In this document: one piece after another, positions 1-64,000 of the stretch | Layout of the letters: each line of letters starts with the position of its first letter | Numbering within the stretch: the stretch's first letter is position 1 | NCBI RefSeq assembly: GCF_041530365.1 | Contig: NZ_CP168034.1 | Span: forward strand, 1,860,001-1,924,000 | Direction: 5' to 3' | DNA: 64,000 nucleotides | DNA from: Capnocytophaga sp. ARDL2 | Lineage (GTDB): Bacteria; Bacteroidota; Bacteroidia; Flavobacteriales; Flavobacteriaceae | Translations under genes and position numbers: made by a program | Notes under the pieces: model-generated | Told to the model about the DNA's origin: nothing | Database searches by the model: none | The model's input: the letters and a program-made list of their open reading frames with translations, nothing else

Positions 1-460
1 GAAATTCTATAGGATTTCCAATACCATATAAACAGGAAACAGAAGCCACAACCAATACATCTCTTCTTCCTGACAATAAAGAGGAAGTAGTACTTAGTCG
101 CATTTTCTCTAAATCTTCATTTATAGATAAATCTTTTTCGATATAGGTACCAGTAACAGGTATATAGGCTTCGGGTTGATAGTAATCGTAGTACGAAACA
201 AAATATTCTACCGCATTATTCGGAAAAAAACTCTTAAATTCTGAATACAACTGAGCTGCTAAAGTCTTATTATGAGCCAGAACCAAAGTAGGTCTTTGCA
301 CCTCTTTGATTACATTGGCAATAGTAAAAGTTTTACCAGAACCAGTAACCCCAACCAAGGTTTGAAATTGTTCGTTATTTTCTATACCGTTGACCAATTG
401 TTTTATCGCTTCTGGTTGATCTCCCGTAGGTTTAAAATCAGAATTTATTTGAAATTGCAT
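1..460 (-). CDS. uvrB: UvrABC system protein B, N-terminal part (cut by window edge)
   Basis: UvrB is the damage-verifying helicase-like subunit of nucleotide excision repair, acting with UvrA and UvrC. The minus-strand reading frame starts with ATG at 460 and stays open to the left edge, giving about 153 residues. It shows the family's opening [11 protein letters not shown] segment, the Walker A motif GVTGSGKT, the [11 protein letters not shown] helicase block and the [10 protein letters not shown] beta-hairpin region that clamps DNA. The rest of the protein lies outside the window, so only the 5' end is documented. A strong hairpin separates it from the ompA-like gene upstream, so it probably has its own promoter. 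Confidence 0.95.
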
Positions 461-486
461 AATATAAAGATTTAAATACAAAAATA

Positions 487-515
487 AAAAAGCGAGATGA
501 ATCATCTCGCTTTTT
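487..515 (-). terminator. Intrinsic terminator of the OmpA gene
   Basis: Perfect 14-bp inverted repeat (487-500 with 502-515) with a GC core and A/T tails on both sides. It sits just after the minus-strand OmpA gene and before uvrB. It could work in both directions. Confidence 0.85.
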
Positions 516-534
516 AGTTATAATTAAGAATTAA

Positions 535-1806
535 TTATTTTACTCTGAAAGTTACTTTTCTAGCAAATCTAGCAGTAGATTTGTTTCTTCCGTCGATAGA
601 AGTATTTTCACCTTCTCCTCTTACTGTCAATCTTGAGCTAGAAATTCCAGCTTGTTCTAAGATTTTAGCTACGTTTTTAGCTCTCTTTTCTGACAATCTG
701 TTGTTGTAGCTTGTAGAACCTATTGAATCAGCATATCCTAATACTTCAACAGAAGCGTTTGGATTAGACTTCAAGTAAGTTAAGATAAAATCGATAGATT
801 CAACATTTTTAGGTTGAGATTTATCGAAGTCAAAGTAAACTGCTACATAACCATCGTTGATCAAACCTTTCACAGTGTTTGAATCTGCTTGAGTCAAAGG
901 AGCATTAGATTTTGTACCACCGTAGTTTTGTGCAAAATATGCCTCGTAAGAATCTGGAATACCGTTTTTGTTCAAGTCGATAGAACGTCCTTTAACATCA
1001 ACAATGTTTCCTAGTGGAGTGTTAGGCTCTAAATCTAAGTAATCTGCTACACCGTCATTGTCAGAATCTAACATTTTGTTTTCGATATCAGACACTCTTG
1101 ATTCCAATGAAGTAACTCTGTTAGTCAAATCATCATTAGCATACCAATCTGCGTGCTCTCCGTTTCCACCTAAGTAGAAAGACAAACCTACAGTAGCGTT
1201 GTACAATGAAGCGTTGAAAGCTCTGTCTGCATTTCTATCAGTGTAAGCTGTTCCATCCCATGTGATGTGCTTTCTTGTAAAGTTTACCATAGTGAAATCA
1301 GCGTTTAAAGCAGCTCTTTTCCCTAATTTTACTTGACCAGTGATTCCAGTAATGATATGACCTGTTTGATCTTTGTCATAAGAAATACCACCTACTTTAC
1401 CATCTACTGGAGTAGTCCAAGAGTAACCTCCTCCCAAGTGGAATTGTACGTTGAATACTTTAGTCCACTCTTCAAAGTTTAAAATTCTACCAAGATTAGC
1501 AACCCCTTGCAATGATGTTCTATAAGCAGCTTGTCTGAAATATGCTGAAGTCTCTCCTTGCTTGATATAGTCGTAACCAAAATCAGCCTTCAAACCAAAC
1601 TTGTTGTTGAACATATAACGAACACCAGCATCAGCGTGAGGTAAACTGAAGAAAGTATCAGCATAATAACCTGTTGCAAATGGATTTGTTGGCTTTGTTG
1701 AACCAAAATTTACATCAATTGACCATTTATTATAGTCTGATGTTTGAGCGTTTGCTGTAGTAGCTCCTAACACTAGAGCTAACAATGGAAAAGTCAATTT
1801 TTTCAT
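535..1806 (-). CDS. OmpA-family outer membrane protein with thrombospondin-3-like calcium repeats
   Basis: A structural outer membrane protein that anchors the membrane to peptidoglycan. Using the ATG at 1806 gives 423 residues that open with a clean signal peptide (MKKLTF, cleavage near ATTANAQ). An in-frame ATG at 1848 would add 14 residues before the signal and is unlikely. Residues about 22-225 are aromatic, alternating beta-barrel strands. A coiled linker (VTSLESRVSDIENK) leads into acidic repeats DSDNDGVADYLD and DLNKNGIPDSYE near 247-295, typical calcium-binding TSP3 units. Residues about 310-423 form the OmpA peptidoglycan-binding domain, with YFDFDKS and the NxxLSxxRAxxV motif (NNRLSEKRAKNV). 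This is the common major porin arrangement in Flavobacteriia. It has its own promoter and terminator. Confidence 0.95.
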   Translation of the reverse strand: MKKLTFPLLALVLGATTANAQTSDYNKWSIDVNFGSTKPTNPFATGYYADTFFSLPHADAGVRYMFNNKFGLKADFGYDYIKQGETSAYFRQAAYRTSLQGVANLGRILNFEEWTKVFNVQFHLGGGYSWTTPVDGKVGGISYDKDQTGHIITGITGQVKLGKRAALNADFTMVNFTRKHITWDGTAYTDRNADRAFNASLYNATVGLSFYLGGNGEHADWYANDDLTNRVTSLESRVSDIENKMLDSDNDGVADYLDLEPNTPLGNIVDVKGRSIDLNKNGIPDSYEAYFAQNYGGTKSNAPLTQADSNTVKGLINDGYVAVYFDFDKSQPKNVESIDFILTYLKSNPNASVEVLGYADSIGSTSYNNRLSEKRAKNVAKILEQAGISSSRLTVRGEGENTSIDGRNKSTARFARKVTFRVK

Positions 1807-1872
1807 AAACTTTTTATTATTATTAAATTCTTTATTGTTTAATAACATCTTGTTTTGATGCTATATTTTGTG

Positions 1873-1903
1873 CAAAAATAAAAACTTTTTATATTCTATG
1901 CAA
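1873..1903 (-). promoter_or_regulatory. Bacteroidetes-type promoter of the OmpA gene
   Basis: On the minus strand, TATTTTTG (1880-1873) matches the -7 consensus TAnnTTTG. A TTG (1903-1901) lies 20 bases upstream as the -33 element. The implied transcript start near 1866 leaves a leader of about 60 bases before the ATG at 1806. Confidence 0.6.
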
Positions 1904-1917
1904 GTTTTTATTTAATT

Positions 1918-2199
1918 TTATTCGTTTAACCATTTTTTTTCTGAATAAAATGTACCAAATGGTATTACTGAAGCAATGGCAATCTTAAAAAATTTTCCTA
2001 AACTCCACTGGTATTTTTCTTTCAAAAGAATGGCTAATATAATGTATGCTACAAAAAGTATTCCATGTGACATTCCTATTGGAAATAATAATGTTTTATA
2101 TAAATCAAAATTCATATTTTTTATCACCAACATATTAAAGAACAACACGATATAAGAAATACCTTCTAATAGACCCACGATTTTAAACAGTTTTAGCAT
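1918..2199 (-). CDS. DUF3817 small integral membrane protein
   Basis: A 93-residue protein with about three hydrophobic helices (roughly residues 4-24, 36-58 and 68-84) and charged ends. The opening LFKIVGLLEGISY and the middle GMSHGILFVAYI match the DUF3817 family of small inner-membrane proteins found in many bacteria; its biochemical role is unknown. It starts 2 bases after the end of the hypothetical gene upstream (2202-2558), so the two are probably co-transcribed. The family assignment is from recognised sequence pattern, not from a search. Confidence 0.8.
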   Translation of the reverse strand: MLKLFKIVGLLEGISYIVLFFNMLVIKNMNFDLYKTLLFPIGMSHGILFVAYIILAILLKEKYQWSLGKFFKIAIASVIPFGTFYSEKKWLNE

Positions 2200-2201
2200 G
2201 A

Positions 2202-2558
2202 TTAAAATTCTAAAAACATTTTGTTATACGCTTTGATATCATCGATATTGTGTCTGTTTTCGGTATCTAAATACAAGTTCAACAAATAGTATAAACTTTC
2301 AACATTTGTAGATTCTGTATTTACCGTTTCCTCATCTTCTAAAGGCTCGTCCGACGGAATCGAAACCAAGAAATCATTGTTTGCCTCTAAATGCTCATAA
2401 GCCAAACGAATTGATTTTGTTACTGCTGGTTTTCCTTCCTCTAAAGCGTATTCTCTTAACTTTTGTAAATTTTCAACCAAATTCTCTGTCTGAATTCCGT
2501 TGGTTTCTACTCCGCTAATAATTTCCTTTACTAATTTTTGTGCGTTTGTATTTTCCAC
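2202..2558 (-). CDS. Hypothetical acidic cytoplasmic protein
   Basis: A 118-residue protein with no signal peptide or membrane segment. It is helical and strongly acidic, with a Glu/Asp/Thr-rich stretch around residues 70-90 (PLEDEETVNTEST). I do not recognise a domain. The short spacing to the DUF3817 gene suggests one transcript. Similar small acidic proteins are common and uncharacterised in Flavobacteriia. Function unknown. Confidence 0.75.
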   Translation of the reverse strand: MENTNAQKLVKEIISGVETNGIQTENLVENLQKLREYALEEGKPAVTKSIRLAYEHLEANNDFLVSIPSDEPLEDEETVNTESTNVESLYYLLNLYLDTENRHNIDDIKAYNKMFLEF

Positions 2559-2723
2559 GATTATTATTTATTTTTTGCAAAAGTACTATTTTTTCTGTAT
2601 ATTATAAAATGTATTGAGAATGTATTGTTGTAAAATGTATTACTGTATAATGCTTATTTGTTTACAGTCTTACATTTTTTCAATTTTACAGAATTGTGAT
2701 ATAATAAATAATTTCACTACTCA

Positions 2724-3866
2724 CTATCCCTTCGCAATTCCCCTTGAAATAACGATTTTTTGAATTTCCGATGTTCCCTCGTAAATTTGGGTAATTTTCG
2801 CATCACGCATCATACGTTCTACGTGGTATTCTCTTACATATCCGTTTCCACCATGGATTTGAACCGCTTCTGTAGTTACATCCATTGCGGTTTGTGAAGC
2901 AAATAATTTCGCCATTGCTCCCGAAATCGAAATATCTTGTCCTAAATCTTTTTCTGACGCTGCTTTGTGTACCAACATCCTCGCTGCCGAAATATTGGTT
3001 GCCATATCTGCCAACTTAAACGCAATTGCCTGATGATTGATAATTTCTGTTCCGAATGCTTTTCTTTCTTTGGCATATTTCAAAGACAACTCATACGCTC
3101 CTTGTGCAATTCCAAGAGCCTGAGAAGCAATTCCTATTCTTCCACCGTTTAAGATTGACATTGCAAAAGTAAATCCAAATCCGTCGTCTCCGATTCTGTT
3201 TTCTTTTGGTACTTTTACATCAGTAAACATCAACGAATGTGTATCCGATCCTCGCATTCCCATTTTTTGTTCTTTGGCTCCTAATACAAATCCGTCCCAA
3301 CCTTTTTCTACGATAAATGCGTTGATTCCTTTGTGTTTTTTTTCAATATCGGTTTGAGCAATAACAATAAAATAATCCGCTGTGCTTCCGTTGGTAATCC
3401 AGTTTTTTGTACCATTCAACAAATAGTAATCTCCCATATCTACTGCTGTGGTTTTTTGAGAAGTTGCATCCGAACCAGCCTCTGGCTCTGACAAACAAAA
3501 TGCTCCGATAGACTGTCCTGATGCCAATGGTACTAAATATTTTTGCTTTTGCTCTTCGGTTGCATATTTTTCCAATCCTGCACAAACCAATGAATTTTGT
3601 ACAGACATTACCACAGCTGACGATGCATCAACTTTTGCAATTTCCTCCATTGCCAATACATACGAAATACTGTCCAATCCAGCTCCTCCGTATTTTGGAT
3701 CTACCATCATTCCCAAAAATCCAAGTTCACCCATCTTTTTGATTTGCTCTGTTGGGAAAATATTATGTTCATCTCTTTCGATTACTCCTGGCAATAATTC
3801 TGTTTGTGCAAAATCTCTTGCCGCTTGTTGTATCATTAATTGTTCTTCTGTCAATTGAAAATTCAT
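2724..3866 (-). CDS. Acyl-CoA dehydrogenase
   Basis: An FAD flavoprotein that makes the alpha,beta double bond in acyl-CoA during fatty-acid or branched-chain acyl oxidation, passing electrons to an electron-transfer flavoprotein. The 380 residues are full family length. The signature FCLSEPEAGSDA lies near residue 125, NGTKNWITNG near 152, and the C-terminal IYEGTSEIQKI holds the catalytic glutamate (E of YEGT). The sequence resembles short/branched-chain and butyryl-CoA dehydrogenases, but the chain-length preference cannot be read from it. It stands alone, with 165 bases upstream of the next gene and about 160 bases of apparently empty DNA (3867-4024) behind its start. Confidence 0.93.
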   Translation of the reverse strand: MNFQLTEEQLMIQQAARDFAQTELLPGVIERDEHNIFPTEQIKKMGELGFLGMMVDPKYGGAGLDSISYVLAMEEIAKVDASSAVVMSVQNSLVCAGLEKYATEEQKQKYLVPLASGQSIGAFCLSEPEAGSDATSQKTTAVDMGDYYLLNGTKNWITNGSTADYFIVIAQTDIEKKHKGINAFIVEKGWDGFVLGAKEQKMGMRGSDTHSLMFTDVKVPKENRIGDDGFGFTFAMSILNGGRIGIASQALGIAQGAYELSLKYAKERKAFGTEIINHQAIAFKLADMATNISAARMLVHKAASEKDLGQDISISGAMAKLFASQTAMDVTTEAVQIHGGNGYVREYHVERMMRDAKITQIYEGTSEIQKIVISRGIAKG

Positions 3867-4024
3867 ATTTATATTTATTTATACAGGAAGTTTTCCCGCA
3901 TTTGGCGGAATAGGTAAGCGATAAGCTTGTTCCTGCGAGGTTATTATCTGTTCGGTGCTCTGTCCTTATTAATGTTAAAAAAAAATCTATGTGTCCTATG
4001 TTTCTACGTATTTAATATAAAAAT

Positions 4025-4699
4025 CTACAAAGAAATTCCTTCTCCTATTTCCAACAAAATCAATTCTTTTGATTTTTGAGAAAATAACTCTTTTGCTTTG
4101 TTTTTGTCTATTTTGATATATCCAAAAGTATCGTAATGATACCCCAAAACTTTATTCACTTGCAAGAAATCGGTCGCTATCAAAGCATCTTCTACATCCA
4201 TTGTAAAATTATCCCCAATAGGCAAAACAGCTAAATCCAATTTTGTACGCATAGGAATTAATTTCATATCCATTGTCAAGGCGGTATCTCCTGCAATGTA
4301 AATATTTTTATCTGCTTTAATCACAAATCCACCTGGCTGACCACCGTAAGTTCCGTCTGCAAAACTACTCGAATGCACTGAATTTGTGTAAGTTAATTTT
4401 CCAAAATCAAAATTCCAAGAACCACCGTGATTCATAGGATGGGTTTTCAACCGTTTGGCTTCGTAATATCCTGCAATTTCCGCATTGGAAACAATAACTG
4501 CACCCGTGCGTTTGGCAATCGCTTCTACATCCAACACATGATCTTGATGTGCATGTGTAATCAAAATATAATCAGCTGGAATTTCATCTATTTTTATGTT
4601 TTCAGCCAATGGATTTCCCGAAATAAATGGATCTACCACTATGTTTTTTCCTTTGATTTCCAATCCTAAAGCAGCGTGTCCGTAATAGATAATTTTCAT
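4025..4699 (-). CDS. UPF0173 metallo-beta-lactamase-fold hydrolase
   Basis: A 224-residue metal-dependent hydrolase of the UPF0173 (YtkL-like) family. The zinc site motif HAHQDH is at about residues 49-54 (THAHQDHVLDVE). Further metal ligands are likely the His of NSVHSSSFADG, the Asp of IAGDTAL and the His of LGYHYDTFGYI, the usual order for the fold. The substrate of this family is not established. It lies 3 bases downstream of menA, suggesting co-transcription with it; whether it takes part in menaquinone metabolism is unknown. Confidence 0.88.
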   Translation of the reverse strand: MKIIYYGHAALGLEIKGKNIVVDPFISGNPLAENIKIDEIPADYILITHAHQDHVLDVEAIAKRTGAVIVSNAEIAGYYEAKRLKTHPMNHGGSWNFDFGKLTYTNSVHSSSFADGTYGGQPGGFVIKADKNIYIAGDTALTMDMKLIPMRTKLDLAVLPIGDNFTMDVEDALIATDFLQVNKVLGYHYDTFGYIKIDKNKAKELFSQKSKELILLEIGEGISL

Positions 4700-4702
4700 T
4701 TT

Positions 4703-5604
4703 TTACAATATTTGTGTTATAAAATAGGCTAATGAAATAAAAAATGTCGTCATGGCTATTTTTTTCAATTCACTATCTAATTCTCTTGGAATTTGCGTGT
4801 TTTTTACCTTATCTATATGTTGAAAAAACGGAATAAATAGTAAAAACATTAAAAATTGCCATACTTTATTAAATGTCAATGCTCCGAATATGAAAAAACT
4901 GAACATTCCTGCAAATATAAGGCTATATTGATAAAGTTTTGCTTTTTCAAAGCCCATTTTTACAACCAAAGTGTTTTTGTTCATTTGAGCATCGTTTTCT
5001 ACATCACGCATATTGTTCATATTGAGTACAGCTGTACTAAACAATCCTAGCGAAGTTGCTGGTAAAAATAATAACCAATCTATTGTATGGCTGTACAGGT
5101 AATAAGTCGCGATTGTTCCTACCCAACCAAAAAACAAAAAAACAAATACATCGCCCAAACCTCTGTATCCGTAAGCAGAATTTCCAACAGTGTATTTGAT
5201 AGCTGCTCCTACACAAGAAATAGCTAATAATAGATAAAGTATCACTTTAAACAAATCTTCATAACCAAATGAATAATAAATAACTAAAACAGAACTAATC
5301 AAGGATAAAACACTAGTGATTATGATAGCGATTTTCATTTGCGAAGCCGAAATTTCTCCACTTTGTATTGCTCGTTTTGGCCAACTCTATGTTCGTTGTC
5401 CGTTCCTTTTTTAGCATCTCCATAATCGTTTGCATAGTTGGATACTACTTGAAAAAACAAAGTAGTTAGCAAACTTAAAAAGAAAATTGTCCAAAAATTT
5501 CCTTCCTTATTATAATCTGAATAAGCAGCCACTGTTCCTACAATAATTCCCGAAACAGAAAGCGGTAATGTTCGCAATCTCGCAGCTTTAAGCCATTTTT
5601 TCAT
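4703..5604 (-). CDS. menA: 1,4-dihydroxy-2-naphthoate polyprenyltransferase MenA (one-base deletion in this sequence)
   Basis: MenA attaches the polyprenyl tail to 1,4-dihydroxy-2-naphthoate in menaquinone synthesis at the inner membrane. The gene reads in two frames. The upstream part from ATG 5604 ends with the prenyl-diphosphate motif NYANDYGDAKKGTDNEHRVG. The downstream part, in the next frame, continues with RAIQSGEISASQMK and five to six membrane helices. Restoring one base near 5380-5381 (GG-CC should be GGNCC, giving V-G-P-K-R) yields a continuous protein of 300 residues, the usual length. The start at 5604 (MKKWLKAARLRTLPLS) is preferred over 5655. Either a sequencing error or a recent null mutation; being central to respiration, the former is more likely. 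Confidence 0.88.
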
Positions 5605-5651
5605 TTTTTGTTTTTTTATTAATTTTTTCGTAGATTTCTTTACCACAGAAA

Positions 5652-6766
5652 TCACACAAAACCAATCTCTCTTTCAATTTCTTCAATACTCGGTAAATCG
5701 GTTTCTAGTTCCTTTGGAATTTGTTGTTGCAACTGAAAAGTTGAAACGCTCAAAGGTTTTTTAATATCTTGGAACGCCCATTCTACAATAGTATTGTCTT
5801 TCGTTTTACAAATCAAAAGTCCGATAGTTAGATTATCGTCATCGTTTTTCAATAATTTATCCGTTGCCGTTACATAAAAATTCAATTTCCCTACAAATTT
5901 AGGCTCAAAATCTACCACTTTCAATTCTATGACCACATAACATTTCAGTCGGATATGATAAAAAAGCATATCCAAAAAATAGGATTTGTCCTCATTCATT
6001 TTCAGTTCTACTTGCTTTCCTACAAAGGCAAATCCTTTTCCCAATTCCAATAAAAACTTGGTAATAATCTCAGTAAGAGTATTTTATAATTGTTTTTCGT
6101 TATAACCTTTGGTAATAGTCAGAAAATCAAAATTATAGGGGTCTTTCAAAATTTCCTGTGCCAACTAACTTTGAATAGTAGGAAGCGTATTCTGAAAATT
6201 AGTAATCGGCTTGCCTTTGCTGTGATAAAGTTTACTTGCTTAATAATCTTCCAGCACACTTCTACTCCAATTTTCCTCAATGGTTTTTTCTACACAAAAC
6301 AAGACCTCTTCTACGGATTTACACTTAGAATAAATTTCAATATGATGCCTCCAAGGAATTTTTCCTAAGATTTATAGAAATTGATTACCAAGTTGCTAAC
6401 CATTTTCGATAGGTTCCAATTTTACACCTTCTTCAAATTCGTCAGCAAGTTGGTGACGAATTTCAAAATACTGATAAAAAAAAGATACCACCTTTTTATA
6501 TACTTTAAATTAGTAACAGAAAATCCTGCAAGATTTGGAAATTCAGTTTTTAAATCCAAACTTAGTTGATTGAAAAAAACTTTCCCCCAATGTTGTGCTG
6601 TTTTTATTGAAACAACATCTCTTCCCAAGCTCCAATAAAAATCCAGCATTTCTCTATTGCCCCTATACTAAGCCTTTATTTGACTCTGAATCAATTGGGT
6701 TTTGATGTCCTGTAACCAATCTCGGTATTCATTGTCTTTTTTATTATTATCGTTGAAAATAAGCAT
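5652..6766 (-). pseudogene. Degraded YhcG/DUF1016 (PDDEXK) nuclease-family gene
   Basis: Minus-strand homology runs the length of a YhcG-type protein but is broken many times. The start at 6766 gives the DUF1016 N-terminal domain (NREMLDFYWSLGRDV, HWGKVFFNQLS, FSVTNLKYIKRWY), interrupted by TAG at 6670-6668. A frame slip occurs in a run of eight A/T near 6476-6483. The next frame carries KIPWRHHIEIYSKCKSVEE and DPYNFDFLTITKGYNE with about five further in-frame stops. The last 132 residues (GKGFAFVGKQVEL, YVVIELKVVDFEPKFVGKLN, GLLICKTKDN) are the PDDEXK nuclease domain. Intact members are linked to restriction-modification or defence contexts. Clearly not expressed as one protein. Confidence 0.9.
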
Positions 6767-6804
6767 AGTGATTTGGTTTTAATATAGTTAAATTACAAAG
6801 AAAA

Positions 6805-7194
6805 CTACCTTATCTTATCCAAAAGTTTATTATTCTGCTCTTTCAGGTATTTATTTTCGTTGATGAGTTGCTCAATGTAAAGTTCATACCCCGTAGCAAC
6901 TTCTTGACCGATGAGTTTATGATTTCTATCTTTATTATGTTGTGTCAGTTGAAAAATATTGTCAACTTCCAAAGAAAAGACTTGTTGAAGCGAAATTTTG
7001 TAATGATTGCACAATTTTATCAACAAGCTCAACTGCAAACTCTCATATCGTCCATTCTCTATCTTGCTGATTATAGGATGAGTAACTCCAATTTGAGCAG
7101 CAACCGCTTGAAGTATTTCCTTTCTTGCATTTCGTATAGTATGTAGGTTTTGTCCTATGATATTCAGTAAATTATTAAAATCTATTTCTTTCAT
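6805..7194 (-). CDS. XRE-family helix-turn-helix transcriptional regulator
   Basis: A 129-residue DNA-binding regulator. Residues about 10-65 form a Cro/C1-type HTH (IGQNLHTIRNARKEILQAVA, IGVTHPIISKIENGRYES, LSLLIKLCNHYKISLQQVF). The C-terminal 50 residues are a Lys/Asn/Glu-rich helix, likely a coiled coil for dimerisation (INENKYLKEQNNKLLDKI). It follows the broken YhcG gene and may once have regulated it. It has a well-formed promoter of its own and no lesion. Confidence 0.88.
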   Translation of the reverse strand: MKEIDFNNLLNIIGQNLHTIRNARKEILQAVAAQIGVTHPIISKIENGRYESLQLSLLIKLCNHYKISLQQVFSLEVDNIFQLTQHNKDRNHKLIGQEVATGYELYIEQLINENKYLKEQNNKLLDKIR

Positions 7195-7213
7195 ATTTTC
7201 ATGATTTATACTG

Positions 7214-7245
7214 CAAATTTACAAAATGTAACTGGTATAAACAAA
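7214..7245 (-). promoter_or_regulatory. Bacteroidetes-type promoter of the XRE regulator
   Basis: Minus-strand TAAATTTG (7221-7214) fits the -7 TAnnTTTG consensus. TTTG (7245-7242) lies exactly 20 bases upstream as the -33 box. The start codon at 7194 follows about 20 bases after -7. Confidence 0.6.
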
Positions 7246-7333
7246 ATTTATAGACATAGACAAATAATAATGTAACGAATTATAGATTTTTGCATCCGCA
7301 ATATACTTAAGTTTAACTAAAACCTATCATTAT

Positions 7334-7780
7334 ATGAAATCAAAATTCTTTTATATTTTATTGTTGTTAATTTTTACAACACTGACAATCAACGCTCAAC
7401 AACACAAATACATTCAGACACATTTGCCGTTGGCGGAGGAATTGTCTCAGCAATACAAAATCCCTTTGGCGATAATTTTGGCGATTGCTTTTGTCGAAAC
7501 TGGGGCAGGTAGCAGTAAGGGAGCAAAGGTGTATAACAATCATTTTGGAATTGTTGGAAAAAATACAGTGGTAAAATCTAGATACAAAAGTTTTGCCTCT
7601 ACAAAAGAGAGTTTTGTGGCTTTTTGTGAAATGGTCTCTAGAAAAAAATATTACCAAAATCTAAAAGGAACTAATGATTATGATGCTTGGATTACCGCTA
7701 TGGCAAATGCTGGATATTCTACGCGTCCAACTGAATGGAAACGCAGAATTCGTCAAATTATCAAACAAGAAAAATTATAA
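7334..7780 (+). CDS. Secreted glucosaminidase-domain protein (peptidoglycan hydrolase)
   Basis: A 148-residue exported enzyme, first gene of a four-gene operon. A signal peptide occupies residues 1-22 (MKSKFFYILLLLIFTTLTINAQ). The rest is a single glucosaminidase/FlgJ-type domain: LPLAEELSQQYKIPLAIILA, then AFVETGAGSSKGAKVYNNHFGI with the catalytic Glu of FVETG, then KSFASTKESFVAFCEMV and ANAGYSTRPTEWKRRI. Such enzymes cleave the glycan strands of peptidoglycan. Only 18 bases separate it from the SGNH gene that follows. This linkage supports a cell-wall role for the whole operon. Confidence 0.9.
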   Translation: MKSKFFYILLLLIFTTLTINAQQHKYIQTHLPLAEELSQQYKIPLAIILAIAFVETGAGSSKGAKVYNNHFGIVGKNTVVKSRYKSFASTKESFVAFCEMVSRKKYYQNLKGTNDYDAWITAMANAGYSTRPTEWKRRIRQIIKQEKL

Positions 7781-7798
7781 TCGTTTCGAGAAATAATT

Positions 7799-9136
7799 AT
7801 GGAAAACAAAAATCGTAAAGTGGTATGGCTGGTGTCGATTTGCTTTGCTTTGTACCTATTTTTTTCTTTGCTTTCAGTGGTTTTTCAATGGAATTTTGAA
7901 CCTTTCAACAAAGTAAATTTGGTGGCTGAATTGTTTCCTAATGCCATTCCATCGGAAGAAAAAGAAACTGATAAAGAACTTGTTGTAGCGGTGAATTTGC
8001 CTCAACAAGTTTTTTCGCTTTATCAAAATTCGCATACAATTACCAATTTTTATGAAGGAGATAGCCTTGTGGCTCTTCCGCATTTTGTAGAAAAATTACA
8101 CACTTTAAAAAACACAGGAAAAGGAAAAATACGCATTGCATACCTCGGCGATAGTATGATAGAAGGCGATTTGATTTCTCAGACTTTCAGGAAATTACTT
8201 CAAGCTGAATTTGGCGGAAACGGCGTTGGCTACTTGCCTATGTTTTCCAATGTGAGCGGTTATCGTCAATCGGCTACTATATCGGCTTCGAATTGGCAAG
8301 ATTTGAGTTTTAAAACTAAAAATCAAAAAAATTTTTACCTTTCTGGACACATTTTCAAAGGGTTAGGAAGTGGTTCTTACAAGGATAATACAATTGCAGA
8401 AAATTCAATTACCGAAAAAATAATAATCTTTGGAAAATCTGAGGGTGATGTGGTGGAAATCAACGGAGAAAAAATGACACTTCAAGGGAAAAATTTGGTC
8501 AATAGAAAAGTGATTTCGCTTGATGCCAATAACTTAATAAAAGTAAAATCTCATTCTTCAAAACTGCCGATTTACGGAGTGGCTTTTGAATCTGAGAATG
8601 GTGTTTTTGTGGATAATTTTTCTTTTAGAGGGATTACTGGAGTGGAATTAGATAAATTGGAAACCGATTTTTTACAAGCTATTCAAGACAACAATCCTTA
8701 TGATTTGGTAATTCTTCAATATGGTGTAAATCTGTTATTTAGAGCAAAAGACACCGATTATAGTTATTACGAAAAATTGGTTTCTCCTGCTTTTTCAAAA
8801 ATCAAAAAAGTATTTGAAAAATCCGATGTGCTGTTGGTTAGTGTGGGAGACAAGGCATTTCGCTATTCGGGAGAATACAAAACAGCTATTGGATTGCCTA
8901 ATTTGATAGAACTTCAAGCGAAATTGGCTTTTGAAAATGGCTTTTCGTTTTACAATCAATTTCAGACAATGGGGGGAGAAAATACAATTGTAGAATGGGT
9001 AAAACAAAAACCTGCATTGGCGGCAAAAGACCACACGCATCCGAGTGCGAAAGGAGCAGAAGTTTTGGCTCAACTTTTATTTGATGCCGTGATGAAAGAT
9101 TATCAAAAATATCAACCAAAAAATCAAGCGAAATAG
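7799..9136 (+). CDS. SGNH/GDSL-family hydrolase, membrane-anchored
   Basis: A 445-residue protein with one N-terminal membrane anchor (about residues 8-30) and an extracytoplasmic body. SGNH block I is AYLGDSMIEGD with the nucleophile Ser at about residue 119. A block III-like segment is LVILQYGVNLL. The C-terminal DHTHPSAKGAEVLAQ carries the Asp-x-x-His pair of the catalytic triad. Such proteins act as O-acetyltransferases or esterases on polysaccharides and are usual partners of MBOAT acyltransferases. The next gene begins 3 bases after its stop, so translation is probably coupled. Substrate not shown by the sequence; peptidoglycan is favoured by the neighbours. Confidence 0.85.
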   Translation: MENKNRKVVWLVSICFALYLFFSLLSVVFQWNFEPFNKVNLVAELFPNAIPSEEKETDKELVVAVNLPQQVFSLYQNSHTITNFYEGDSLVALPHFVEKLHTLKNTGKGKIRIAYLGDSMIEGDLISQTFRKLLQAEFGGNGVGYLPMFSNVSGYRQSATISASNWQDLSFKTKNQKNFYLSGHIFKGLGSGSYKDNTIAENSITEKIIIFGKSEGDVVEINGEKMTLQGKNLVNRKVISLDANNLIKVKSHSSKLPIYGVAFESENGVFVDNFSFRGITGVELDKLETDFLQAIQDNNPYDLVILQYGVNLLFRAKDTDYSYYEKLVSPAFSKIKKVFEKSDVLLVSVGDKAFRYSGEYKTAIGLPNLIELQAKLAFENGFSFYNQFQTMGGENTIVEWVKQKPALAAKDHTHPSAKGAEVLAQLLFDAVMKDYQKYQPKNQAK

Positions 9137-9139
9137 TTT

Positions 9140-10789
9140 ATGTCGTTGTTTAATCAATTGGATTGGAGTGCTTTTTGGCAACAGTTTCTTTACGATAGCA
9201 AAAATCCGTTATTGTTCAATAATGGATTTTTCGTGTATTTCTTTTTCTTTTTCATCTTACTTTTCTTTTTGTTGAGAAATCATCATCAGATGAGAAGGTA
9301 TTTGTTTTGTGCTTTTTCACTGTATTTCTTTTACAAAGCAAGTGGTTGGTTTGTAGGATTGGTCATTGTTTCGGCGATTGTCGATTTTATTTTATCAAAC
9401 GCTATTTATAACTCTATCAATAAATTAAGAAAGAAATTACTGCTCATTGTGAGTATTATTTTCAATTTGGGAATGTTGTTTTATTTCAAATACACCGATT
9501 TTTTTATTGAAATTTCCAACAATATTTTCGAGACTAATTTTAATCCGTTAAATCTTATTTTACCTATTGGAATTTCATTCTATACCTTTGAAAATTTGAG
9601 TTATACGATTGATGTTTATCGAGGTGAATTTCGTCCTGCAAAGAAATTTTCGGATTATTTGTTGTTTTTGGCATTTTTCCCAAAATTGATGATGGGACCT
9701 ATTGTAAGAGCCCACGATTTTGTTCCGCAAATCAATCAACCTTACTCAATTACCGAAAAAGATTTTAACAAAGGTTTTTATTTAATCCTTTCTGGGTTGA
9801 TAAAAAAACTGATAATTTCCGATTATATTACCCTTAATTTTGTTGATAATATTTTCGACACTCCGTCTTTATATACTGGTATTGAAAACCTTATGGCAGT
9901 GTATGGCTATGCAATGGTGATTTATTGTGATTTTAGCGGTTATAGCGAAATAGCGATAGGAATTGCCTTGTGGTTGGGGTTCAAAATTCCCCCAAATTTT
10001 CTATCGCCTTATCAAAGTAAAAACATCACCGAATTTTGGAGAAGATGGCACATTTCGCTTTCTACCTGGTTGAAAGACTACCTATATATTCCATTGGGAG
10101 GAAATCGAAAATTTTCCATTGCCTCATTTATTTTTGTAGGAAGTTTTCTGTTGGGGGCGTTTATGATGTGTACGCATCTTTTTGGACTAAACCTTATTTG
10201 GGCTTCGGTGATTACTGTTATATTACTGATAATCTTTTTAATACCAGCTCTAATTACAAAAAATTCTATGGGAATTGCGGCTAATTTCAACTTATTGACA
10301 ACGATGCTTTTAGGAGGATTTTGGCACGGTGCCAGTTGGAATTTTATCATTTGGGGAGCCATTCACGGTGTAGGATTGGGCATTCATAAAATTTGGATGC
10401 TACTCACAGGAAAAAGATTAACCTCTATAAATCAGAAATTAGGATATAGAATTTTGATGGGAATACTCACTTTCCATTTCGTATGTTTTGGTTGGATATT
10501 CTTCAAAGCCGAAAATTTTGACACTGCAATGACGATGCTCAATCAAATTGCATTCAACTTTGATATATCGTTGTTTGTGCCGTTTTACGAAAATTATTAT
10601 TCTGTAATTTGGATGATTGCACTCGCAGGAGCATTACACTTAATTCCTGATAATCTATCAGATAAAGTCATTGACAAAATAGGAAAAGTGCCAATGGCGG
10701 TTTATGTCATTGCCTTTTTTACCTTTTTGTTGATTTACGGATTTTTTAAATCATCGGAACAAGTGATGCCGATTTATTTACAATTTTAA
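9140..10789 (+). CDS. MBOAT-family membrane O-acyltransferase (AlgI/PatA-like)
   Basis: A 549-residue polytopic inner-membrane protein with ten or more helices. It moves an acyl, normally acetyl, group from the cytoplasm to an extracytoplasmic acceptor. The family core is clear: LPIGISFYTFENLSYTIDVY, FFPKLMMGPIVRA, CDFSGYSEIAIG and NITEFWRRWHISLSTWLKDY. The invariant catalytic histidine lies in GGFWHGASWNFI near residue 396. Length and pattern match AlgI (alginate) and PatA (peptidoglycan) proteins. It is sandwiched between two SGNH proteins with 3-base gaps, the usual transferase/relay arrangement. The first ATG at 9140 follows the preceding stop directly. Confidence 0.92.
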   Translation: MSLFNQLDWSAFWQQFLYDSKNPLLFNNGFFVYFFFFFILLFFLLRNHHQMRRYLFCAFSLYFFYKASGWFVGLVIVSAIVDFILSNAIYNSINKLRKKLLLIVSIIFNLGMLFYFKYTDFFIEISNNIFETNFNPLNLILPIGISFYTFENLSYTIDVYRGEFRPAKKFSDYLLFLAFFPKLMMGPIVRAHDFVPQINQPYSITEKDFNKGFYLILSGLIKKLIISDYITLNFVDNIFDTPSLYTGIENLMAVYGYAMVIYCDFSGYSEIAIGIALWLGFKIPPNFLSPYQSKNITEFWRRWHISLSTWLKDYLYIPLGGNRKFSIASFIFVGSFLLGAFMMCTHLFGLNLIWASVITVILLIIFLIPALITKNSMGIAANFNLLTTMLLGGFWHGASWNFIIWGAIHGVGLGIHKIWMLLTGKRLTSINQKLGYRILMGILTFHFVCFGWIFFKAENFDTAMTMLNQIAFNFDISLFVPFYENYYSVIWMIALAGALHLIPDNLSDKVIDKIGKVPMAVYVIAFFTFLLIYGFFKSSEQVMPIYLQF

Positions 10790-10792
10790 GCT

Positions 10793-12094
10793 ATGAAAAA
10801 GATATTTTTAAGTTGCTTTTTTTGGGTTGGAATGACAGGTTTTTCTCAAAAAATTGAAAATTCAGAAACATTACAACCTTTTTGGAATTCATTAAAAGAT
10901 AAAAATAACGTTACACAAATATTATTTTTGGGAGATTCTCATACCCAAGCAGGATTTATCACCGATTATTTAAGGGAAAAATTTCAGTCGGAATACGGCA
11001 ATGCAGGTCGTGGTTTGGTGTTTCCTTATCCATTGGCAAATACCAACGGAGCAAATGATTTTTCGGCAAGTTCCAACAGCGTTTGGGAAGCGTTTCGTTT
11101 GACTCACGAGCAGGAAATTTACCTTCAAATTGGAGCTGGTGGTTTTATCATTGGTAACAAATCTCAGGCGTTGATAGAAATTGAATTAAAAAATGATGAT
11201 TTCAACCAAGTTACCATTTTCAACGATCCAAAAATGCAGGGTAAAGAGGTGGAACTGTTGCTTTCTGACGATTCTTCTTTAAAACATTTTGTTGAAAAAC
11301 AGACAGAAAGAGTTTCGTATCAAATACAAGAAGGCGATACTTTTCCGAGTTTGGCATCAATGTTTAATACCACGACTACCAAATTGAAAAAACTCAACGG
11401 AACTGCCGTTACACAACCACAAGTAGGCACTTGGATAAAAGCCGATAAAGTCACTGTGGATTATGATTCTTCTTTTGAAAATTTGTTACAATCTATTGAC
11501 AAACAGGTTTTTGGTGAAATTTACACTTATTTTCAATTACCAATTTCCACTCGAAAATTATTGTTAAAAACATACTCAGACGACAATAATTTTTATGGTT
11601 TTCACTTTGCCAATGGAAAAAATGGAGTAATTTTCAACAGCGTAGGCGTAAACGGAGCTACTTACGCTGATTTTACCAAATTTCCTTTGCAATTTCAACA
11701 GTTAAAAACCCTCAATCCGCAGTTGCTCATTGTGGCATTGGGAACCAATGAAGGTGTAAGTAAAATTACCGAAGAGGAATTTAAAGAAAGTGTTGAAAAT
11801 TTTATAACTAATTGGAAATTAGAAAACAAATACTCACCCATTCTACTCATTACTCCAACCGACAACACAATTAACGCTCAAAAAACGAAAAAAATTGCCG
11901 ACTGGATTATAGAGATTTCCCAAAAACATCAAATCGCCTACCTTGATCTCTATCAAGCAATGGGCGGAGCGGGATATTTTCGAAAAGCCTTGGCAAAAAA
12001 AGTAGCCAACAAAGACGGCGTTCACCTATTCAAAGCGGGTTATGAAGAACAAGCAAAAGTTATTTGGGAAGCGGTGGAGAAGAGTAAGAAATAG
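10793..12094 (+). CDS. Secreted SGNH/GDSL hydrolase with an inserted LysM domain
   Basis: A 433-residue exported protein (signal peptide about 1-19, MKKIFLSCFF...GFSQ). SGNH block I is LFLGDSHTQAG with Ser at about 49. Block III is VALGTNEGVSK, and KDGVHLFKAGYEEQA carries the Asp/His pair near the C terminus. Between blocks I and III, at about residues 180-224, sits a LysM-like module (YQIQEGDTFPSLASMFNTTT, LKKLNG, VGTWIK), a fold that binds N-acetylglucosamine in peptidoglycan or chitin. A carbohydrate-binding module inside the SGNH body is the best hint that this operon modifies peptidoglycan. It is the last gene of the operon; the next gene faces it. Confidence 0.85.
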   Translation: MKKIFLSCFFWVGMTGFSQKIENSETLQPFWNSLKDKNNVTQILFLGDSHTQAGFITDYLREKFQSEYGNAGRGLVFPYPLANTNGANDFSASSNSVWEAFRLTHEQEIYLQIGAGGFIIGNKSQALIEIELKNDDFNQVTIFNDPKMQGKEVELLLSDDSSLKHFVEKQTERVSYQIQEGDTFPSLASMFNTTTTKLKKLNGTAVTQPQVGTWIKADKVTVDYDSSFENLLQSIDKQVFGEIYTYFQLPISTRKLLLKTYSDDNNFYGFHFANGKNGVIFNSVGVNGATYADFTKFPLQFQQLKTLNPQLLIVALGTNEGVSKITEEEFKESVENFITNWKLENKYSPILLITPTDNTINAQKTKKIADWIIEISQKHQIAYLDLYQAMGGAGYFRKALAKKVANKDGVHLFKAGYEEQAKVIWEAVEKSKK

Positions 12095-12125
12095 TGCAAA
12101 TGATAAACAGACTAACCGATTATAA

Positions 12126-12905
12126 TTAATCTTTTTTTTTATTCCCCTCCAAAAAACTCACAATCTTTTCAAAAACCAAAGATTTGTTTTCTTTGTGGGC
12201 GGTGTGTTTTACTCCTTTTACGATGAGTTTTTCAACTGGAACATTGGCTTGGTCAAAAGCATCTACTTGTGCTAATGAACCAAATTCGTCATATTCGCCT
12301 TGGATAACCAAAATGGGTACTTCTATTTTGGGAATGAAATGCTCGATATTCCACGAACTATGAGCCTCGGACAGCCAAGTTTGCGTCCAAGCTAAATACA
12401 AATCCATTACTTTATCTCCGTGGTATTTTTCCAATACTTGAGCTATTTTGGTCGTTTCCAATGTTTTTTGTGCTTCTTTTACTCCATTGAGTGTAACTTC
12501 TTCCAACAAAACATGTACGCCCTCTATAACCAATGATTGTATTTTTTTGGGAAACATACCTGCATAAATCGTTGCTACTGAAGCTCCATCGCTAAAACCA
12601 AAAACAATCGGCTGGTCTAATTGCCAATAATCAATCAATTCGTGCAATATCTCTGCCTCTTTTTCGAGATAATCTATTGCTCGTGGCACGGTATAATTAT
12701 CAGATTTTCCATAGCCACGACGGTCGTAACTTATTACATTACAATTCAATGCAAGAGCCAATTCCTCTGGCCATTCTTTCCACAAAACGGTACAGCCCAA
12801 CGAATCGTGTAATAATACGATGGTATTTTTAGCATCACTTACTTCCCATTTTTTGTAGTAAAGTTTAGTATTTTGATGGTTGTAAAATCCTTCTATTGTG
12901 GTCAT
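12126..12905 (-). CDS. Alpha/beta-fold hydrolase
   Basis: A 259-residue cytoplasmic hydrolase. The oxyanion-hole strand is IVLLHDSLGCTVLW. The nucleophile elbow GFSDGAS carries the catalytic Ser near residue 105, YDRRGYGKSD is the family loop, and VKHTAHKENK near 240 supplies the catalytic His. The acid is probably in VIQGEYDEFGS. The substrate cannot be predicted; such genes are often annotated as esterases or lactonases. It converges on the SGNH operon with 31 bases between stops. Upstream it is separated from the E1 gene by a terminator hairpin. Confidence 0.88.
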   Translation of the reverse strand: MTTIEGFYNHQNTKLYYKKWEVSDAKNTIVLLHDSLGCTVLWKEWPEELALALNCNVISYDRRGYGKSDNYTVPRAIDYLEKEAEILHELIDYWQLDQPIVFGFSDGASVATIYAGMFPKKIQSLVIEGVHVLLEEVTLNGVKEAQKTLETTKIAQVLEKYHGDKVMDLYLAWTQTWLSEAHSSWNIEHFIPKIEVPILVIQGEYDEFGSLAQVDAFDQANVPVEKLIVKGVKHTAHKENKSLVFEKIVSFLEGNKKKD

Positions 12906-12926
12906 TTTTTTGTTTTTATCATTAAA

Positions 12927-12957
12927 AAAGGCTGACTGAAATTCTCAGACAGCCTTT
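12927..12957 (-). terminator. Intrinsic terminator of the E1 dehydrogenase gene
   Basis: Stem AAAGGCTG/CAGCCTTT extended inward by CTGA/TCAG across a one-base mismatch, followed on the minus strand by a T run (12926-12922). It lies between the E1 stop (12980) and the hydrolase start (12905). Confidence 0.8.
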
Positions 12958-12979
12958 GGTATCTATTTTCCTCTTTTGA

Positions 12980-15370
12980 TTAGTACAAATTTGGGTATTT
13001 AGCTGGATTGGTTTCGTTCATGATAGCATATACTTTCTCTACCACATCTTCTACCGATGGTTTTGAGAAATAATCTCCATCTGTTCCGTAAGCAGGACGA
13101 TGTTCTTTGGCAGTCAATGTTTCAGGTTTGCTATCTAAATGTACATATCCATTTTGATTTTCAACCACTTGTTGTAACAAATATGCCGATGCTCCTCCTG
13201 GTACATCTTCATCTACTACCAACAAACGATTGGTTTTTGCCAACGATTTTACCGTATCGTGTTGAATATCAAACGGTACTAACGACTGAGCATCGATGAT
13301 TTCTACCGAAATATTCAATTCTTCCAATTCTTTTGCGGCTTGTTCTACAATTCTCAATGTTGAACCATAAGACAAAATGGTAATGTCGTTTCCTTTTTTC
13401 AAAGTTTCTACTTTACCGATTGGCGTAGTAAATTCACCAACATTTGCTGGCATTTTTTCTTTCAAACGGTATCCGTTCAAGCACTCCACCACCAATGCTG
13501 GTTCGTCTGTTTGTAACAATGTATTGTAGAAACCTGCTGCTTTGGTCATATTTCTCGGAACCAACACATACATCCCACGAATTGCGTTGATAATCATACC
13601 CATAGGAGACCCCGAATGCCAAATTCCTTCCAAACGGTGTCCACGCGTACGCACAATCAACGGAGCTTTTTGTCTTCCGCTACTTCTGTATTGTAAAGTA
13701 GCCAAATCATCACTCATAATTTGAATTGCATACAACAAATAATCCAAATATTGAATCTCTGCAATCGGACGCAATCCTCTCATTGCCATACCAATACCTT
13801 GTCCTAAAATTGTAGCTTCACGAATACCTGCATCCGAAACTCTCAATTCTCCATATTTTTCTTGCAAACCTTCCAATCCTTGGTTTACATCTCCAATATG
13901 TCCTGAATCTTCTCCAAAAATCAAAGTTTCTGGATATTTTGCAAAAATAGCATCAAAATTATTTCTGATAATCAAACGAGCATCTACCGTTTCACTATTT
14001 TCATTGTAAACAGGTGCTACTTCTCTTACATTTCTATAAGTTTGATTGCTTTCTGAATAAGTATATTTTGAATATTTTGGTTGAACCGTTTCAAAATATT
14101 TCTCAATAAATGCTACCAATTGAGTTTTTCCTACTTCATCGTTTACTTTTCTCAATATTTTTCTTGCAGTAGCAATAATATCTTTACGAATTGGTTCTTT
14201 AATAGATTGTAATTCATTGATTTGTTGAGTAATAAAATCAGCAGAAGCACTTGTACTTGCTACCGATTGCAAAACTGAAATCAATTCGGCTCTTTCCTCT
14301 TTGATTGGATTCAAATACGCATTCCAAGCGGCTTTTTTTGCTTCCAATACTTCTTTTTTCAACTCTTCGTCGATTTTGTCCAATTCTTCAGCAACAGCAT
14401 ATTCGTTTTCAATCATCCACTGACGCATTTGAGTCAAGCAATCGTATTCAGCCTCCCATTGCAAGCGCTCTGGAGATTTATAACGCTCATGCGAACCCGA
14501 AGTTGAGTGTCCTTGTGGTTGTGTCAATTCTTGCACATGTACCAACACTGGCACATGCTCTTCTCTCGCTACTTTCGACGCTTCCATATAAGTACTCACC
14601 AACGCTGGATAATCCCAACCTTTTACAGTAAAAATTTCGTATCCGTTGGTTCCTTCTTCTCTTTGGAAACCTTTCAAAATTTCAGATATACTCTCTTTTG
14701 TGGTTTGATGACGAGCGTGAACTGAAATTCCGTACATATCGTCCCAAACACTCATTACCATTGGCACTTGCAACACTCCAGCTGCATTGATTGTTTCAAA
14801 AAACAAACCTTCAGAAGTCGAAGCGTTTCCGATAGTACCCCATGCTACTTCATTTCCTTTAACAGAAAAATTATGTTGTGGGTCTATATTATCAAAATTT
14901 CTATAAATTTTTGATGCTTGAGCCAAACCTAACAAACGAGGCATTTGACCTGCTGTTGGAGAAATATCCGAACTCGAATTTTTCTGTGCAGTTAATTTTT
15001 TCCAATTTCCATTTTCGTCAATTGAGTGTGTAGCAAAGTGTCCGCCCATTTGTCTTCCTGCCGACATTGGGTCGTGGTTGATGTCTGAATGTCCGTACAA
15101 TCCTGCAAAAAATTGCTGAGGAGTCAAGGCTCCAATAGCCATCATAAAAGTTTGGTCGCGGTAGTATCCCGAACGAAAATCTCCGTCTTCAAATGCCTTT
15201 GCCATTGCCAATTGAGGCACTTCTTTTCCATCGCCAAAAATACCGAATTTAGCTTTGCCTGTCAGTACTTCTCTCCTACCTAACAAACTACATTCTCTAG
15301 AAATTCTTGCAATTTTATAATCTTCTAAAACGCTTTGTTTAAAATCTTCAAAAGTCAATTCTTTTTTCAT
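12980..15370 (-). CDS. Fused alpha/beta 2-oxoacid dehydrogenase E1 component
   Basis: A 796-residue thiamine-diphosphate enzyme joining E1-alpha (about 1-330) and E1-beta (about 455-796) in one chain, separated by a helical linker. The decarboxylated 2-oxoacid is passed to a lipoyl E2. E1-alpha shows AGRQMGGHFATHS and the ThDP/Mg motif as IGNASTSEG...ETINAAG, with Asn replacing the usual Asp of GDG. E1-beta shows FGEDSGHIGDVNQGLEG, QGIGMAMRGLRPIAEIQYLDY and VVDEDVPGGASAYL. This two-in-one form is common in Bacteroidetes and is usually assigned to branched-chain 2-oxoacid or pyruvate substrates; the sequence does not decide. No E2 gene is adjacent; lpdA (E3) is about 8 kb away. Confidence 0.92.
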   Translation of the reverse strand: MKKELTFEDFKQSVLEDYKIARISRECSLLGRREVLTGKAKFGIFGDGKEVPQLAMAKAFEDGDFRSGYYRDQTFMMAIGALTPQQFFAGLYGHSDINHDPMSAGRQMGGHFATHSIDENGNWKKLTAQKNSSSDISPTAGQMPRLLGLAQASKIYRNFDNIDPQHNFSVKGNEVAWGTIGNASTSEGLFFETINAAGVLQVPMVMSVWDDMYGISVHARHQTTKESISEILKGFQREEGTNGYEIFTVKGWDYPALVSTYMEASKVAREEHVPVLVHVQELTQPQGHSTSGSHERYKSPERLQWEAEYDCLTQMRQWMIENEYAVAEELDKIDEELKKEVLEAKKAAWNAYLNPIKEERAELISVLQSVASTSASADFITQQINELQSIKEPIRKDIIATARKILRKVNDEVGKTQLVAFIEKYFETVQPKYSKYTYSESNQTYRNVREVAPVYNENSETVDARLIIRNNFDAIFAKYPETLIFGEDSGHIGDVNQGLEGLQEKYGELRVSDAGIREATILGQGIGMAMRGLRPIAEIQYLDYLLYAIQIMSDDLATLQYRSSGRQKAPLIVRTRGHRLEGIWHSGSPMGMIINAIRGMYVLVPRNMTKAAGFYNTLLQTDEPALVVECLNGYRLKEKMPANVGEFTTPIGKVETLKKGNDITILSYGSTLRIVEQAAKELEELNISVEIIDAQSLVPFDIQHDTVKSLAKTNRLLVVDEDVPGGASAYLLQQVVENQNGYVHLDSKPETLTAKEHRPAYGTDGDYFSKPSVEDVVEKVYAIMNETNPAKYPNLY

Positions 15371-15412
15371 ACTATATTGCTTAAATGTATGTATCTATTT
15401 TTTTAAATCGCA

Positions 15413-15444
15413 CGAAAGTACGGAATTTTATTTTAATTACCAAA
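15413..15444 (-). promoter_or_regulatory. Probable promoter of the E1 gene
   Basis: Minus-strand TACTTTCG (15420-15413) is one base off the TAnnTTTG -7 consensus, with TTTG (15444-15441) 20 bases upstream. The ATG at 15370 follows about 40 bases later. Confidence 0.5.
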
Positions 15445-15549
15445 TAATACTTTTAATTATTTATTTTTCAACAACTTAAAAAAAAAAATAACACGATACT
15501 CTTTACACTTAAAAACAATCTAATGTATAACCTAAAAACCGCTTAACAT

Positions 15550-16005
15550 ATGAAAGAGTTAATCAAAATAACAGAGCAAAACGGCATTCAAGCCGTGTCA
15601 GCAAAAGAGTTATACGAAGTTTTGGAGTATAATAAAGCGGTTTGGTCTCGTTGGTATCAGAAAAACATAGAAAATAATGAGTTTTATTTTGAAAACATTG
15701 ATTATCAAACTCTCACCTTAATGGTGAACGGTAACGAAACCAAAGATTTTGACCTAACTATTGACTTTTCCAAGAAGTTAGGAATGAAAGCCAATTCAGC
15801 AAAGGGCGAAGAAGTGAGAGAGTACTTTTTAGAGTGTGAACGCATCGCCAAAAACCCAGTCGCCCACCTCTCAAAAATAGACCTTGCTCAAATGGTTATC
15901 GAAAGAGAAAAAGAGCGTTTGCAAATTCAGAACCAATTACAACAGCAAAAACTCCAAAAACAAGCCCCCAAAGGTAGCCTATTTTTCGTGGTCGTATTTC
16001 TTTAA
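15550..16005 (+). CDS. Phage AntA/AntB-type antirepressor, C-terminally truncated
   Basis: A 151-residue protein whose first about 100 residues are an AntA/AntB antirepressor domain: NGIQAVSAKELYEVLEYNKA, FSRWYQKNI-like WSRWYQKNIENNEFYFENID, and KKLGMKANSAKGEEVREYFLECE. In temperate phages these proteins counteract the repressor. The usual C-terminal domain is missing; the chain runs through a Gln/Lys coil (ERLQIQNQLQQQKLQKQ) and ends in an unrelated hydrophobic tail GSLFFVVVFL. The tail arises where the frame crosses into the fragment at about 15960-16168, so a deletion joined two genes. It is the only phage-regulatory gene in the remnant. Confidence 0.8.
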   Translation: MKELIKITEQNGIQAVSAKELYEVLEYNKAVWSRWYQKNIENNEFYFENIDYQTLTLMVNGNETKDFDLTIDFSKKLGMKANSAKGEEVREYFLECERIAKNPVAHLSKIDLAQMVIEREKERLQIQNQLQQQKLQKQAPKGSLFFVVVFL

Positions 16006-16168
16006 CCTATCCGATATTTATCACGATTTAAATACTAACCAACCCAAATACTCCATCATAGAATGGCACGATGAAAGCACAGAGCAAAGTATAAAAGACG
16101 AAGACTCTAAATGGATTAATTACAAATCGTGGACTATGGGAAAGAGATATGAAAAGAAAAAGCCCTAA
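15960..16168 (+). pseudogene. 3' fragment of an unidentified gene fused behind the antirepressor
   Basis: In the frame one base ahead of the antirepressor, a coding-like stretch reads PKVAYFSWSYFFNLSDIYHD and continues to KWINYKSWTMGKRYEKKKP, ending at 16168 inside the terminator stem. It has no start of its own and shares no recognisable domain. It is best read as the surviving end of another mobile-element gene after a deletion. Function unknown. Confidence 0.45.
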
Positions 16169-16180
16169 AATTTTAGGGCT
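16161..16180. terminator. Bidirectional intrinsic terminator
   Basis: Perfect palindrome (10-bp arms, AGCCCTAAAA) flanked by A run on the left and T run on the right. It lies between the convergent antirepressor fragment (stop 16168) and the polyvalent gene (stop 16195). Confidence 0.85.
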
Positions 16181-16194
16181 TTTTTTAATACCTC

Positions 16195-19100
16195 TTACGG
16201 ACATCTCGCTTCCATAACCAAATCATTCGCAAAAAGTACCGTACGCAATTGCACAGAATTCAGCCCACGCAACACATTAGCATTTTGGACAATTTCAGCC
16301 TTAGACAATCGCACCATCGGAACTTTCTTACCTTGTAACAAATTATCCGAAATATTATTCGCCACATCAAGCAACGATGCAGACTGCCATTTCGCATCAG
16401 ACCACCTTTCCAATTTCGTCCCCTTACTCAAAGTATTGCGTACCCATTGCCAAATATGTTTCGCCAATCGGTGCAAAACAGACTTAGACTGCTCCGCCTG
16501 ATATTTACGCTCCCCAAGATTACCAATCTCTGTCGCCAAAATCTCCTCTGCAATAGCTTCATCAGATTTCAAATGAATATAATTAGGATTATTACGCATA
16601 AGCTCCATAGCTTTTTTATCACGCAGTACCGTAGCAATAGCTTTGTTATATAGAGCCTTATTACCATTTCGCAACGAATGTACCCACAAATGCCCAAACT
16701 CATGTATCGCAGTATTCGCATTTAGTCCAGCATCCGCATTCAAATAAATATTGTTACCACGAGCCATACCATACACAGTACCATTGTTGGTACGCAACTC
16801 TTGTAAATTGTTATTCTGTTTTGGATTTTCGAAATTATTAATTATATTTGCAGAGCGATTGGCAAGTTGGGTAGCGTCAGCGGAATTGAACTGCTGTCTG
16901 CCTAACCAGTCAGTCGCTTTTTCTTTATTGATATATACCGCTTCATTATTCGTAATGGCTCTAACTATCTGTGTGTTATTTCTTGGATAAACACTTCTAA
17001 TACTATTAACTTGAATACCTGTCCTCCTTGAGTTAAGTTCTAAAGCAACAACAAAGTTTTTACCCTCGTGGACAAGTTCCGTAAAAATCACTTTTCTACC
17101 TACCATTGTACTACTATCAAAAACCGCAATAGGATTTTGAATAGCTTGTGGTAAACTTTCCATTTCGGATAAATCAAAAGGATGATTTTCTTGCTCTGAT
17201 TTTTCTTTCAGTTTATTTGCTTTTAATTCAATAGGCAAATTCGGAATACCAGCACTTTGCAACAAAGTATTTGGGCGTCCTAATTGGAAGATATGACCAC
17301 TCGGCAAACTACCCTCTCGCATCTGTGCCAATTCCTCATTAAATGTAGCATTTACTCTTTTCTGCTCCGATAGTTCGCTATCTGTATGATACCTAATATC
17401 ATCGCTATCCTCAGAAAATGTACCTACATTTGCAGTGGCAGATTTTATTTGATTGGGGTGAAGAGCGACAATTGTAGAAAAATCTATTGCTTTTTCTTGT
17501 TCCATAGAAATTTTATCTACATCTTTTTCTTCTAAAAAAACACCATCATAACCTCTTTTTTTAAGGAATTCTACAAAAAAAACACCTATTTCATCGTCTA
17601 AATATCCCCAAGCACTTTCACTTGGAACTAACAAACTAAAATCATTATTGAAAACTTGTATTCCGTTGGTTTCGGCTTCTTCTAGAAACTTCTCAAATAA
17701 TTGACTTATATTTTCATTAATCCCTTTTAAATGTAAATTTTGACTAAAATTAAAAGGGTTCTTTATGTTAAGAAATGTACGCATTATCCTTTCCTTACTA
17801 CCATAAGGTCTTAATTCGTATTTCTTACTAAACTCAAAATCAGGAGAAAAGAAAAAACCATTTCTTTTTACTTTTTTATTCCCATAAAGAAATGAGCTTA
17901 CATATGCTTCTCTTTGTTCAAATTCATAAAAATCTTCACTTCTATAACCATGATACACCACCATAGGTTCTCCGTTCTCATCAACTACTTTTGAGGAATT
18001 TTCCTTAGCAGATTTTATTTGTTCAATTTCTTTTTGTACCTTTGTGAGGTCAGAGTCGTTTCGGACGTTGAGCCTCGGGGTTTCTTTTGAAGCATCTAAG
18101 GCATCTGACTTTTTCTTTTGCCAACTGGTAACTACAAAGTTTTTATCCTTTCCCTTTTCAATAGTAGCAACTACATAAGTACCATTTACTCGTTTAGTTA
18201 TCTTTATCGCTTTATTACCTTGTTTGTCGTCAAAGTCTTCACTTAACTCCATTGTATCAAAGTTATTGATAACATAAGGTAGAACCACTATATCTTCAGC
18301 AGTCATATCTATTTGACCTCGCATCGCTTCATTCTGTCCGTGTTTTTTATTGATATGCCTAATGCTGTCATCAGTAATTACAACAGAGTTTATCTCGTGT
18401 TCCAATAACTCACTAAATCTTTTTGCAGTCTTTTCAGACGGCGAAAAAATATATTTACTTTTAGAGTTTTTATCCCTAAGAGCATTTTCCGCCATTGCTA
18501 TCAAACTCGCACTCTCCCAATCCCCAAACCAATCTTTAAAGGCTTCGGTACGCACCGTTACCCATTGCTCCTCGTTTAGATTGGTAGGTTTGCCATTAGG
18601 TGCTTTCATATACGTACCATTGGCTTTCGCTTGGGCTACAATCCGCTCTTTCTCCAAACGCAAACTATCAGCAATCATACGTTCCACCTGTTGTTGATTT
18701 ACAATATGCACATTCGCATTCGGAACAGATTTTAACAATCGTTTTACAATCTTATCCAAAGACTTGCGTGTAATTTCTTGCATCTTTCCCTGCACAGAGT
18801 GAAAATCAAACAAACTCGTTTGATTCATACCAGCTCGTATTACATCTCGTTTCTTTTGTCTATGCTCTACAATCTTCTGTTCCAAACTACGAACCTGATT
18901 TTGCAACAACCCTATCTTCTCATCAGACCTCCTTTTCAATTCTGTATATGACGCACTATTCGGGTCTATAAATCCCTCCATAGCAGGATTGGTAAAACGC
19001 TCTCGCAAAGTATCAATCTCCTTTTCAACCTTCTTTTTATCTTGGGTCAATTCGTTCAAAGTGTTGTCCCACTCACGCTCCAAATTCGTCTTGTCTTTTA

Positions 19101-21213
19101 CTCTCGACAAGTTCAAAGGCTGATTTGAATCGTAATCTAATGTCTCAACAATCGCCCTTACCTTTTCAATAAAATCTTGCTTATTAGTAAATCGTTTAGA
19201 CAAATCTCTATTCATCAAAAAGTCAAAAACCTCCTTTTCGTGGGCATCAGTGATTTTATCCTTAAATGTTTTGCGTATTTCTCCAATCCAACCTGCAAAT
19301 TTCTCCATATCTTGCAAACCGTCGGCATTTTGCGTACCATAAAACCTTTGCAAAGTCTGATAAACAAATCCTTTCGGATTTAAATATGACAAATTTTCAA
19401 CAAAACGCCTATTCTTACCCTCTCTATTCAAAAACTCTTGAACCTCCTCAAGAGTAGCACCACCTTCTATTTTGTTTCGCAAAGTAGTACCCCTTTCAAG
19501 TGGTGTCTCCATAGAGCGGTTTGCATTAGCCTCTTCCTTAGCAAATTTTATTGCTTGAGACTCCGTAAAATCATTAGACCTATCCACGATTTTTACATCA
19601 TTCCTACCAGCATTTTTAGCACCATAATACCTGTGATGCCCACTCAATACATAATATTTACCACTTTTAGGGTCTTTCCAAATATGAATAGGGTCTTGAT
19701 ATGCATCGTTAAAATTTTCAGAAATATTTCTCAATACAGCCTCATTTAGCTGTTTCCTACCTTGAAATCTATTCTCGTCTGTATGTATATCACTCAAAGA
19801 CATACGCTTTACAGACAAATCTTCAACAGCCTTAGAGTTAGTTTCAGTTGTCGTAGTATCAGAGTTGTTTTGTATATTTGTATCGAAAGAATTTCCGTGC
19901 AAATCAGCAGATTGGTTTCCTTGTATTGATGGCACGGCATCAAGTGGCAAGGTCGCCTTGTTAATGTAAGCCAATCTGCCCTCTTTCATTATTCTTTCAT
20001 CTTGCCTATTAAACAAATCACCCAACAAAGCGTCAAGTTCATTATTCACCTCTTGCTGTGAAACATTTTCTATAGTCCAAGAGTTGTTGAGCGTAGTCAA
20101 AACACCAGCCTCTTGCATTCTCCTATCAACCTCCTCATCTATTTTTTTGTTCAAATCATCGTTAGTAACAAGCTCTTTATTTTGACCGCTGAGCGTAGCT
20201 GAAGTATCAGAATTATTTTGTATATTTGTATTAGAAATGGATTTTTGAGGAGTAGTAGTTCCATTTTCCAACTCTAAATCGGAAGCGACAGCCCTACTTC
20301 CATTAGTGCTATCAGGGGTTACGAGGGTGGTAGCAGATTTAGAGTTATGAGAATCTTCAAGAAGAGAGTCACCTTCTTGCGTATTTTGCGAAATATCAGT
20401 GTTCATCGTCTTGGTATTTAACGATTCTCTTTTTTCATAAGCAGTTAGCAACCACTTTTTATTTTCCCCATAATATTCCAAACTTATTGCAGCTTCGTGG
20501 GTCTTACTCTCTAATCTTATTCTATTTTCCGTTCTTGACACAACAACCATATCATCAAGTATATCTTGTAAGTTATTCAATACCTCAGGATGATACTTTG
20601 CAATTTTCGCAAGACCAAAGCCGTTACTTTTTCCTGTTCCCTCTTTACCCCATACCAAATCTATATCTCCTACCTCTTTATGATTTAAAGCAGATAAAGC
20701 TTCCCCCTCTTTCTTGTGCAACAAAAAATCAATCGCTTGTTTTACCTTACCCTTAAATTGGTCGTAGATATTCCCAAAAGCACCTTTACCAACAGGCTCT
20801 ATACTATCAAAATCTACCTCAGTTTCCCCTTGTCCCAAAGTCTCATTACCTTGCTTTATCGTCAAAGCATTATCCGCATACTTATCTTTCCATAAATTAT
20901 TGCCCTGCCAATGCTTGTACATCTCCACCAACATTCCACCTTTAAAATAACCGTCCTCAAAAAACTCACGCACCAAATTCAAATCCCTCAAACCATTATA
21001 CCCCATAGGAGAAAGTTCATCAAACCAAGCATTTGTCTCATCAATCGCTCGTTCCTGATTTTCCACCTCATACAATCTATTCAACCTATCCAAAGCCATC
21101 ATCGTTTCCTCGTTATGCTCACCCCTTCTCATTCTATCAATATGAGTTCTTATACCTGTACGATAATCGGTTTCCGCATTATTTTCAACTTCCGAATTCC
21201 CATTTTCAGGCAC
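16195..21213 (-). CDS. Giant polyvalent-type protein (nuclease, ParB, ART and metallopeptidase modules), 5' end lost
   Basis: A 1672-residue protein of the polyvalent class, which phages and conjugative elements deploy with their DNA. Modules by inspection: barnase/colicin E5-like nuclease about 137-262 (GDIDLVWGK, GFGLAKI, HPEVLNNLQDIL); ParB-like fold 468-570 (LSGHHRYYGAKNAG); long coiled coil 705-795; conserved linker TEAFKDWFGDWE (889-900); second RelE/EndoU-type nuclease about 905-1035; ADP-ribosyltransferase-like 1084-1265 (VVYHGY, FFSPDFEFSKKY, GYDGVF); MuF-C-like nuclease about 1290-1435 (VFDSSTMVGRKVIF); zinc peptidase with HEFGH at 1504-1508 and acidic partner DEAIAEE. Linkers repeat NIQNNSDT. 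The GTG at 21213 is only nominal: the frame is open to 21240, then meets the IS982 end. Expression is doubtful. Confidence 0.8.
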   Translation of the reverse strand: MPENGNSEVENNAETDYRTGIRTHIDRMRRGEHNEETMMALDRLNRLYEVENQERAIDETNAWFDELSPMGYNGLRDLNLVREFFEDGYFKGGMLVEMYKHWQGNNLWKDKYADNALTIKQGNETLGQGETEVDFDSIEPVGKGAFGNIYDQFKGKVKQAIDFLLHKKEGEALSALNHKEVGDIDLVWGKEGTGKSNGFGLAKIAKYHPEVLNNLQDILDDMVVVSRTENRIRLESKTHEAAISLEYYGENKKWLLTAYEKRESLNTKTMNTDISQNTQEGDSLLEDSHNSKSATTLVTPDSTNGSRAVASDLELENGTTTPQKSISNTNIQNNSDTSATLSGQNKELVTNDDLNKKIDEEVDRRMQEAGVLTTLNNSWTIENVSQQEVNNELDALLGDLFNRQDERIMKEGRLAYINKATLPLDAVPSIQGNQSADLHGNSFDTNIQNNSDTTTTETNSKAVEDLSVKRMSLSDIHTDENRFQGRKQLNEAVLRNISENFNDAYQDPIHIWKDPKSGKYYVLSGHHRYYGAKNAGRNDVKIVDRSNDFTESQAIKFAKEEANANRSMETPLERGTTLRNKIEGGATLEEVQEFLNREGKNRRFVENLSYLNPKGFVYQTLQRFYGTQNADGLQDMEKFAGWIGEIRKTFKDKITDAHEKEVFDFLMNRDLSKRFTNKQDFIEKVRAIVETLDYDSNQPLNLSRVKDKTNLEREWDNTLNELTQDKKKVEKEIDTLRERFTNPAMEGFIDPNSASYTELKRRSDEKIGLLQNQVRSLEQKIVEHRQKKRDVIRAGMNQTSLFDFHSVQGKMQEITRKSLDKIVKRLLKSVPNANVHIVNQQQVERMIADSLRLEKERIVAQAKANGTYMKAPNGKPTNLNEEQWVTVRTEAFKDWFGDWESASLIAMAENALRDKNSKSKYIFSPSEKTAKRFSELLEHEINSVVITDDSIRHINKKHGQNEAMRGQIDMTAEDIVVLPYVINNFDTMELSEDFDDKQGNKAIKITKRVNGTYVVATIEKGKDKNFVVTSWQKKKSDALDASKETPRLNVRNDSDLTKVQKEIEQIKSAKENSSKVVDENGEPMVVYHGYRSEDFYEFEQREAYVSSFLYGNKKVKRNGFFFSPDFEFSKKYELRPYGSKERIMRTFLNIKNPFNFSQNLHLKGINENISQLFEKFLEEAETNGIQVFNNDFSLLVPSESAWGYLDDEIGVFFVEFLKKRGYDGVFLEEKDVDKISMEQEKAIDFSTIVALHPNQIKSATANVGTFSEDSDDIRYHTDSELSEQKRVNATFNEELAQMREGSLPSGHIFQLGRPNTLLQSAGIPNLPIELKANKLKEKSEQENHPFDLSEMESLPQAIQNPIAVFDSSTMVGRKVIFTELVHEGKNFVVALELNSRRTGIQVNSIRSVYPRNNTQIVRAITNNEAVYINKEKATDWLGRQQFNSADATQLANRSANIINNFENPKQNNNLQELRTNNGTVYGMARGNNIYLNADAGLNANTAIHEFGHLWVHSLRNGNKALYNKAIATVLRDKKAMELMRNNPNYIHLKSDEAIAEEILATEIGNLGERKYQAEQSKSVLHRLAKHIWQWVRNTLSKGTKLERWSDAKWQSASLLDVANNISDNLLQGKKVPMVRLSKAEIVQNANVLRGLNSVQLRTVLFANDLVMEARCP

Positions 21214-21242
21214 TTGCCTCTTGCCGAATTCAAAATCATTTT

Positions 21243-21620
21243 ACCCGTTGTTCATTTTAAATTATACTTGCTTTAATTTTATTTATTTCCTTTTTTAATA
21301 CAAATTTGTTAATGTATTGAATTAAGGTTAAAGCAGTTATTTTACTGATAATTCGTGTTTTAAAACCGTTGAATGATTTTGCATAATTCCTTTTAATCAT
21401 AAATTGATCACATAACCGCGAAATCGAAGATTCGACGAAGTCAAAATAATGTTTCGATTCTTTTCCTCTTTTTCTTGAATAAGTAAAACTGAAGTTTGTA
21501 ATCTTTTTGATTCAGTCTCTTTGAGGTATTTAACTGAATAGTAGCAGTGTTAAACAAATCTAATTGATATTGTGACGATATATAACCTCTGTCACCTATC
21601 AGACTTTTATAGCCAATTTT
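21243..21620 (-). mobile_element. IS982-family transposase relic (3' part with one terminal repeat)
   Basis: Minus-strand reading gives the C-terminal third of an IS982 transposase: YKSLIGDRGYISSQYQLDL, KRLNQKDYKLQFYLFKKKRK, RIETLF, then, after an extra stretch of about 20 bases with TGA, LCDQFMIKRNYAKSFNGFKT and ITALTLIQYINKFVLKK, ending just before 21256. The outer end reads ACCCGTTGTTCA from 21243 on the plus strand, the kind of ACC-initial terminus this family has. The N-terminal two thirds and the other terminus are missing; the relic begins directly after the FUSC stop at 21621. Not functional. Confidence 0.8.
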
Positions 21621-22142
21621 TCATACATCCCCCTCCAACGGATATTTCTTTTTTATTTTTCGTATAAAATGTGAACTCAACACTGTGATACTCAAACCTA
21701 TTAAACATCCTATGGCAACGGTTGAAAATCGGATCAAAGGCGTTAAAACTTCTTCAGAAACATGTGATTGCAACATTACAATCAAAAAGGAAACAATCGC
21801 TACGCGTGCCATGTTCATTACTTTAAACAAATAACAAACAATGGCAGTAATCACAATCCCAATACACAAAAGCAACACACTTTTGTCGTGAATCATATAA
21901 ATCACTGTTCCTACACACGAACCTATAAAATTAGATTTTACGCGTTCAAAAGTCAACCTGCGTGAGTCTTTTTCCTCGGGTGAAATTACCAAAATAATAG
22001 AAAGTAACAACCAAAATAATTCATATTTCGGAAATTTTAGCATCAAAAAATATCCTAATAAAAAACCAATCAAGCATCGTATGAGATAGACCGCCAATTG
22101 GGAATAAACGATTTTAACTAATAATTGTGTAGCTGTTTTCAA
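21621..22142 (-). CDS. FUSC-family inner-membrane protein
   Basis: A 173-residue membrane protein with five to six hydrophobic helices (RCLIGFLLGYFLML, WLLLSIILVISP, LLCIGIVITAIVCYLF, IVSFLIVML, VAIGCLIGLSITVL). The loop RRLTFERVKSNFIGSCVGT resembles the FUSC/aromatic-acid-exporter conserved loop after helix 2. Transport substrate unknown. Its stop codon abuts the IS982 relic, so the last residues could have been altered by the insertion; the hydrophilic tail KKKYPLEGDV is consistent with a natural end. Confidence 0.75.
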   Translation of the reverse strand: MKTATQLLVKIVYSQLAVYLIRCLIGFLLGYFLMLKFPKYELFWLLLSIILVISPEEKDSRRLTFERVKSNFIGSCVGTVIYMIHDKSVLLLCIGIVITAIVCYLFKVMNMARVAIVSFLIVMLQSHVSEEVLTPLIRFSTVAIGCLIGLSITVLSSHFIRKIKKKYPLEGDV

Positions 22143-22161
22143 TGGTAATTTTATTTATTTG

Positions 22162-22185
22162 CAAAGGTAAAAATAATTAACTTTG
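22162..22185. promoter_or_regulatory. Divergent -7 elements between FUSC and M28 peptidase genes
   Basis: Minus-strand TACCTTTG (22169-22162) and plus-strand TAACTTTG (22178-22185) both fit TAnnTTTG and point at the two divergent genes (starts 22142 and 22219). Clear -33 boxes are not visible for either. Confidence 0.4.
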
Positions 22186-22218
22186 CTTATATTAATTTAA
22201 AATTAAATGTGAATCTAT

Positions 22219-23196
22219 ATGAAAAAAATCATTTTTAGTTTATTAATCTTAGGGCAAATGTCCTTTGCACAGCAAGCTGTTGAAGTTATGCCTCCTGCGG
22301 AAGCGTATGCTCGATCGATTTCATTAGAAAATCTAAAAGAACATTTGTTTACTTTGGCTTCTGATGAATATGAAGGTAGAAAAACAGGTGAGAAAGGTCA
22401 GAAAATGGCTGCTGAATACATCAGAGATTTTTACAAAAAACACAACATTCCTGCATTGCCTGGTACAGAAGACTATTTTCAATTCGTTCCCAGTAAATTT
22501 ATGAAACGATTGTTTAGTCATACGCTAAACGATAGCGAAAATGTAATAGCTTATTTAAAAGGTTCGGGACTTCCTGAGGAATACATTGTGATTTCTGCTC
22601 ATTACGATCATATTGGCATGTCGAACAATGAGATTTTCAATGGTGCAGACGACAACGCTTCAGGTACAACAGGTATATTGGAACTTGCTCGAATTTTGAA
22701 AAAAGCAAGCGATGAAGGATTTTTGAGACGCAGTGTGATTTTCCTTCATTGTACAGGCGAAGAATACGGATTGCACGGTTCGAGGTATTTTTCACAAAAT
22801 TCATTAATACCTTTGGAAACTATCAAAGCCAATTTCAATATCGACATGATTGGTCGCATTGACTACAAATATAAAGACAATGGTGACTATTTGTATTTGG
22901 TTGGTTCGCTCGACGAAGGAAAGCATCTGTACCAATTTGCAGAAGATGCGAGTAAATATTTTGTAAATCTAACTTTGGATTACACCTACGACGATAGAAA
23001 GCATCCAGAAAAAATATTCTATCGCTCAGACCATTACAACTTTGCAAGGCATGGGATCCCTGTGTTGTTTTTCTACAGTGGCGAACATGATGATTATCAT
23101 CAAGCAACCGATACCGCAGACAAAATCGAATACGATACGATGAAAAAACGATTGCATCTGATTTTTCACACGATTTGGAAAACCATCAATCAATAG
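22219..23196 (+). CDS. Secreted M28-family zinc metallopeptidase
   Basis: A 325-residue exported aminopeptidase-like enzyme with signal peptide 1-18 (MKKIIFSLLILGQMSFAQ). The di-zinc site is complete: SAHYDHIG (His ligand), GADDNASGTTGILELAR (bridging Asp), HCTGEEYGLHGSRYF (general-base Glu and Glu ligand), NIDMIGR (Asp ligand) and RSDHYNFARHGIPVLFFYSGEHDDYHQ (final His). This is the standard M28 order. It probably trims peptides in the periplasm or outside the cell. A hairpin directly after the stop closes the gene. Confidence 0.93.
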   Translation: MKKIIFSLLILGQMSFAQQAVEVMPPAEAYARSISLENLKEHLFTLASDEYEGRKTGEKGQKMAAEYIRDFYKKHNIPALPGTEDYFQFVPSKFMKRLFSHTLNDSENVIAYLKGSGLPEEYIVISAHYDHIGMSNNEIFNGADDNASGTTGILELARILKKASDEGFLRRSVIFLHCTGEEYGLHGSRYFSQNSLIPLETIKANFNIDMIGRIDYKYKDNGDYLYLVGSLDEGKHLYQFAEDASKYFVNLTLDYTYDDRKHPEKIFYRSDHYNFARHGIPVLFFYSGEHDDYHQATDTADKIEYDTMKKRLHLIFHTIWKTINQ

Positions 23197-23239
23197 AAAA
23201 AGAGGAAATTCTATCGAATTTCCTCTTTTTCTATTGATT
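23188..23239. terminator. Very long bidirectional terminator between M28 peptidase and lpdA
   Basis: A 24-bp perfect inverted repeat (23188-23211 with 23216-23239) with a four-base TATC loop. It contains the peptidase stop codon TAG and ends one base before the lpdA stop codon. A and T runs within the arms allow termination on either strand. Confidence 0.85.
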
Positions 23240-23240
23240 A

Positions 23241-24645
23241 TTACATGTGAATAGCTCTTTTTCCAGTTGCGTCCAATGCTGCTTCTTTGATAGCTTCTGT
23301 AAATGTAGGGTGTGCGTGAGAAATTCTTGTAATATCCTCAGCACTTGCTCTATATTCCATAGCTACTACTGCCTCAGCAATCATATCTGCAGCTCTTGCA
23401 CCTATCATATGAACTCCTAAGATTTCATCTGTTTTTTCACAAGCAATTACTTTTACCAATCCATCAATATCACCACTTGCGCGGCTTCTTCCTAAAGCTC
23501 TCATTGGAAAACTTCCTACTTTGTAAGCTGCTCCTTCTGTTTTCAATTGCTCTTCAGTTTTTCCAACTCCTGCAACTTCTGGCCAAGTGTAAACTACCCC
23601 TGGAATCAAATTGTAGTTGATGTGAGGTTTTTGTCCAGCTAATGTTTCTGCTACAAATACACCTTCTTCCTCTGCTTTGTGAGCCAACATAGCTCCTTTT
23701 ACCACATCACCGATTGCGTAGATGTTAGAAACATTGGTTTGTAAATGGTCATTTACATCAATACGACCTCTTTCATCAACTTTCACCCCTGCTTTTTCAA
23801 GGTTCAATCCATCAGTGTATGGTCTTCTTCCTACCGATACCAAACAGTAATCTCCCTCTACTACTACTTCTTCTCCTTTTTTGTCTTTTGCAGTGATTTT
23901 TACTGTATCTCCATTTCTTTCCACCGCTGAAACTGCTGTAGAAAGCATAAATTTCATACCTTGTTTTTTCAATACTTTTTGTAATTCTTTAGACAAAGCA
24001 CCGTCCATTCCTGGGATGATTTTGTCTAAATATTCGATTACCGTTACATCTGCTCCTAATCTTTTGTAAACAGATCCCAACTCTAATCCAATAACTCCAC
24101 CACCGATTACTACCAAGTGTTTAGGAATTTCTTTCAAATTCAATGCTTCTGTAGATGTAATGATTCTTTCTTTGTCTAAAGAAATAAATGGTAAAGAAGA
24201 TGGTTTTGAACCTGTTGCAATAATAGTATATTTAGATTCGATTTCTTCAGCCGAACTGTCTTTTTTCGTGATTTTGATTTTAGTAGCAGACTCAAAAGAT
24301 CCTACACCTTCAAAAACAGTAATTTTGTTTTTGTCCATCAAAAAGTTAATACCCTTTGTCGTTTGTTCTACCACTTCATTTTTTCTTTCCACCATACGAG
24401 CGATGTCTGCTTTTGGCTCATTGATGTGAATTCCGTGGTTTGCAAAATTGTGTTTAGCATTTTCAAAGTGTTCAGAACTGTCTAACAATGCTTTTGAAGG
24501 GATACATCCTACATTCAAACAAGTTCCTCCCAAAGTTGGATATTTTTCAATAATTGCAGTTTTAAACCCCAATTGAGCCGCACGAATGGCAGCTACATAT
24601 CCTCCAGGCACCTGAGCCTATTACTGTTACATCAAATGTACTCAT
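23241..24645 (-). CDS. lpdA: Dihydrolipoyl dehydrogenase (E3), one-base insertion near the start in this sequence
   Basis: E3 reoxidises the lipoyl groups of 2-oxoacid dehydrogenase complexes with FAD and NAD+. The ATG at 24645 begins MSTFDVTVIGSG, the FAD-binding fold. After GGT an extra base (C at 24609 on the plus strand) throws out the frame; the downstream frame resumes PGGYVAAIRAAQLG. Removing that base gives 467 residues, standard length. Also seen: redox disulphide GGTCLNVGCIPSK, NAD-binding VIGGGVIGLELGSVYKRLG, IYAIGDVV, and the catalytic HAHPTFTE. Without correction, translation would have to begin at 24611, which would lack part of the FAD site. A sequencing error is the likely cause. 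Confidence 0.93.
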
Positions 24646-24687
24646 TATACTATATTGTTTTTGATAAATCGATTAATATTTGCAAAA

Positions 24688-24716
24688 TTACAACAATTTT
24701 ACTATTTCAAAGAAAA
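24688..24716 (-). promoter_or_regulatory. Probable lpdA promoter
   Basis: Minus-strand TAATTTTG, a match to TAnnTTTG, lies about 35-45 bases before the lpdA ATG. A TTTG lies 17 bases further upstream, slightly closer than the usual 19-21. Position estimated by eye. Confidence 0.4.
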
Positions 24717-24735
24717 TAATCACATTATAATAGTG

Positions 24736-25446
24736 TTATTTTTCATCCTTTACTGCATTCCAAAGTGTTTCATTAGGTAAAGGAGCATTGATAAAAATTT
24801 CGTTTTTGCTTACAGGATGAATAAATGTTAAAAATTTAGCATGAAGATGAATGCCTCCATCTTGATTACTTCTCTTTGCTCCATATTTCAAATCTCCTTT
24901 GATTGGTAAACCTATAGCTGAAAGTTGACAGCGTATCTGATGATGTCTTCCTGTATGCAATTTTACCTCTAAGACGGTATAATTTGACAATTTTTGAATA
25001 ATTTTATAATCTAAAATTGCTCTTTTACTATTGGAAACTTCTTTATCATAGGCTTTGGAAGTATTTGTTTTTTCATTTTTAGCTAAATAATGTGTCAATG
25101 ATGCATGACTCTGCTTTGGTTGATTTTGCACAACAGCCCAATAAATTTTATCTAATTTTCTATCCTTGAAAAGCTCGTTTAATCGAGTTAATGCTTTTGA
25201 AGTACGTGCAAAAACAACAATTCCAGTGGTTGGTCTGTCTAAACGGTGAACTACCCCAAGAAAAACTTCTCCCGGTTTGTTGTATTTTTCTTTGATATAT
25301 TCTTTTACGACCTCAGAAAGAGGTTTATCTCCTGTTTTATCTCCTTGAACAATATCGCCTACTCGCTTATTTATAACAATAATATGATTGTCTTCGTATA
25401 ATATTTGAAGATTTTCTTTGGTTGAATATTTTGTATCGTTTTTCAC
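24736..25446 (-). CDS. RluA-family RNA pseudouridine synthase
   Basis: A 236-residue enzyme that isomerises uridine to pseudouridine in ribosomal or transfer RNA. The catalytic motif is VVHRLDRPTTGIVVFA, with the nucleophilic Asp of HRLD near residue 69. Further family blocks are ILYEDNHIIVINK and LHTGRHHQIRCQLSAIGLPI. It lacks an N-terminal S4 domain, as in the short RluA-like group, so the target site cannot be named. The neighbouring DUF3276 gene upstream is separated by a terminator. Confidence 0.9.
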   Translation of the reverse strand: MKNDTKYSTKENLQILYEDNHIIVINKRVGDIVQGDKTGDKPLSEVVKEYIKEKYNKPGEVFLGVVHRLDRPTTGIVVFARTSKALTRLNELFKDRKLDKIYWAVVQNQPKQSHASLTHYLAKNEKTNTSKAYDKEVSNSKRAILDYKIIQKLSNYTVLEVKLHTGRHHQIRCQLSAIGLPIKGDLKYGAKRSNQDGGIHLHAKFLTFIHPVSKNEIFINAPLPNETLWNAVKDEK

Positions 25447-25477
25447 TTATTTAATTGGATTTAAGGTAAAATATAAA

Positions 25478-25509
25478 AAACTTGTCCAATAAATCTATTG
25501 AACAAGTTT
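25478..25509 (-). terminator. Intrinsic terminator after the DUF3276 gene
   Basis: Stem AAACTTGT/ACAAGTTT continued by CAATA/TATTG across a single mismatch. It lies between the DUF3276 stop (25539) and the RluA start (25446). Confidence 0.7.
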
Positions 25510-25538
25510 CTCAACTTAATTAATAATAAATGAATGAA

Positions 25539-25889
25539 TTAAATTTCATCAAACTCAACGTTTGTAAAGTTTGAAGTATTTGTATATTCTCTTTTAAAAT
25601 CTTTTTGATGTCTTTCAGAAATTACCTCTTCACCTTTTTCTGTAACGATAAAATCTGTAATTTTTCCTAAAATATCTTTAAATGCTTCAAAATCTTCTTT
25701 GTATAGATAGATTTTATGTTTTTTAAAGTGGAAAGATCCGTCTTCTTCTGTAAATTTTTTACTTTCTGTAATGGTAATGTAATAATCATCAGCCTTTGTT
25801 GATCTTACATCAAAAAAATACGTTCTTCTTCCTGCTCTCAATACCTTAGAAAAAATTTCTTCTTTTTCTACAAATTCATTTTCTCTCAT
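25539..25889 (-). CDS. DUF3276 / PUR-family DNA- and RNA-binding protein
   Basis: A 116-residue small protein of the DUF3276 family, widespread in Bacteroidetes and structurally related to eukaryotic Pur-alpha repeats. Features: EEIFSKVLRAGRRTYFFDVR, DYYITITESKK and HFKKHKIYLYKEDFEAFKDIL, a single beta-beta-beta-beta-alpha PUR repeat. The C-terminal tail is acidic and disordered (NFTNVEFDEI). The family binds single-stranded nucleic acid in the cases studied; its role in Bacteroidetes is not settled. Confidence 0.88.
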   Translation of the reverse strand: MRENEFVEKEEIFSKVLRAGRRTYFFDVRSTKADDYYITITESKKFTEEDGSFHFKKHKIYLYKEDFEAFKDILGKITDFIVTEKGEEVISERHQKDFKREYTNTSNFTNVEFDEI

Positions 25890-26033
25890 ATCTCTTTCTT
25901 GTAATTATTTTACGAGGTCAAAAGTCTTAAAAAAAAAACTAATTTCAAAATATTTTATTACTTAGTTTTTCAATATTTCAATGTATTTTTATTACTATTT
26001 GACAATCAAAAATATAGATTTTCTTTTTCTTAA

Positions 26034-26849
26034 TTATACCGCTACATTGTGTTCTCTCAACGCATCGTTTAGCGAAGTTTTCTTGTCCGTTGATTCTTTT
26101 CTTTTACCGATAATCAACGCACATGGTACTTGATAGTCTCCCGCAGGAAATTTTTTAGTATAACTTCCAGGAATCACTACCGAACGCTCAGGAACATATC
26201 CCACAATTTCTTTCGGCTCGTCTCCTGTTACATCAATGATTTTTGTCGAAGCTGTCAAAACCACATTAGCTCCCAAAACGGCTTCTTTACCTACACGCAC
26301 TCCTTCAACTACGATACAACGCGAACCTATAAAGGCATTGTCCTCGATGATTACTGGCGATGCTTGCAACGGCTCCAATACACCTCCAATACCTACTCCA
26401 CCCGAGAGGTGAACATTTTTACCGATTTGAGCACAAGACCCAACTGTAGCCCAAGTATCTACCATTGTACCTTCATCCACATAGGCACCTATGTTTACAT
26501 AAGACGGCATCAAAATTACTCCCGATGAGATGTATGCTCCATGACGAGCCACAGCATTAGGTACTACACGAATTCCTTTTTCTGCAAAGTTTTTCTTTAA
26601 AGGCATTTTGTCGTGGTATTCAAAAATTCCAGCTTCTAAGGTTTCCATTTTTTGAATTGGAAAATACAAAATCACTGCTTTTTTTACCCATTCATTAATT
26701 TGCCAACCGTCGTTTGTTGGTTCGGCAGTACGCAATTCCCCTCTGTCTATATGTTCAATAACGCTACGGATTGCATTTTGTGTTTGTTCGTTTTGCAATA
26801 AGTCGCGATTTTTCCACGCTTGTTCTATGATTTGTTGTAAATCTTTCAT
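26034..26849 (-). CDS. dapD: 2,3,4,5-tetrahydropyridine-2,6-dicarboxylate N-succinyltransferase
   Basis: DapD succinylates tetrahydrodipicolinate, committing carbon to the succinylase branch of lysine and diaminopimelate synthesis. The 271 residues match family length. An alpha-helical N-terminal domain (1-100) is followed by a left-handed beta-helix built of hexapeptide repeats (SSGVILMPSYVNIGAYVDEG, GSCAQIGKNVHLSGGVGIGG, VIIEDNAFIGSRCIVVEGVR). The start at 26849 (MKDLQQIIEQAW) is the expected one. It stands alone between the DUF3276 gene and the decayed toxin-antitoxin remnant. Confidence 0.95.
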   Translation of the reverse strand: MKDLQQIIEQAWKNRDLLQNEQTQNAIRSVIEHIDRGELRTAEPTNDGWQINEWVKKAVILYFPIQKMETLEAGIFEYHDKMPLKKNFAEKGIRVVPNAVARHGAYISSGVILMPSYVNIGAYVDEGTMVDTWATVGSCAQIGKNVHLSGGVGIGGVLEPLQASPVIIEDNAFIGSRCIVVEGVRVGKEAVLGANVVLTASTKIIDVTGDEPKEIVGYVPERSVVIPGSYTKKFPAGDYQVPCALIIGKRKESTDKKTSLNDALREHNVAV

Positions 26850-26861
26850 TTTGTATATTAA

Positions 26862-26972
26862 TTATTTATCTTCGTAATGTCCCAAACATGCAAGGATTTC
26901 AATTTTCTTTTCTTCTTCAAAAACTTCATAAGTTAGACGATGTTTTTTATCTGAAGTAATAACATTTTGCAT
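26862..26972 (-). pseudogene. C-terminal fragment of a YoeB/Txe-type toxin
   Basis: A 36-codon minus-strand frame from ATG 26972 to TAA 26862 reads MQNVITSDKKHRLTYEVF...ILACLGHYEDK. This matches the C-terminal end of YoeB/Txe mRNA-interferase toxins, where the H-R-L-x-Y-x-V segment and the last GHY are conserved. The first half of the toxin is missing, so it cannot be active as it stands. It starts 3 bases after the antitoxin stop, the usual toxin-antitoxin spacing. Confidence 0.65.
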
Positions 26973-26974
26973 TA

Positions 26975-27189
26975 TTATTCCAATAACATTTTTTCTATCT
27001 CTTCAATATCTATTCTTGTTTTTTTACTTTTACTTGATTTTTCAATCATAGCAAAGTACTCTTCTTTTGACATTTTTGTATCGTCAACTTCTTTGATTAT
27101 AATTTTCTTTGCTTTTATTTTTTTAATATTTCTTCAATATATGAAAGTTAATTGAGATCTATTTCTGCTTTAATTGCTATTGCTCCCAT
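26975..27189 (-). pseudogene. Frameshifted antitoxin-like gene
   Basis: From ATG 27189 the frame reads MGAIAIKAEIDLN then a stop, then LSYIEEILKK. The next frame resumes AKKIIIKEVDDTKMSKEEYF and KTRIDIEEIEKMLLE, ending at 26975. The small acidic antitoxin pattern and the adjacency to a toxin fragment support a decayed toxin-antitoxin operon. At least one stop and one frame change are needed. Confidence 0.55.
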
Positions 27190-27273
27190 AATTTTTTATT
27201 TTGTTGAACAAAAATAAAAAAAATAATATGATTTTTTGTGAATAATAATTAGATATTTCACATATCAAATTCT

Positions 27274-28179
27274 CTATAGTTTATTTATTTTTAATAACTT
27301 AGGGTTGTAATACATCATTTTTACTATTCCATCAGACAGACCTATTTTGGGAACTATGATATTTTTAGCTCTGCTCCATTTCATCACTTTTATATAAATG
27401 TTCATAGCTGGAACGATTACATCTGCTCTATCGGGATTAAGTCCTAATGTTGAGACTCTTTCTTCATAGGCCATAGTAACCAACTCATTGTAAATATTTT
27501 TTAAGTAAGGAAATGACAGGAAATTTTTATTAGATTTAGTTGCCATTTTAGAAATTTTGTTGATATTTCCTCCCGAACCTATTACTTGAATATTCGGCAT
27601 ATTTGAGGTGTATTTTATTGTCCATCTTTGTATTTCGTTCCATGTTTCTTCTGCAACCATTTGATTGATCAAACGGACAGTTCCAATTGGAAATGACTTG
27701 GAAATGACAATTTTACCATGTGAAAAAACTGTCAATTCAGTACTACCTCCACCAACATCAATGTATAAATAATTAGAGTCTTTTTGGATAAATTGCTTCA
27801 AATCAGATGCTGCTATGATTTTCGCTTCTTTTTCTCCACTGATAATATCAATAAATACGCCCGTTTCCTGATTAATTATTTCTACTATTTCATTGGCATT
27901 ATTTGCTTCACGCATGGCCGAAGTAGCACATACTGTGTATTTGCAGACCTCATATACTTGCATTAGCAACTTAAACGATTCCATCGCTTTTACCATTCGT
28001 TTTATGTTGTATTCACTTATTTTCCCAGTTGTAAATACATCTTGACCTAAACGGATGGGTACTCGTACTAATTCAGATTTGTTGAAATTTACTTCATTAT
28101 TTCTTTCAACTACATTGGAAATTAACAATCTGATTGCATTTGAACCAATGTCTATAACCCCATATTTTTTTATTTCCAT
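27274..28179 (-). CDS. Ppx/GppA-family exopolyphosphatase
   Basis: A 301-residue enzyme of the ASKHA phosphotransfer fold that hydrolyses polyphosphate or pppGpp. Phosphate-loop motifs are GVIDIGSNAIRLLI at residues 7-20 and YIDVGGGSTELTVF near 137. The catalytic Glu is in the ATSAMREANN region. Only the two-domain core is present, without the longer C-terminal HD-like domain of E. coli Ppx. It is followed upstream by ppk1 on the same strand, 52 bases apart, the classical pairing of polyphosphate synthesis and breakdown. Confidence 0.9.
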   Translation of the reverse strand: MEIKKYGVIDIGSNAIRLLISNVVERNNEVNFNKSELVRVPIRLGQDVFTTGKISEYNIKRMVKAMESFKLLMQVYEVCKYTVCATSAMREANNANEIVEIINQETGVFIDIISGEKEAKIIAASDLKQFIQKDSNYLYIDVGGGSTELTVFSHGKIVISKSFPIGTVRLINQMVAEETWNEIQRWTIKYTSNMPNIQVIGSGGNINKISKMATKSNKNFLSFPYLKNIYNELVTMAYEERVSTLGLNPDRADVIVPAMNIYIKVMKWSRAKNIIVPKIGLSDGIVKMMYYNPKLLKINKL

Positions 28180-28231
28180 ATTTTTTTATGTTAAAATTAA
28201 TTCATGATAACATTCAAGAATAGATTTATAA

Positions 28232-30304
28232 TCACAAATTTACTTCAATTTTATTCCTGTAATAATTATACATTTCTTCTTGAGCTCGGAATAATGTATT
28301 TCCATTCGTATTTACATACAAATTGGATAAATTTTTATCGTGAATTCTTGTTTTTACATTTCCATTCCAATAGATTGCAAATGTGTCTATCAATTGTTGT
28401 TTTATATTTTCATCATAAATCGGACAACTTACTTCCACGCGTTCATCGATGTTTCTTGTCATAAAATCTGCCGATGAAATATAGACTTCGCAATCGTCGT
28501 CTTCTCCAAAAATGTAAATTCGAGAATGTTCCAACAATCTGTCAACGATACTTATTGCTTGAATGTTTTCACTCAGTCCTTTTTCATTGGGAATCAAACA
28601 ACATATACCACGGATAATCAATTCGATTTTTACTCCTGCTCTACTCGCTTGATACAATTTATCTATCATTTTTGCATCTGATAGTGAATTCATTTTCAAA
28701 CGAATTCGGGCTTTTTCTCCACGAAAGGATTTGTCAATTTCTCGATTGATTAGTTTTTCAAATTTTGAGCGTGTAAAATGTGGTGAAACAATCAAATGCT
28801 TGTATTTGTTGATTTTGTAATTGACATCTAAAAAGTCGAAAACTTTGCTAACTTCTTTCAAAATAGGCTGATGCGAAGTCAAAAGTGTAACATCTGTGTA
28901 AAAATTTGCAGTTGATTCGTTGAAATTTCCTGAAGAAACAAATCCATATCGTTTGATTTTTTTACCTTCTTTTCGTTCGATGACACATATTTTACTGTGA
29001 ACTTTCAATCCTTTTACTCCAAAAATCAATTCGATGCCTTCGGTTTGCATCAATTCGGCATAAAAAATATTACTCTTTTCGTCGAAACGGGCTTTTAACT
29101 CGATTTGAACCGTAACTTTTTTACCGTTTTTTGCAGCATTTATCAGCGAACTGATGATTTGTGAGTGCTTTGCCAATCGATACAAAGTGATTTTGATACT
29201 ACTCACTTTGGGATCCAACGCGGCTTCTCTCAACATTCTCACAACATAATTGAAAGACTGAAAAGGCGTGTGAATCAAGAAATCTCTTTCTTGTATTTGA
29301 TGTAAAATGCTTTTTTCTAAATCCAAATCTTGCAATGCCAAAGGATACACTTTTGGATAAATCAAATCGTTGCGTCCCATAGTTGGAAAGTTCATATAAT
29401 CACGGCGATTATGGTATTTTCCTCCAGGAATCAAACTGTCGTTGTTGTTATCGATGCCGATGTGCTTGATGAAAAATTGCAAAGTGTCATCTGCTATTTC
29501 TTTGTCATAAACAAAACGAACGACTTCTCCTACTCGACGGTCTTTTACTCCTTCGGAAATTTTTTCTAAAAAACTTTTGTACAAATCCGAATCCTCCTCA
29601 ATTACTGCATCTCGTGTGATTTTAATCATGTGAGCCGAAATTGATTTACATTCAAAAATTGAGAATATATATTCCAGATTTAATCGAATGACATCATCCA
29701 ATAATATGATGTATTTTTTCCCATCTACTTCGGGCAATTCTACAAATCGATTGATGTGATTGGGTATCTCGATGACAGCATATCGACTTTTTTCTTTTAC
29801 TCCACCATAAATCATTTTTACTGCCAAATATCCATACGAATCTCTCAACAATGGAAATTTCTCAGATTTATTGAGGATAATAGGCGCCAAATCGGGACTG
29901 ATTTTATTAATAAAAAATTCTTTTATGAAGTTTTTTTGTTCTTCATTCACTAATTTTTCGTCAACGATAAAAATATTTTCCCTTTGTAGAGCAACTTCGA
30001 TTTCGCCTAAAATTTCCAAACTTTTAGATTGAATTCGAATCACTGTTTCCGTAATATCTTTCAACAGTTCTTCAGCATCAATACCGCCTATCAATCGTTG
30101 TTTTCCTTTGCCCAACATTGCCAAACGACGAACTGATGCATAGCGAACTTTGAAAAATTCGTCCAAATTATTTGAAAATATTCCTAAAAATTTCAAGCGT
30201 TCTAACAAGGGAACACTCGTATCTGCTGCTTCTTGCAACACGCGTTCGTTGAATGCCAACCAACTTTTTTCTCTATTTATATAGGTGTTTTCGATTTGTT
30301 TCAT
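28232..30304 (-). CDS. ppk1: Polyphosphate kinase 1
   Basis: Ppk1 polymerises inorganic polyphosphate from ATP through a phosphohistidine intermediate. The 690 residues hold the N-terminal domain (YINREKSWLAFNERVLQEA), the FFKVR head region, and two PLD-like catalytic domains. The autophosphorylated His is in GLKVHSKICVIERKEG near residue 430; the second His region of C2 reads SRIYIFGEDDDCEVYISSAD. Length and order fit the family. It precedes the ppx-like gene on the same strand, so synthesis and hydrolysis are likely regulated together. Confidence 0.95.
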   Translation of the reverse strand: MKQIENTYINREKSWLAFNERVLQEAADTSVPLLERLKFLGIFSNNLDEFFKVRYASVRRLAMLGKGKQRLIGGIDAEELLKDITETVIRIQSKSLEILGEIEVALQRENIFIVDEKLVNEEQKNFIKEFFINKISPDLAPIILNKSEKFPLLRDSYGYLAVKMIYGGVKEKSRYAVIEIPNHINRFVELPEVDGKKYIILLDDVIRLNLEYIFSIFECKSISAHMIKITRDAVIEEDSDLYKSFLEKISEGVKDRRVGEVVRFVYDKEIADDTLQFFIKHIGIDNNNDSLIPGGKYHNRRDYMNFPTMGRNDLIYPKVYPLALQDLDLEKSILHQIQERDFLIHTPFQSFNYVVRMLREAALDPKVSSIKITLYRLAKHSQIISSLINAAKNGKKVTVQIELKARFDEKSNIFYAELMQTEGIELIFGVKGLKVHSKICVIERKEGKKIKRYGFVSSGNFNESTANFYTDVTLLTSHQPILKEVSKVFDFLDVNYKINKYKHLIVSPHFTRSKFEKLINREIDKSFRGEKARIRLKMNSLSDAKMIDKLYQASRAGVKIELIIRGICCLIPNEKGLSENIQAISIVDRLLEHSRIYIFGEDDDCEVYISSADFMTRNIDERVEVSCPIYDENIKQQLIDTFAIYWNGNVKTRIHDKNLSNLYVNTNGNTLFRAQEEMYNYYRNKIEVNL

Positions 30305-30378
30305 TTTGTTTTATACTTCTTTAGTATATGTGATTTCAAATTTATATTTTTTAATGTTATAAAAATATTAAAATAAAC

Positions 30379-31836
30379 CTATCTTTTCAATTTCTTTATG
30401 AGTTGAATCAAAATCTTCTTCTCTTTTTGATAAATCAAACCTACAAATGCCAATACAAATAATCCGCCTATCCAGTAATTTTCCCTAAATACATAAAAAT
30501 GTACAAATGACAATAATACAGAACCTCCCAAATACACAAAAATATCTTTGCTATAAGGTATTGGATAGTATTTTTGACCCAAATAGTAAGAGGCAAATGA
30601 CATGAGGAAATACACAATCAAGGTGGTCAATGCAGCTCCGTCTATTCCAATCATCGGAATCAAAACCAAATTCAAACCTATGGTAAAAAAAGCAGCTCCT
30701 AATGACAAAATGGCTCCTATATATGTTTTGTCTTGCAATTTATACCATACCGATAAATTGGTGTAAATTCCCAACAATAAATTGGCTAAAATCACCATAG
30801 GTACAATGCTCATTGCCGACCAATATTGGGGTTTTGATATTAAAATAGGTTTTAAAAAATTTGCTAAAACAATGATTACCAACATAGCGACACTACCAAA
30901 CAAAACAAAATATTTGGTTACGGTTGCATACTTTACAGGAGCGTCTTCGTTTTTGGCATAATTGAAAAAAAACGGTTCAATTCCCAAAGAATACATCGTG
31001 CGAAACAAAATCATAAAGATTCCTATTTTGTAACAAGCGGCGTATTTTCCAGCTTCTGCCTGACTAATATCCGAAGGCAACAGTCGCTCAATCATAAATC
31101 GGTCGATTCCCTCGTTTATTGCAAAAGAAATACTCGCCACCATCACAGGAAATGCGTACATCAACATTTCTTTCATCAACGAAGTGTCGATTTTATTTCT
31201 CAGGTTTTTATAAATCGGTATGAGTACTACAAAGGTAAAAGCACTTGCCAGTAAATTTGCCAAATACACATATTCTACTTGAAAATCTGGAATATACCAA
31301 CCAGAAAACCAATCATTTGCCGACCATTTTGGAAAGAAATACAAAAACAAAACGGTAAGTAACGCATTGATAATCACATTACACATTTTGATAATTGCAT
31401 ATTTTTTTGATTGACCAATGGCTCTAATCATCGCAAACGGAATCACCACCCAAGCATCTAACAATAATATTCCTGATAAAATGCGAATCAATTCTGGAGA
31501 AACTCGTAAATAATCGGCTATAAAATCCGTTGCTCCAAATAATATTACCCCTGCAAAACAAGACAGTAGTAAAACAAACCACAACGCGTTGCTCTTTACC
31601 TTTTCTTTATCTTCGATTTTGTTGAAAAAACGGAAAAAAGCCGTTTCCATACCGAAAGACAAAAACGCATTGAGTATCATAATCCATGAAAACATAACGC
31701 TATAGCTTCCATACACCGCTTCGTTGTTCATCCATTTGATGTGATAAGGCACCATAATCACCCCAATCAATCGAGGCAACATGGTGGCAAATCCATATAT
31801 TAAAGTGTCTTTGAATAGTTTTTTGTATATACCCAT
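30379..31836 (-). CDS. Oligosaccharide flippase / polysaccharide biosynthesis membrane protein
   Basis: A polytopic MATE-like (Wzx/MurJ superfamily) protein with 12-14 helices that would move lipid-linked saccharides across the inner membrane. From ATG 31836 (MGIYKKLFKDTLIYGFATML) it has 485 residues. A longer start at 31890 would add 18 residues but would run upstream of a -7 element at 31868-31861, so the shorter one is chosen. The family opening FATMLPRLIGVIMVPYH and EGIDRFMIERLLP are visible. There are no glycosyltransferases beside it, so the glycan is unknown. Confidence 0.85.
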   Translation of the reverse strand: MGIYKKLFKDTLIYGFATMLPRLIGVIMVPYHIKWMNNEAVYGSYSVMFSWIMILNAFLSFGMETAFFRFFNKIEDKEKVKSNALWFVLLLSCFAGVILFGATDFIADYLRVSPELIRILSGILLLDAWVVIPFAMIRAIGQSKKYAIIKMCNVIINALLTVLFLYFFPKWSANDWFSGWYIPDFQVEYVYLANLLASAFTFVVLIPIYKNLRNKIDTSLMKEMLMYAFPVMVASISFAINEGIDRFMIERLLPSDISQAEAGKYAACYKIGIFMILFRTMYSLGIEPFFFNYAKNEDAPVKYATVTKYFVLFGSVAMLVIIVLANFLKPILISKPQYWSAMSIVPMVILANLLLGIYTNLSVWYKLQDKTYIGAILSLGAAFFTIGLNLVLIPMIGIDGAALTTLIVYFLMSFASYYLGQKYYPIPYSKDIFVYLGGSVLLSFVHFYVFRENYWIGGLFVLAFVGLIYQKEKKILIQLIKKLKR

Positions 31837-31853
31837 GGAATGTTTTTCAATAG

Positions 31854-31885
31854 TTTGGCACAAATTTACGAAATAACTACCTTTG
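31854..31885 (+). promoter_or_regulatory. Consensus promoter of the trans-sulfuration gene, overlapping a divergent -7 box
   Basis: TTTG (31854-31857), 20-base spacer, TACCTTTG (31878-31885): an exact Bacteroidetes -33/-7 pair, about 19 bases before the ATG at 31905. A minus-strand TAAATTTG (31868-31861) for the flippase lies inside the spacer, so the two promoters may interfere. Confidence 0.7.
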
Positions 31886-31904
31886 CTCATTAAAATATTT
31901 CACA

Positions 31905-33062
31905 ATGAAAAATCAAGTAAAATTCAATACACAAGTAATTCACGGAGGGCAACAACACGACCCTACGACAGGTGCCGTTATGCCTCCGATTTATCATACT
32001 TCGACCTTTGCTCAGTCAAGTCCGGGAGTGCATACAGGCTACGAATACAGTAGAGCCGACAACCCTACGCGTACGGCATTGGAACACGCATTGGAAAGCA
32101 TCGAAAACGGAGCAAGAGGTTTGGCTTTTTCGTCTGGTTTGGCAGCTATTGATTGCGTAATGCGATTGCTAAAAACTGGTGATGAAGTAATTGCAATGGA
32201 CGATTTGTATGGTGGAACTTACCGTTTGTTTACCCGTTTTTATCAAGAAATTGGAATTAAATTTCATTTTATAGACATCAATGATACGGATTTGTTTTTA
32301 TCTAAAATTAACGCAAACACCCGATTAGTTTGGATAGAAACTCCTACCAATCCATTGATGAAATTGGCAAATATTGAGGCAATTGCAAAAATCACCAAAC
32401 AACACAATATTCTCTTTGCTGTGGACAACACTTTTGCTACTCCATACATTCAAAAACCGCTGGATTTGGGGGCTGACATAGTGATGCATTCGGCTACAAA
32501 ATATTTAGGTGGCCATTCAGATGTAATTGCTGGTGCGTTGGTTATCAAAGACGAAGAGTTGGGTGCAAAATTACATTTTACACAATTTGCCACAGGTGCT
32601 ACTTTAGGACCACAAGAGTGCTTTTTGGTTTTGAGAGGAATCAAAACTTTGCATCTTCGCGTACAAAGACATTGCGAAAACGGAATCAAAGTAGCGGAAT
32701 TTTTAGAAAATCATCCGTTGATAGATAAAGTGTACTATCCAGGTTTGCCATCACATCCGCAATACGAATTGGCTCAAAAGCAAATGAAAGACAAATTTGG
32801 AGGAATGGTTTCTTTTACTTTCAAATCCAAAGCAAAAGAAGACGCAATAAAATTTTTAGAAAAATTACAGATTTTCACATTGGCCGAATCATTGGGTGGT
32901 GTTGAATCATTAGCAAATCACCCTGCGTTGATGACCCACGCTTCGATTCCAGCCGACAAACGAGCAGAAATCGGTATTACAGACGATATGGTTCGCTTGA
33001 GTGTAGGTGTGGAAGACATCGAAGATTTATTAGCAGATGTACAACAATCATTGGAAGGATAA
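31905..33062 (+). CDS. Trans-sulfuration PLP enzyme (cystathionine gamma-synthase/lyase type)
   Basis: A 385-residue Cys/Met-metabolism PLP enzyme. The cofactor lysine lies in HSATKYLGGHSDVIAGAL near residue 200. Other family blocks are YEYSRADNPTRTALE, FSSGLAAIDCVMRLL, DDLYGGTYRLF and SLGGVESLANHPALMTHAS. Motifs do not cleanly separate cystathionine gamma-synthase from gamma-lyase or beta-lyase. It would act on cystathionine or O-acylhomoserine in methionine/cysteine interconversion. It is a single-gene transcript with a strong promoter and terminator. Confidence 0.93.
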   Translation: MKNQVKFNTQVIHGGQQHDPTTGAVMPPIYHTSTFAQSSPGVHTGYEYSRADNPTRTALEHALESIENGARGLAFSSGLAAIDCVMRLLKTGDEVIAMDDLYGGTYRLFTRFYQEIGIKFHFIDINDTDLFLSKINANTRLVWIETPTNPLMKLANIEAIAKITKQHNILFAVDNTFATPYIQKPLDLGADIVMHSATKYLGGHSDVIAGALVIKDEELGAKLHFTQFATGATLGPQECFLVLRGIKTLHLRVQRHCENGIKVAEFLENHPLIDKVYYPGLPSHPQYELAQKQMKDKFGGMVSFTFKSKAKEDAIKFLEKLQIFTLAESLGGVESLANHPALMTHASIPADKRAEIGITDDMVRLSVGVEDIEDLLADVQQSLEG

Positions 33063-33067
33063 AACAA

Positions 33068-33103
33068 AAAGTCCTCAGAGTTTTACAACTTTGAGGACTT
33101 TTT
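33068..33103 (+). terminator. Intrinsic terminator of the trans-sulfuration gene
   Basis: Long stem (AAAGTCCTCA with TGAGGACTTT, extended inward by AGTT/AACT) followed by seven T. It abuts the stop of the convergent AraC remnant (33104). Confidence 0.9.
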
Positions 33104-33688
33104 TTATCTCAGTTCCAGCTCTTTTTTGAAAAATTCTTTTAGAGTCATACCCACATATTTTTTGAAAACTTTCCCAAAATGGCTCAAATACCCAAAACCT
33201 GAAAGATAACATGTGTCGGAAATTGTATGATTTTCGTTTCGTAAAATCTCCTTAGCGTGTTCGATTTGCTGAACAATTACATATTCCGATGGCGTCGAAA
33301 GATTATATTCTTTAAACATTCTAAAAAGAGACGAACGGCTTTTATCTGCAACTTGCATCAATTCTTCAATGTTGATTTTCTGTGAAATATGATTGCGAAT
33401 ATACTTCTAAATTGCCAATAATTGATTGGGTAAATTCTGTGTAGATAATTGACGAACAAATTGTTGCGTTTGTATAATACGAACCAAAAGCGTTTTTAAA
33501 GTCAAATCGGTCAAAACATCTTTTTCCAAACTATCTTCTATGCTGATAACAATTAATCGATTCAATGCTTGAGCCAACAATCGATTGTTGTTGAAATGAA
33601 AATTAGAAAAATCCAATTCCCAAAGTTTCCCGTCTTTACCAGTACCAGACATAAAATCAAAATCTTCAAAATCATCGTAATGTAACAC
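33104..33688 (-). pseudogene. AraC-family regulator, N-terminally truncated with an in-frame stop
   Basis: One continuous minus-strand frame gives about 193 residues broken by a single TAG at 33409-33407 (LPNQLLAI, stop, KYIRNHISQKI). The C-terminal part is a clear AraC HTH pair: VADKSRSSLFRMFKEYNLSTPSEY and ISDTCYLSGFGYLSHFGKVFKKYVGMTLKEF. The front part resembles the end of a sensor domain (NFHFNNNRLLAQALNRL). About 100 residues of normal N terminus are absent; the best start is GTG at 33688, and TAA lies 21 bases before it in frame. Targets unknown. Probably inactive. Confidence 0.75.
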
Positions 33689-33705
33689 TTTTTTCCCTCG
33701 GTTTT

Positions 33706-34376
33706 ATGAGAAAAACACTACTTATATTTACTTTTTGATGCATGATTGGTTTGGCACAGAAACAATATGTTTTGAAGGAATATGTTGAAACAAATTACGC
33801 AACATAGACTGAAGACAAATTGAAATCTATCAATAAAACAACTTTTACATATGATTCCAAAAAGGGGATAATAAATAAAAATACAATGTATATAAATACA
33901 TCAAATATACCTGATTATAAAGATTCTGTTATCTATAATTTAAAACAAGAAAAAATTTTTGTTAGGAAGTAAACGGAATAAAGATAATAATATCTGGAAA
34001 AATGTAAAGAAAGAAATTTATGATAAAGAAAATAATGAATACATTTTAGACACCTTTGATGAGTATTCTGATTCTCTTATACAATATAAAAAAAATAAAA
34101 TTAAAGAAACGGCTAAAACATATCAATTAAAAAACTTTAATAAAAATTAAAAAAGGAAATGGATAGAAACAAGCAAACAATTTTCAAAAAAAAAAATAAA
34201 AAAGGTAAAAACACCTATCTTTTAGTTTTTGCACATCAAATGAATGATAATGAAGTTCTAATGAGATTTAAGAGTAAATCATTCTATAAAAAAGATACTT
34301 TACTGAAAAAGTAAAACAATATAAATGGAATGAAAATAAAGACCGATGGGAATTAGATTTAATAACAAAGTATTAA
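33706..34376 (+). pseudogene. Decayed gene for a small secreted protein
   Basis: A plus-strand gene can be followed across three frames. ATG 33706 opens a signal-peptide-like MRKTLLIFTF, TGA, CMIGLAQKQYVLKEYV, with another stop (TAG) soon after, then DKLKSINKTTFTYDSK. After about 33960 another frame carries KRNKDNNIWKNVKKEIYD to YQLKNFNKN (34150). Further pieces read KGKNTYLLVFAHQMND and, after one more shift, KQYKWNENKDRWELDLITKY ending at 34376. I do not recognise the family. The lesions include true in-frame stops, so this is real decay. Confidence 0.6.
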
Positions 34377-34430
34377 TATACCGACAATACGATAACAAAA
34401 AATGGTAGTATTTCATAATCAATTTATGCT

Positions 34431-34545
34431 TATATTTGCAGAAAGGCTCAAGTTATAAAAACTCAAGCCTAACTTTTTTAACTTACACACTTTGGGGGAT
34501 AGTGTCGTTAAATCCTGTATCATTTTTTCAGGACGAGAGAGTAAA
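34431..34545 (+). ncRNA. Possible small structured RNA with its own -7 box
   Basis: TATATTTG at 34431-34438 fits the -7 consensus, but no -33 box is visible. The following about 100 bases code for nothing and can fold: AGGCT/AGCCT with further inner pairing (34445-34471), ACACT/AGTGT around a GGGGG-containing loop, and either TCCTG/CAGGA or the 8-bp TATCATTT/AAATGATA pair, which compete. It does not match tmRNA, SRP RNA, RNase P or a known riboswitch by eye. A terminator for the decayed gene is an alternative reading of the first hairpin. Confidence 0.3.
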
Positions 34546-34551
34546 TGATAT

Positions 34552-35655
34552 TTAATTGGATAAAACTACAGGAAACTGCAACCTTTTGTTGTTTCTAATT
34601 ACAGTAAGATTTACAGTTTCCTTTGGACTTTTATTTGACAAAATTCGAGTAATATCAGAAAAGCCTTTGATTTCTGCATTGTCTATTCCTACGATGATAT
34701 CTTTTATTTTCAACTCAGAACGAAAGGCACCACTATTTGGTAAAATATCTTCCACAATAAAACCTCTTGTTTGAGATAATTGTAAGGATTGAGCGATAGA
34801 AGCATTTAACTCAATACCTTGAATTCCTAACATACCTTGTTGTACTTTTCCATAATTTTTCAAATCATTGACGATTTTCTTTACTGTGTTAGATGGAACA
34901 GCAAACGAATAACCCACATAGGATCCCGTATTTGAAGAAATCATCGTATTGATACCTATCAACTCTCCATTTGTATTTACCAACGCACCTCCTGAATTTC
35001 CTGGATTTACCGCAGCATCTGTTTGTAAAAACGACTGAATACCTGTACTGTCTAAATTTCTTGCTTTTGCAGATATTATTCCCGCAGTAACCGTTGAATT
35101 TAAATTGTATGGATTTCCGACTGCTAATACCCATTCTCCTACTTTTACATTGTCAGAATCGGCAAAAGTTGCATAAGGCAAATCGTCGTTTGTCTCGATT
35201 TTCAACAAAGCAATATCGCGTCTTTCATCAGTACCAATGAGTTTTGCTGGAAAAACTTTGTCATTATTTAAAGTAATCTCAATTTCGCTTGCTCCTTGAA
35301 TCACATGGTTATTGGTTACAATATATCCATCTTTTGAAATAATCACTCCACTTCCCGTTCCTACTTGTGCTTGCATTTCGCCTCCTCTGTATCCATAAAA
35401 GTATTCCAAAATAGGATTGGATGGCGTACGTCTGTAACTTACATTCTTTACATGGACTACTGTGTGTAGCGAACTCTCAGCAGCAGAGGTAAAATCAAAT
35501 CCACTAGCATTCGAACGTTCAACACGAGTCGATGGAGCATCAAATGATAAAACACCATCAGAATTTCCATGATTTGCATTCAAATATTTGTATCCCATTA
35601 AAGTAGTTGCACTTGACAGCAATGCAACAATTGCTAAACTTGTTATTTTTTTCAT
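34552..35655 (-). CDS. HtrA/DegP-type periplasmic serine protease
   Basis: A 367-residue S1C protease that degrades misfolded envelope proteins. A signal sequence or anchor occupies residues 1-25 (ITSLAIVALLSSATTLMGY). The catalytic triad is visible: His in IVTNNHVIQGA, Asp in DIALLKIETND and Ser in NPGNSGGALVNTNGEL. One PDZ domain follows (MLGIQGIELNA, VEDILPNSGAFRSELKIKDI); many relatives have two, so this is the shorter DegS/single-PDZ form. The Gly-rich VGTGSGVIISKDGYIV is intact. It stands alone, convergent with the decayed gene. Confidence 0.93.
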   Translation of the reverse strand: MKKITSLAIVALLSSATTLMGYKYLNANHGNSDGVLSFDAPSTRVERSNASGFDFTSAAESSLHTVVHVKNVSYRRTPSNPILEYFYGYRGGEMQAQVGTGSGVIISKDGYIVTNNHVIQGASEIEITLNNDKVFPAKLIGTDERRDIALLKIETNDDLPYATFADSDNVKVGEWVLAVGNPYNLNSTVTAGIISAKARNLDSTGIQSFLQTDAAVNPGNSGGALVNTNGELIGINTMISSNTGSYVGYSFAVPSNTVKKIVNDLKNYGKVQQGMLGIQGIELNASIAQSLQLSQTRGFIVEDILPNSGAFRSELKIKDIIVGIDNAEIKGFSDITRILSNKSPKETVNLTVIRNNKRLQFPVVLSN

Positions 35656-35896
35656 ATATTCAATATTTTAAGATTTTTAATGTTGTAAATTTACTTTTTT
35701 AGTTAATATAAAACACATTATTTAACCAATAATTAACTCATGTGAAAATATTTCAATAAACATTTAAAATAATTATCAACTTTACAATAAACTATTTCAA
35801 ATTTTAATCAACTTATTAAAGTATGAAAAAAATAAAATCTTAAAATTTAAAATTTCTAATATTTTCAATTAAATCAAAAAAACATATTAAAAAGAA

Positions 35897-35920
35897 AAAA
35901 TCGCCCAATAGGACGATTTT
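35897..35920 (-). terminator. Intrinsic terminator of the thiolase gene
   Basis: Stem AAAATCG/CGATTTT plus CC/GG across a mismatch, loop AATA, about 25 bases after the thiolase stop (35943). Confidence 0.7.
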
Positions 35921-35942
35921 CTTATAAATTATAAAAAGTCAA

Positions 35943-37121
35943 TTAGCATTTTTCGATAACAATAGCAGAAGCTCCACCACCTCCATTACAGATAGCAGCT
36001 GCACCGATTTTACCATTGTTTTGCTCCAATACATTGATCAATGTTACGATGATACGAGCTCCTGAACATCCAAGTGGGTGTCCTAATGCTACAGCTCCAC
36101 CGTTTACATTTACTTTATTTGCATCAATATTCAACAATTTTGTATTGGCGATTCCTACTACTGAAAAAGCTTCGTTGAACTCAAAGAAATCTACCTCATC
36201 GATAGAAACTCCCGCTTTTTTCAATGCTACTGGCAATGCTTTTGCAGGAGCTGTAGTAAACCATTTTGGCTCTTGAGCAGCATCTGCATAGCCTTTGATG
36301 TATGCCAATGGTTTCAATCCTAATTCGTTTGCTTTTTCTTCGCTCATCATTACCAATGCAGCCGCACCGTCGTTGATTGTAGAAGCGTTAGCCGCTGTTA
36401 CCGTACCTTCTTTTGTAAATACAGCTTTCAATGTAGGGATTTTATCCAATTTTACATTGGTGTATTCCTCATCTTTTGTTACCAAAACTGGCTCTCCTTT
36501 TCTTTGAGGAACTGGTACAGGTACTACTTCGTTGTCAAATTTTCCAGCTTCCCATGCCGCTGCAGATTTTTTGTATGAATCGATAGCAAAATTATCTTGC
36601 TCTTCTCTTGAAATGTTGTGTTCAGAAGCACAAAGATCAGCACAAACTCCCATTGCATTTCCGTCGTAAGCGTCTGTCAAACCATCTTTTTGCATACCAT
36701 CAACAAATGTTGTAGGTCCAAATTTAGTACCACCTCTCAAATGTGCATAGTGAGGAATCAAACTCATGTTTTCCATACCACCAGCAACCACGATGTCAGC
36801 ATCACCAGCCATAATCGCTTGAGCTCCTTGCATCACGGCTTTCATACCTGATGCACACACTTTATTTACCGTAGTCGAAGGAACATTGTTTGACAAACCA
36901 GCCAAAATTGCTGCTTGTCTTGCAGGTGCTTGTCCCACGCCCGCTTGAACCACATTACCCATCAAAACTTCGTCAACCAAATCTGGTTTCAAATTGATTT
37001 TTTCCAAAGCTCCTTTGATTGCAATGGCTCCCAATTGTGGTGCAGGTACTGTTGATAATGCTCCTAAAAAACTACCCATTGGTGTACGAGCAGCTGATAC
37101 TATTACTACTTTTTTACTCAT
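35943..37121 (-). CDS. Acetyl-CoA C-acyltransferase (thiolase)
   Basis: A 392-residue thiolase that condenses or cleaves acetyl-CoA units. The acyl-accepting Cys is in VNKVCASGMKAVMQGAQ near residue 89. The active-site His is in GGAVALGHPLGCSGARI near 349, and the second Cys is in AAICNGGGGASAIVIE. The degradative (FadA) or biosynthetic (AtoB/PhaA) use cannot be decided from sequence; the pattern is closest to acetyl-CoA acetyltransferases. Monocistronic, with hairpins on both sides. Confidence 0.94.
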   Translation of the reverse strand: MSKKVVIVSAARTPMGSFLGALSTVPAPQLGAIAIKGALEKINLKPDLVDEVLMGNVVQAGVGQAPARQAAILAGLSNNVPSTTVNKVCASGMKAVMQGAQAIMAGDADIVVAGGMENMSLIPHYAHLRGGTKFGPTTFVDGMQKDGLTDAYDGNAMGVCADLCASEHNISREEQDNFAIDSYKKSAAAWEAGKFDNEVVPVPVPQRKGEPVLVTKDEEYTNVKLDKIPTLKAVFTKEGTVTAANASTINDGAAALVMMSEEKANELGLKPLAYIKGYADAAQEPKWFTTAPAKALPVALKKAGVSIDEVDFFEFNEAFSVVGIANTKLLNIDANKVNVNGGAVALGHPLGCSGARIIVTLINVLEQNNGKIGAAAICNGGGGASAIVIEKC

Positions 37122-37181
37122 TTTATGTATTGTTTTTTATTTTCTTACGATTGCGAAGATACGAAATTTTGTATTATGTAT

Positions 37182-37226
37182 AAAAACTAAGTACAAAGAT
37201 ATCTATGATACTTTGTACTTAGTTTT
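37182..37226 (-). terminator. Strong terminator of the isomerase operon
   Basis: Near-perfect stem of about 20 bp with a one-base bulge; arms read ACTAAGTACAAAG and CTTTGTACTTAGT, with a T run on the minus-strand side. It lies after the third isomerase gene (stop 37265) and before thiolase. Confidence 0.85.
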
Positions 37227-37264
37227 TTCTTTTATAAAACATTTTTTGTTTTCAATCAAATCAA

Positions 37265-38338
37265 TTATTTTACAATCTGAATCAAAAACACTAAAGGAGT
37301 ATTTGGTGGAATTACATTTCCAGAGCCATTTTCTCCATAAGCTAAATGTGCTGGAATAAATACATAGGCTTTGTCATTGTAGTTTAATTGCTCAATTCCT
37401 TCGATAAATCCCGGAATCAAACCTTGTTTTTCTCCGTATTTAAAAGGAAATGGTTCATATCCTCCTTGCATTTCACGTGCATTTACATACTGATTGTTTT
37501 GTTTTGCAATGTCAACGATATTACTATCAAACAATACACCGTTTTCAAAATATCCTGCATAATATACTTTGATTACATCACCTGGAGAAGGCTTTTCCCC
37601 TGTACCTTTTTCTGCAACATAGTAACTAACACCAGAAGACAATTTTGTTGCTTTTGCTTTGAAATCTTTCAATTCATTGGCAACTCTATCTGTCAATCCT
37701 TCCAAATCTTTTGCTGCTTTTACACTTTTTTCTTTTTGAACTTGTTGTTGTTTTGTAAATACTTTTGCTGCATCAAATTGTTTTGCTTCTTCGCCTACTC
37801 TGATGATTTTAACCGTTTTAATTACATCTTCCTGAACTATTTTGTTTACCACATCTTGACCTTCTACCACTTTTCCAAACACGGTGTGCATACCGTCTAA
37901 ATGTGGAGTTTCTTTGTGAGTGATAAAAAATTGAGAACCATTAGTTCCAGGTCCAGCATTTGCCATAGACAAAATTCCAGCTCCGTCGTGTTTTAATGTT
38001 TCTACAATTTCGTCTTCAAATTGAAAACCTGGTCCTCCCATTCCACTTCCTTCTGGGTCTCCACCTTGAATCATAAAATCTGCAATCACTCGGTGAAATT
38101 TCAAACCGTCATAAAACGGAGTATTTTTATATTTTTCAGCTACCAAAGGATGCGTTCCTTCTGCCAAAGCTACAAAATTGGCAACTGTCATCGGTGTTTC
38201 TTTGTAAAACAACTCAGTAACTATTGTTCCTCGATTGGTTGTAAATTCGGCATACAAACCGTCTTTTAAATCATGATTTTTCTTACATGATACCATAAAT
38301 AGGGTAAAAATCCCTAATAATAACGCTAATTTTCTCAT
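37265..38338 (-). CDS. Lipoprotein peptidyl-prolyl isomerase, cyclophilin-FKBP fusion (third of operon)
   Basis: A 357-residue double isomerase. A lipoprotein signal ([16 protein letters not shown]) places it in the envelope. Residues about 30-185 are cyclophilin: [54 protein letters not shown]. Residues about 245-357 are [43 protein letters not shown] and [20 protein letters not shown]. The N-terminal domain shares long stretches with the gene just upstream, so the pair arose by duplication. Its start ATG shares one base with the stop of that gene, implying translational coupling. Confidence 0.92.
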
Positions 38339-39486
38339 TATTTTTTGATTATTTGAATTTCGAAATACAAGGTAGAATTTGGCGGAATAATTTTCATATC
38401 TCTATCTCCATATCCTATTTTACTTGGGATAATCAATAAAGCTTTGTCTCCGTAATTTAATTGATGAATTCCTTCCAAAAATCCAGGAATCAAACCGTCA
38501 TTTCTTCCATATTTAAAAGGAAAAGGTTCATATCCATTGTTGATTTTTCGTTTTGAATCAAATTTTTTATTTTCAGCAGCAACTACATCTACATTTGAAT
38601 CAAACAATGTTCCGTCAGACAAATATCCTGAATATGCAATCCAAACGTCTTCTCCATTTTTTGGTTTTACATTAGTTCCTTTTTCCAAAACTTTCATCTT
38701 CAAACCGGATGGACGTGCTACTAATTCACGTTCCATTTGTTCAAAATAATTTCTCTTTACAACTTCTTTTTTAGCCAATTCATCTTTGGTTATTGAATCT
38801 GAAATATTTGACAACCGTTTTGCCTCTTCTTTTAAAACTTCTCTTTTACTTTCCAATTTAGCTTTTTGTTCTGTAGCTTTTTTATCCATTGCTTCAAAAT
38901 GCTCTAAAAACACTTTTTCTGCCTTAAATTTTTCTGCTTTTTGTCCGACTCTTGTAATAATTACTTTTTTCATCACATCGTCTTGTTTGATAGCATCTAC
39001 CACTTCTTGTCCTTTCATTACAAAGCCAAAAACTGTGTGTTTTCCATCCAACCAAGGCGTTTCTTTGTGAGTGATAAAAAATTGTGAACCATTGGTTTTA
39101 GGGCCTGCATTTGCCATGGAAAGCACTCCCGCTTTGTCGTGTTTTAATTCTGGAACGATTTCGTCTGTAAAACGATATCCAGGATTTCCAGCTCCAGTAC
39201 CCGTTGGATCACCTCCTTGTATCATAAAATTGGCTATCACTCGGTGAAATTTCAATCCATCATAAAATGGTTTTCCTGCATATTTTGCTTCCACTTTTGG
39301 ATGATTTCCCTCTGCCAATGCCACAAAATTGGCAACTGTCATCGGAGTTTGCTCTGCTGTCAATTTTACAATAATATCTCCTTTTGTCGTTTGAAAAGTA
39401 GCATAAACCCCTTCTCCAAATTCTTTTTGTGCAAATGCACCAATGCTTGTTCCCAATGCCAAGCAAATCATAGCAATTTTTTTCAT
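38338..39486 (-). CDS. Secreted peptidyl-prolyl isomerase, cyclophilin-FKBP fusion (second of operon)
   Basis: A 382-residue paralogue of the gene that follows. Its signal is of the ordinary type ([20 protein letters not shown]) rather than a lipobox, so it is probably soluble in the periplasm. The cyclophilin domain ([39 protein letters not shown]) is joined by a long charged helix (about 195-255, rich in Lys and Glu) to an FKBP domain ([51 protein letters not shown]). Two catalytic domains of different folds in one chain may act on different prolines. It overlaps the gldI stop by 4 bases. Confidence 0.92.
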
Positions 39487-40037
39487 TCGTTATTTTTTTT
39501 GATTGATTTTACTTTTATCGTCATTATAATAGGCGTGTTGGCACCTATTTTATTTTTATCTCCCACCGAACCATACGCCATAGTCGATGGCAACAAACAT
39601 TTGATTTCTTCGTTTGTTCTCATCCCCTTGACTGCATTTCGCAAACCTGATACCACTTCTTGTTTATCGACAACATATTCTTTAGGTTGCGTTTGTTGAA
39701 AATCATAAATCAGTTGATTTTCAAAGTTTTCTATTTTATAATCCAACTGCACTACATCGCCCGATTGGATTTTAATCGTGTCTTTTTCGTTTTTCTGAAT
39801 ATAACTAAACCAAAATCCGGCGGTAGATTCTTTGTATTGTAGTGTACTGTCTTTTTTGATATAATCCAAAATCAATTGTTCTTCCTCCGAAACAAATTCT
39901 TTATTTCGTTGGATAGATTCCTTTATATATTCACCCGAACTATAAGAAATAGGCTTTCTTGGTTGTTCTTTTTCTTTACAGGAAATAATACTCATCAAAG
40001 CAAAAATTACTGTAATTTTATAGGTAGTTTTTATCAT
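39483..40037 (-). CDS. gldI: Gliding-motility-associated FKBP-type isomerase GldI
   Basis: A 184-residue FKBP lipoprotein. Signal and lipobox are [19 protein letters not shown] (Cys near 20). The C-terminal FKBP domain carries [60 protein letters not shown] and [11 protein letters not shown]. In Flavobacterium johnsoniae GldI is needed for gliding and for the type IX secretion apparatus. It is the first gene of a three-isomerase operon. No other gld gene lies in the window, so the phenotype cannot be inferred. Naming rests on the length, lipobox and FKBP pattern; another lipoprotein FKBP is possible. Confidence 0.8.
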
Positions 40038-40167
40038 TGGTAAAAATAATTTCTTTGTTTATCAATTGCAAAAATAAAAGAATTATCATTAAATCATTTT
40101 AAATATCAACGAAATAAACATAAAAAACCTAGAAAATTTCACTATTTCCGAGGTTTTCCTTTAAAAT

Positions 40168-41229
40168 TTAATTACTTTTTTGTTCTTTGTTAAAATACAC
40201 CAAATAGTAATACATTTGACGCTCTTCGTCCCAACCTTTTTCCAAAAATTTTTCAGCAGATTCTGGATTTACAAAATCCAATTTGATTTGCACATTTGTA
40301 TCCAAGTTGATGACATTTTTGATCTTCTTTCTCATATCCGAAACGGCATTATTGGCAATTGGGAATGATGATAAATCTTCGATGCTGTATCTTTCGGCTC
40401 TATCGGTTTTATAATTTTTAAATTCGGCTCTAATATCCGGATTGTCAATAACTTCATTAATGAAATTATCCTCCTGAAACTCATCATTTTTTGCAAAATA
40501 ATTTACCGAACGGTTCATAAACATCACCTCTTCCTTTTTGTCTTCGGCAGGTAAAACCACATCTTTAGCAAAATCTTGAACAAACTTCAAATATTTTTTG
40601 GTTTTGAAATTTTCATCTTCAAAGGTATCTATCGAGAGGAAGTGTTCCAACCAGTAACGTGCATCGTAACGATTGCTATCTACAGACAAAATTTTGTATC
40701 CTTCTTCTTTCAAATAGTTGAAAATAATACATCCTTTGTCCAATTTTGACAAATTGATACCTTGTTGTAATATCATATCGAGATTTACCCCTTTTTCTTC
40801 AAATTGCAAAAAGTCTGATTTCAATTCGCTTTTAAAAATTCCAATTGCATCCACTTGCTGATTATCAATAGACAAATGCGTCAAATAGGTTACATAGACT
40901 TCACCGTTTTTGATGTGAGGATGATTGGATTGGTCAAATAAATGTTTGGTGATTTTTTTAGAAACCTCGTGAATCAAACTTGGATTGGCAAAAATTTCAT
41001 TAGCAAATTTGAACATTTCGTTGTATTCCAAATCCACATCATGTGCAAATTGGTAGTAATTTTCCTCTTTTTCTCTAAACGGTTTAAAGAAATATTCTTT
41101 CAACAATGGTGCAACCTCATCCGTCAAAGTAACAGGATTTTCCGAAAGAAAAAACTCTTCGTTTCTGCTTTTATTTCCTACTCTATGGATAGAAAGTGAT
41201 TCTATTTGCGTATTGAATAAATTAATCAT
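40168..41229 (-). CDS. Nucleoid-associated protein (NdpA/YejK family)
   Basis: A 353-residue protein of the 37-kDa nucleoid-associated family, which binds DNA in the compacted chromosome. Recognisable blocks are SIHRVGNKSRNEEFFLSE, YFFKPFREKEENYYQFAHDV, IGIFKSELKSDFLQFEEKG, KGCIIFNYLKEEGYKILSV and SNRYDARYWLEHFLSI. Family membership is inferred from overall length and the N-terminal pattern. It is monocistronic between the isomerase operon and the sigma factor. Confidence 0.82.
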   Translation of the reverse strand: MINLFNTQIESLSIHRVGNKSRNEEFFLSENPVTLTDEVAPLLKEYFFKPFREKEENYYQFAHDVDLEYNEMFKFANEIFANPSLIHEVSKKITKHLFDQSNHPHIKNGEVYVTYLTHLSIDNQQVDAIGIFKSELKSDFLQFEEKGVNLDMILQQGINLSKLDKGCIIFNYLKEEGYKILSVDSNRYDARYWLEHFLSIDTFEDENFKTKKYLKFVQDFAKDVVLPAEDKKEEVMFMNRSVNYFAKNDEFQEDNFINEVIDNPDIRAEFKNYKTDRAERYSIEDLSSFPIANNAVSDMRKKIKNVINLDTNVQIKLDFVNPESAEKFLEKGWDEERQMYYYLVYFNKEQKSN

Positions 41230-41381
41230 TTTTTGTTTTATTTTTTTAGTTTAAAAAATTAAAATTCAATAAGTTAAAAACATTTTCAACTATTAAAAAT
41301 GTTTAGCAAAGGTAAAATGAAAAGACGATAGATACAAATGAAAAACAGTTGCAGTTTAAAAATTATTTTCATATAAGAAAA

Positions 41382-41411
41382 AAAACTGCCCCAAAAAAAT
41401 CGAGCAGTTTT
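41382..41411 (-). terminator. Intrinsic terminator of rpoD
   Basis: 8-bp stem AAAACTGC/GCAGTTTT, 14-base loop, just after the sigma factor stop at 41441. Confidence 0.7.
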
Positions 41412-41440
41412 CAAAATAATTTAAATAAATATGGAAAAAC

Positions 41441-42304
41441 TTATCCTAAATATGTTTTCAAGATTTTACTTCTCGAAGTGTGTTTCAATCTCCTGATTGC
41501 TTTTTCTTTAATTTGTCGAACGCGTTCTCTTGTCAAATCGAAAGTTTCTCCGATTTCTTCCAAAGTCATTGCGTGTTGGTCTCCTAATCCAAAATACAAA
41601 CGTACTACATCGGCTTCACGAGGTGTCAATGTTTCCAATGCACGTTCGATTTCTGTACGCAACGATTCGTGAATCAATTCTCTATCTGGATTTGGTGATT
41701 CTCCACTACGCAATACGTCGTACAAATTTGAATCTTCTCCCTCCACCAACGGAGCATCCATAGACAAATGACGACCAGAGTTTTTCAACGACTCTTTTAC
41801 GTCGTTTACAGTCATATCCAATTCTTTAGCAATTTCTTCTGCTGAAGGCGGACGTTCGTGTGCTTGTTCTAACGATGCGTAAGTTTTATTGATTTTATTA
41901 ATCGAACCGATTTTATTTAAAGGCAATCGTACGATACGAGATTGCTCTGCCAATGCAGATAAAATCGACTGGCGAATCCACCATACAGCGTAGGAAATAA
42001 ATTTAAATCCACGTGTTTCATCAAATCTTTGAGCTGCTTTTATCAATCCTAAATTTCCTTCATTAATCAAATCGGGCAATGTCAACCCTTGATTTTGATA
42101 TTGTTTAGCAACTGACACTACAAAACGCAAATTGGCTTTTGTCAATTTTTCCAAAGCTCTTTGGTCACCTGCTTTTATGCGTTGTGCTAAATCTACTTCT
42201 TCGTCGGCTGTAATCAAATCTACTTTTCCTATTTCTTGCAGGTATTTGTCCAACGAAGCCGTTTCTCTATTGGTTACCTGTTTGGTAATTTTTAATTGTC
42301 TCAT
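41441..42304 (-). CDS. rpoD: Primary RNA polymerase sigma factor (RpoD/SigA)
   Basis: A 287-residue housekeeping sigma factor, of the short Bacteroidetes type that lacks a long region 1.1. Region 1.2 is [18 protein letters not shown], region 2 [20 protein letters not shown] and [20 protein letters not shown], with [19 protein letters not shown] for -10 recognition. Region 3 is [19 protein letters not shown], and region 4 is [16 protein letters not shown] with the [23 protein letters not shown]. Relatives direct transcription from TTTG-N19/20-TAnnTTTG promoters, which are abundant here. It is divergent from brnQ. Confidence 0.96.
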
Positions 42305-42429
42305 TGTGTTTTTTTCTACTTATATCTGAATCTTTACTTTGTTATACGACAAAATCGAAAAAATGTTACACTTTTTTGAATATTTTTTATTTTTTCCTAT
42401 CTTGTCATCTCGATTTAAAATTTAATTGT

Positions 42430-43710
42430 ATGAAAAAAATAAAACTTTCTATTGTTTTGCCCTTAGGATTAGCACTTTTTGCTATGTTTTTTGGTGCAGG
42501 AAATCTCATATTACCTCCTTTTATTGGTATGCAAGTTACCGATCAATGGCTGTATGCACTAATTGGATTTACACTTACTGGCATTATAGCTCCTTTTTTA
42601 GGTGTATGGGTAGTGGCAAAAAATGGTATAGATTTTACTGATTTAGGAAAACATACCCATCCTAATATTGTGTGGACATTAGCCGCTGCAATTATTTGGT
42701 GTATAGGCCCTTTGGTTGCGATTCCTCGTACTGGTGCTACTACCTACGAAATAGCAATAAAACCTTTTGCACCTGAAATTTCTCCTACTATCGGAGCGAT
42801 TATTTTCTTTGTCATTACATTTTTATTATCATTATCTCCCTCAAGAATTGTGGACATTATTGGTAAAATACTCACTCCAGTTTTAGTAATTTTATTACTG
42901 ATACTCATATTTTTAGGCATCACCACTGGCTATAGTAATAGCATTAGCTCAATCATTACTCCTATTCAGAGTTTTCAATACAGCTTTATCGAAGGATACC
43001 AAACTCTGGATGTTATAGCTTCGGTTGTATTTGCAGGAATTATCATCTCATCACTAGTACATAAAGGCTATACAAGTATAAACGAAAGAGAAAAATCTGT
43101 TTTTTATGCAGGGATTATCGCTATTGTGTGTTTGTTTTTGATTTATGGAGGATTGATTTATATCGGAAGCCATTATCAAATAGAAGACATCACACGTACG
43201 GAATTGTTAATGAAAATTTCTTATGACATATTGGGAACTTACGGTAGCTATGCGATATCAATTGCTATAGCTTTGGCATGTTTTACTACAGCTATTGCAT
43301 TGACCGACGCTTTTGCTACATTTATGACAAGATTGACAAACAACAAAATTCCACGAATATTTTATCTGACCGTTTGTTGTTTGATTTCAACATATTTTGC
43401 AATAATGGGTGTAGATAATATCATCACCTATGCCGGAGGTTTATTGCTATTTGTATATCCAATAGCATTTGTAATGATATTGACTATTTTGTTTTTTGGA
43501 AGATTCATCAAATCAAAAATCCCATACAATACAGCAATCATCGTATGTGGATTGCTTTCTCTATGGAATCTAATCAATTCATTTTTAGACGAAAATCATT
43601 TATTAGTTAGCTCAAAAAATTACCTCCCACTCAATGATTTACAATTAGAATGGATTCTCCCATCATTTTTAGCGTTTGGGATTGGTGTATTATTAGATAA
43701 AAAGTTGTAA
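42430..43710 (+). CDS. brnQ: Branched-chain amino acid:cation symporter BrnQ
   Basis: A 426-residue LIVCS-family inner-membrane transporter with about 12 helices that imports Leu, Ile and Val. Opening GLALFAMFFGAGNLILPPFIG is the family signature. Also AAIIWCIGPLVAIPRTGATTYE, TDAFATFMTRL and ALIGFTLTGIIAPFLGV. The ATG at 42430 (MKKIKLSIVLPLGLA) is chosen; an upstream in-frame start at 42304 would add 42 residues unrelated to the family. The following nrnA-like gene starts 10 bases after its stop. Confidence 0.93.
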   Translation: MKKIKLSIVLPLGLALFAMFFGAGNLILPPFIGMQVTDQWLYALIGFTLTGIIAPFLGVWVVAKNGIDFTDLGKHTHPNIVWTLAAAIIWCIGPLVAIPRTGATTYEIAIKPFAPEISPTIGAIIFFVITFLLSLSPSRIVDIIGKILTPVLVILLLILIFLGITTGYSNSISSIITPIQSFQYSFIEGYQTLDVIASVVFAGIIISSLVHKGYTSINEREKSVFYAGIIAIVCLFLIYGGLIYIGSHYQIEDITRTELLMKISYDILGTYGSYAISIAIALACFTTAIALTDAFATFMTRLTNNKIPRIFYLTVCCLISTYFAIMGVDNIITYAGGLLLFVYPIAFVMILTILFFGRFIKSKIPYNTAIIVCGLLSLWNLINSFLDENHLLVSSKNYLPLNDLQLEWILPSFLAFGIGVLLDKKL

Positions 43711-43719
43711 TTTTACAGC

Positions 43720-44724
43720 ATGAATACAAATGATTATACTCAATTAAAAGATTTATTATCTCAACCAAAGAAAATTGCAATTATTCCTCATAGAAACCCC
43801 GATGGTGATGCCTTGGGTTCTTGCTTAGGATTGTATCATATACTTTGTCAACTCAATCATCAGGTTAGTGTAGTTTCGCCAAATGAATTTCCTGAATTTA
43901 TTGCTTGGCTACCTGATGCTGATAAAATCAAAATGTTTGAAAAAAACATTGATGAATGCCAACATATTTTATCTAATTCTGACATTATCTTTACTTTAGA
44001 TTTCAACGCTTTGCATCGTACAGGCGAACAAATGGAGTCGTATTTGCAATCGCTCGACAAAACGTTTGTCATGCTAGACCACCATCAAATGCCTGATGAT
44101 TACGCAACCTATACTCTATCGGATACGAGTTTTGGTTCAACTTGCGAGTTGCTATACAACTTTATAGTAAATCTTGGGTACAAAGATCTAATAAACAAAA
44201 CGGTTGGAACTTGTATCTACACAGGTATTGTTACAGATTCGGGGTCTTTTCGATTTGTAAAAACCACTGGAAACACTCATCGAGTGGTAGCCGAATTAAT
44301 TGATCTTGGAGTTGAAAACACAAATATTCACGATTTTCTTTCTTGTAATAGCTCTATCAGCAGATTACAATTGCTCAGTCGAGCTTTAAACAATTTGAAA
44401 ATCCTTCCATCAAAAGGTGTTGCTTATACTTATTTGACTCAAAAAGATTTGAATGAATGCAATTTCCAAAAGGGAGATACGGAAGGAATCGTCAATTATG
44501 GTTTATCATTAAAAGACATTCAGATGGCTGTTATTTTTATTGAAAATGAAAACGAAAGTGTTATCAAAATTTCGTTCCGTTCAAAAGGAGATTGTGATGT
44601 AAATAATTTTGCAAGATCTTATTTCAACGGTGGCGGACATATCAATGCCGCCGGAGGAAAATCTATGGAATCACTAACTGAAACTTTAGATAGATTTGAA
44701 AAAATCATAAATGAACGTTTTTAA
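43720..44724 (+). CDS. DHH-family oligoribonuclease/pAp phosphatase (NrnA-like)
   Basis: A 334-residue phosphoesterase that removes nucleotides from short RNA or hydrolyses pAp. The DHH domain holds IIPHRNPDGDALGSCLG (Asp ligands), FTLDFNALHRTG, LDHHQMPDDYATY (the DHH motif) and YTGIVTDSGSFRF. The C-terminal DHHA1 domain ends with VNNFARSYFNGGGHINAAGG, the nucleotide-binding GGGH. Typical length. It is followed by DUF493, DUF4290 and murA on the same strand, with small gaps, so an operon from brnQ through murA is likely. Confidence 0.92.
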   Translation: MNTNDYTQLKDLLSQPKKIAIIPHRNPDGDALGSCLGLYHILCQLNHQVSVVSPNEFPEFIAWLPDADKIKMFEKNIDECQHILSNSDIIFTLDFNALHRTGEQMESYLQSLDKTFVMLDHHQMPDDYATYTLSDTSFGSTCELLYNFIVNLGYKDLINKTVGTCIYTGIVTDSGSFRFVKTTGNTHRVVAELIDLGVENTNIHDFLSCNSSISRLQLLSRALNNLKILPSKGVAYTYLTQKDLNECNFQKGDTEGIVNYGLSLKDIQMAVIFIENENESVIKISFRSKGDCDVNNFARSYFNGGGHINAAGGKSMESLTETLDRFEKIINERF

Positions 44725-44745
44725 TTTTCTTTTAAATTAAACAAA

Positions 44746-45033
44746 ATGAATCAAGAAGCACAAGAATTTTATAGCAGATTGAAAGAAGAAATCGAAAAAT
44801 CTGTAACCAAATGGCCAGCGGAATATTTATATAAATTTATCGTACCTAATAAAAAGAAAAACATAGATACGATGAATAAAATATTTGATTGCACAGGTGC
44901 CGTAATTCAAACAAAATTATCAAAATCTGGCACTTACACTTCGTTTTCAATTAGTGTTTCTATGCCAAATGCAAACGAAATCATCAAAAAATATCAAGAG
45001 GTTTCTGTAATCGAAGGAATCGTATCTCTTTAA
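44746..45033 (+). CDS. DUF493-family protein
   Basis: A 95-residue soluble protein. WPAEYLYKFIVPNK, then VIQTKLSKSGTYTSFSISVSM and a final helix NANEIIKKYQEVSVIEGIVSL fit the ferredoxin-like DUF493/YbeD family, thought to be regulatory, with no established reaction. It lies 21 bases after the DHH gene and 15 bases before DUF4290. Confidence 0.85.
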   Translation: MNQEAQEFYSRLKEEIEKSVTKWPAEYLYKFIVPNKKKNIDTMNKIFDCTGAVIQTKLSKSGTYTSFSISVSMPNANEIIKKYQEVSVIEGIVSL

Positions 45034-45048
45034 TACTCTATTATATCT

Positions 45049-45822
45049 ATGAATAAAAAAGAAATTGTATCCAAATTAGAATATAATTCTCAACGACCAC
45101 CATTGATTTTGCCAGAATACGGTAGAATGTTTCAAAAAATGGTACAAAAAATCGCTCAAACTCCCGATAGAGAGGAAAGAAACAAGGCTGCTAAATATGC
45201 CATTGTCATCATGGGAGATTTAAACCCTCACTTGAGAAACATTCCAGAATATCAACACAAATTATGGGATCAATTGTTTGCAATGGCAGATTTTGATATC
45301 GATATAGACTCTCCTTTTGACATTCCGAGTAGAGAAAGTGTAAAAGTTGAGCCTGTTATGCTTGACTATCCACAACAAAAACCTAAATATAGATATTATG
45401 GAAACAATATCAAAGCCATGATAGACGAAGCTGTAAAATGGGAAGATAGCGAGAAAAAAGAAGGTTTGATTTGGACTATTGCCAATCACATGAAAAAATG
45501 TTACCTCAATTGGAACAAAGATACTGTGGATGATGAAACGATATTCAACCATTTATACGAATTATCTAATGGAAAAATCAATTTACTTGATGAAAATGAA
45601 ACTCTTTCTTCAGTACAGAAATTAATTCATGTTACTAAAAGACAAAGTAATAAAGCTACTTTTACTCCTCAAAATAGAAACCAAAATAGTACAAGTAGTT
45701 CAAATCAAAGCAATTATCAAGCAAATCAACGCAATCATCAAACCTATCGAAACAAAAAAAACAACAACAATCAAAACAATACTAATAGAAATTTTCACAC
45801 CAATAAGAACAAACAATCATAA
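45049..45822 (+). CDS. DUF4290 protein with an Asn/Gln-rich tail
   Basis: A 257-residue protein. Residues 1-205 are a DUF4290 domain (LEYNSQRPPLILPEYGRMFQ, YAIVIMGDLNPHLRNIPEYQ, HKLWDQLFAMADFDIDIDSP, GLIWTIANHMKKCYLNWNKD), conserved in Bacteroidetes with unknown function. The last about 50 residues are a low-complexity, basic Asn/Gln/Ser-rich tail, such as NQSNYQANQRNHQTYRNKKN. Its stop overlaps the murA start (TAATG), so the genes are coupled. Conserved linkage to murA suggests an envelope or growth role, but this is inference. Confidence 0.88.
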   Translation: MNKKEIVSKLEYNSQRPPLILPEYGRMFQKMVQKIAQTPDREERNKAAKYAIVIMGDLNPHLRNIPEYQHKLWDQLFAMADFDIDIDSPFDIPSRESVKVEPVMLDYPQQKPKYRYYGNNIKAMIDEAVKWEDSEKKEGLIWTIANHMKKCYLNWNKDTVDDETIFNHLYELSNGKINLLDENETLSSVQKLIHVTKRQSNKATFTPQNRNQNSTSSSNQSNYQANQRNHQTYRNKKNNNNQNNTNRNFHTNKNKQS

Positions 45823-47131
45823 TGGGTACTTTTAAAATTCAAGGAGGCATTTCGTTAAAAGGAGAAGTGCAACCTCAAGGAGCTAAAAACGAAGCCTTGC
45901 AAATACTTTGTGCTGTATTACTTACTGATGAAGTGGTAACAATTCACAACATTCCCGATATTATTGACATTAACAAACAAATTGCTTTGTTGGAAAAATT
46001 TGGAGTGAAAGTAAACAAAATTGCCCCAAATAGTTATACCTTTCAAGCAGATAATGTAAACCTTGAATACCTTGAATCTGAATCATTTAAAGAAGAAGGT
46101 AAAGCCTTGAGAGGTTCGATTATGTTGGTTGGTCCTTTACTGGGAAGATTTCATAAGGGGTATATTCCTAAACCTGGTGGGGATAAAATCGGTCGTCGTA
46201 GATTAGATACTCATTTTGAAGGTTTTATAAATTTGGGGGCTACTTTCCGCTATAACAAAGAGGAATATTTCTACGGAGTGGATGCTCCAAATGGTCTAAC
46301 TGGAACTTATATGCTACTCGATGAAGCATCGGTAACTGGTACAGCAAATATCTTAATGAGTGCAGTATTGGCAAAAGGCACTACTACTATCTATAATGCT
46401 GCTTGCGAACCTTATATCCAACAATTGTGTAAAATGCTCAATGCAATGGGAGCAAAAATCACAGGAATCGGTTCCAATTTATTGGTTATAGAAGGGGTTA
46501 AAAAATTAGCTGGATGTACGCATACGATTTTACCTGATATGATCGAAATTGGTTCATGGATTGGTTTGGCTGCGATGACACAAAGTGAAATCACTATAAA
46601 AAATGTAGGTTGGGAACATTTAGGTATCATTCCATCTGCTTTTCAAAAATTGGGAATTACAATCGAAAAAAAAGGAAATGACATTTATATTCCTCCTCAT
46701 ATCAACGGATACGAAATCCAAAACTATATCGACGGCTCTATCTTGACTATGGCAGATGCTCCGTGGCAGGATTAACTCCTGATTTGTTGAGTATCATTTT
46801 GGTAGTGGCAACACAAGCGAGAGGTGAAGTTTTGATTCACCAAAAAATGTTTGAATCTCGATTGTTTTTCGTAGACAAACTTATCGACATGGGTGCAAAA
46901 ATCATTTTATGTGACCCTCACCGAGCGGTTATCATTGGACATGACTTCAAATCACAGTTGAAAGCAACCAAAATGTCATCTCCAGATATCAGAGCAGGTA
47001 TCTCATTGTTGATTGCTGCTCTGTCTGCAAAAGGCGAAAGCACGATTCAAAACATCGAACAAATCGACAGAGGCTACGAACAAATCGACGAAAGATTGCG
47101 TGCTTTAGGTGCTAAAATTGAAAGAGTCTAA
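45822..47131 (+). CDS. murA: UDP-N-acetylglucosamine 1-carboxyvinyltransferase MurA (one-base deletion in this sequence)
   Basis: MurA makes the first committed step of peptidoglycan synthesis, adding enolpyruvate to UDP-GlcNAc. The first part ends [14 protein letters not shown] and a stop at 46775. The next frame resumes [20 protein letters not shown], so one C is missing in the expected TGGCCAGG at about 46765-46768. Correcting it gives 436 residues. Other blocks are [16 protein letters not shown] and [15 protein letters not shown]. The catalytic Cys loop of the Enterobacter enzyme appears here as KPGGDKIG, i.e. with Asp in place of Cys, as in many Bacteroidetes and other fosfomycin-insensitive MurAs. 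An essential gene, so a sequencing error is likely. Confidence 0.93.
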
Positions 47132-47257
47132 TTATTTTTATTATACTGACTTCGCTTTTTCTTGTCACGTAGATTCTTAAATTTTATTTCATTTATCTAT
47201 GCTTTCTTATACTTAAACAACTGATAATGTAAAAATAATACCCTAAACTTTTAATCT

Positions 47258-49639
47258 ATGAAGAAAATAATAATTATATATTTGCTATTTATTAACTTTA
47301 GTTGCTTAGCACAAAAGGCAACTGTTTCAGGAAGAATACTAGAAAATAACAGCAAAGAAGAAATGATGTTTGTTGAAATTTCTCTTTCTTCTTTAGATGA
47401 AAAACAAACAACGCTTCATCTTATTACAGATGAAATGGGACGCTTTACCTTTGAAAATGTTACCTTTGGAAATTATAATCTTACAATAAAATATTTTGGA
47501 TATCAAACAATTACAAAAACATTCAAGTTCAATCTGTTACAACAAGATTTAGGAGACTTTTATCTTTCGACGGATGCAGAAGAATTAAACGAAATTATAA
47601 TCGATGGTAGAAAAGCAGCTTTCTCCTATCAAGTGGATAGAAAAACCATCAATGCGGCGGCTTTTCCAGAGGCTACCAATGCTATAGATTTGCTAACTAA
47701 TGTTCCTTCGCTACAAGTGAGCGTAGATGGGAAAGTTACCTATCGCGAAGGCGGTACGTTTGTGGTGTACATCAACGGAATTATCGCCAAAGATGGACAA
47801 GAACGCCTTCGCACACTTGAGGCTTCGCAAATTGAAAAAATTGACATCATTACCAATCCTTCGGCTAAATATAGTGCTTCGGGTACGGCGGGAATTATCC
47901 GTGTACTGCTGAAAAAGAACAAATTAGAAGGCTATGCTATCAATCTTACTACCGATTTTAATACCTTGGGACACAAGCAATTCAGCTATTCCATTGACAA
48001 AAAAGGTAAAAAAGGTGGGTGGCATACTTCGGGAAGAATAGCCGATTATCATTGGGGCGACTATCATTCGCAGATGGTAAACAATATCTATCACCCAACA
48101 GGACAACGTTTTGAAACCTTGTTAGATACTGATTTCAAATCCAATAATAAGAATACCTTTATTGATTTTGGTTTTAATTATGACCTAACCGACAATGATT
48201 TGATTGATTTTTCAATAAGTTATAACCCTTTTCCTCAAAATGAAAATAAATTTGTAAAATCAAAAACTTCTGAACGGACATTTGATGCGACTAATACTTT
48301 ACTTTCTTCGGAAGATTTTCAATTGAATAGACATTCTCAATTTGGATTTCAAATTTTGGGAGCCAATTTAGAGTATTCACACTTTTTCAACAAAGATAAA
48401 TCTCACTTTTTGAAATTAAATTCAGGATATTCTTTTTTCATTGGGAATAGTAAAGAAATTTATAAAAATGAAATGATAACTTCCTCAGGAACAGAAGTGT
48501 TTGGAAAAAAGCAATTTGAGAAAAACGAGATATTTAGCTCGACAACTTTGGAGTACGAATTGCCTTTGACTGATACTACAAGCATCGAGGCTGGTGGCGA
48601 AATCGAAACTGACCACATTCCTGAAATTACTACCGAAAGTGGTTATTTCAATGGTGATGATATTGTACGAACTTCCGAATATGTATCTAATAATCAACTC
48701 ATTAACTACAAACAAAATATTTATTCGGGTTATTTTACTTTCAAAAGTTCATTTGGCAAATTTGAGTATAAACTTGGGCTTCGTGCAGAACATACGGCAC
48801 GGAATATATCCTATTCATTTGAAAATCAAAACAATGAAAGACAAAAAGACCATTTCAAGACAAACTTTACGGATTGGTTTCCATCGGTGCATTTGTTGTA
48901 TAGTTTTTCAGAAGATAGCCAAATTAGTTGGAATTACAGCCGTCGCATTCAGCGTCCAGAATATTGGCGATTAGTTCCTGCCTTTGTTTGGGATGACAAA
49001 TATACGTTTTCAACGGGAAATAGCCGTCTTTTGCCAAGTTATACTGATTCATATGAGTTGGCTTACAAGCGTTCATGGGGAAGAGATTATGTTTCGTTAG
49101 AGGTTTTTGCTCGTAATCAACGCGATATAATGAGTACTTTTGCAACCGTTTTTCACGATAATACATTGTTATTTACTCCAAAAAATGTAGGTTCGGCTTG
49201 GGCGATAGGTTCGGAATTGATGGCAGGTATGGATATTTTCAATTGGTGGAATGTAAATACTTCGTTCACAAGTTTTTATTACGATCAAGACCTTTCGGTA
49301 GATGGCAAACCGCATCGTTATAAACAATGGCGATACAATGCAAAAATGAATAATACGTTCAAACTTCCTCGTAACTTTTCGTTTCGACTCAATGCTGGAT
49401 ACCAATCGCCTACGATAGGCTTGCAAAAGGAAATAAACGGAATTTTCGTAGCTAATGCCTCGCTTACCAAAAGTTGGCAAAAAAATCGTTGGAGTTTGAG
49501 TGTTTTCGGCTCGAATATTTTTGATTCCAACCGCTACACGCAAATCAACACAGGCGAGAATTTCTTCATAAATACCAAAATAGCGAATCGTCCGTACGTA
49601 GGATTTACATTGAAATATCAGTTTAATAATCAGAAGTAG
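47258..49639 (+). CDS. TonB-dependent outer membrane receptor with carboxypeptidase-regulatory domain
   Basis: A 793-residue outer membrane protein. Signal peptide 1-18 (IIIYLLFINFSCLAQ) is followed by a carboxypeptidase D-like regulatory beta-sandwich (about 20-105, SGRILENNSKEEMMFVEISL, FGNYNLTIKYFGYQT). A plug domain covers about 115-230 (LLTNVPSLQVSVDGKVTYRE, NPSAKYSASGTAGIIRVLLK) and a 22-strand-type barrel follows (SWNYSRRIQRPEYWRLVPAF, SYELAYKRSWGRDYVSLEVF), ending in an aromatic strand. It lacks a SusD partner, so it is not a typical Sus pair. Substrate unknown; iron complexes or peptides are possible. Confidence 0.92.
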   Translation: MKKIIIIYLLFINFSCLAQKATVSGRILENNSKEEMMFVEISLSSLDEKQTTLHLITDEMGRFTFENVTFGNYNLTIKYFGYQTITKTFKFNLLQQDLGDFYLSTDAEELNEIIIDGRKAAFSYQVDRKTINAAAFPEATNAIDLLTNVPSLQVSVDGKVTYREGGTFVVYINGIIAKDGQERLRTLEASQIEKIDIITNPSAKYSASGTAGIIRVLLKKNKLEGYAINLTTDFNTLGHKQFSYSIDKKGKKGGWHTSGRIADYHWGDYHSQMVNNIYHPTGQRFETLLDTDFKSNNKNTFIDFGFNYDLTDNDLIDFSISYNPFPQNENKFVKSKTSERTFDATNTLLSSEDFQLNRHSQFGFQILGANLEYSHFFNKDKSHFLKLNSGYSFFIGNSKEIYKNEMITSSGTEVFGKKQFEKNEIFSSTTLEYELPLTDTTSIEAGGEIETDHIPEITTESGYFNGDDIVRTSEYVSNNQLINYKQNIYSGYFTFKSSFGKFEYKLGLRAEHTARNISYSFENQNNERQKDHFKTNFTDWFPSVHLLYSFSEDSQISWNYSRRIQRPEYWRLVPAFVWDDKYTFSTGNSRLLPSYTDSYELAYKRSWGRDYVSLEVFARNQRDIMSTFATVFHDNTLLFTPKNVGSAWAIGSELMAGMDIFNWWNVNTSFTSFYYDQDLSVDGKPHRYKQWRYNAKMNNTFKLPRNFSFRLNAGYQSPTIGLQKEINGIFVANASLTKSWQKNRWSLSVFGSNIFDSNRYTQINTGENFFINTKIANRPYVGFTLKYQFNNQK

Positions 49640-49672
49640 AATTGCTTACGTATTCCAAAAACAATATTTTAA

Positions 49673-49711
49673 TTTTTTGCCTTTACCTAAAACTTAGGTA
49701 AAGGCAAAAAA
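49673..49711 (+). terminator. Terminator of the TonB-dependent receptor gene
   Basis: Perfect 18-bp arms (core TTGCCTTTACCTAA and its complement) with an AAC loop and A/T runs on both sides. It lies between the receptor (stop 49639) and the convergent broken gene (stop 49754). Confidence 0.9.
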
Positions 49712-49753
49712 TATTTAACATTAACTTTATTTATCAATAAAAAGAAAGAAATC

Positions 49754-50744
49754 CTATACTTCTTCCCCATTTTCGTCTAAGTTTTCGGGATAAATGACCT
49801 TTCCAGTACCTGTTTTGATGGCATATTCGGTAAGCCATATATCAATCAGATTGAAGTGTTGTCTTGCCGCGTCATACGTATGGGTATCGTTGTAGCTCAC
49901 CTCGTACGGCTCAAATTCGTAGCCGTTGCCATCTTGAGTGTAAAGCCTGATTTTGTCTTCCGATTGGTCGTATTCAAAATGATAAAATGAAGGTTGCCAT
50001 ACGCCGTTTGGGTCGTATTTTCCTTTACCATTGAGAGTTAAACGCGAACAGTTGTCGGCTGTTTCAGGACGGACTTGCAAACTATAATCGCCAAAATACA
50101 GAATAGAATTCTCATTTAGGTATTCGCTGGCGTATTTTTTTACCAAAGGACGCTCAAAAACCGCTTTGTATTTTTCAAGGGTAACATCTTGCAAATACAA
50201 CTTGCGATAATGCACAATTTTTGAATATTCCCACATCAAATACTCCCACTGATGACGGAAAAACTCGTACGCATCAGGGAAATCTTCGGGGGTAACATAA
50301 TATCAATCTTCTTCATTTATCCTACGAAATTGCACCGCAAAATCGCTTTCGTTATCGGCAACTATCGCAAAATCTTGATTTTGTTGAAAATACACTGCCC
50401 ATATATCTTCGTTTATCGATTTATGAATGCGGACAAAAATATGATCACGCCAGTATTCCAATCGTATTTTTTCATCGTCAATAACATTTGCCATAAGTGG
50501 AAAATAATCCGTATTGGCAAAACGTTTGAGATTTTCTAAAGAAATTTCTTTATTAGGAAACAAAAATGGTATCTGCTCCCATTGTTCCATTTCTTCAACC
50601 AAATCCATAGAATATCTGCCATAATTTGGCATATCTGGATAATCGCTGTCTTCGTAAACGCAATCCTCTGGTATCAAATGTTTTACATCTTGGTAATATT
50701 TTTCTTCAAATTGTGCATAATATATTGATTGTTAATTTATTCAT
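49754..50744 (-). pseudogene. Broken hypothetical gene with in-frame stop and damaged start
   Basis: A single minus-strand frame runs for about 320 residues but is cut by a TGA at 50305-50303 (FRRINEED, stop, YYVTPEDFPDAYEFFRHQW). The halves are otherwise in phase. At the 5' end the natural ATG (50744, MNKLTINIL) is out of phase with the coding frame, which reads YYAQFEEKYYQDVKHLIPED and lacks a start. The protein would be soluble, acidic and rich in aromatic residues, without signal peptide. I do not recognise a family. The TGA could be a Trp codon mutated by one base. Non-functional unless read through. Confidence 0.6.
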
Positions 50745-50805
50745 TTTAATATTGGCAAATTACGATTTACTTCATCGGTTTGGCATTGACTCTGTGCCGT
50801 TATGA

Positions 50806-52074
50806 TTATTTTATTTTTTTATACGAAAAAATCAATTCGCAACTTTTAACTTCCTTATTATCAACAAATCGAAAACATCGGACAGAAGCTGGTGTTTTTT
50901 TAGATTCTCCAAAATCCCATTCTCGGAAAATGTCTGCTTGAAACACTTCCGACTTCAGAAAATCGTGATAGGTATACACCACGCGTTCTAACGGAAAAAT
51001 CTCGAGATCATAAGAAACTTGAGACACATCAAACTGAAGCAAATCGCCTTCTGAATCGTATTGATAATTGAACAACTGATATCCCTCTTCTCCATAATTA
51101 TGTATCTTTTTTGTAATTATATTTTTGCCTTCATAGTATATATATTCCTCAGTAAGATAGCTCCAATCTTGGGTTTCTGGATTCCATTGGTACATTTCGG
51201 AATAAATAACCCGATTATCATCGTCAAGTTTCTCTCTCAGAGCCTGTTGCGGAATAATTTTTTGAGATGTTTCGTTCCAAACAAAAACTGAATCGAGCTG
51301 AACACCTTCTTTTTTGTCGGTAAAATGTGTTTTTTTGCCTTGTATTTGCCATTTGTTATTTTCCCACTTATAGTCCTCAATGATTTTTCCATTTTCAGAA
51401 GTTGTATGTACATATCGGACTTGGTTCACCCATTTTTTGGCAGTTTTATCCCAACTTGAATAGGTATCTTGATGAGTTTTCGGACTGATATAGTGCGTTT
51501 CTTTTCTCTCGGTATAGTGCATTTTTTGAGTTTCGGCATCATAATTTTGGGCAATGTACTTGACCTCTCTGCCTTTTTTGTCTGCATAAATGGTGGAAAC
51601 ATACACTTTTTTCCATTTTCCGTTATATAAATGATGGGTTGTGATAATGGTTTTCCTTTTGGTGCGTTTTTCCGTTACGGTTACGCCACCTTCTTCTTGA
51701 TTTTCGTGTAAAGAAATATGTCCACTTCGGTGGTTTTCAGGGTCATTAAACGATTTTTGTCTAACAATCCAATCGCCAGTCAAACTATCCCATTCGCTTT
51801 CAATTCCCGAGCGGAACACGCCATCGAAGGTATATTCTCGTATATTTTTAATTTGTGTTTCATTGTCGATAATATTTCCTTTATGATGCTGAACGGAGGT
51901 TTCGATGATTCGTTTGTTTTGATAATCATACGCAAAATTTGACTTCTGCACATACGTAGTATCGTTTGTTTCTATATTGAAATAAGTCGATTTTGCTTCC
52001 AAAGGCTCATATTTATATTGTGCCGAAGCCAATAGACAGCTAAAAAGACCACATAGTACAACTGCTTTTTTCAT
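50806..52074 (-). CDS. Secreted hypothetical protein with repeated aromatic beta-strands
   Basis: From ATG 52074 this is 422 residues with a signal peptide (MKKAVVLCGLFSCLLASAQ). An upstream in-frame start at 52104 is less likely. The body is a series of short strands with repeating W/Y patterns (WDSLTGDWIVRQKSFND, WDKTAKKWVNQVRYVHTT, WENNKWQIQGKKTHFTD, WNETSQKIIPQQ, WNPETQDWSYLTEEYIYYEG), roughly every 35-45 residues, suggesting a solenoid or beta-propeller-like repeat. No Por-type secretion tail is seen. Function unknown. The broken gene downstream is on the same strand. Confidence 0.75.
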   Translation of the reverse strand: MKKAVVLCGLFSCLLASAQYKYEPLEAKSTYFNIETNDTTYVQKSNFAYDYQNKRIIETSVQHHKGNIIDNETQIKNIREYTFDGVFRSGIESEWDSLTGDWIVRQKSFNDPENHRSGHISLHENQEEGGVTVTEKRTKRKTIITTHHLYNGKWKKVYVSTIYADKKGREVKYIAQNYDAETQKMHYTERKETHYISPKTHQDTYSSWDKTAKKWVNQVRYVHTTSENGKIIEDYKWENNKWQIQGKKTHFTDKKEGVQLDSVFVWNETSQKIIPQQALREKLDDDNRVIYSEMYQWNPETQDWSYLTEEYIYYEGKNIITKKIHNYGEEGYQLFNYQYDSEGDLLQFDVSQVSYDLEIFPLERVVYTYHDFLKSEVFQADIFREWDFGESKKTPASVRCFRFVDNKEVKSCELIFSYKKIK

Positions 52075-52104
52075 TGTATTGATTTTAAAGATATTCTGAT
52101 GCAA

Positions 52105-52544
52105 ACATCGGAAAAATACAGCAATAAAGCCTCAAAAAAAGCGTTACAAAATATCTACATACAGTCAAAAAATGTATACAAAGTGTATATATACGCCCAG
52201 TTTTTCGGCGTTGAACCGCAAAAAATGGCGTTTATTTGGTTTCGGTCATTTCTCTGAAGAGCGTCTCTAAATTTTTGTTTTTCTGACGAAGCTGTAATAT
52301 TTTGATTTGATTTTTTCGCACCTTTAGAAAAGATATAAACACTTAAAAATCATATAAATATTTTAATATATTTAAAACAAGTAAACTCCGAAATATGGCA
52401 AAAATGCTGAAAATTGAAGAATTATTTTTAAACTACAAAATTAGTTTCGTAGAGCATATAAGTTTTGATGTATTTAATACTAAATATTTTTTTTCCCTAA
52501 AAATGAACATTTTACAAATGTACCTCGTGAAAGAGTATAAAACT
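52105..52544. other. Long intergenic stretch without a convincing gene
   Basis: About 440 bases between ettA's terminator and the secreted hypothetical gene. Minus-strand positions about 52240-52330 read a short coding-like stretch, RKNQIKILQLRQKNKNLETL and FREMTETK then stop, with no good start; it may be the end of a lost gene. A 67-codon plus-strand frame (52395-52601) runs into ettA and the hairpin and looks accidental. Nothing else recognised. Confidence 0.4.
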
Positions 52545-52569
52545 AAAGCCCATCAAATTGATGGGCTTT
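52545..52569. terminator. Hairpin after ettA
   Basis: Perfect 12-bp arms AAAGCCCATCAA/TTGATGGGCTTT directly after the ettA stop (52576). The T run is stronger on the plus strand than on the minus strand, so efficiency for ettA is uncertain. Confidence 0.65.
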
Positions 52570-52575
52570 TTGATT

Positions 52576-54264
52576 TTATCTCACTAATTTTTTGTATTTA
52601 ATTCTCGTTGGAGCAACATCTCCCAAGCGTTTTTTGCGGTTTTCTTCGTATTCTGAGAACGAACCTTCAAAGAAATATACCTGCGAATCTCCCTCAAATG
52701 CCAAGATATGCGTACAAACTCTATCCAAGAACCAACGGTCGTGGGAAATAATCACGGCACAACCTGCAAAGTTTTCCAAACCTTCTTCCAAGGCTCTCAG
52801 AGTATTAATGTCCAAATCGTTGGTAGGCTCATCGAGTAACAATACATTTCCTTCTTCCTTCAAGGTCATTGCCAAGTGCAAACGGTTGCGTTCACCACCC
52901 GATAAAGTTGCAACTTTTTTGTTTTGGTCGCTACCACCAAAGTTAAATCTCGATAGATAAGCTCTTGCGTTTACCTGTCTTCCGCCCATCATAATCAACT
53001 CTTGACCATCAGCAAAGTTTTCGTAAATTGATTTTTCAGGGTCGATGTTTTTATGCGTTTGATCTACATAGGCGATTTTTACAGTATTACCTACCAAAAA
53101 TTCACCAGCATCTGGAGTTTGCTCGCCCATAATCATACGGAAAATAGTAGATTTACCCGCTCCATTTGGTCCAATAATTCCTACGATTCCCGCTTGTGGA
53201 AGGGTGAAATTCAAATTGTCGTACAACAATTTATCTCCAAAAGATTTGGCAACACCTTTAGCTTCGATAACATTGGTTCCCAATCGAGGTCCATTGGGAA
53301 TGTAGATTTCCAATTTTTCCTCCAATTGTTTTTGGTCTTCGTTCAACAATCGGTCGTAATTTTGCAAACGAGCTTTTTGTTTTGTCTGACGACCTTTCGC
53401 ACCTTGACGCACCCATTCCAACTCGCGTTCCAATGTTTTTCTGCGTTTTGATGCTGTTTTTTCTTCTTGTTCTAAGCGTTTTGCTTTTTGGTCAAGCCAT
53501 GAAGAATAATTTCCTTTCCACGGAATACCTTCTCCACGGTCTAATTCCAATATCCATCCTGCCACATTGTCCAAAAAATAACGGTCGTGGGTTACAGCTA
53601 TAATTGTTCCTTTGTATTGTTGTAAATGTTGCTCTAACCAGTGTACTGATTCTGCGTCTAAGTGGTTGGTAGGCTCGTCTAAAAGCAAAACATCAGGCTC
53701 TTGCAACAACAAACGACACAATGACACACGACGACGCTCACCACCCGAAAGCACAGAAATAGGCGTATTAGGTTCTGGACAACGCAAGGCATCCATGGCA
53801 ACTTCCAATTTATTGTCGAGTTCCCATCCACCAGCCGCATCAATTTTGTCTTGCAATTCAGCTTGTTTGTCCATTAATTTTTGCATTTTGTCGGCATCTT
53901 CATACACTTCTGGCAATCCAAACATATCGTTAATTTTGTTGAATTCGTCCAAAGTAGCCACAATATCTGCCATACCTTCACGCACCACCTCAATTACGGT
54001 TTTATTTTCATCAAGTTGAGGTTCTTGTTCCAAATACCCTACGGTATATCCAGGAGCAAATACCACATCACCTTGGTAGTTTTTGTCCACACCTGCTATG
54101 ATTTTCAACAACGAAGATTTACCCGAACCATTCAAGCCTAAAATACCAATTTTGGCACCGTAGAAAAAGCTCAAATAAATGTCTTTTAACACTGTTTTGT
54201 TGGTCGAAGAGTAGGTTTTACTCACTTTCGACATCGAAAAAATTACTTTTTTATCGTCTGACAT
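52576..54264 (-). CDS. ettA: Energy-dependent translational throttle ATPase (ABC-F)
   Basis: EttA is a cytoplasmic ABC-F ATPase that binds the ribosomal E site and gates the first peptide bond according to ATP/ADP level. Two ATPase domains: Walker A GILGLNGSGKSSLLK and IIGPNGAGKSTIFRM; signatures SGGERRRVSLC and SGGERNRLHLA; Walker B LLLDEPTNHLD and LLLDEPTNDLD. The linker and arm (KAKRLEQEEKTASKRRKTLE, RQGAKGRQTKQKARLQNYD) fit EttA. 562 residues, usual length. It follows mrpG by 34 bases on the same strand and may share the Mrp transcript. Confidence 0.93.
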   Translation of the reverse strand: MSDDKKVIFSMSKVSKTYSSTNKTVLKDIYLSFFYGAKIGILGLNGSGKSSLLKIIAGVDKNYQGDVVFAPGYTVGYLEQEPQLDENKTVIEVVREGMADIVATLDEFNKINDMFGLPEVYEDADKMQKLMDKQAELQDKIDAAGGWELDNKLEVAMDALRCPEPNTPISVLSGGERRRVSLCRLLLQEPDVLLLDEPTNHLDAESVHWLEQHLQQYKGTIIAVTHDRYFLDNVAGWILELDRGEGIPWKGNYSSWLDQKAKRLEQEEKTASKRRKTLERELEWVRQGAKGRQTKQKARLQNYDRLLNEDQKQLEEKLEIYIPNGPRLGTNVIEAKGVAKSFGDKLLYDNLNFTLPQAGIVGIIGPNGAGKSTIFRMIMGEQTPDAGEFLVGNTVKIAYVDQTHKNIDPEKSIYENFADGQELIMMGGRQVNARAYLSRFNFGGSDQNKKVATLSGGERNRLHLAMTLKEEGNVLLLDEPTNDLDINTLRALEEGLENFAGCAVIISHDRWFLDRVCTHILAFEGDSQVYFFEGSFSEYEENRKKRLGDVAPTRIKYKKLVR

Positions 54265-54298
54265 AATGTTTTTATGTTGGTTTATATTTTATTTTTAA

Positions 54299-54676
54299 TT
54301 AATTTATTTTTTTCTCCTCCTCTTCTTGATCTTTTACCGTTGTACAGAAACTATCTTCATCTTTGTTCATTTCGTCGATAATTGTATTTTTCCATAATTT
54401 AGTTCCATTGATATATGCTACTTTTCCTATCAAATATCCAGAAACAGGTGAGGTAATAAACAAGAAAAAGATAATCGCGATGGTTTTTGTAGTAACAGAA
54501 AACTCTGAAAAATACATCGCTACTGCCATCAGAATACAACCAATACCCAAAGTAGCTGCTTTGATGGTGACAGACAAACGAGAATAAAAATCAGGCATTT
54601 TTAGTATGCCAAAAGCGGCTACCAAAATAAAAATTGCACCGATTGTACTCAATATCATAATAAGAATATCAGTCAT
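54299..54676 (-). CDS. mrpG: Na+/H+ antiporter subunit G (MrpG)
   Basis: A small membrane subunit of the seven-part Mrp cation/proton antiporter. The 125 residues show three helices and the family core GAIFILVAAFGILKMPDFYSRL and FLFITSPVSGYLIGKVAY. The C-terminal tail is very acidic (KDQEEEEKKIN), an extension beyond the usual length. It overlaps mrpF by 8 bases, as usual for this operon. Confidence 0.93.
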   Translation of the reverse strand: MTDILIMILSTIGAIFILVAAFGILKMPDFYSRLSVTIKAATLGIGCILMAVAMYFSEFSVTTKTIAIIFFLFITSPVSGYLIGKVAYINGTKLWKNTIIDEMNKDEDSFCTTVKDQEEEEKKIN

Positions 54677-54946
54677 TTTTTTTACTTCTATAAAGGTAAT
54701 ACGAAAAAGCTACGGTACTCAAAAAGGCAATCAATGCCAAAATCATAGCCACATCCAAAAAATTATTATTGTTGGTTATCATACAAAATATACCGATAAA
54801 GCCAACACCTGCTGTAATAATCAAATCCAAGGCTATTACACGATCTACTATTTGAGGGCACCTTTGAAAAAGCGAATCAAAATTACGAGTATCGCTAGGC
54901 TCAACAAAGGCATGATTACATAGGTTAAATATTGTTCTACTGTCAT
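54669..54946 (-). CDS. mrpF: Na+/H+ antiporter subunit F (MrpF), two-base insertion in this sequence
   Basis: A small Mrp subunit. From ATG 54946 (MTVEQYLTYVIMPLLSLAIL) translation reaches RFFKG and then leaves frame. Two extra bases (GC at about 54858-54859 on the plus strand) stand where GGT CCT is expected. Removing them continues PQIVDRVIALDLIITAGVGF and YYLYRSKKND, for 91 residues, the normal size. The alternative 118-residue reading from 55025 has an unrelated N terminus and should be ignored. Sequencing error likely. Confidence 0.88.
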
Positions 54947-55078
54947 AATTCATCTTATAATTTGAAAATGGGATGATTTGGAAATTTGGAAATAAATTAA
55001 AATAATTTTCAAATTCCTGTTCCACCTAATGCTGGATCAAAATTTCTGTCTCATCTAATACAGAATTCAAATTCCACT

Positions 55079-55558
55079 CTACCTTAAAATCTCAAGCAAT
55101 TTTCGTTCTGTGCGAACTTTCATATTTCGTTTAAATTTTTCAATATCTTTCAGATACATCACATGAATATACATGTGTTTTTTATCTTTTGAAATATCCA
55201 AAACCAAAGTTCCTGGTGTCAAAGCAATGGTATTGGCAAACATCATAATTTCAAAATCTGTTACTGCGTCCATTTCGTATTTTATAACACCAGGTTTCAT
55301 ATAGTGGCGGGGTGTAATTACATCCAAAGATACCTGAATATTCGCTTTGAGCATATCAATAAAAAACGAAATAAAAAACGAAATAATCTTTGGCACTCGG
55401 GTAAAATAACTGGTCGTTCCTTTCTTTTGTCGATTTAAAAACCACAAAATAAAAAACGCTAATATAAATCCAAATCCAAAATTTACATAGTTGAGCTGCC
55501 CTGTCAAAGCTACCCAAATCAATGCTAATAATAGGTTTAATAAAAATGTTTGAAGCAT
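55079..55558 (-). CDS. mrpE: Na+/H+ antiporter subunit E (MrpE)
   Basis: A 159-residue subunit with two or three N-terminal helices (LLLALIWVALTGQLNYVNFG) and a cytoplasmic C-terminal half. Family segments are IKYEMDAVTDFEIMMFANTI, ALTPGTLVLDI and KHMYIHVMYLKDIEKFKRNM. It lies 15 bases after mrpD. About 130 bases separate it from mrpF, without an apparent gene. Confidence 0.93.
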   Translation of the reverse strand: MLQTFLLNLLLALIWVALTGQLNYVNFGFGFILAFFILWFLNRQKKGTTSYFTRVPKIISFFISFFIDMLKANIQVSLDVITPRHYMKPGVIKYEMDAVTDFEIMMFANTIALTPGTLVLDISKDKKHMYIHVMYLKDIEKFKRNMKVRTERKLLEILR

Positions 55559-55572
55559 AGTCTTTCTTAAGT

Positions 55573-57078
55573 TTATTTCTGCAACACCGCCTTTATATAA
55601 ATCTCTTTATTTTTAATTTCATAGGCGGTTTTTTCTGACAATTCCATTACACGATCGGCATTAAATCCAATATATAATGATGTAACGGCTAAAAAAACGA
55701 TGGGAAACATCAAGGCAACTTTTTTTACCATAGGAATTGGTTCGTAATGGTCAATTTCTTCCGTCAGTGGTTTTGGAGATTCTTTCCAAAAGGCTTCAAT
55801 CCAAAATCTGATAACTACAAATAATGTAACGAAACTTGCCAAAATAAACAACACCAACAATATCCATTGTGAGGCTTTGAACGATTCTTGCAAAAACAAA
55901 ATCTTTGGCCAAAATCCTGAAAAAGGCGGAATACCAATCAATGAGAAAAATACCAATGCCGCCGTAAGCGAAAATTTTGGATAATCTTTCAACAATCCTC
56001 CCAAACGCGTCATATCAGTCGTTTCACGGATTTTTGCAATGATTCCTGTGATCATAAACATATTACTTTTCACAATCACATCGTGAATCAAATAAAAAAT
56101 CACCGCAGCAAATGCCCAATCTGTATAAAGTCCGATTCCTGCAATCAAATAACCAATGTGACACACAATCAAATAGGACATCAATCGACGAATATTTTTC
56201 TTGTTGATTGTACCAAAAATTCCTGTCAGCATAGTCATAATCGCTATGATGATAAATAAATTTAAGGTAAAATCATCCGGCTCAAACATTATGGTAAACA
56301 CTCGAATCATTGCATAAACTCCCATTTTGGTCAATAATCCTCCGAAGATAGACGCAATTGCCGAAGGTGGTGTGTGATACGACGATGGCAACCAAAAATA
56401 CAAAGGAAATATTGCCGATTTGATACCAAATCCTATAAAAAATAATAAAGAAGTTACAGATATCAAACCTCTATTTTCTATAGCATTGATTTTTAAAGAA
56501 ATATCTGCAATATTCAATGTACCTGTTATTCCATATAAAACTCCAATAGCTGTAAGAAAAATAGCAGAAGCTAAAATATTCATGGTTACATATTTTATCG
56601 CTCCTTCCATCTGCATCTTCTTCCCTCCTACTGTCAAAAGGATAAAAGAGGATATAATAACCACCTCAAACCATACATACAAATTGAAAATATCACCAGT
56701 CAAAAATGCTCCAATCAAGCCCATAATCAACAAGTGAAAAGTAAAGAAATATCCATATTTGATTCGACTTTCGTTGAGAGCAGCTGTTGAATAAATTCCC
56801 ACAGCAAGCGAAACAAATGCTGTCAATAAGACCATAATCGCACTAAAAGTATCTGAAATAAAAATAATTCCAAACGGTGCTTTCCAGTTTCCTACTTGCA
56901 ACAATAAATGTTCGTTTTTTAATGTATGTTGAAACAAACGAATGCAAAACAAAAAAGCAATCGAATTTCCAGCTACACTAATGATTTTTTGCGTGGTTAC
57001 CCTTTGCCAAAAAAACAAAAGTAATATGGCTGTAAGCAAATGAATTAATATAGGTGCTAATATAAAATTTGTTGTCAT
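55573..57078 (-). CDS. mrpD: Na+/H+ antiporter subunit D (MrpD)
   Basis: A 501-residue integral membrane subunit related to complex I subunits NuoM/NuoN. It has about 14 helices and is one of the two proton-path subunits. Core blocks are LIMGLIGAFLTGDIFNLYVW with the membrane Glu in WFEVVIISSF, FGIKSAIFPLYFWLPSSYHT (the Lys), and IMTMLTGIFGTINKKNIRRL. Spaced 121 bases from mrpC; the gap shows no gene, and a plus-strand frame there is judged accidental. Confidence 0.94.
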   Translation of the reverse strand: MTTNFILAPILIHLLTAILLLFFWQRVTTQKIISVAGNSIAFLFCIRLFQHTLKNEHLLLQVGNWKAPFGIIFISDTFSAIMVLLTAFVSLAVGIYSTAALNESRIKYGYFFTFHLLIMGLIGAFLTGDIFNLYVWFEVVIISSFILLTVGGKKMQMEGAIKYVTMNILASAIFLTAIGVLYGITGTLNIADISLKINAIENRGLISVTSLLFFIGFGIKSAIFPLYFWLPSSYHTPPSAIASIFGGLLTKMGVYAMIRVFTIMFEPDDFTLNLFIIIAIMTMLTGIFGTINKKNIRRLMSYLIVCHIGYLIAGIGLYTDWAFAAVIFYLIHDVIVKSNMFMITGIIAKIRETTDMTRLGGLLKDYPKFSLTAALVFFSLIGIPPFSGFWPKILFLQESFKASQWILLVLFILASFVTLFVVIRFWIEAFWKESPKPLTEEIDHYEPIPMVKKVALMFPIVFLAVTSLYIGFNADRVMELSEKTAYEIKNKEIYIKAVLQK

Positions 57079-57199
57079 GTATGTTTTTACTTTATTTCTT
57101 AAATTTTTAAGTTGTTCTAATCATTATGCGATACAACCTTTGTCAAACTACCAATTTACAGATAATTTTTATATTTTAAAATCAAACAACTTTTTTATA

Positions 57200-57553
57200 T
57201 CAAATATCCAAATCCTGAATATTCAACGAGTCCAAATCGTCTTTCCCAGTGAGTGTATGTGCTTTTTTCAACAATACAACAGCAAAAGCAGACAAGGCAA
57301 AACTGATAACAATAGCTGTCAAAATCAACGCTTGTGGCACTGGATCGGCATAAATATCAATAAACGTTTTATGTTTTTCATCGATAATCGGTGCTTTTCC
57401 TCGTACGATTCCACTCATCAAAAAAATCAAAATATTAGCTCCATTTCCCAATAAAATGATTCCTACGAGTAATTTCACCATACTTCGTCGTAGCATCATA
57501 TAAATTCCCGACGAGTACAATACACCTACTAATATTACTAATAATAACTCCAT
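57200..57553 (-). CDS. mrpC: Na+/H+ antiporter subunit C (MrpC)
   Basis: A 117-residue subunit similar to NuoK with three helices (LLLVILVGVLYSSGIYMMLR, LVGIILLGNGANILIFLMSG, ALILTAIVISFALSAFAVVL). The conserved DPVPQALILTAIVI is present. Starts 2 bases after mrpB. Confidence 0.94.
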   Translation of the reverse strand: MELLLVILVGVLYSSGIYMMLRRSMVKLLVGIILLGNGANILIFLMSGIVRGKAPIIDEKHKTFIDIYADPVPQALILTAIVISFALSAFAVVLLKKAHTLTGKDDLDSLNIQDLDI

Positions 57554-57554
57554 T

Positions 57555-58004
57555 TTATACGCTTTCTGAAATTGTAAATAATATGGTAGCCACTACACCT
57601 ATCACCACCAAATACACTCCGATATCAAAAATCAAAGCCGAACCAAATGAACCAATGACAGCAATATTTTCCATAAACCACATATTGGTCAAAAAGGGTT
57701 TGGAAACTGAAAATGGTAAAATACTACTCAAAAACGATAACAAAAGTCCGGATGGAATCAACATCATAGGATTTCCTCTAAAAAATTTTCGTTGAGTATG
57801 TTTGGTATTGTAGGCAAACGAATGGAGTACAAAGGCAATCGAAGCAATTAATCCGCCTACAAATCCACCACCTGATAAATAGTGTCCTCTGATCAATACG
57901 AAAATAGAAAACATCAACAACAAGGGCAATAAATAATTGGTCGCTGTTTTCAAAATGATGTTGTCCAATCTCGGTCTAGTATTCTGTGTTTTTTTCTCCA
58001 TCAT
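57555..58004 (-). CDS. mrpB: Na+/H+ antiporter subunit B (MrpB)
   Basis: A 149-residue subunit with four helices and the MnhB signature RGHYLSGGGFVGGLIASIAF. ILKTATNYLLPLLLMFSIFV opens the membrane part. It overlaps the end of mrpA by 29 bases, so the two are translationally coupled. Confidence 0.93.
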   Translation of the reverse strand: MMEKKTQNTRPRLDNIILKTATNYLLPLLLMFSIFVLIRGHYLSGGGFVGGLIASIAFVLHSFAYNTKHTQRKFFRGNPMMLIPSGLLLSFLSSILPFSVSKPFLTNMWFMENIAVIGSFGSALIFDIGVYLVVIGVVATILFTISESV

Positions 58005-60306
58005 TTATCTTAAATTTTAAAATACTATAAACTCCAATAGCTGCAATTGCCAATACTATGGTCTCAATAAATGTATCCACACCACGATAATCTACCAAAA
58101 TTACATTTACCACATTTTTTCCTTTTGCCAATAAATAGGCATTGTCTGCATAATATTTTGTTACCTCTTTGCTGGAAGGATACAATAAGGCTTGCATAGT
58201 GATGATAGCAATCAAAATTCCAAACACTCCTGAAACAACAGCATCTCTACCTTTATTTCTGGTATCGCTCAACTTGAGATACGAAGGCAATTTTGACAAA
58301 ACCAATACAAACAATACTACGGTCAAAGTATCAATTGCAAACTGTGTCATCGCCAAATCGGGGGCTCCATAAATTACAAATAAAATACAGATGGCATACC
58401 CCAAAATTCCCATAGCCACAATCGATGTCAAACGCGAACGAGCAATCGTAATCACAATTACAGCAGCCAAAATAAGTACAAACAACAAGATTTCATAAAA
58501 TCTGAAATCTGATAAATCATTGAAATCTAATCGAAAAGGCACATCTGTAAAGAGCTTGTACCCCACAATTCCGATAAAAAACAAAATGATATTCATAATG
58601 TACACTCGCAAATAGCCATTGTGGAAAAACTGAGTGTATTTCAATGCCAATTGTTTAAATCCTTTTGCCAATCCTAATATGATCGATTGAGGTGAAATTT
58701 TTTGCAATGAATCGCTAAATGCTTCTTTTTGTTCGGATGGTTTTAGGATAAAATAAAAGGAAATACTGCCTAAAATAGTTAATCCACTCAACAAAACAAT
58801 GATATTCCATCCATGCCAAATATGTAATTCTTGTGATATGGCTCTTCCTGCTACACTATTTCCAGCTGCATGCAATAGTAAATAATCGGCAAATTGAGGA
58901 AACAATCCAAATACAAGGGAAAAAACAGCTAAAACAACTACAGGAATCCATAGTTTTCGATTGGGATGTTCGATTTTTTCAAAGTTTTCAGGCATTTTTC
59001 CAAAAAATGGTTTGATACCTGCTAAAAATCCTGCTGTTGATAGTAAAACACTAGTTGCAATCAACAAAACCAACAATCCAATAGAAAGAAAACTCCAATA
59101 ATTGTCCATCCTATAGACAGCTTCGTACATCAATTCTTTTCCAACAAATCCGAATGTTAAAGGAATACCTGCACTCGACAATACAGCTACCAAAGTTGCA
59201 ATAGCCACAATGGGCATCTTATTTTTCAATCCACTGATTTGCAATATATTTCTACTATGTACTGCATGATCTACAATCCCTGTTGACATAAACAACGTAG
59301 CTTTGTACAAGGCGTGAACCAAAATAAAAACCATTGCAGCAAACAAGGCTTTTTCAGTTCCTATTCCCAACAAAAACACTAAGATTCCCAAAGCAGAAAT
59401 GGTGGTATATGCCAAAATGCTTTTCATATCTGTTTTGAAAATACTATAAAAAGCTCCCATAAACATCGTGATTCCTCCAATGGAAATCAAGACAATATTC
59501 CACACAAACTGATCGGAAAGTATAGGTGTAAATCTTGCTAACAAATATATACCCGCTTTTACCATTGTCGCTGAGTGCAAATAAGCCGAAACGGGTGTAG
59601 GGGCTTGCATGGCTCCAGGCAACCAAAAGTGGAAAGGAAACTGAGCCGATTTGGTAAATGTACCCAAAAACAAAAAGGCAATCAATACAAAATACAACGA
59701 ATGATTGACCAATTCGTGGGATTGAAAAAACAATTCTCTAATCGAATACGAATCGGATATTACTCCCATCAACACAAAAGATGCTAAAAGGAAAAAACCT
59801 CCAAATCCTGTAACAGACAACGCCCATAGTGCATTTTTTCTCGATTTCTCATCAGTAGTATTGTATCCGATGAGGAAAAAAGACGAAATACTGGTGAGTT
59901 CCCAAAAGACAAACAACATAATCAAATTGTCTGAAGAAACCACCCCAAGCATTGCCCCCATAAAAGCGGTAAGAAATCCGAAAAACCTCGGAGCCAGCAC
60001 CTCTTTTTTCATGTAATATGAGGCGTATAAAAAGACCAATGTTCCAATTCCTGTAATTAGCAAATTGAACAACAGTGATAGTCCATCAAGAGTAAAATTG
60101 AGATTTATGCCTAACGAAGGCATCCAATCATAAGAAAAATAAAGAGCCTTTTCTCCTCTTTGTATTTTTGGCATATAGCTCAGAAAATACAAAAACAAAG
60201 AAAAAGGCAATAAAGCAAAGATTTTATAAAGTTTCGCAGGTATGTGTTTGCCCCACAAAATGAGCAAACACGCTACGAAAAAAGTTATTCCAATTGGTAA
60301 AATCAT
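57976..60306 (-). CDS. mrpA: Na+/H+ antiporter subunit A (MrpA), long form
   Basis: A 776-residue subunit. Residues about 1-520 resemble complex I subunit NuoL, with the membrane Glu (FVFWELTSISSFFLIGYN), Lys (TKSAQFPFHFWLPGAMQAPT) and HSATMVKAGIYLLARF. Residues about 580-776 are the MrpA-specific C-terminal domain, with GAPDLAMTQFAIDTLTVVLF and DTFIETIVLAIAAIGVYSIL; this corresponds to the MbhD/E-type extension. The complex exports Na+ (or K+) in exchange for H+ and supports alkaline and salt tolerance. First Mrp gene, 14 bases after the FSA aldolase. Confidence 0.95.
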   Translation of the reverse strand: MILPIGITFFVACLLILWGKHIPAKLYKIFALLPFSLFLYFLSYMPKIQRGEKALYFSYDWMPSLGINLNFTLDGLSLLFNLLITGIGTLVFLYASYYMKKEVLAPRFFGFLTAFMGAMLGVVSSDNLIMLFVFWELTSISSFFLIGYNTTDEKSRKNALWALSVTGFGGFFLLASFVLMGVISDSYSIRELFFQSHELVNHSLYFVLIAFLFLGTFTKSAQFPFHFWLPGAMQAPTPVSAYLHSATMVKAGIYLLARFTPILSDQFVWNIVLISIGGITMFMGAFYSIFKTDMKSILAYTTISALGILVFLLGIGTEKALFAAMVFILVHALYKATLFMSTGIVDHAVHSRNILQISGLKNKMPIVAIATLVAVLSSAGIPLTFGFVGKELMYEAVYRMDNYWSFLSIGLLVLLIATSVLLSTAGFLAGIKPFFGKMPENFEKIEHPNRKLWIPVVVLAVFSLVFGLFPQFADYLLLHAAGNSVAGRAISQELHIWHGWNIIVLLSGLTILGSISFYFILKPSEQKEAFSDSLQKISPQSIILGLAKGFKQLALKYTQFFHNGYLRVYIMNIILFFIGIVGYKLFTDVPFRLDFNDLSDFRFYEILLFVLILAAVIVITIARSRLTSIVAMGILGYAICILFVIYGAPDLAMTQFAIDTLTVVLFVLVLSKLPSYLKLSDTRNKGRDAVVSGVFGILIAIITMQALLYPSSKEVTKYYADNAYLLAKGKNVVNVILVDYRGVDTFIETIVLAIAAIGVYSILKFKINDGEKNTEY

Positions 60307-60319
60307 AGTTTAGTTAATT

Positions 60320-60976
60320 TTAAAGATTCCCTTTAGCGTAATCTTTCAAAAACTGTTCGAGTCCTAAATCTGTCAAAGGATGTTTGAGCAATCCTGTGAT
60401 AGAAGACAAAGGACCAGTCATCACATCTGCACCGATTTTTGCACAGTTGATTATGTGCATAGTATGACGAACAGATGCTGCTAAAATTTGTGTTTCAAAT
60501 TCGTAATTGTCATAGATTTGACGAATTTCATCGATTAAATTCAATCCATCTGTAGAAATATCGTCTAAACGACCCAAGAAAGGAGAAACATAGGTGGCAC
60601 CTGCTTTAGCTGCCAACAATGCCTGTCCTGCCGAGAAAACCAAAGTAACATTGGTACGAATTCCTCTGTCTGAGAAATATTTACACGCTTTGATTCCGTC
60701 TTTAGTCATAGGCAATTTTACAACGATTTGTTCGTGCAATTCTACCAATTCCTCACCTTCTCTCACCATACCTTCAAAGTCAGTTGCAATTACTTCGGCT
60801 GACACATCACCCTCAACCAAGTTGCAAATATCCACATAGTGTTTATAGATATTGTTTTTGCCAGTGATTCCTTCTTTAGCCATCAACGACGGATTGGTAG
60901 TAACTCCGTCCAAAATTCCCAATTCTTGAGCTTCTTTTATCTGCTCTAAATTTGCCGTATCAATAAAAAATTTCAT
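60320..60976 (-). CDS. Fructose-6-phosphate aldolase / transaldolase-like protein
   Basis: A TIM-barrel Schiff-base aldolase of the short (FSA/TalC) group. From ATG 60976 ([17 protein letters not shown]) it has 218 residues; a start at 61000 adds eight atypical residues. Blocks are [34 protein letters not shown] with the Schiff-base Lys, [27 protein letters not shown] and [13 protein letters not shown]. Whether it acts as transaldolase or as FSA cannot be decided by eye. It is the first gene of the group leading to mrpA. Confidence 0.92.
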
Positions 60977-60997
60977 ATATTTTTTCTTTATTTTGCA

Positions 60998-61005
60998 CAA
61001 AACTA
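60998..61005 (-). promoter_or_regulatory. Possible -7 element ahead of the FSA-mrp operon
   Basis: Minus-strand TAGTTTTG (61005-60998) fits TAnnTTTG about 20 bases before the aldolase ATG. No clear -33 box is seen. Confidence 0.35.
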
Positions 61006-61047
61006 ATGATTTTTTTTGGAAAATCCTAAAAACAAAGCTAAGACGCT

Positions 61048-62121
61048 CTATCCGTGATACTTTTCTATAGATTGCATGATTTCAACCAAAATTTTTACTG
61101 CTTCTACATCCAATGCGTTGTACATAGAAGCACGATATCCTCCCGATGTACGATGCCCTTTTAAATTTTTGATGGATGCCTCTTGACATAGTTTTTCAAA
61201 TATTGAAGACATTTCCTCATTTTTCAGATAAAACAATGCATTCATTTTAGAACGATCCTTGATTTCTGCATGACCAAAAAATAATGGATTTCGATCGATT
61301 TCGTCGTACAAAATTTTTGCTTTTTCATTATTTTTAGCCTCTATTTTAGAAATTCCACCTTGCTTTTGAATCCATTGCATAGTAAGATTTGATACATAAA
61401 TCGGAAAAACAGGAGGAGTATTGAGCATACTTTCATTTTTGATATGCTGCTTGTAATCGATAATTGGAGGTAAAATATTGGAAAATCTATCCAAAAACTG
61501 TTTTTCAATTACTATTAAAGACATACCCGCAGGAGACAAATTTTTTTGAACACCTGCATAAATCATAGCAAATTGTGAATAATCAATAGAACGGGAAAAA
61601 ATATCCGAACTCATATCAGCTACAATTGGAACATCAACATCTGGAAAACTTTGATATTGTGTACCATAAATAGTATTATTTGAAGTAATATGCAAATAAT
61701 TATAAGACTCATAAATATCAAAATCAGATGGAATATAACGATAGTTTTCATTTTTTGAAGAAGCTATTTCAATAACGGATCCCGAAAATTTTGCAGCATC
61801 AATCGCTTTTTGAGACCACACGCCTGTATTTATATAAGCAGCTTTGGATGCAGGAAATAAAAAATTTTGAGACAAACGATAAAACTCCATTGTAGCCCCT
61901 CCTTGCAAAAACAAAACACTGTAAAGATTGGCGTCCAATTGCATCAATTGTAATACACGATTTTTGGAGTCTTCCAATATCTGAATAAAATCATCACTAC
62001 GATGAGATATTTCCAAAATCGACAATCCTGATTGATTATAATCAATTACAGCTTGAGAAGCTTCTTGATAAACTTCAAAGGGTAAAGTTGCAGGACCCGC
62101 ACAAAAATTATAGCTTTTCAT
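61048..62121 (-). CDS. serC: 3-phosphoserine aminotransferase
   Basis: SerC makes phosphoserine from 3-phosphohydroxypyruvate and glutamate in serine synthesis and also serves pyridoxal phosphate synthesis. 357 residues, full length. [18 protein letters not shown] opens the chain; [20 protein letters not shown] and [18 protein letters not shown] follow. The PLP lysine is in [20 protein letters not shown] near residue 190, and [16 protein letters not shown] lies near the end. It is separated from the aldolase gene by 71 bases. Confidence 0.95.
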
Positions 62122-62282
62122 AATGTTACTTTTTCTTTTTCAAAAATACAATTGTTTGAGTGAAGAAAAAATTTTTCTTTAAGTTAAACCTGTTTTTTTC
62201 TATTAAAAAATTGATTGTAAAATATTTAAAATTCCACCAATTCGTTCAATAATTTTTTTTTCAAAAAAAAATCAAAAAAATA

Positions 62283-62313
62283 TTTGTCAGAAATAAAAAA
62301 GTAACTACATTTG
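62283..62313 (+). promoter_or_regulatory. Consensus promoter of tRNA-Ser
   Basis: TTTG (62283-62286), 19-base spacer, TACATTTG (62306-62313): an exact Bacteroidetes -33/-7 pair, ending about 38 bases before the mature tRNA. Confidence 0.75.
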
Positions 62314-62351
62314 CAACGTGATACTGAAACACAAAGTAAGTATTCGACTCA

Positions 62352-62436
62352 GGAGAAATGGCAGAGTGGTCGAATGCGGCGGTCTTGAAAACCGTTGACT
62401 GTAACAGGTCCGGGGGTTCGAATCCCTCTTTCTCCG
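62352..62436 (+). tRNA. tRNA-Ser (anticodon UGA)
   Basis: A full cloverleaf with acceptor arms GGAGAAA/TTTCTCC and discriminator G at 62436. The anticodon arm GCGGT-CTTGAAA-ACCGT gives TGA, so it reads UCN-type serine codons. A long variable arm and the T arm GGGGGTTCGAATCCCTC follow. The CCA end is not encoded. Confidence 0.97.
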
Positions 62437-62437
62437 C

Positions 62438-62471
62438 AAAGCCTTGCAAATAAATGTAAGGCTTTTTTTTT
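62438..62471 (+). terminator. Intrinsic terminator of tRNA-Ser
   Basis: Stem AAAGCCTTGCA/TGTAAGGCTTT (one G-T pair) followed by a run of eight or nine T. Confidence 0.85.
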
Positions 62472-62671
62472 ACTACCCTTTTCATTATATAAATCAAAGT
62501 GAATTTATATCATTTTATTGAATTTGAATTTTAGTTCATCTATATGCAATTCAATTTCCAATAGTATCTTTTAATAAAATTTAAACATAAATAGAAAAAG
62601 TAAATTCTTTATTAATTTCTTACATTTTTAAGCAATAATTTATTTTTTACAAAAAAATTATTCCATTAAGA

Positions 62672-62703
62672 TTGAATAGATAAAATATTCTTTTTTATCT
62701 TTG
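62672..62703 (+). promoter_or_regulatory. Probable promoter of the TPR gene
   Basis: TTG (62672-62674), 21-base spacer, TATCTTTG (62696-62703). It lies only about 19 bases before the ATG, giving a very short leader. Confidence 0.55.
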
Positions 62704-62721
62704 GGAATAATTCTTCAAAAA

Positions 62722-64000
62722 ATGATAAAAAGAAACAGAATACTTTACTTAGGTCTTCTTTTGGGTGCATTTTCTGCGTCTGCTCAAGAGACAAAACTTT
62801 ATAAAAACACTGACGAAAAATATTATCATGCGGTAAATCTGTACAATCGCGAATTATATGCTGTAGCAAAAGTACTATTTGATGAGGTTTCAGAAAGCGA
62901 AAACTATACTGAAATCGATGCAAATAGTGCCTATTATAGTGCTTCTTGTGCTGCAAAATTAGGTTACGATACTGCTGAAAATAGATTACTATACTTTATA
63001 GAAAACTACCCTACTAGCTCAAAAACTCTTTTGGCTCTGCTCGATTTGGGCAATTATTATTTCATCAAAGGAGACTATGCAAAATCTTTGTACTATACAA
63101 ACAAAGTAAACCCAGCGGTACTTTCGCCAGAGCAACTCAATCGTTTGTACTTTCAAAAAGGATATGTGTTGTTTCAACAAAAAAACTATACCGCTTCTCG
63201 TACAGAATTGATGAAAGTTACTGAAAATTCTACTTTTAGAAATCAAGCCGAATACTATTTGGGGTATATTTCTTATGAAAGAAATGACTACGATACAGCC
63301 AATGAACATTTCAACAAAATAGCTGATATTCAAAAATATAAAGAAAAAATAGGTTATTTTAGAGCAGATATGTTCTTTAAAATGGGCGAATTTAACAAGG
63401 CGATTGAAGAGGGTTCACAACAATTGTCTAAAAACGTCAATACGGAAACAGAAGAATCAGAACTTTCTAAAATCATTGGAGAAAGTTATTTCAATCTGCA
63501 ACAATACGGAAATGCCCTACCTTATATATTAAATTACAAAGGGAAAGATGGAAAATGGAGTAACATCGATTTCTATCAATTAGGGTACATCTATTACCAA
63601 CAAAAAGACTATCAACGAGCTGTTTCTGAATTTAATAAAATCATTAGCGGCTCGGACGAAGTGGCTCAAAATGCATACTATCACCTTGGAGAAAGTTATC
63701 TAAAACTCAACCAAAAAATCCAAGCTTTAAACGCTTTTAAAAACGCCTCTGAACTGGATTTTGACACAAAAATCACAGAAGATGCTTTTGTAAATTATGC
63801 AAAATTGAGTTATGATATCGGAAATGCATACCAAAGTATCCCTCAGATTATCAACAATTTCCTAACTAAATTTCCAAACTCTGCATATCGCAGTGAAATG
63901 GAAGATTTGTTGGTGGACTCATATATCACTACAAAGAACTACAAAGCCGCATTAAAACTTCTTGAAAAAGAGACGAAAACGATGAATAAATCGGCATATC
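62722..64000 (+). CDS. Secreted tetratricopeptide-repeat protein, N-terminal part (cut by window edge)
   Basis: From ATG 62722 the frame is open to the right edge, 426 residues. A signal peptide (MIKRNRILYLGLLLGAFSASAQ) is followed by TPR-type helical hairpins throughout, such as LLALLDLGNYYFIKGDYAKS, FRNQAEYYLGYISYERNDYD, YQLGYIYYQQKDYQRAVSEF and AQNAYYHLGESYLKLNQKIQ. Such repeats serve as protein-binding scaffolds in the periplasm. Relatives in Flavobacteriia are often about 1000 residues; function unknown. The 3' end is outside the window. Confidence 0.9.
   Translation, partial: MIKRNRILYLGLLLGAFSASAQETKLYKNTDEKYYHAVNLYNRELYAVAKVLFDEVSESENYTEIDANSAYYSASCAAKLGYDTAENRLLYFIENYPTSSKTLLALLDLGNYYFIKGDYAKSLYYTNKVNPAVLSPEQLNRLYFQKGYVLFQQKNYTASRTELMKVTENSTFRNQAEYYLGYISYERNDYDTANEHFNKIADIQKYKEKIGYFRADMFFKMGEFNKAIEEGSQQLSKNVNTETEESELSKIIGESYFNLQQYGNALPYILNYKGKDGKWSNIDFYQLGYIYYQQKDYQRAVSEFNKIISGSDEVAQNAYYHLGESYLKLNQKIQALNAFKNASELDFDTKITEDAFVNYAKLSYDIGNAYQSIPQIINNFLTKFPNSAYRSEMEDLLVDSYITTKNYKAALKLLEKETKTMNKSAY

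Follow-up and report, generated by a model that had tools for sequence, protein, structure and literature searches.

An open reading frame of 1672 codons in Capnocytophaga sp. ARDL2 is what remains, stranded and without its front, of a gene for a phage multi-enzyme protein whose kind has been described before. It lies in the analysed stretch of 64,000 nucleotides (referred to as the window), and its product belongs to the polyvalent proteins as defined by Iyer et al. 2017 (PMC5512222). Very probably, the 5′ side of a phage polyvalent gene was cut by an IS982-family element, and after loss of the remaining phage genes the 3′ gene part was left stranded between host genes. We infer that the ORF is inactive or only fortuitously expressed, and activity of the truncated copy is unlikely.

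The ORF (16195..21213, minus strand) begins with a GTG at 21213, a mechanical choice of start codon inside the former gene, and has its stop at 16195. The frame originally predicted at 16195..21240 is real, 21240 being its stop-to-stop end, nine codons beyond the GTG-started ORF. Sequence comparison shows that a larger gene lost its 5′ front and that only its 3′ portion is left in the ORF, because an IS982 end lies at 21243, a match to a second gene of the genome (P0121) starts at 21242, and the coding sequence of P0121 continues further upstream. The native start and upstream region are absent, and the right-end remnant of an IS982-family element (21243..21603, unstranded) adjoins the open frame at 21242/21243 and contributes one base to the upstream stop codon by which the frame is closed. 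This 361-bp remnant matches at least 32 other places of the 2.5-Mb genome in full or in part (34 rows when the remnant and the P0121 segment are counted too, from the scoring of 40 of 80 candidates). For the family assignment, the transposase of an apparently whole IS copy (NF033520, IS982 family) was used and the end sequences were compared.

P0121 is a second polyvalent gene of the same genome, encoding 1786 amino acids. Both genes have 332 bp in common (20911..21242, minus strand) with 95.8% identity, which stops abruptly on both sides, and they also share the TNIQN linker. Upstream of the common segment, P0121 continues with an LPD13 domain; it differs from the window gene in that LPD13 and LPD3 were found in it, and none of the six modules of the window protein. 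Its neighbours encode a terminase (phrog_6681), a virion structural protein (phrog_13704) and GroES (phrog_13932), all within a phage remnant at G000:C1:2049601-2066000. Since the sister gene lies in this phage remnant, the window gene was evidently acquired from such an element. Beside the phage remnant, at G000:C1:2065156-2070422, a tandem amplification with an exact spacing of 2194 bp was observed, containing three copies of an IS982 transposase ORF and two of a 194-aa ORF, which we take to be ArdA-like.

The direct neighbours of the ORF are the IS remnant and an antirepressor of AntA/AntB type (151 aa; 15550..16005, plus strand), which is apparently cut short; neither is a virion gene. A perfect, terminator-like 14-nt inverted repeat (16157..16184, unstranded) separates the antirepressor and polyvalent genes; further out lie a gene resembling 2-oxoacid dehydrogenase E1 and one of FUSC type. 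An exact empty site was not found in the 40 genomes compared, five of which, including the own one, have the FUSC gene. The gene upstream of E1 was of one kind in seven of nine inspected loci and different in the other two. Positions 15426-15514 of the window match G000:C1:668209-668294 with 88% identity and may be an old attachment region; a short ORF beside the match resembles the N-terminus of a phage integrase, and it had no NCBIfam match. The isolation of the gene as the mark of a distinct system was not supported: it has an ordinary explanation, as the gene was cut at the IS remnant and stranded.

Several domains of disparate activity are united in the remaining chain. Four of them exceeded the Pfam gathering cut-off, namely PBECR1 (residues 176-263, E 6e-9), PBECR3 (residues 927-1036, E 3e-12), ART-PolyVal (E 3e-20) and MuF_C (PF18819; E 5e-27, 94.4 bits versus a cut-off of 27.6), MuF-C itself being a PBECR-type domain according to PMC5512222. 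The region with the conserved PBECR1 residues H208 and T257, based on Pfam, conservation and domain models, is found at 20398..20811, the PBECR3 domain (residues 909-1040; H953, H958 and T1029 conserved) at 18094..18489, the ART-PolyVal domain (residues 1078-1266; H1088 and D1223 conserved) at 17416..17982 and the MuF_C domain (residues 1336-1434; H1344 conserved) at 16912..17208, all on the minus strand. The His and the C-terminal Thr/Ser of PBECR domains, assigned as active-site residues by conservation, are present in PBECR1 (H208/T257) and PBECR3 (H953, H958/T1029). From the ART H-Y-D triad, H1088 and D1223 are conserved at 91%, and the Tyr was not seen as an 80% conserved column. The zincin-like domain (residues 1451-1591; 16441..16863, minus strand) with HEFGH and E1557 remained below the Pfam cut-off (Peptidase_M78, E 0.0064 for the domain piece). 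Its residues H1504, E1505, H1508 and E1557 are conserved at 98-100% in 51 non-redundant rows, the window's included, and HEXXH plus the downstream Glu was invariant in 12 rows.

The ParB module (residues 462-600; 19414..19830, minus strand) is of ParB_N/Noc/KorB type. ParB_N matched below the Pfam cut-off (E 1.7e-4 for the ParB piece alone), as did TIGR00180 (E 2e-7); the assignment is backed by phrog_1033 'ParB-like partition protein' (E 3e-12), and G525, H526 and R528 were invariant in seven non-redundant rows. With Foldseek, the seven best rows for the ParB model were Noc, KorB and ParB (E 0.011-0.20, none below 0.001); they probably rest on the helices after ParB_N, since the predicted structure is of low confidence over ParB_N itself. 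The motifs LSGHHRYYGA, VVYHGY, GYDGVF and HEFGH each occur once in the protein, and the linker NIQNNSDT occurs twice, at 330 and 446. The linker is also repeated as DNA (29 nt, 93%), with TNIQN copies at 20203..20231 and 19855..19883 on the minus strand. The domain types of the original prediction were borne out (PBECR1, ParB, PBECR3, ART-PolyVal and MuF_C, plus a zincin-like domain bearing HEFGH; ParB_N and M78 below cut-off), and so were its motifs and linker repeat. The conserved catalytic residues of the PBECR and zincin domains are present, as are the ART His and Asp.

Polyvalent proteins as described by Iyer et al. (PMC5512222) likewise combine PBECR, ART-PolyVal, MuF_C and zincin domains in one chain, have mosaic architectures and have phage relatives near virion genes. 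Unlike those described there, the window copy is N-terminally truncated, and its ParB fits ParB_N/Noc/KorB-type models and not DdrB-ParB; for DdrB-ParB (PF18763), no match was obtained at E≤1 with the whole protein or E≤5 with the piece, HMMER filters being on. Phage P1 DdrB and the phage N4 virion RNA polymerase are large virion-associated proteins with a zincin, as in this family, and their zincin was proposed to process the chain (PMC5512222); their other domains differ from those of the window protein. The sequence link of the window zincin to a virion polymerase is weak, the best PDB match of the zincin profile being a phage virion RNA polymerase with a non-significant E of 0.078.

A whole-protein search gave 781 matches among 7988 scored proteins. 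For comparison, 234 proteins including the window's were collected from two lists of at most the best 120 each, and domain models were built from the window protein's own domains. That the order is wholly unusual was not supported: its backbone ParB-box-ART-MuF_C-MPT (the box is described below) recurs in three of the other 233 collected proteins, although all six domain kinds together were found only in the window protein among the 234. Some part of the protein was matched by 28 of 50,697 annotated phage records. Among these, Bordetella phage BPP-1 matched PBECR1 (53%), and Salisaeta icosahedral phage 1 gp43, annotated as 'structural protein' in one record and as 'DNA methyltransferase' in the RefSeq copy, matched the ParB region (33.5%). 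Matches at the box only were found in a crAssphage 'RNAP associated protein fused to zincin protease' (73.8%), in the 3633-aa gp68 of Bacteroides phage BF1-TP2 (72.3%), which has an antirepressor gene near gp68, and in uncultured phage cr271_1 (67.4%). The neighbourhood of P0121 with terminase, virion and GroES genes, the AntA neighbour, the ParB segment of gp43 and the box in crAssphage and BF1-TP2 gp68 point to a phage origin. The polyvalent type and phage relatedness claimed beforehand were correct.

Giant polyvalent genes were also observed elsewhere. A Bacteroides MAG (L047:2403-14338) has a CRISPR-like array with repeats of 29 nt (2403-6432), followed at a distance of 77 bp by a polyvalent gene for 2609 aa; the ORFs ahead of the array are presumably Cas4 and Cas1. 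In a Bacteroidales MAG (L051:4970-15040), no phage genes are visible in the stretch around a 3356-aa polyvalent gene, flanked by what we take to be ordinary host genes.

No stop interrupts the 1672 remaining codons, and most residues expected at the active sites are still present, so that either decay is recent or the remnant was kept, which counts against the preferred explanation. The truncated ORF might accordingly have been captured and kept by the host, e.g. for anti-phage defence, with a promoter located within the IS end or close to it; host capture was proposed by Iyer et al. (PMC5512222), and the genes of L051 and L047 stand without visible phage genes in their stretches. We consider this improbable, as the N-terminal part was lost at the IS junction, only one other match (35%, ParB region) was found among 101 genomes of the genus, the own one included, and a ParB-box profile matched none of 299 genomes of the family except the own one. 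That the gene belongs to a conjugative element and not to a phage is very unlikely: conjugative elements also carry such proteins according to Iyer et al. (PMC5512222), and ParB-region matches of 29-30% lie on four Persicobacter replicons, but the gene is directly flanked by an antirepressor gene and the IS remnant, and P0121 has terminase and virion genes around it. It is equally unlikely that the present form is a complete and working toxin, secreted or injected, as suggested earlier, since the ORF start lies inside a larger gene and the adjoining genes are not delivery genes, even though the expected nuclease-domain residues and two of three ART residues are present.

Aside from the fate of this copy, a close relative gives insight into how such proteins are assembled. 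P0002 is a public protein of 1341 aa from an 8.5-kb contig, with its own predicted start at window residue 354. It is 99% identical to the window protein over residues 354-900 (544 of 547) and 1072-1672 (595 of 601), and since the C-terminus is the same in both, that of the window ORF looks natural. Residues 901-1071 of the window protein (171 aa with PBECR3; 18001..18513, minus strand) are replaced in P0002 by 193 unrelated residues, for which the precomputed Pfam list gives LPD3 and no PBECR3. This cassette begins where the box ends and reaches up to the conserved beginning of the ART domain. The pair shows, as read from the protein comparison, a PBECR3 cassette swapped whole for LPD3. ART cores also appear exchanged in many pairs of the collected set, many of them named Prevotella pallens, with SSKVVDENGEP..VYHGT constant at the start and QIKSATDN.G.F constant at the end.

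The box itself is an unannotated segment of about 52 residues (849-900; 18514..18669, minus strand) with the pattern ...KAPNGKPTNL...FKDWFGDWE. It had no Pfam match and no meaningful PDB match, and a text search of open-licence papers gave no relevant literature match. In the predicted structure it forms a small, mostly helical unit (pLDDT 69-94). With the box as sole query, 913 of 927 candidate proteins, picked by shared words, matched significantly. Its HMM was found in 98 of the best 120 of the 781 whole-protein relatives and in all 113 proteins that entered the collection of 234 through the box search itself, with up to four copies per protein. In many relatives, it stands directly ahead of ART, LPD3, PBECR3 or kinase modules. 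Pfam was applied to 58 post-box segments, i.e. the window's and 57 from other loci, and found ART-PolyVal in 31, LPD3 in 19, PBECR3 in two (one being the window) and AAA_33 in one, a single segment possibly matching several families. The loci had been fetched by six peptide patterns including FKDWFGDW, so the box is present by selection, while what follows it is not. The 57 came from 67 box rows, ten of which were left out as short, near-duplicate or second copies (L014 second, L016, L020, L021 twice, L025, L030, L031 second, L041 and L058 first). At L068:10055-10564, the box is followed by a segment with the P-loop GIPGSGKST, judged from its sequence probably the AAA_33/zeta-toxin-like member.

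Several analyses addressed the role of the box. A general recombination hot spot was rejected, as three of 381 clusters of abrupt high-identity block ends and one of 364 clusters of block starts lay within 15 aa of a box end, versus 1.5% expected by length (234 proteins), i.e. no enrichment. In 52 of 210 box-bearing proteins, the domain model showed no zincin (some sequences being partial), which argues against a strict link of box and zincin. For internal cassette replacements, the left border was at the box in nine of 204 event clusters versus about 2.8 expected by length, and the right border at the ART start in two of 204. With left borders clustered alone, two of 74 classes were at the box (1.0 expected), and eight of 74 when up to 40 residues after the box were allowed (1.9 expected). 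The events are not independent, as the set is dominated by near relatives, and for the box as a general exchange border these sequence-based tests are negative to weakly positive.

In polymorphic toxins, constant motifs precede variable toxin ends. By analogy, the box may tentatively be seen as an unrecognised small folded module, a fixed joint at which exchangeable effector cassettes begin in the polyvalent proteins of phages of Bacteroidota and others, a crAssphage among them; we consider this possible, with the odds somewhat against it. Such a joint might serve docking, packaging or processing by the zincin, with ART, LPD3, PBECR3 and kinase cassettes swapped whole behind it.

The intact protein would be packaged in the virion, enter the cell with the DNA and act early in infection, as suggested by PMC5512222. 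After entry, PBECR-type domains would act on RNA, the ParB module would bind or clamp DNA, the ART domain would modify host proteins, and these or the chain itself would be cut by the zincin domain. The modules are exchangeable, as seen in the segment behind the box, which was swapped whole between the window protein and P0002. The earlier idea of a toxin delivered with element DNA may fit the intact family, considering PMC5512222 and the 'structural protein' gp43, but the window copy lost its N-terminal part and virion-gene neighbours. As a locus it is a phage fossil, of value for the window/P0002 pair, 99% alike outside one whole cassette: together with the conserved, unnamed box at the cassette border, the pair makes the reassortment of polyvalent proteins testable, and also makes zincin cutting at module borders directly testable.
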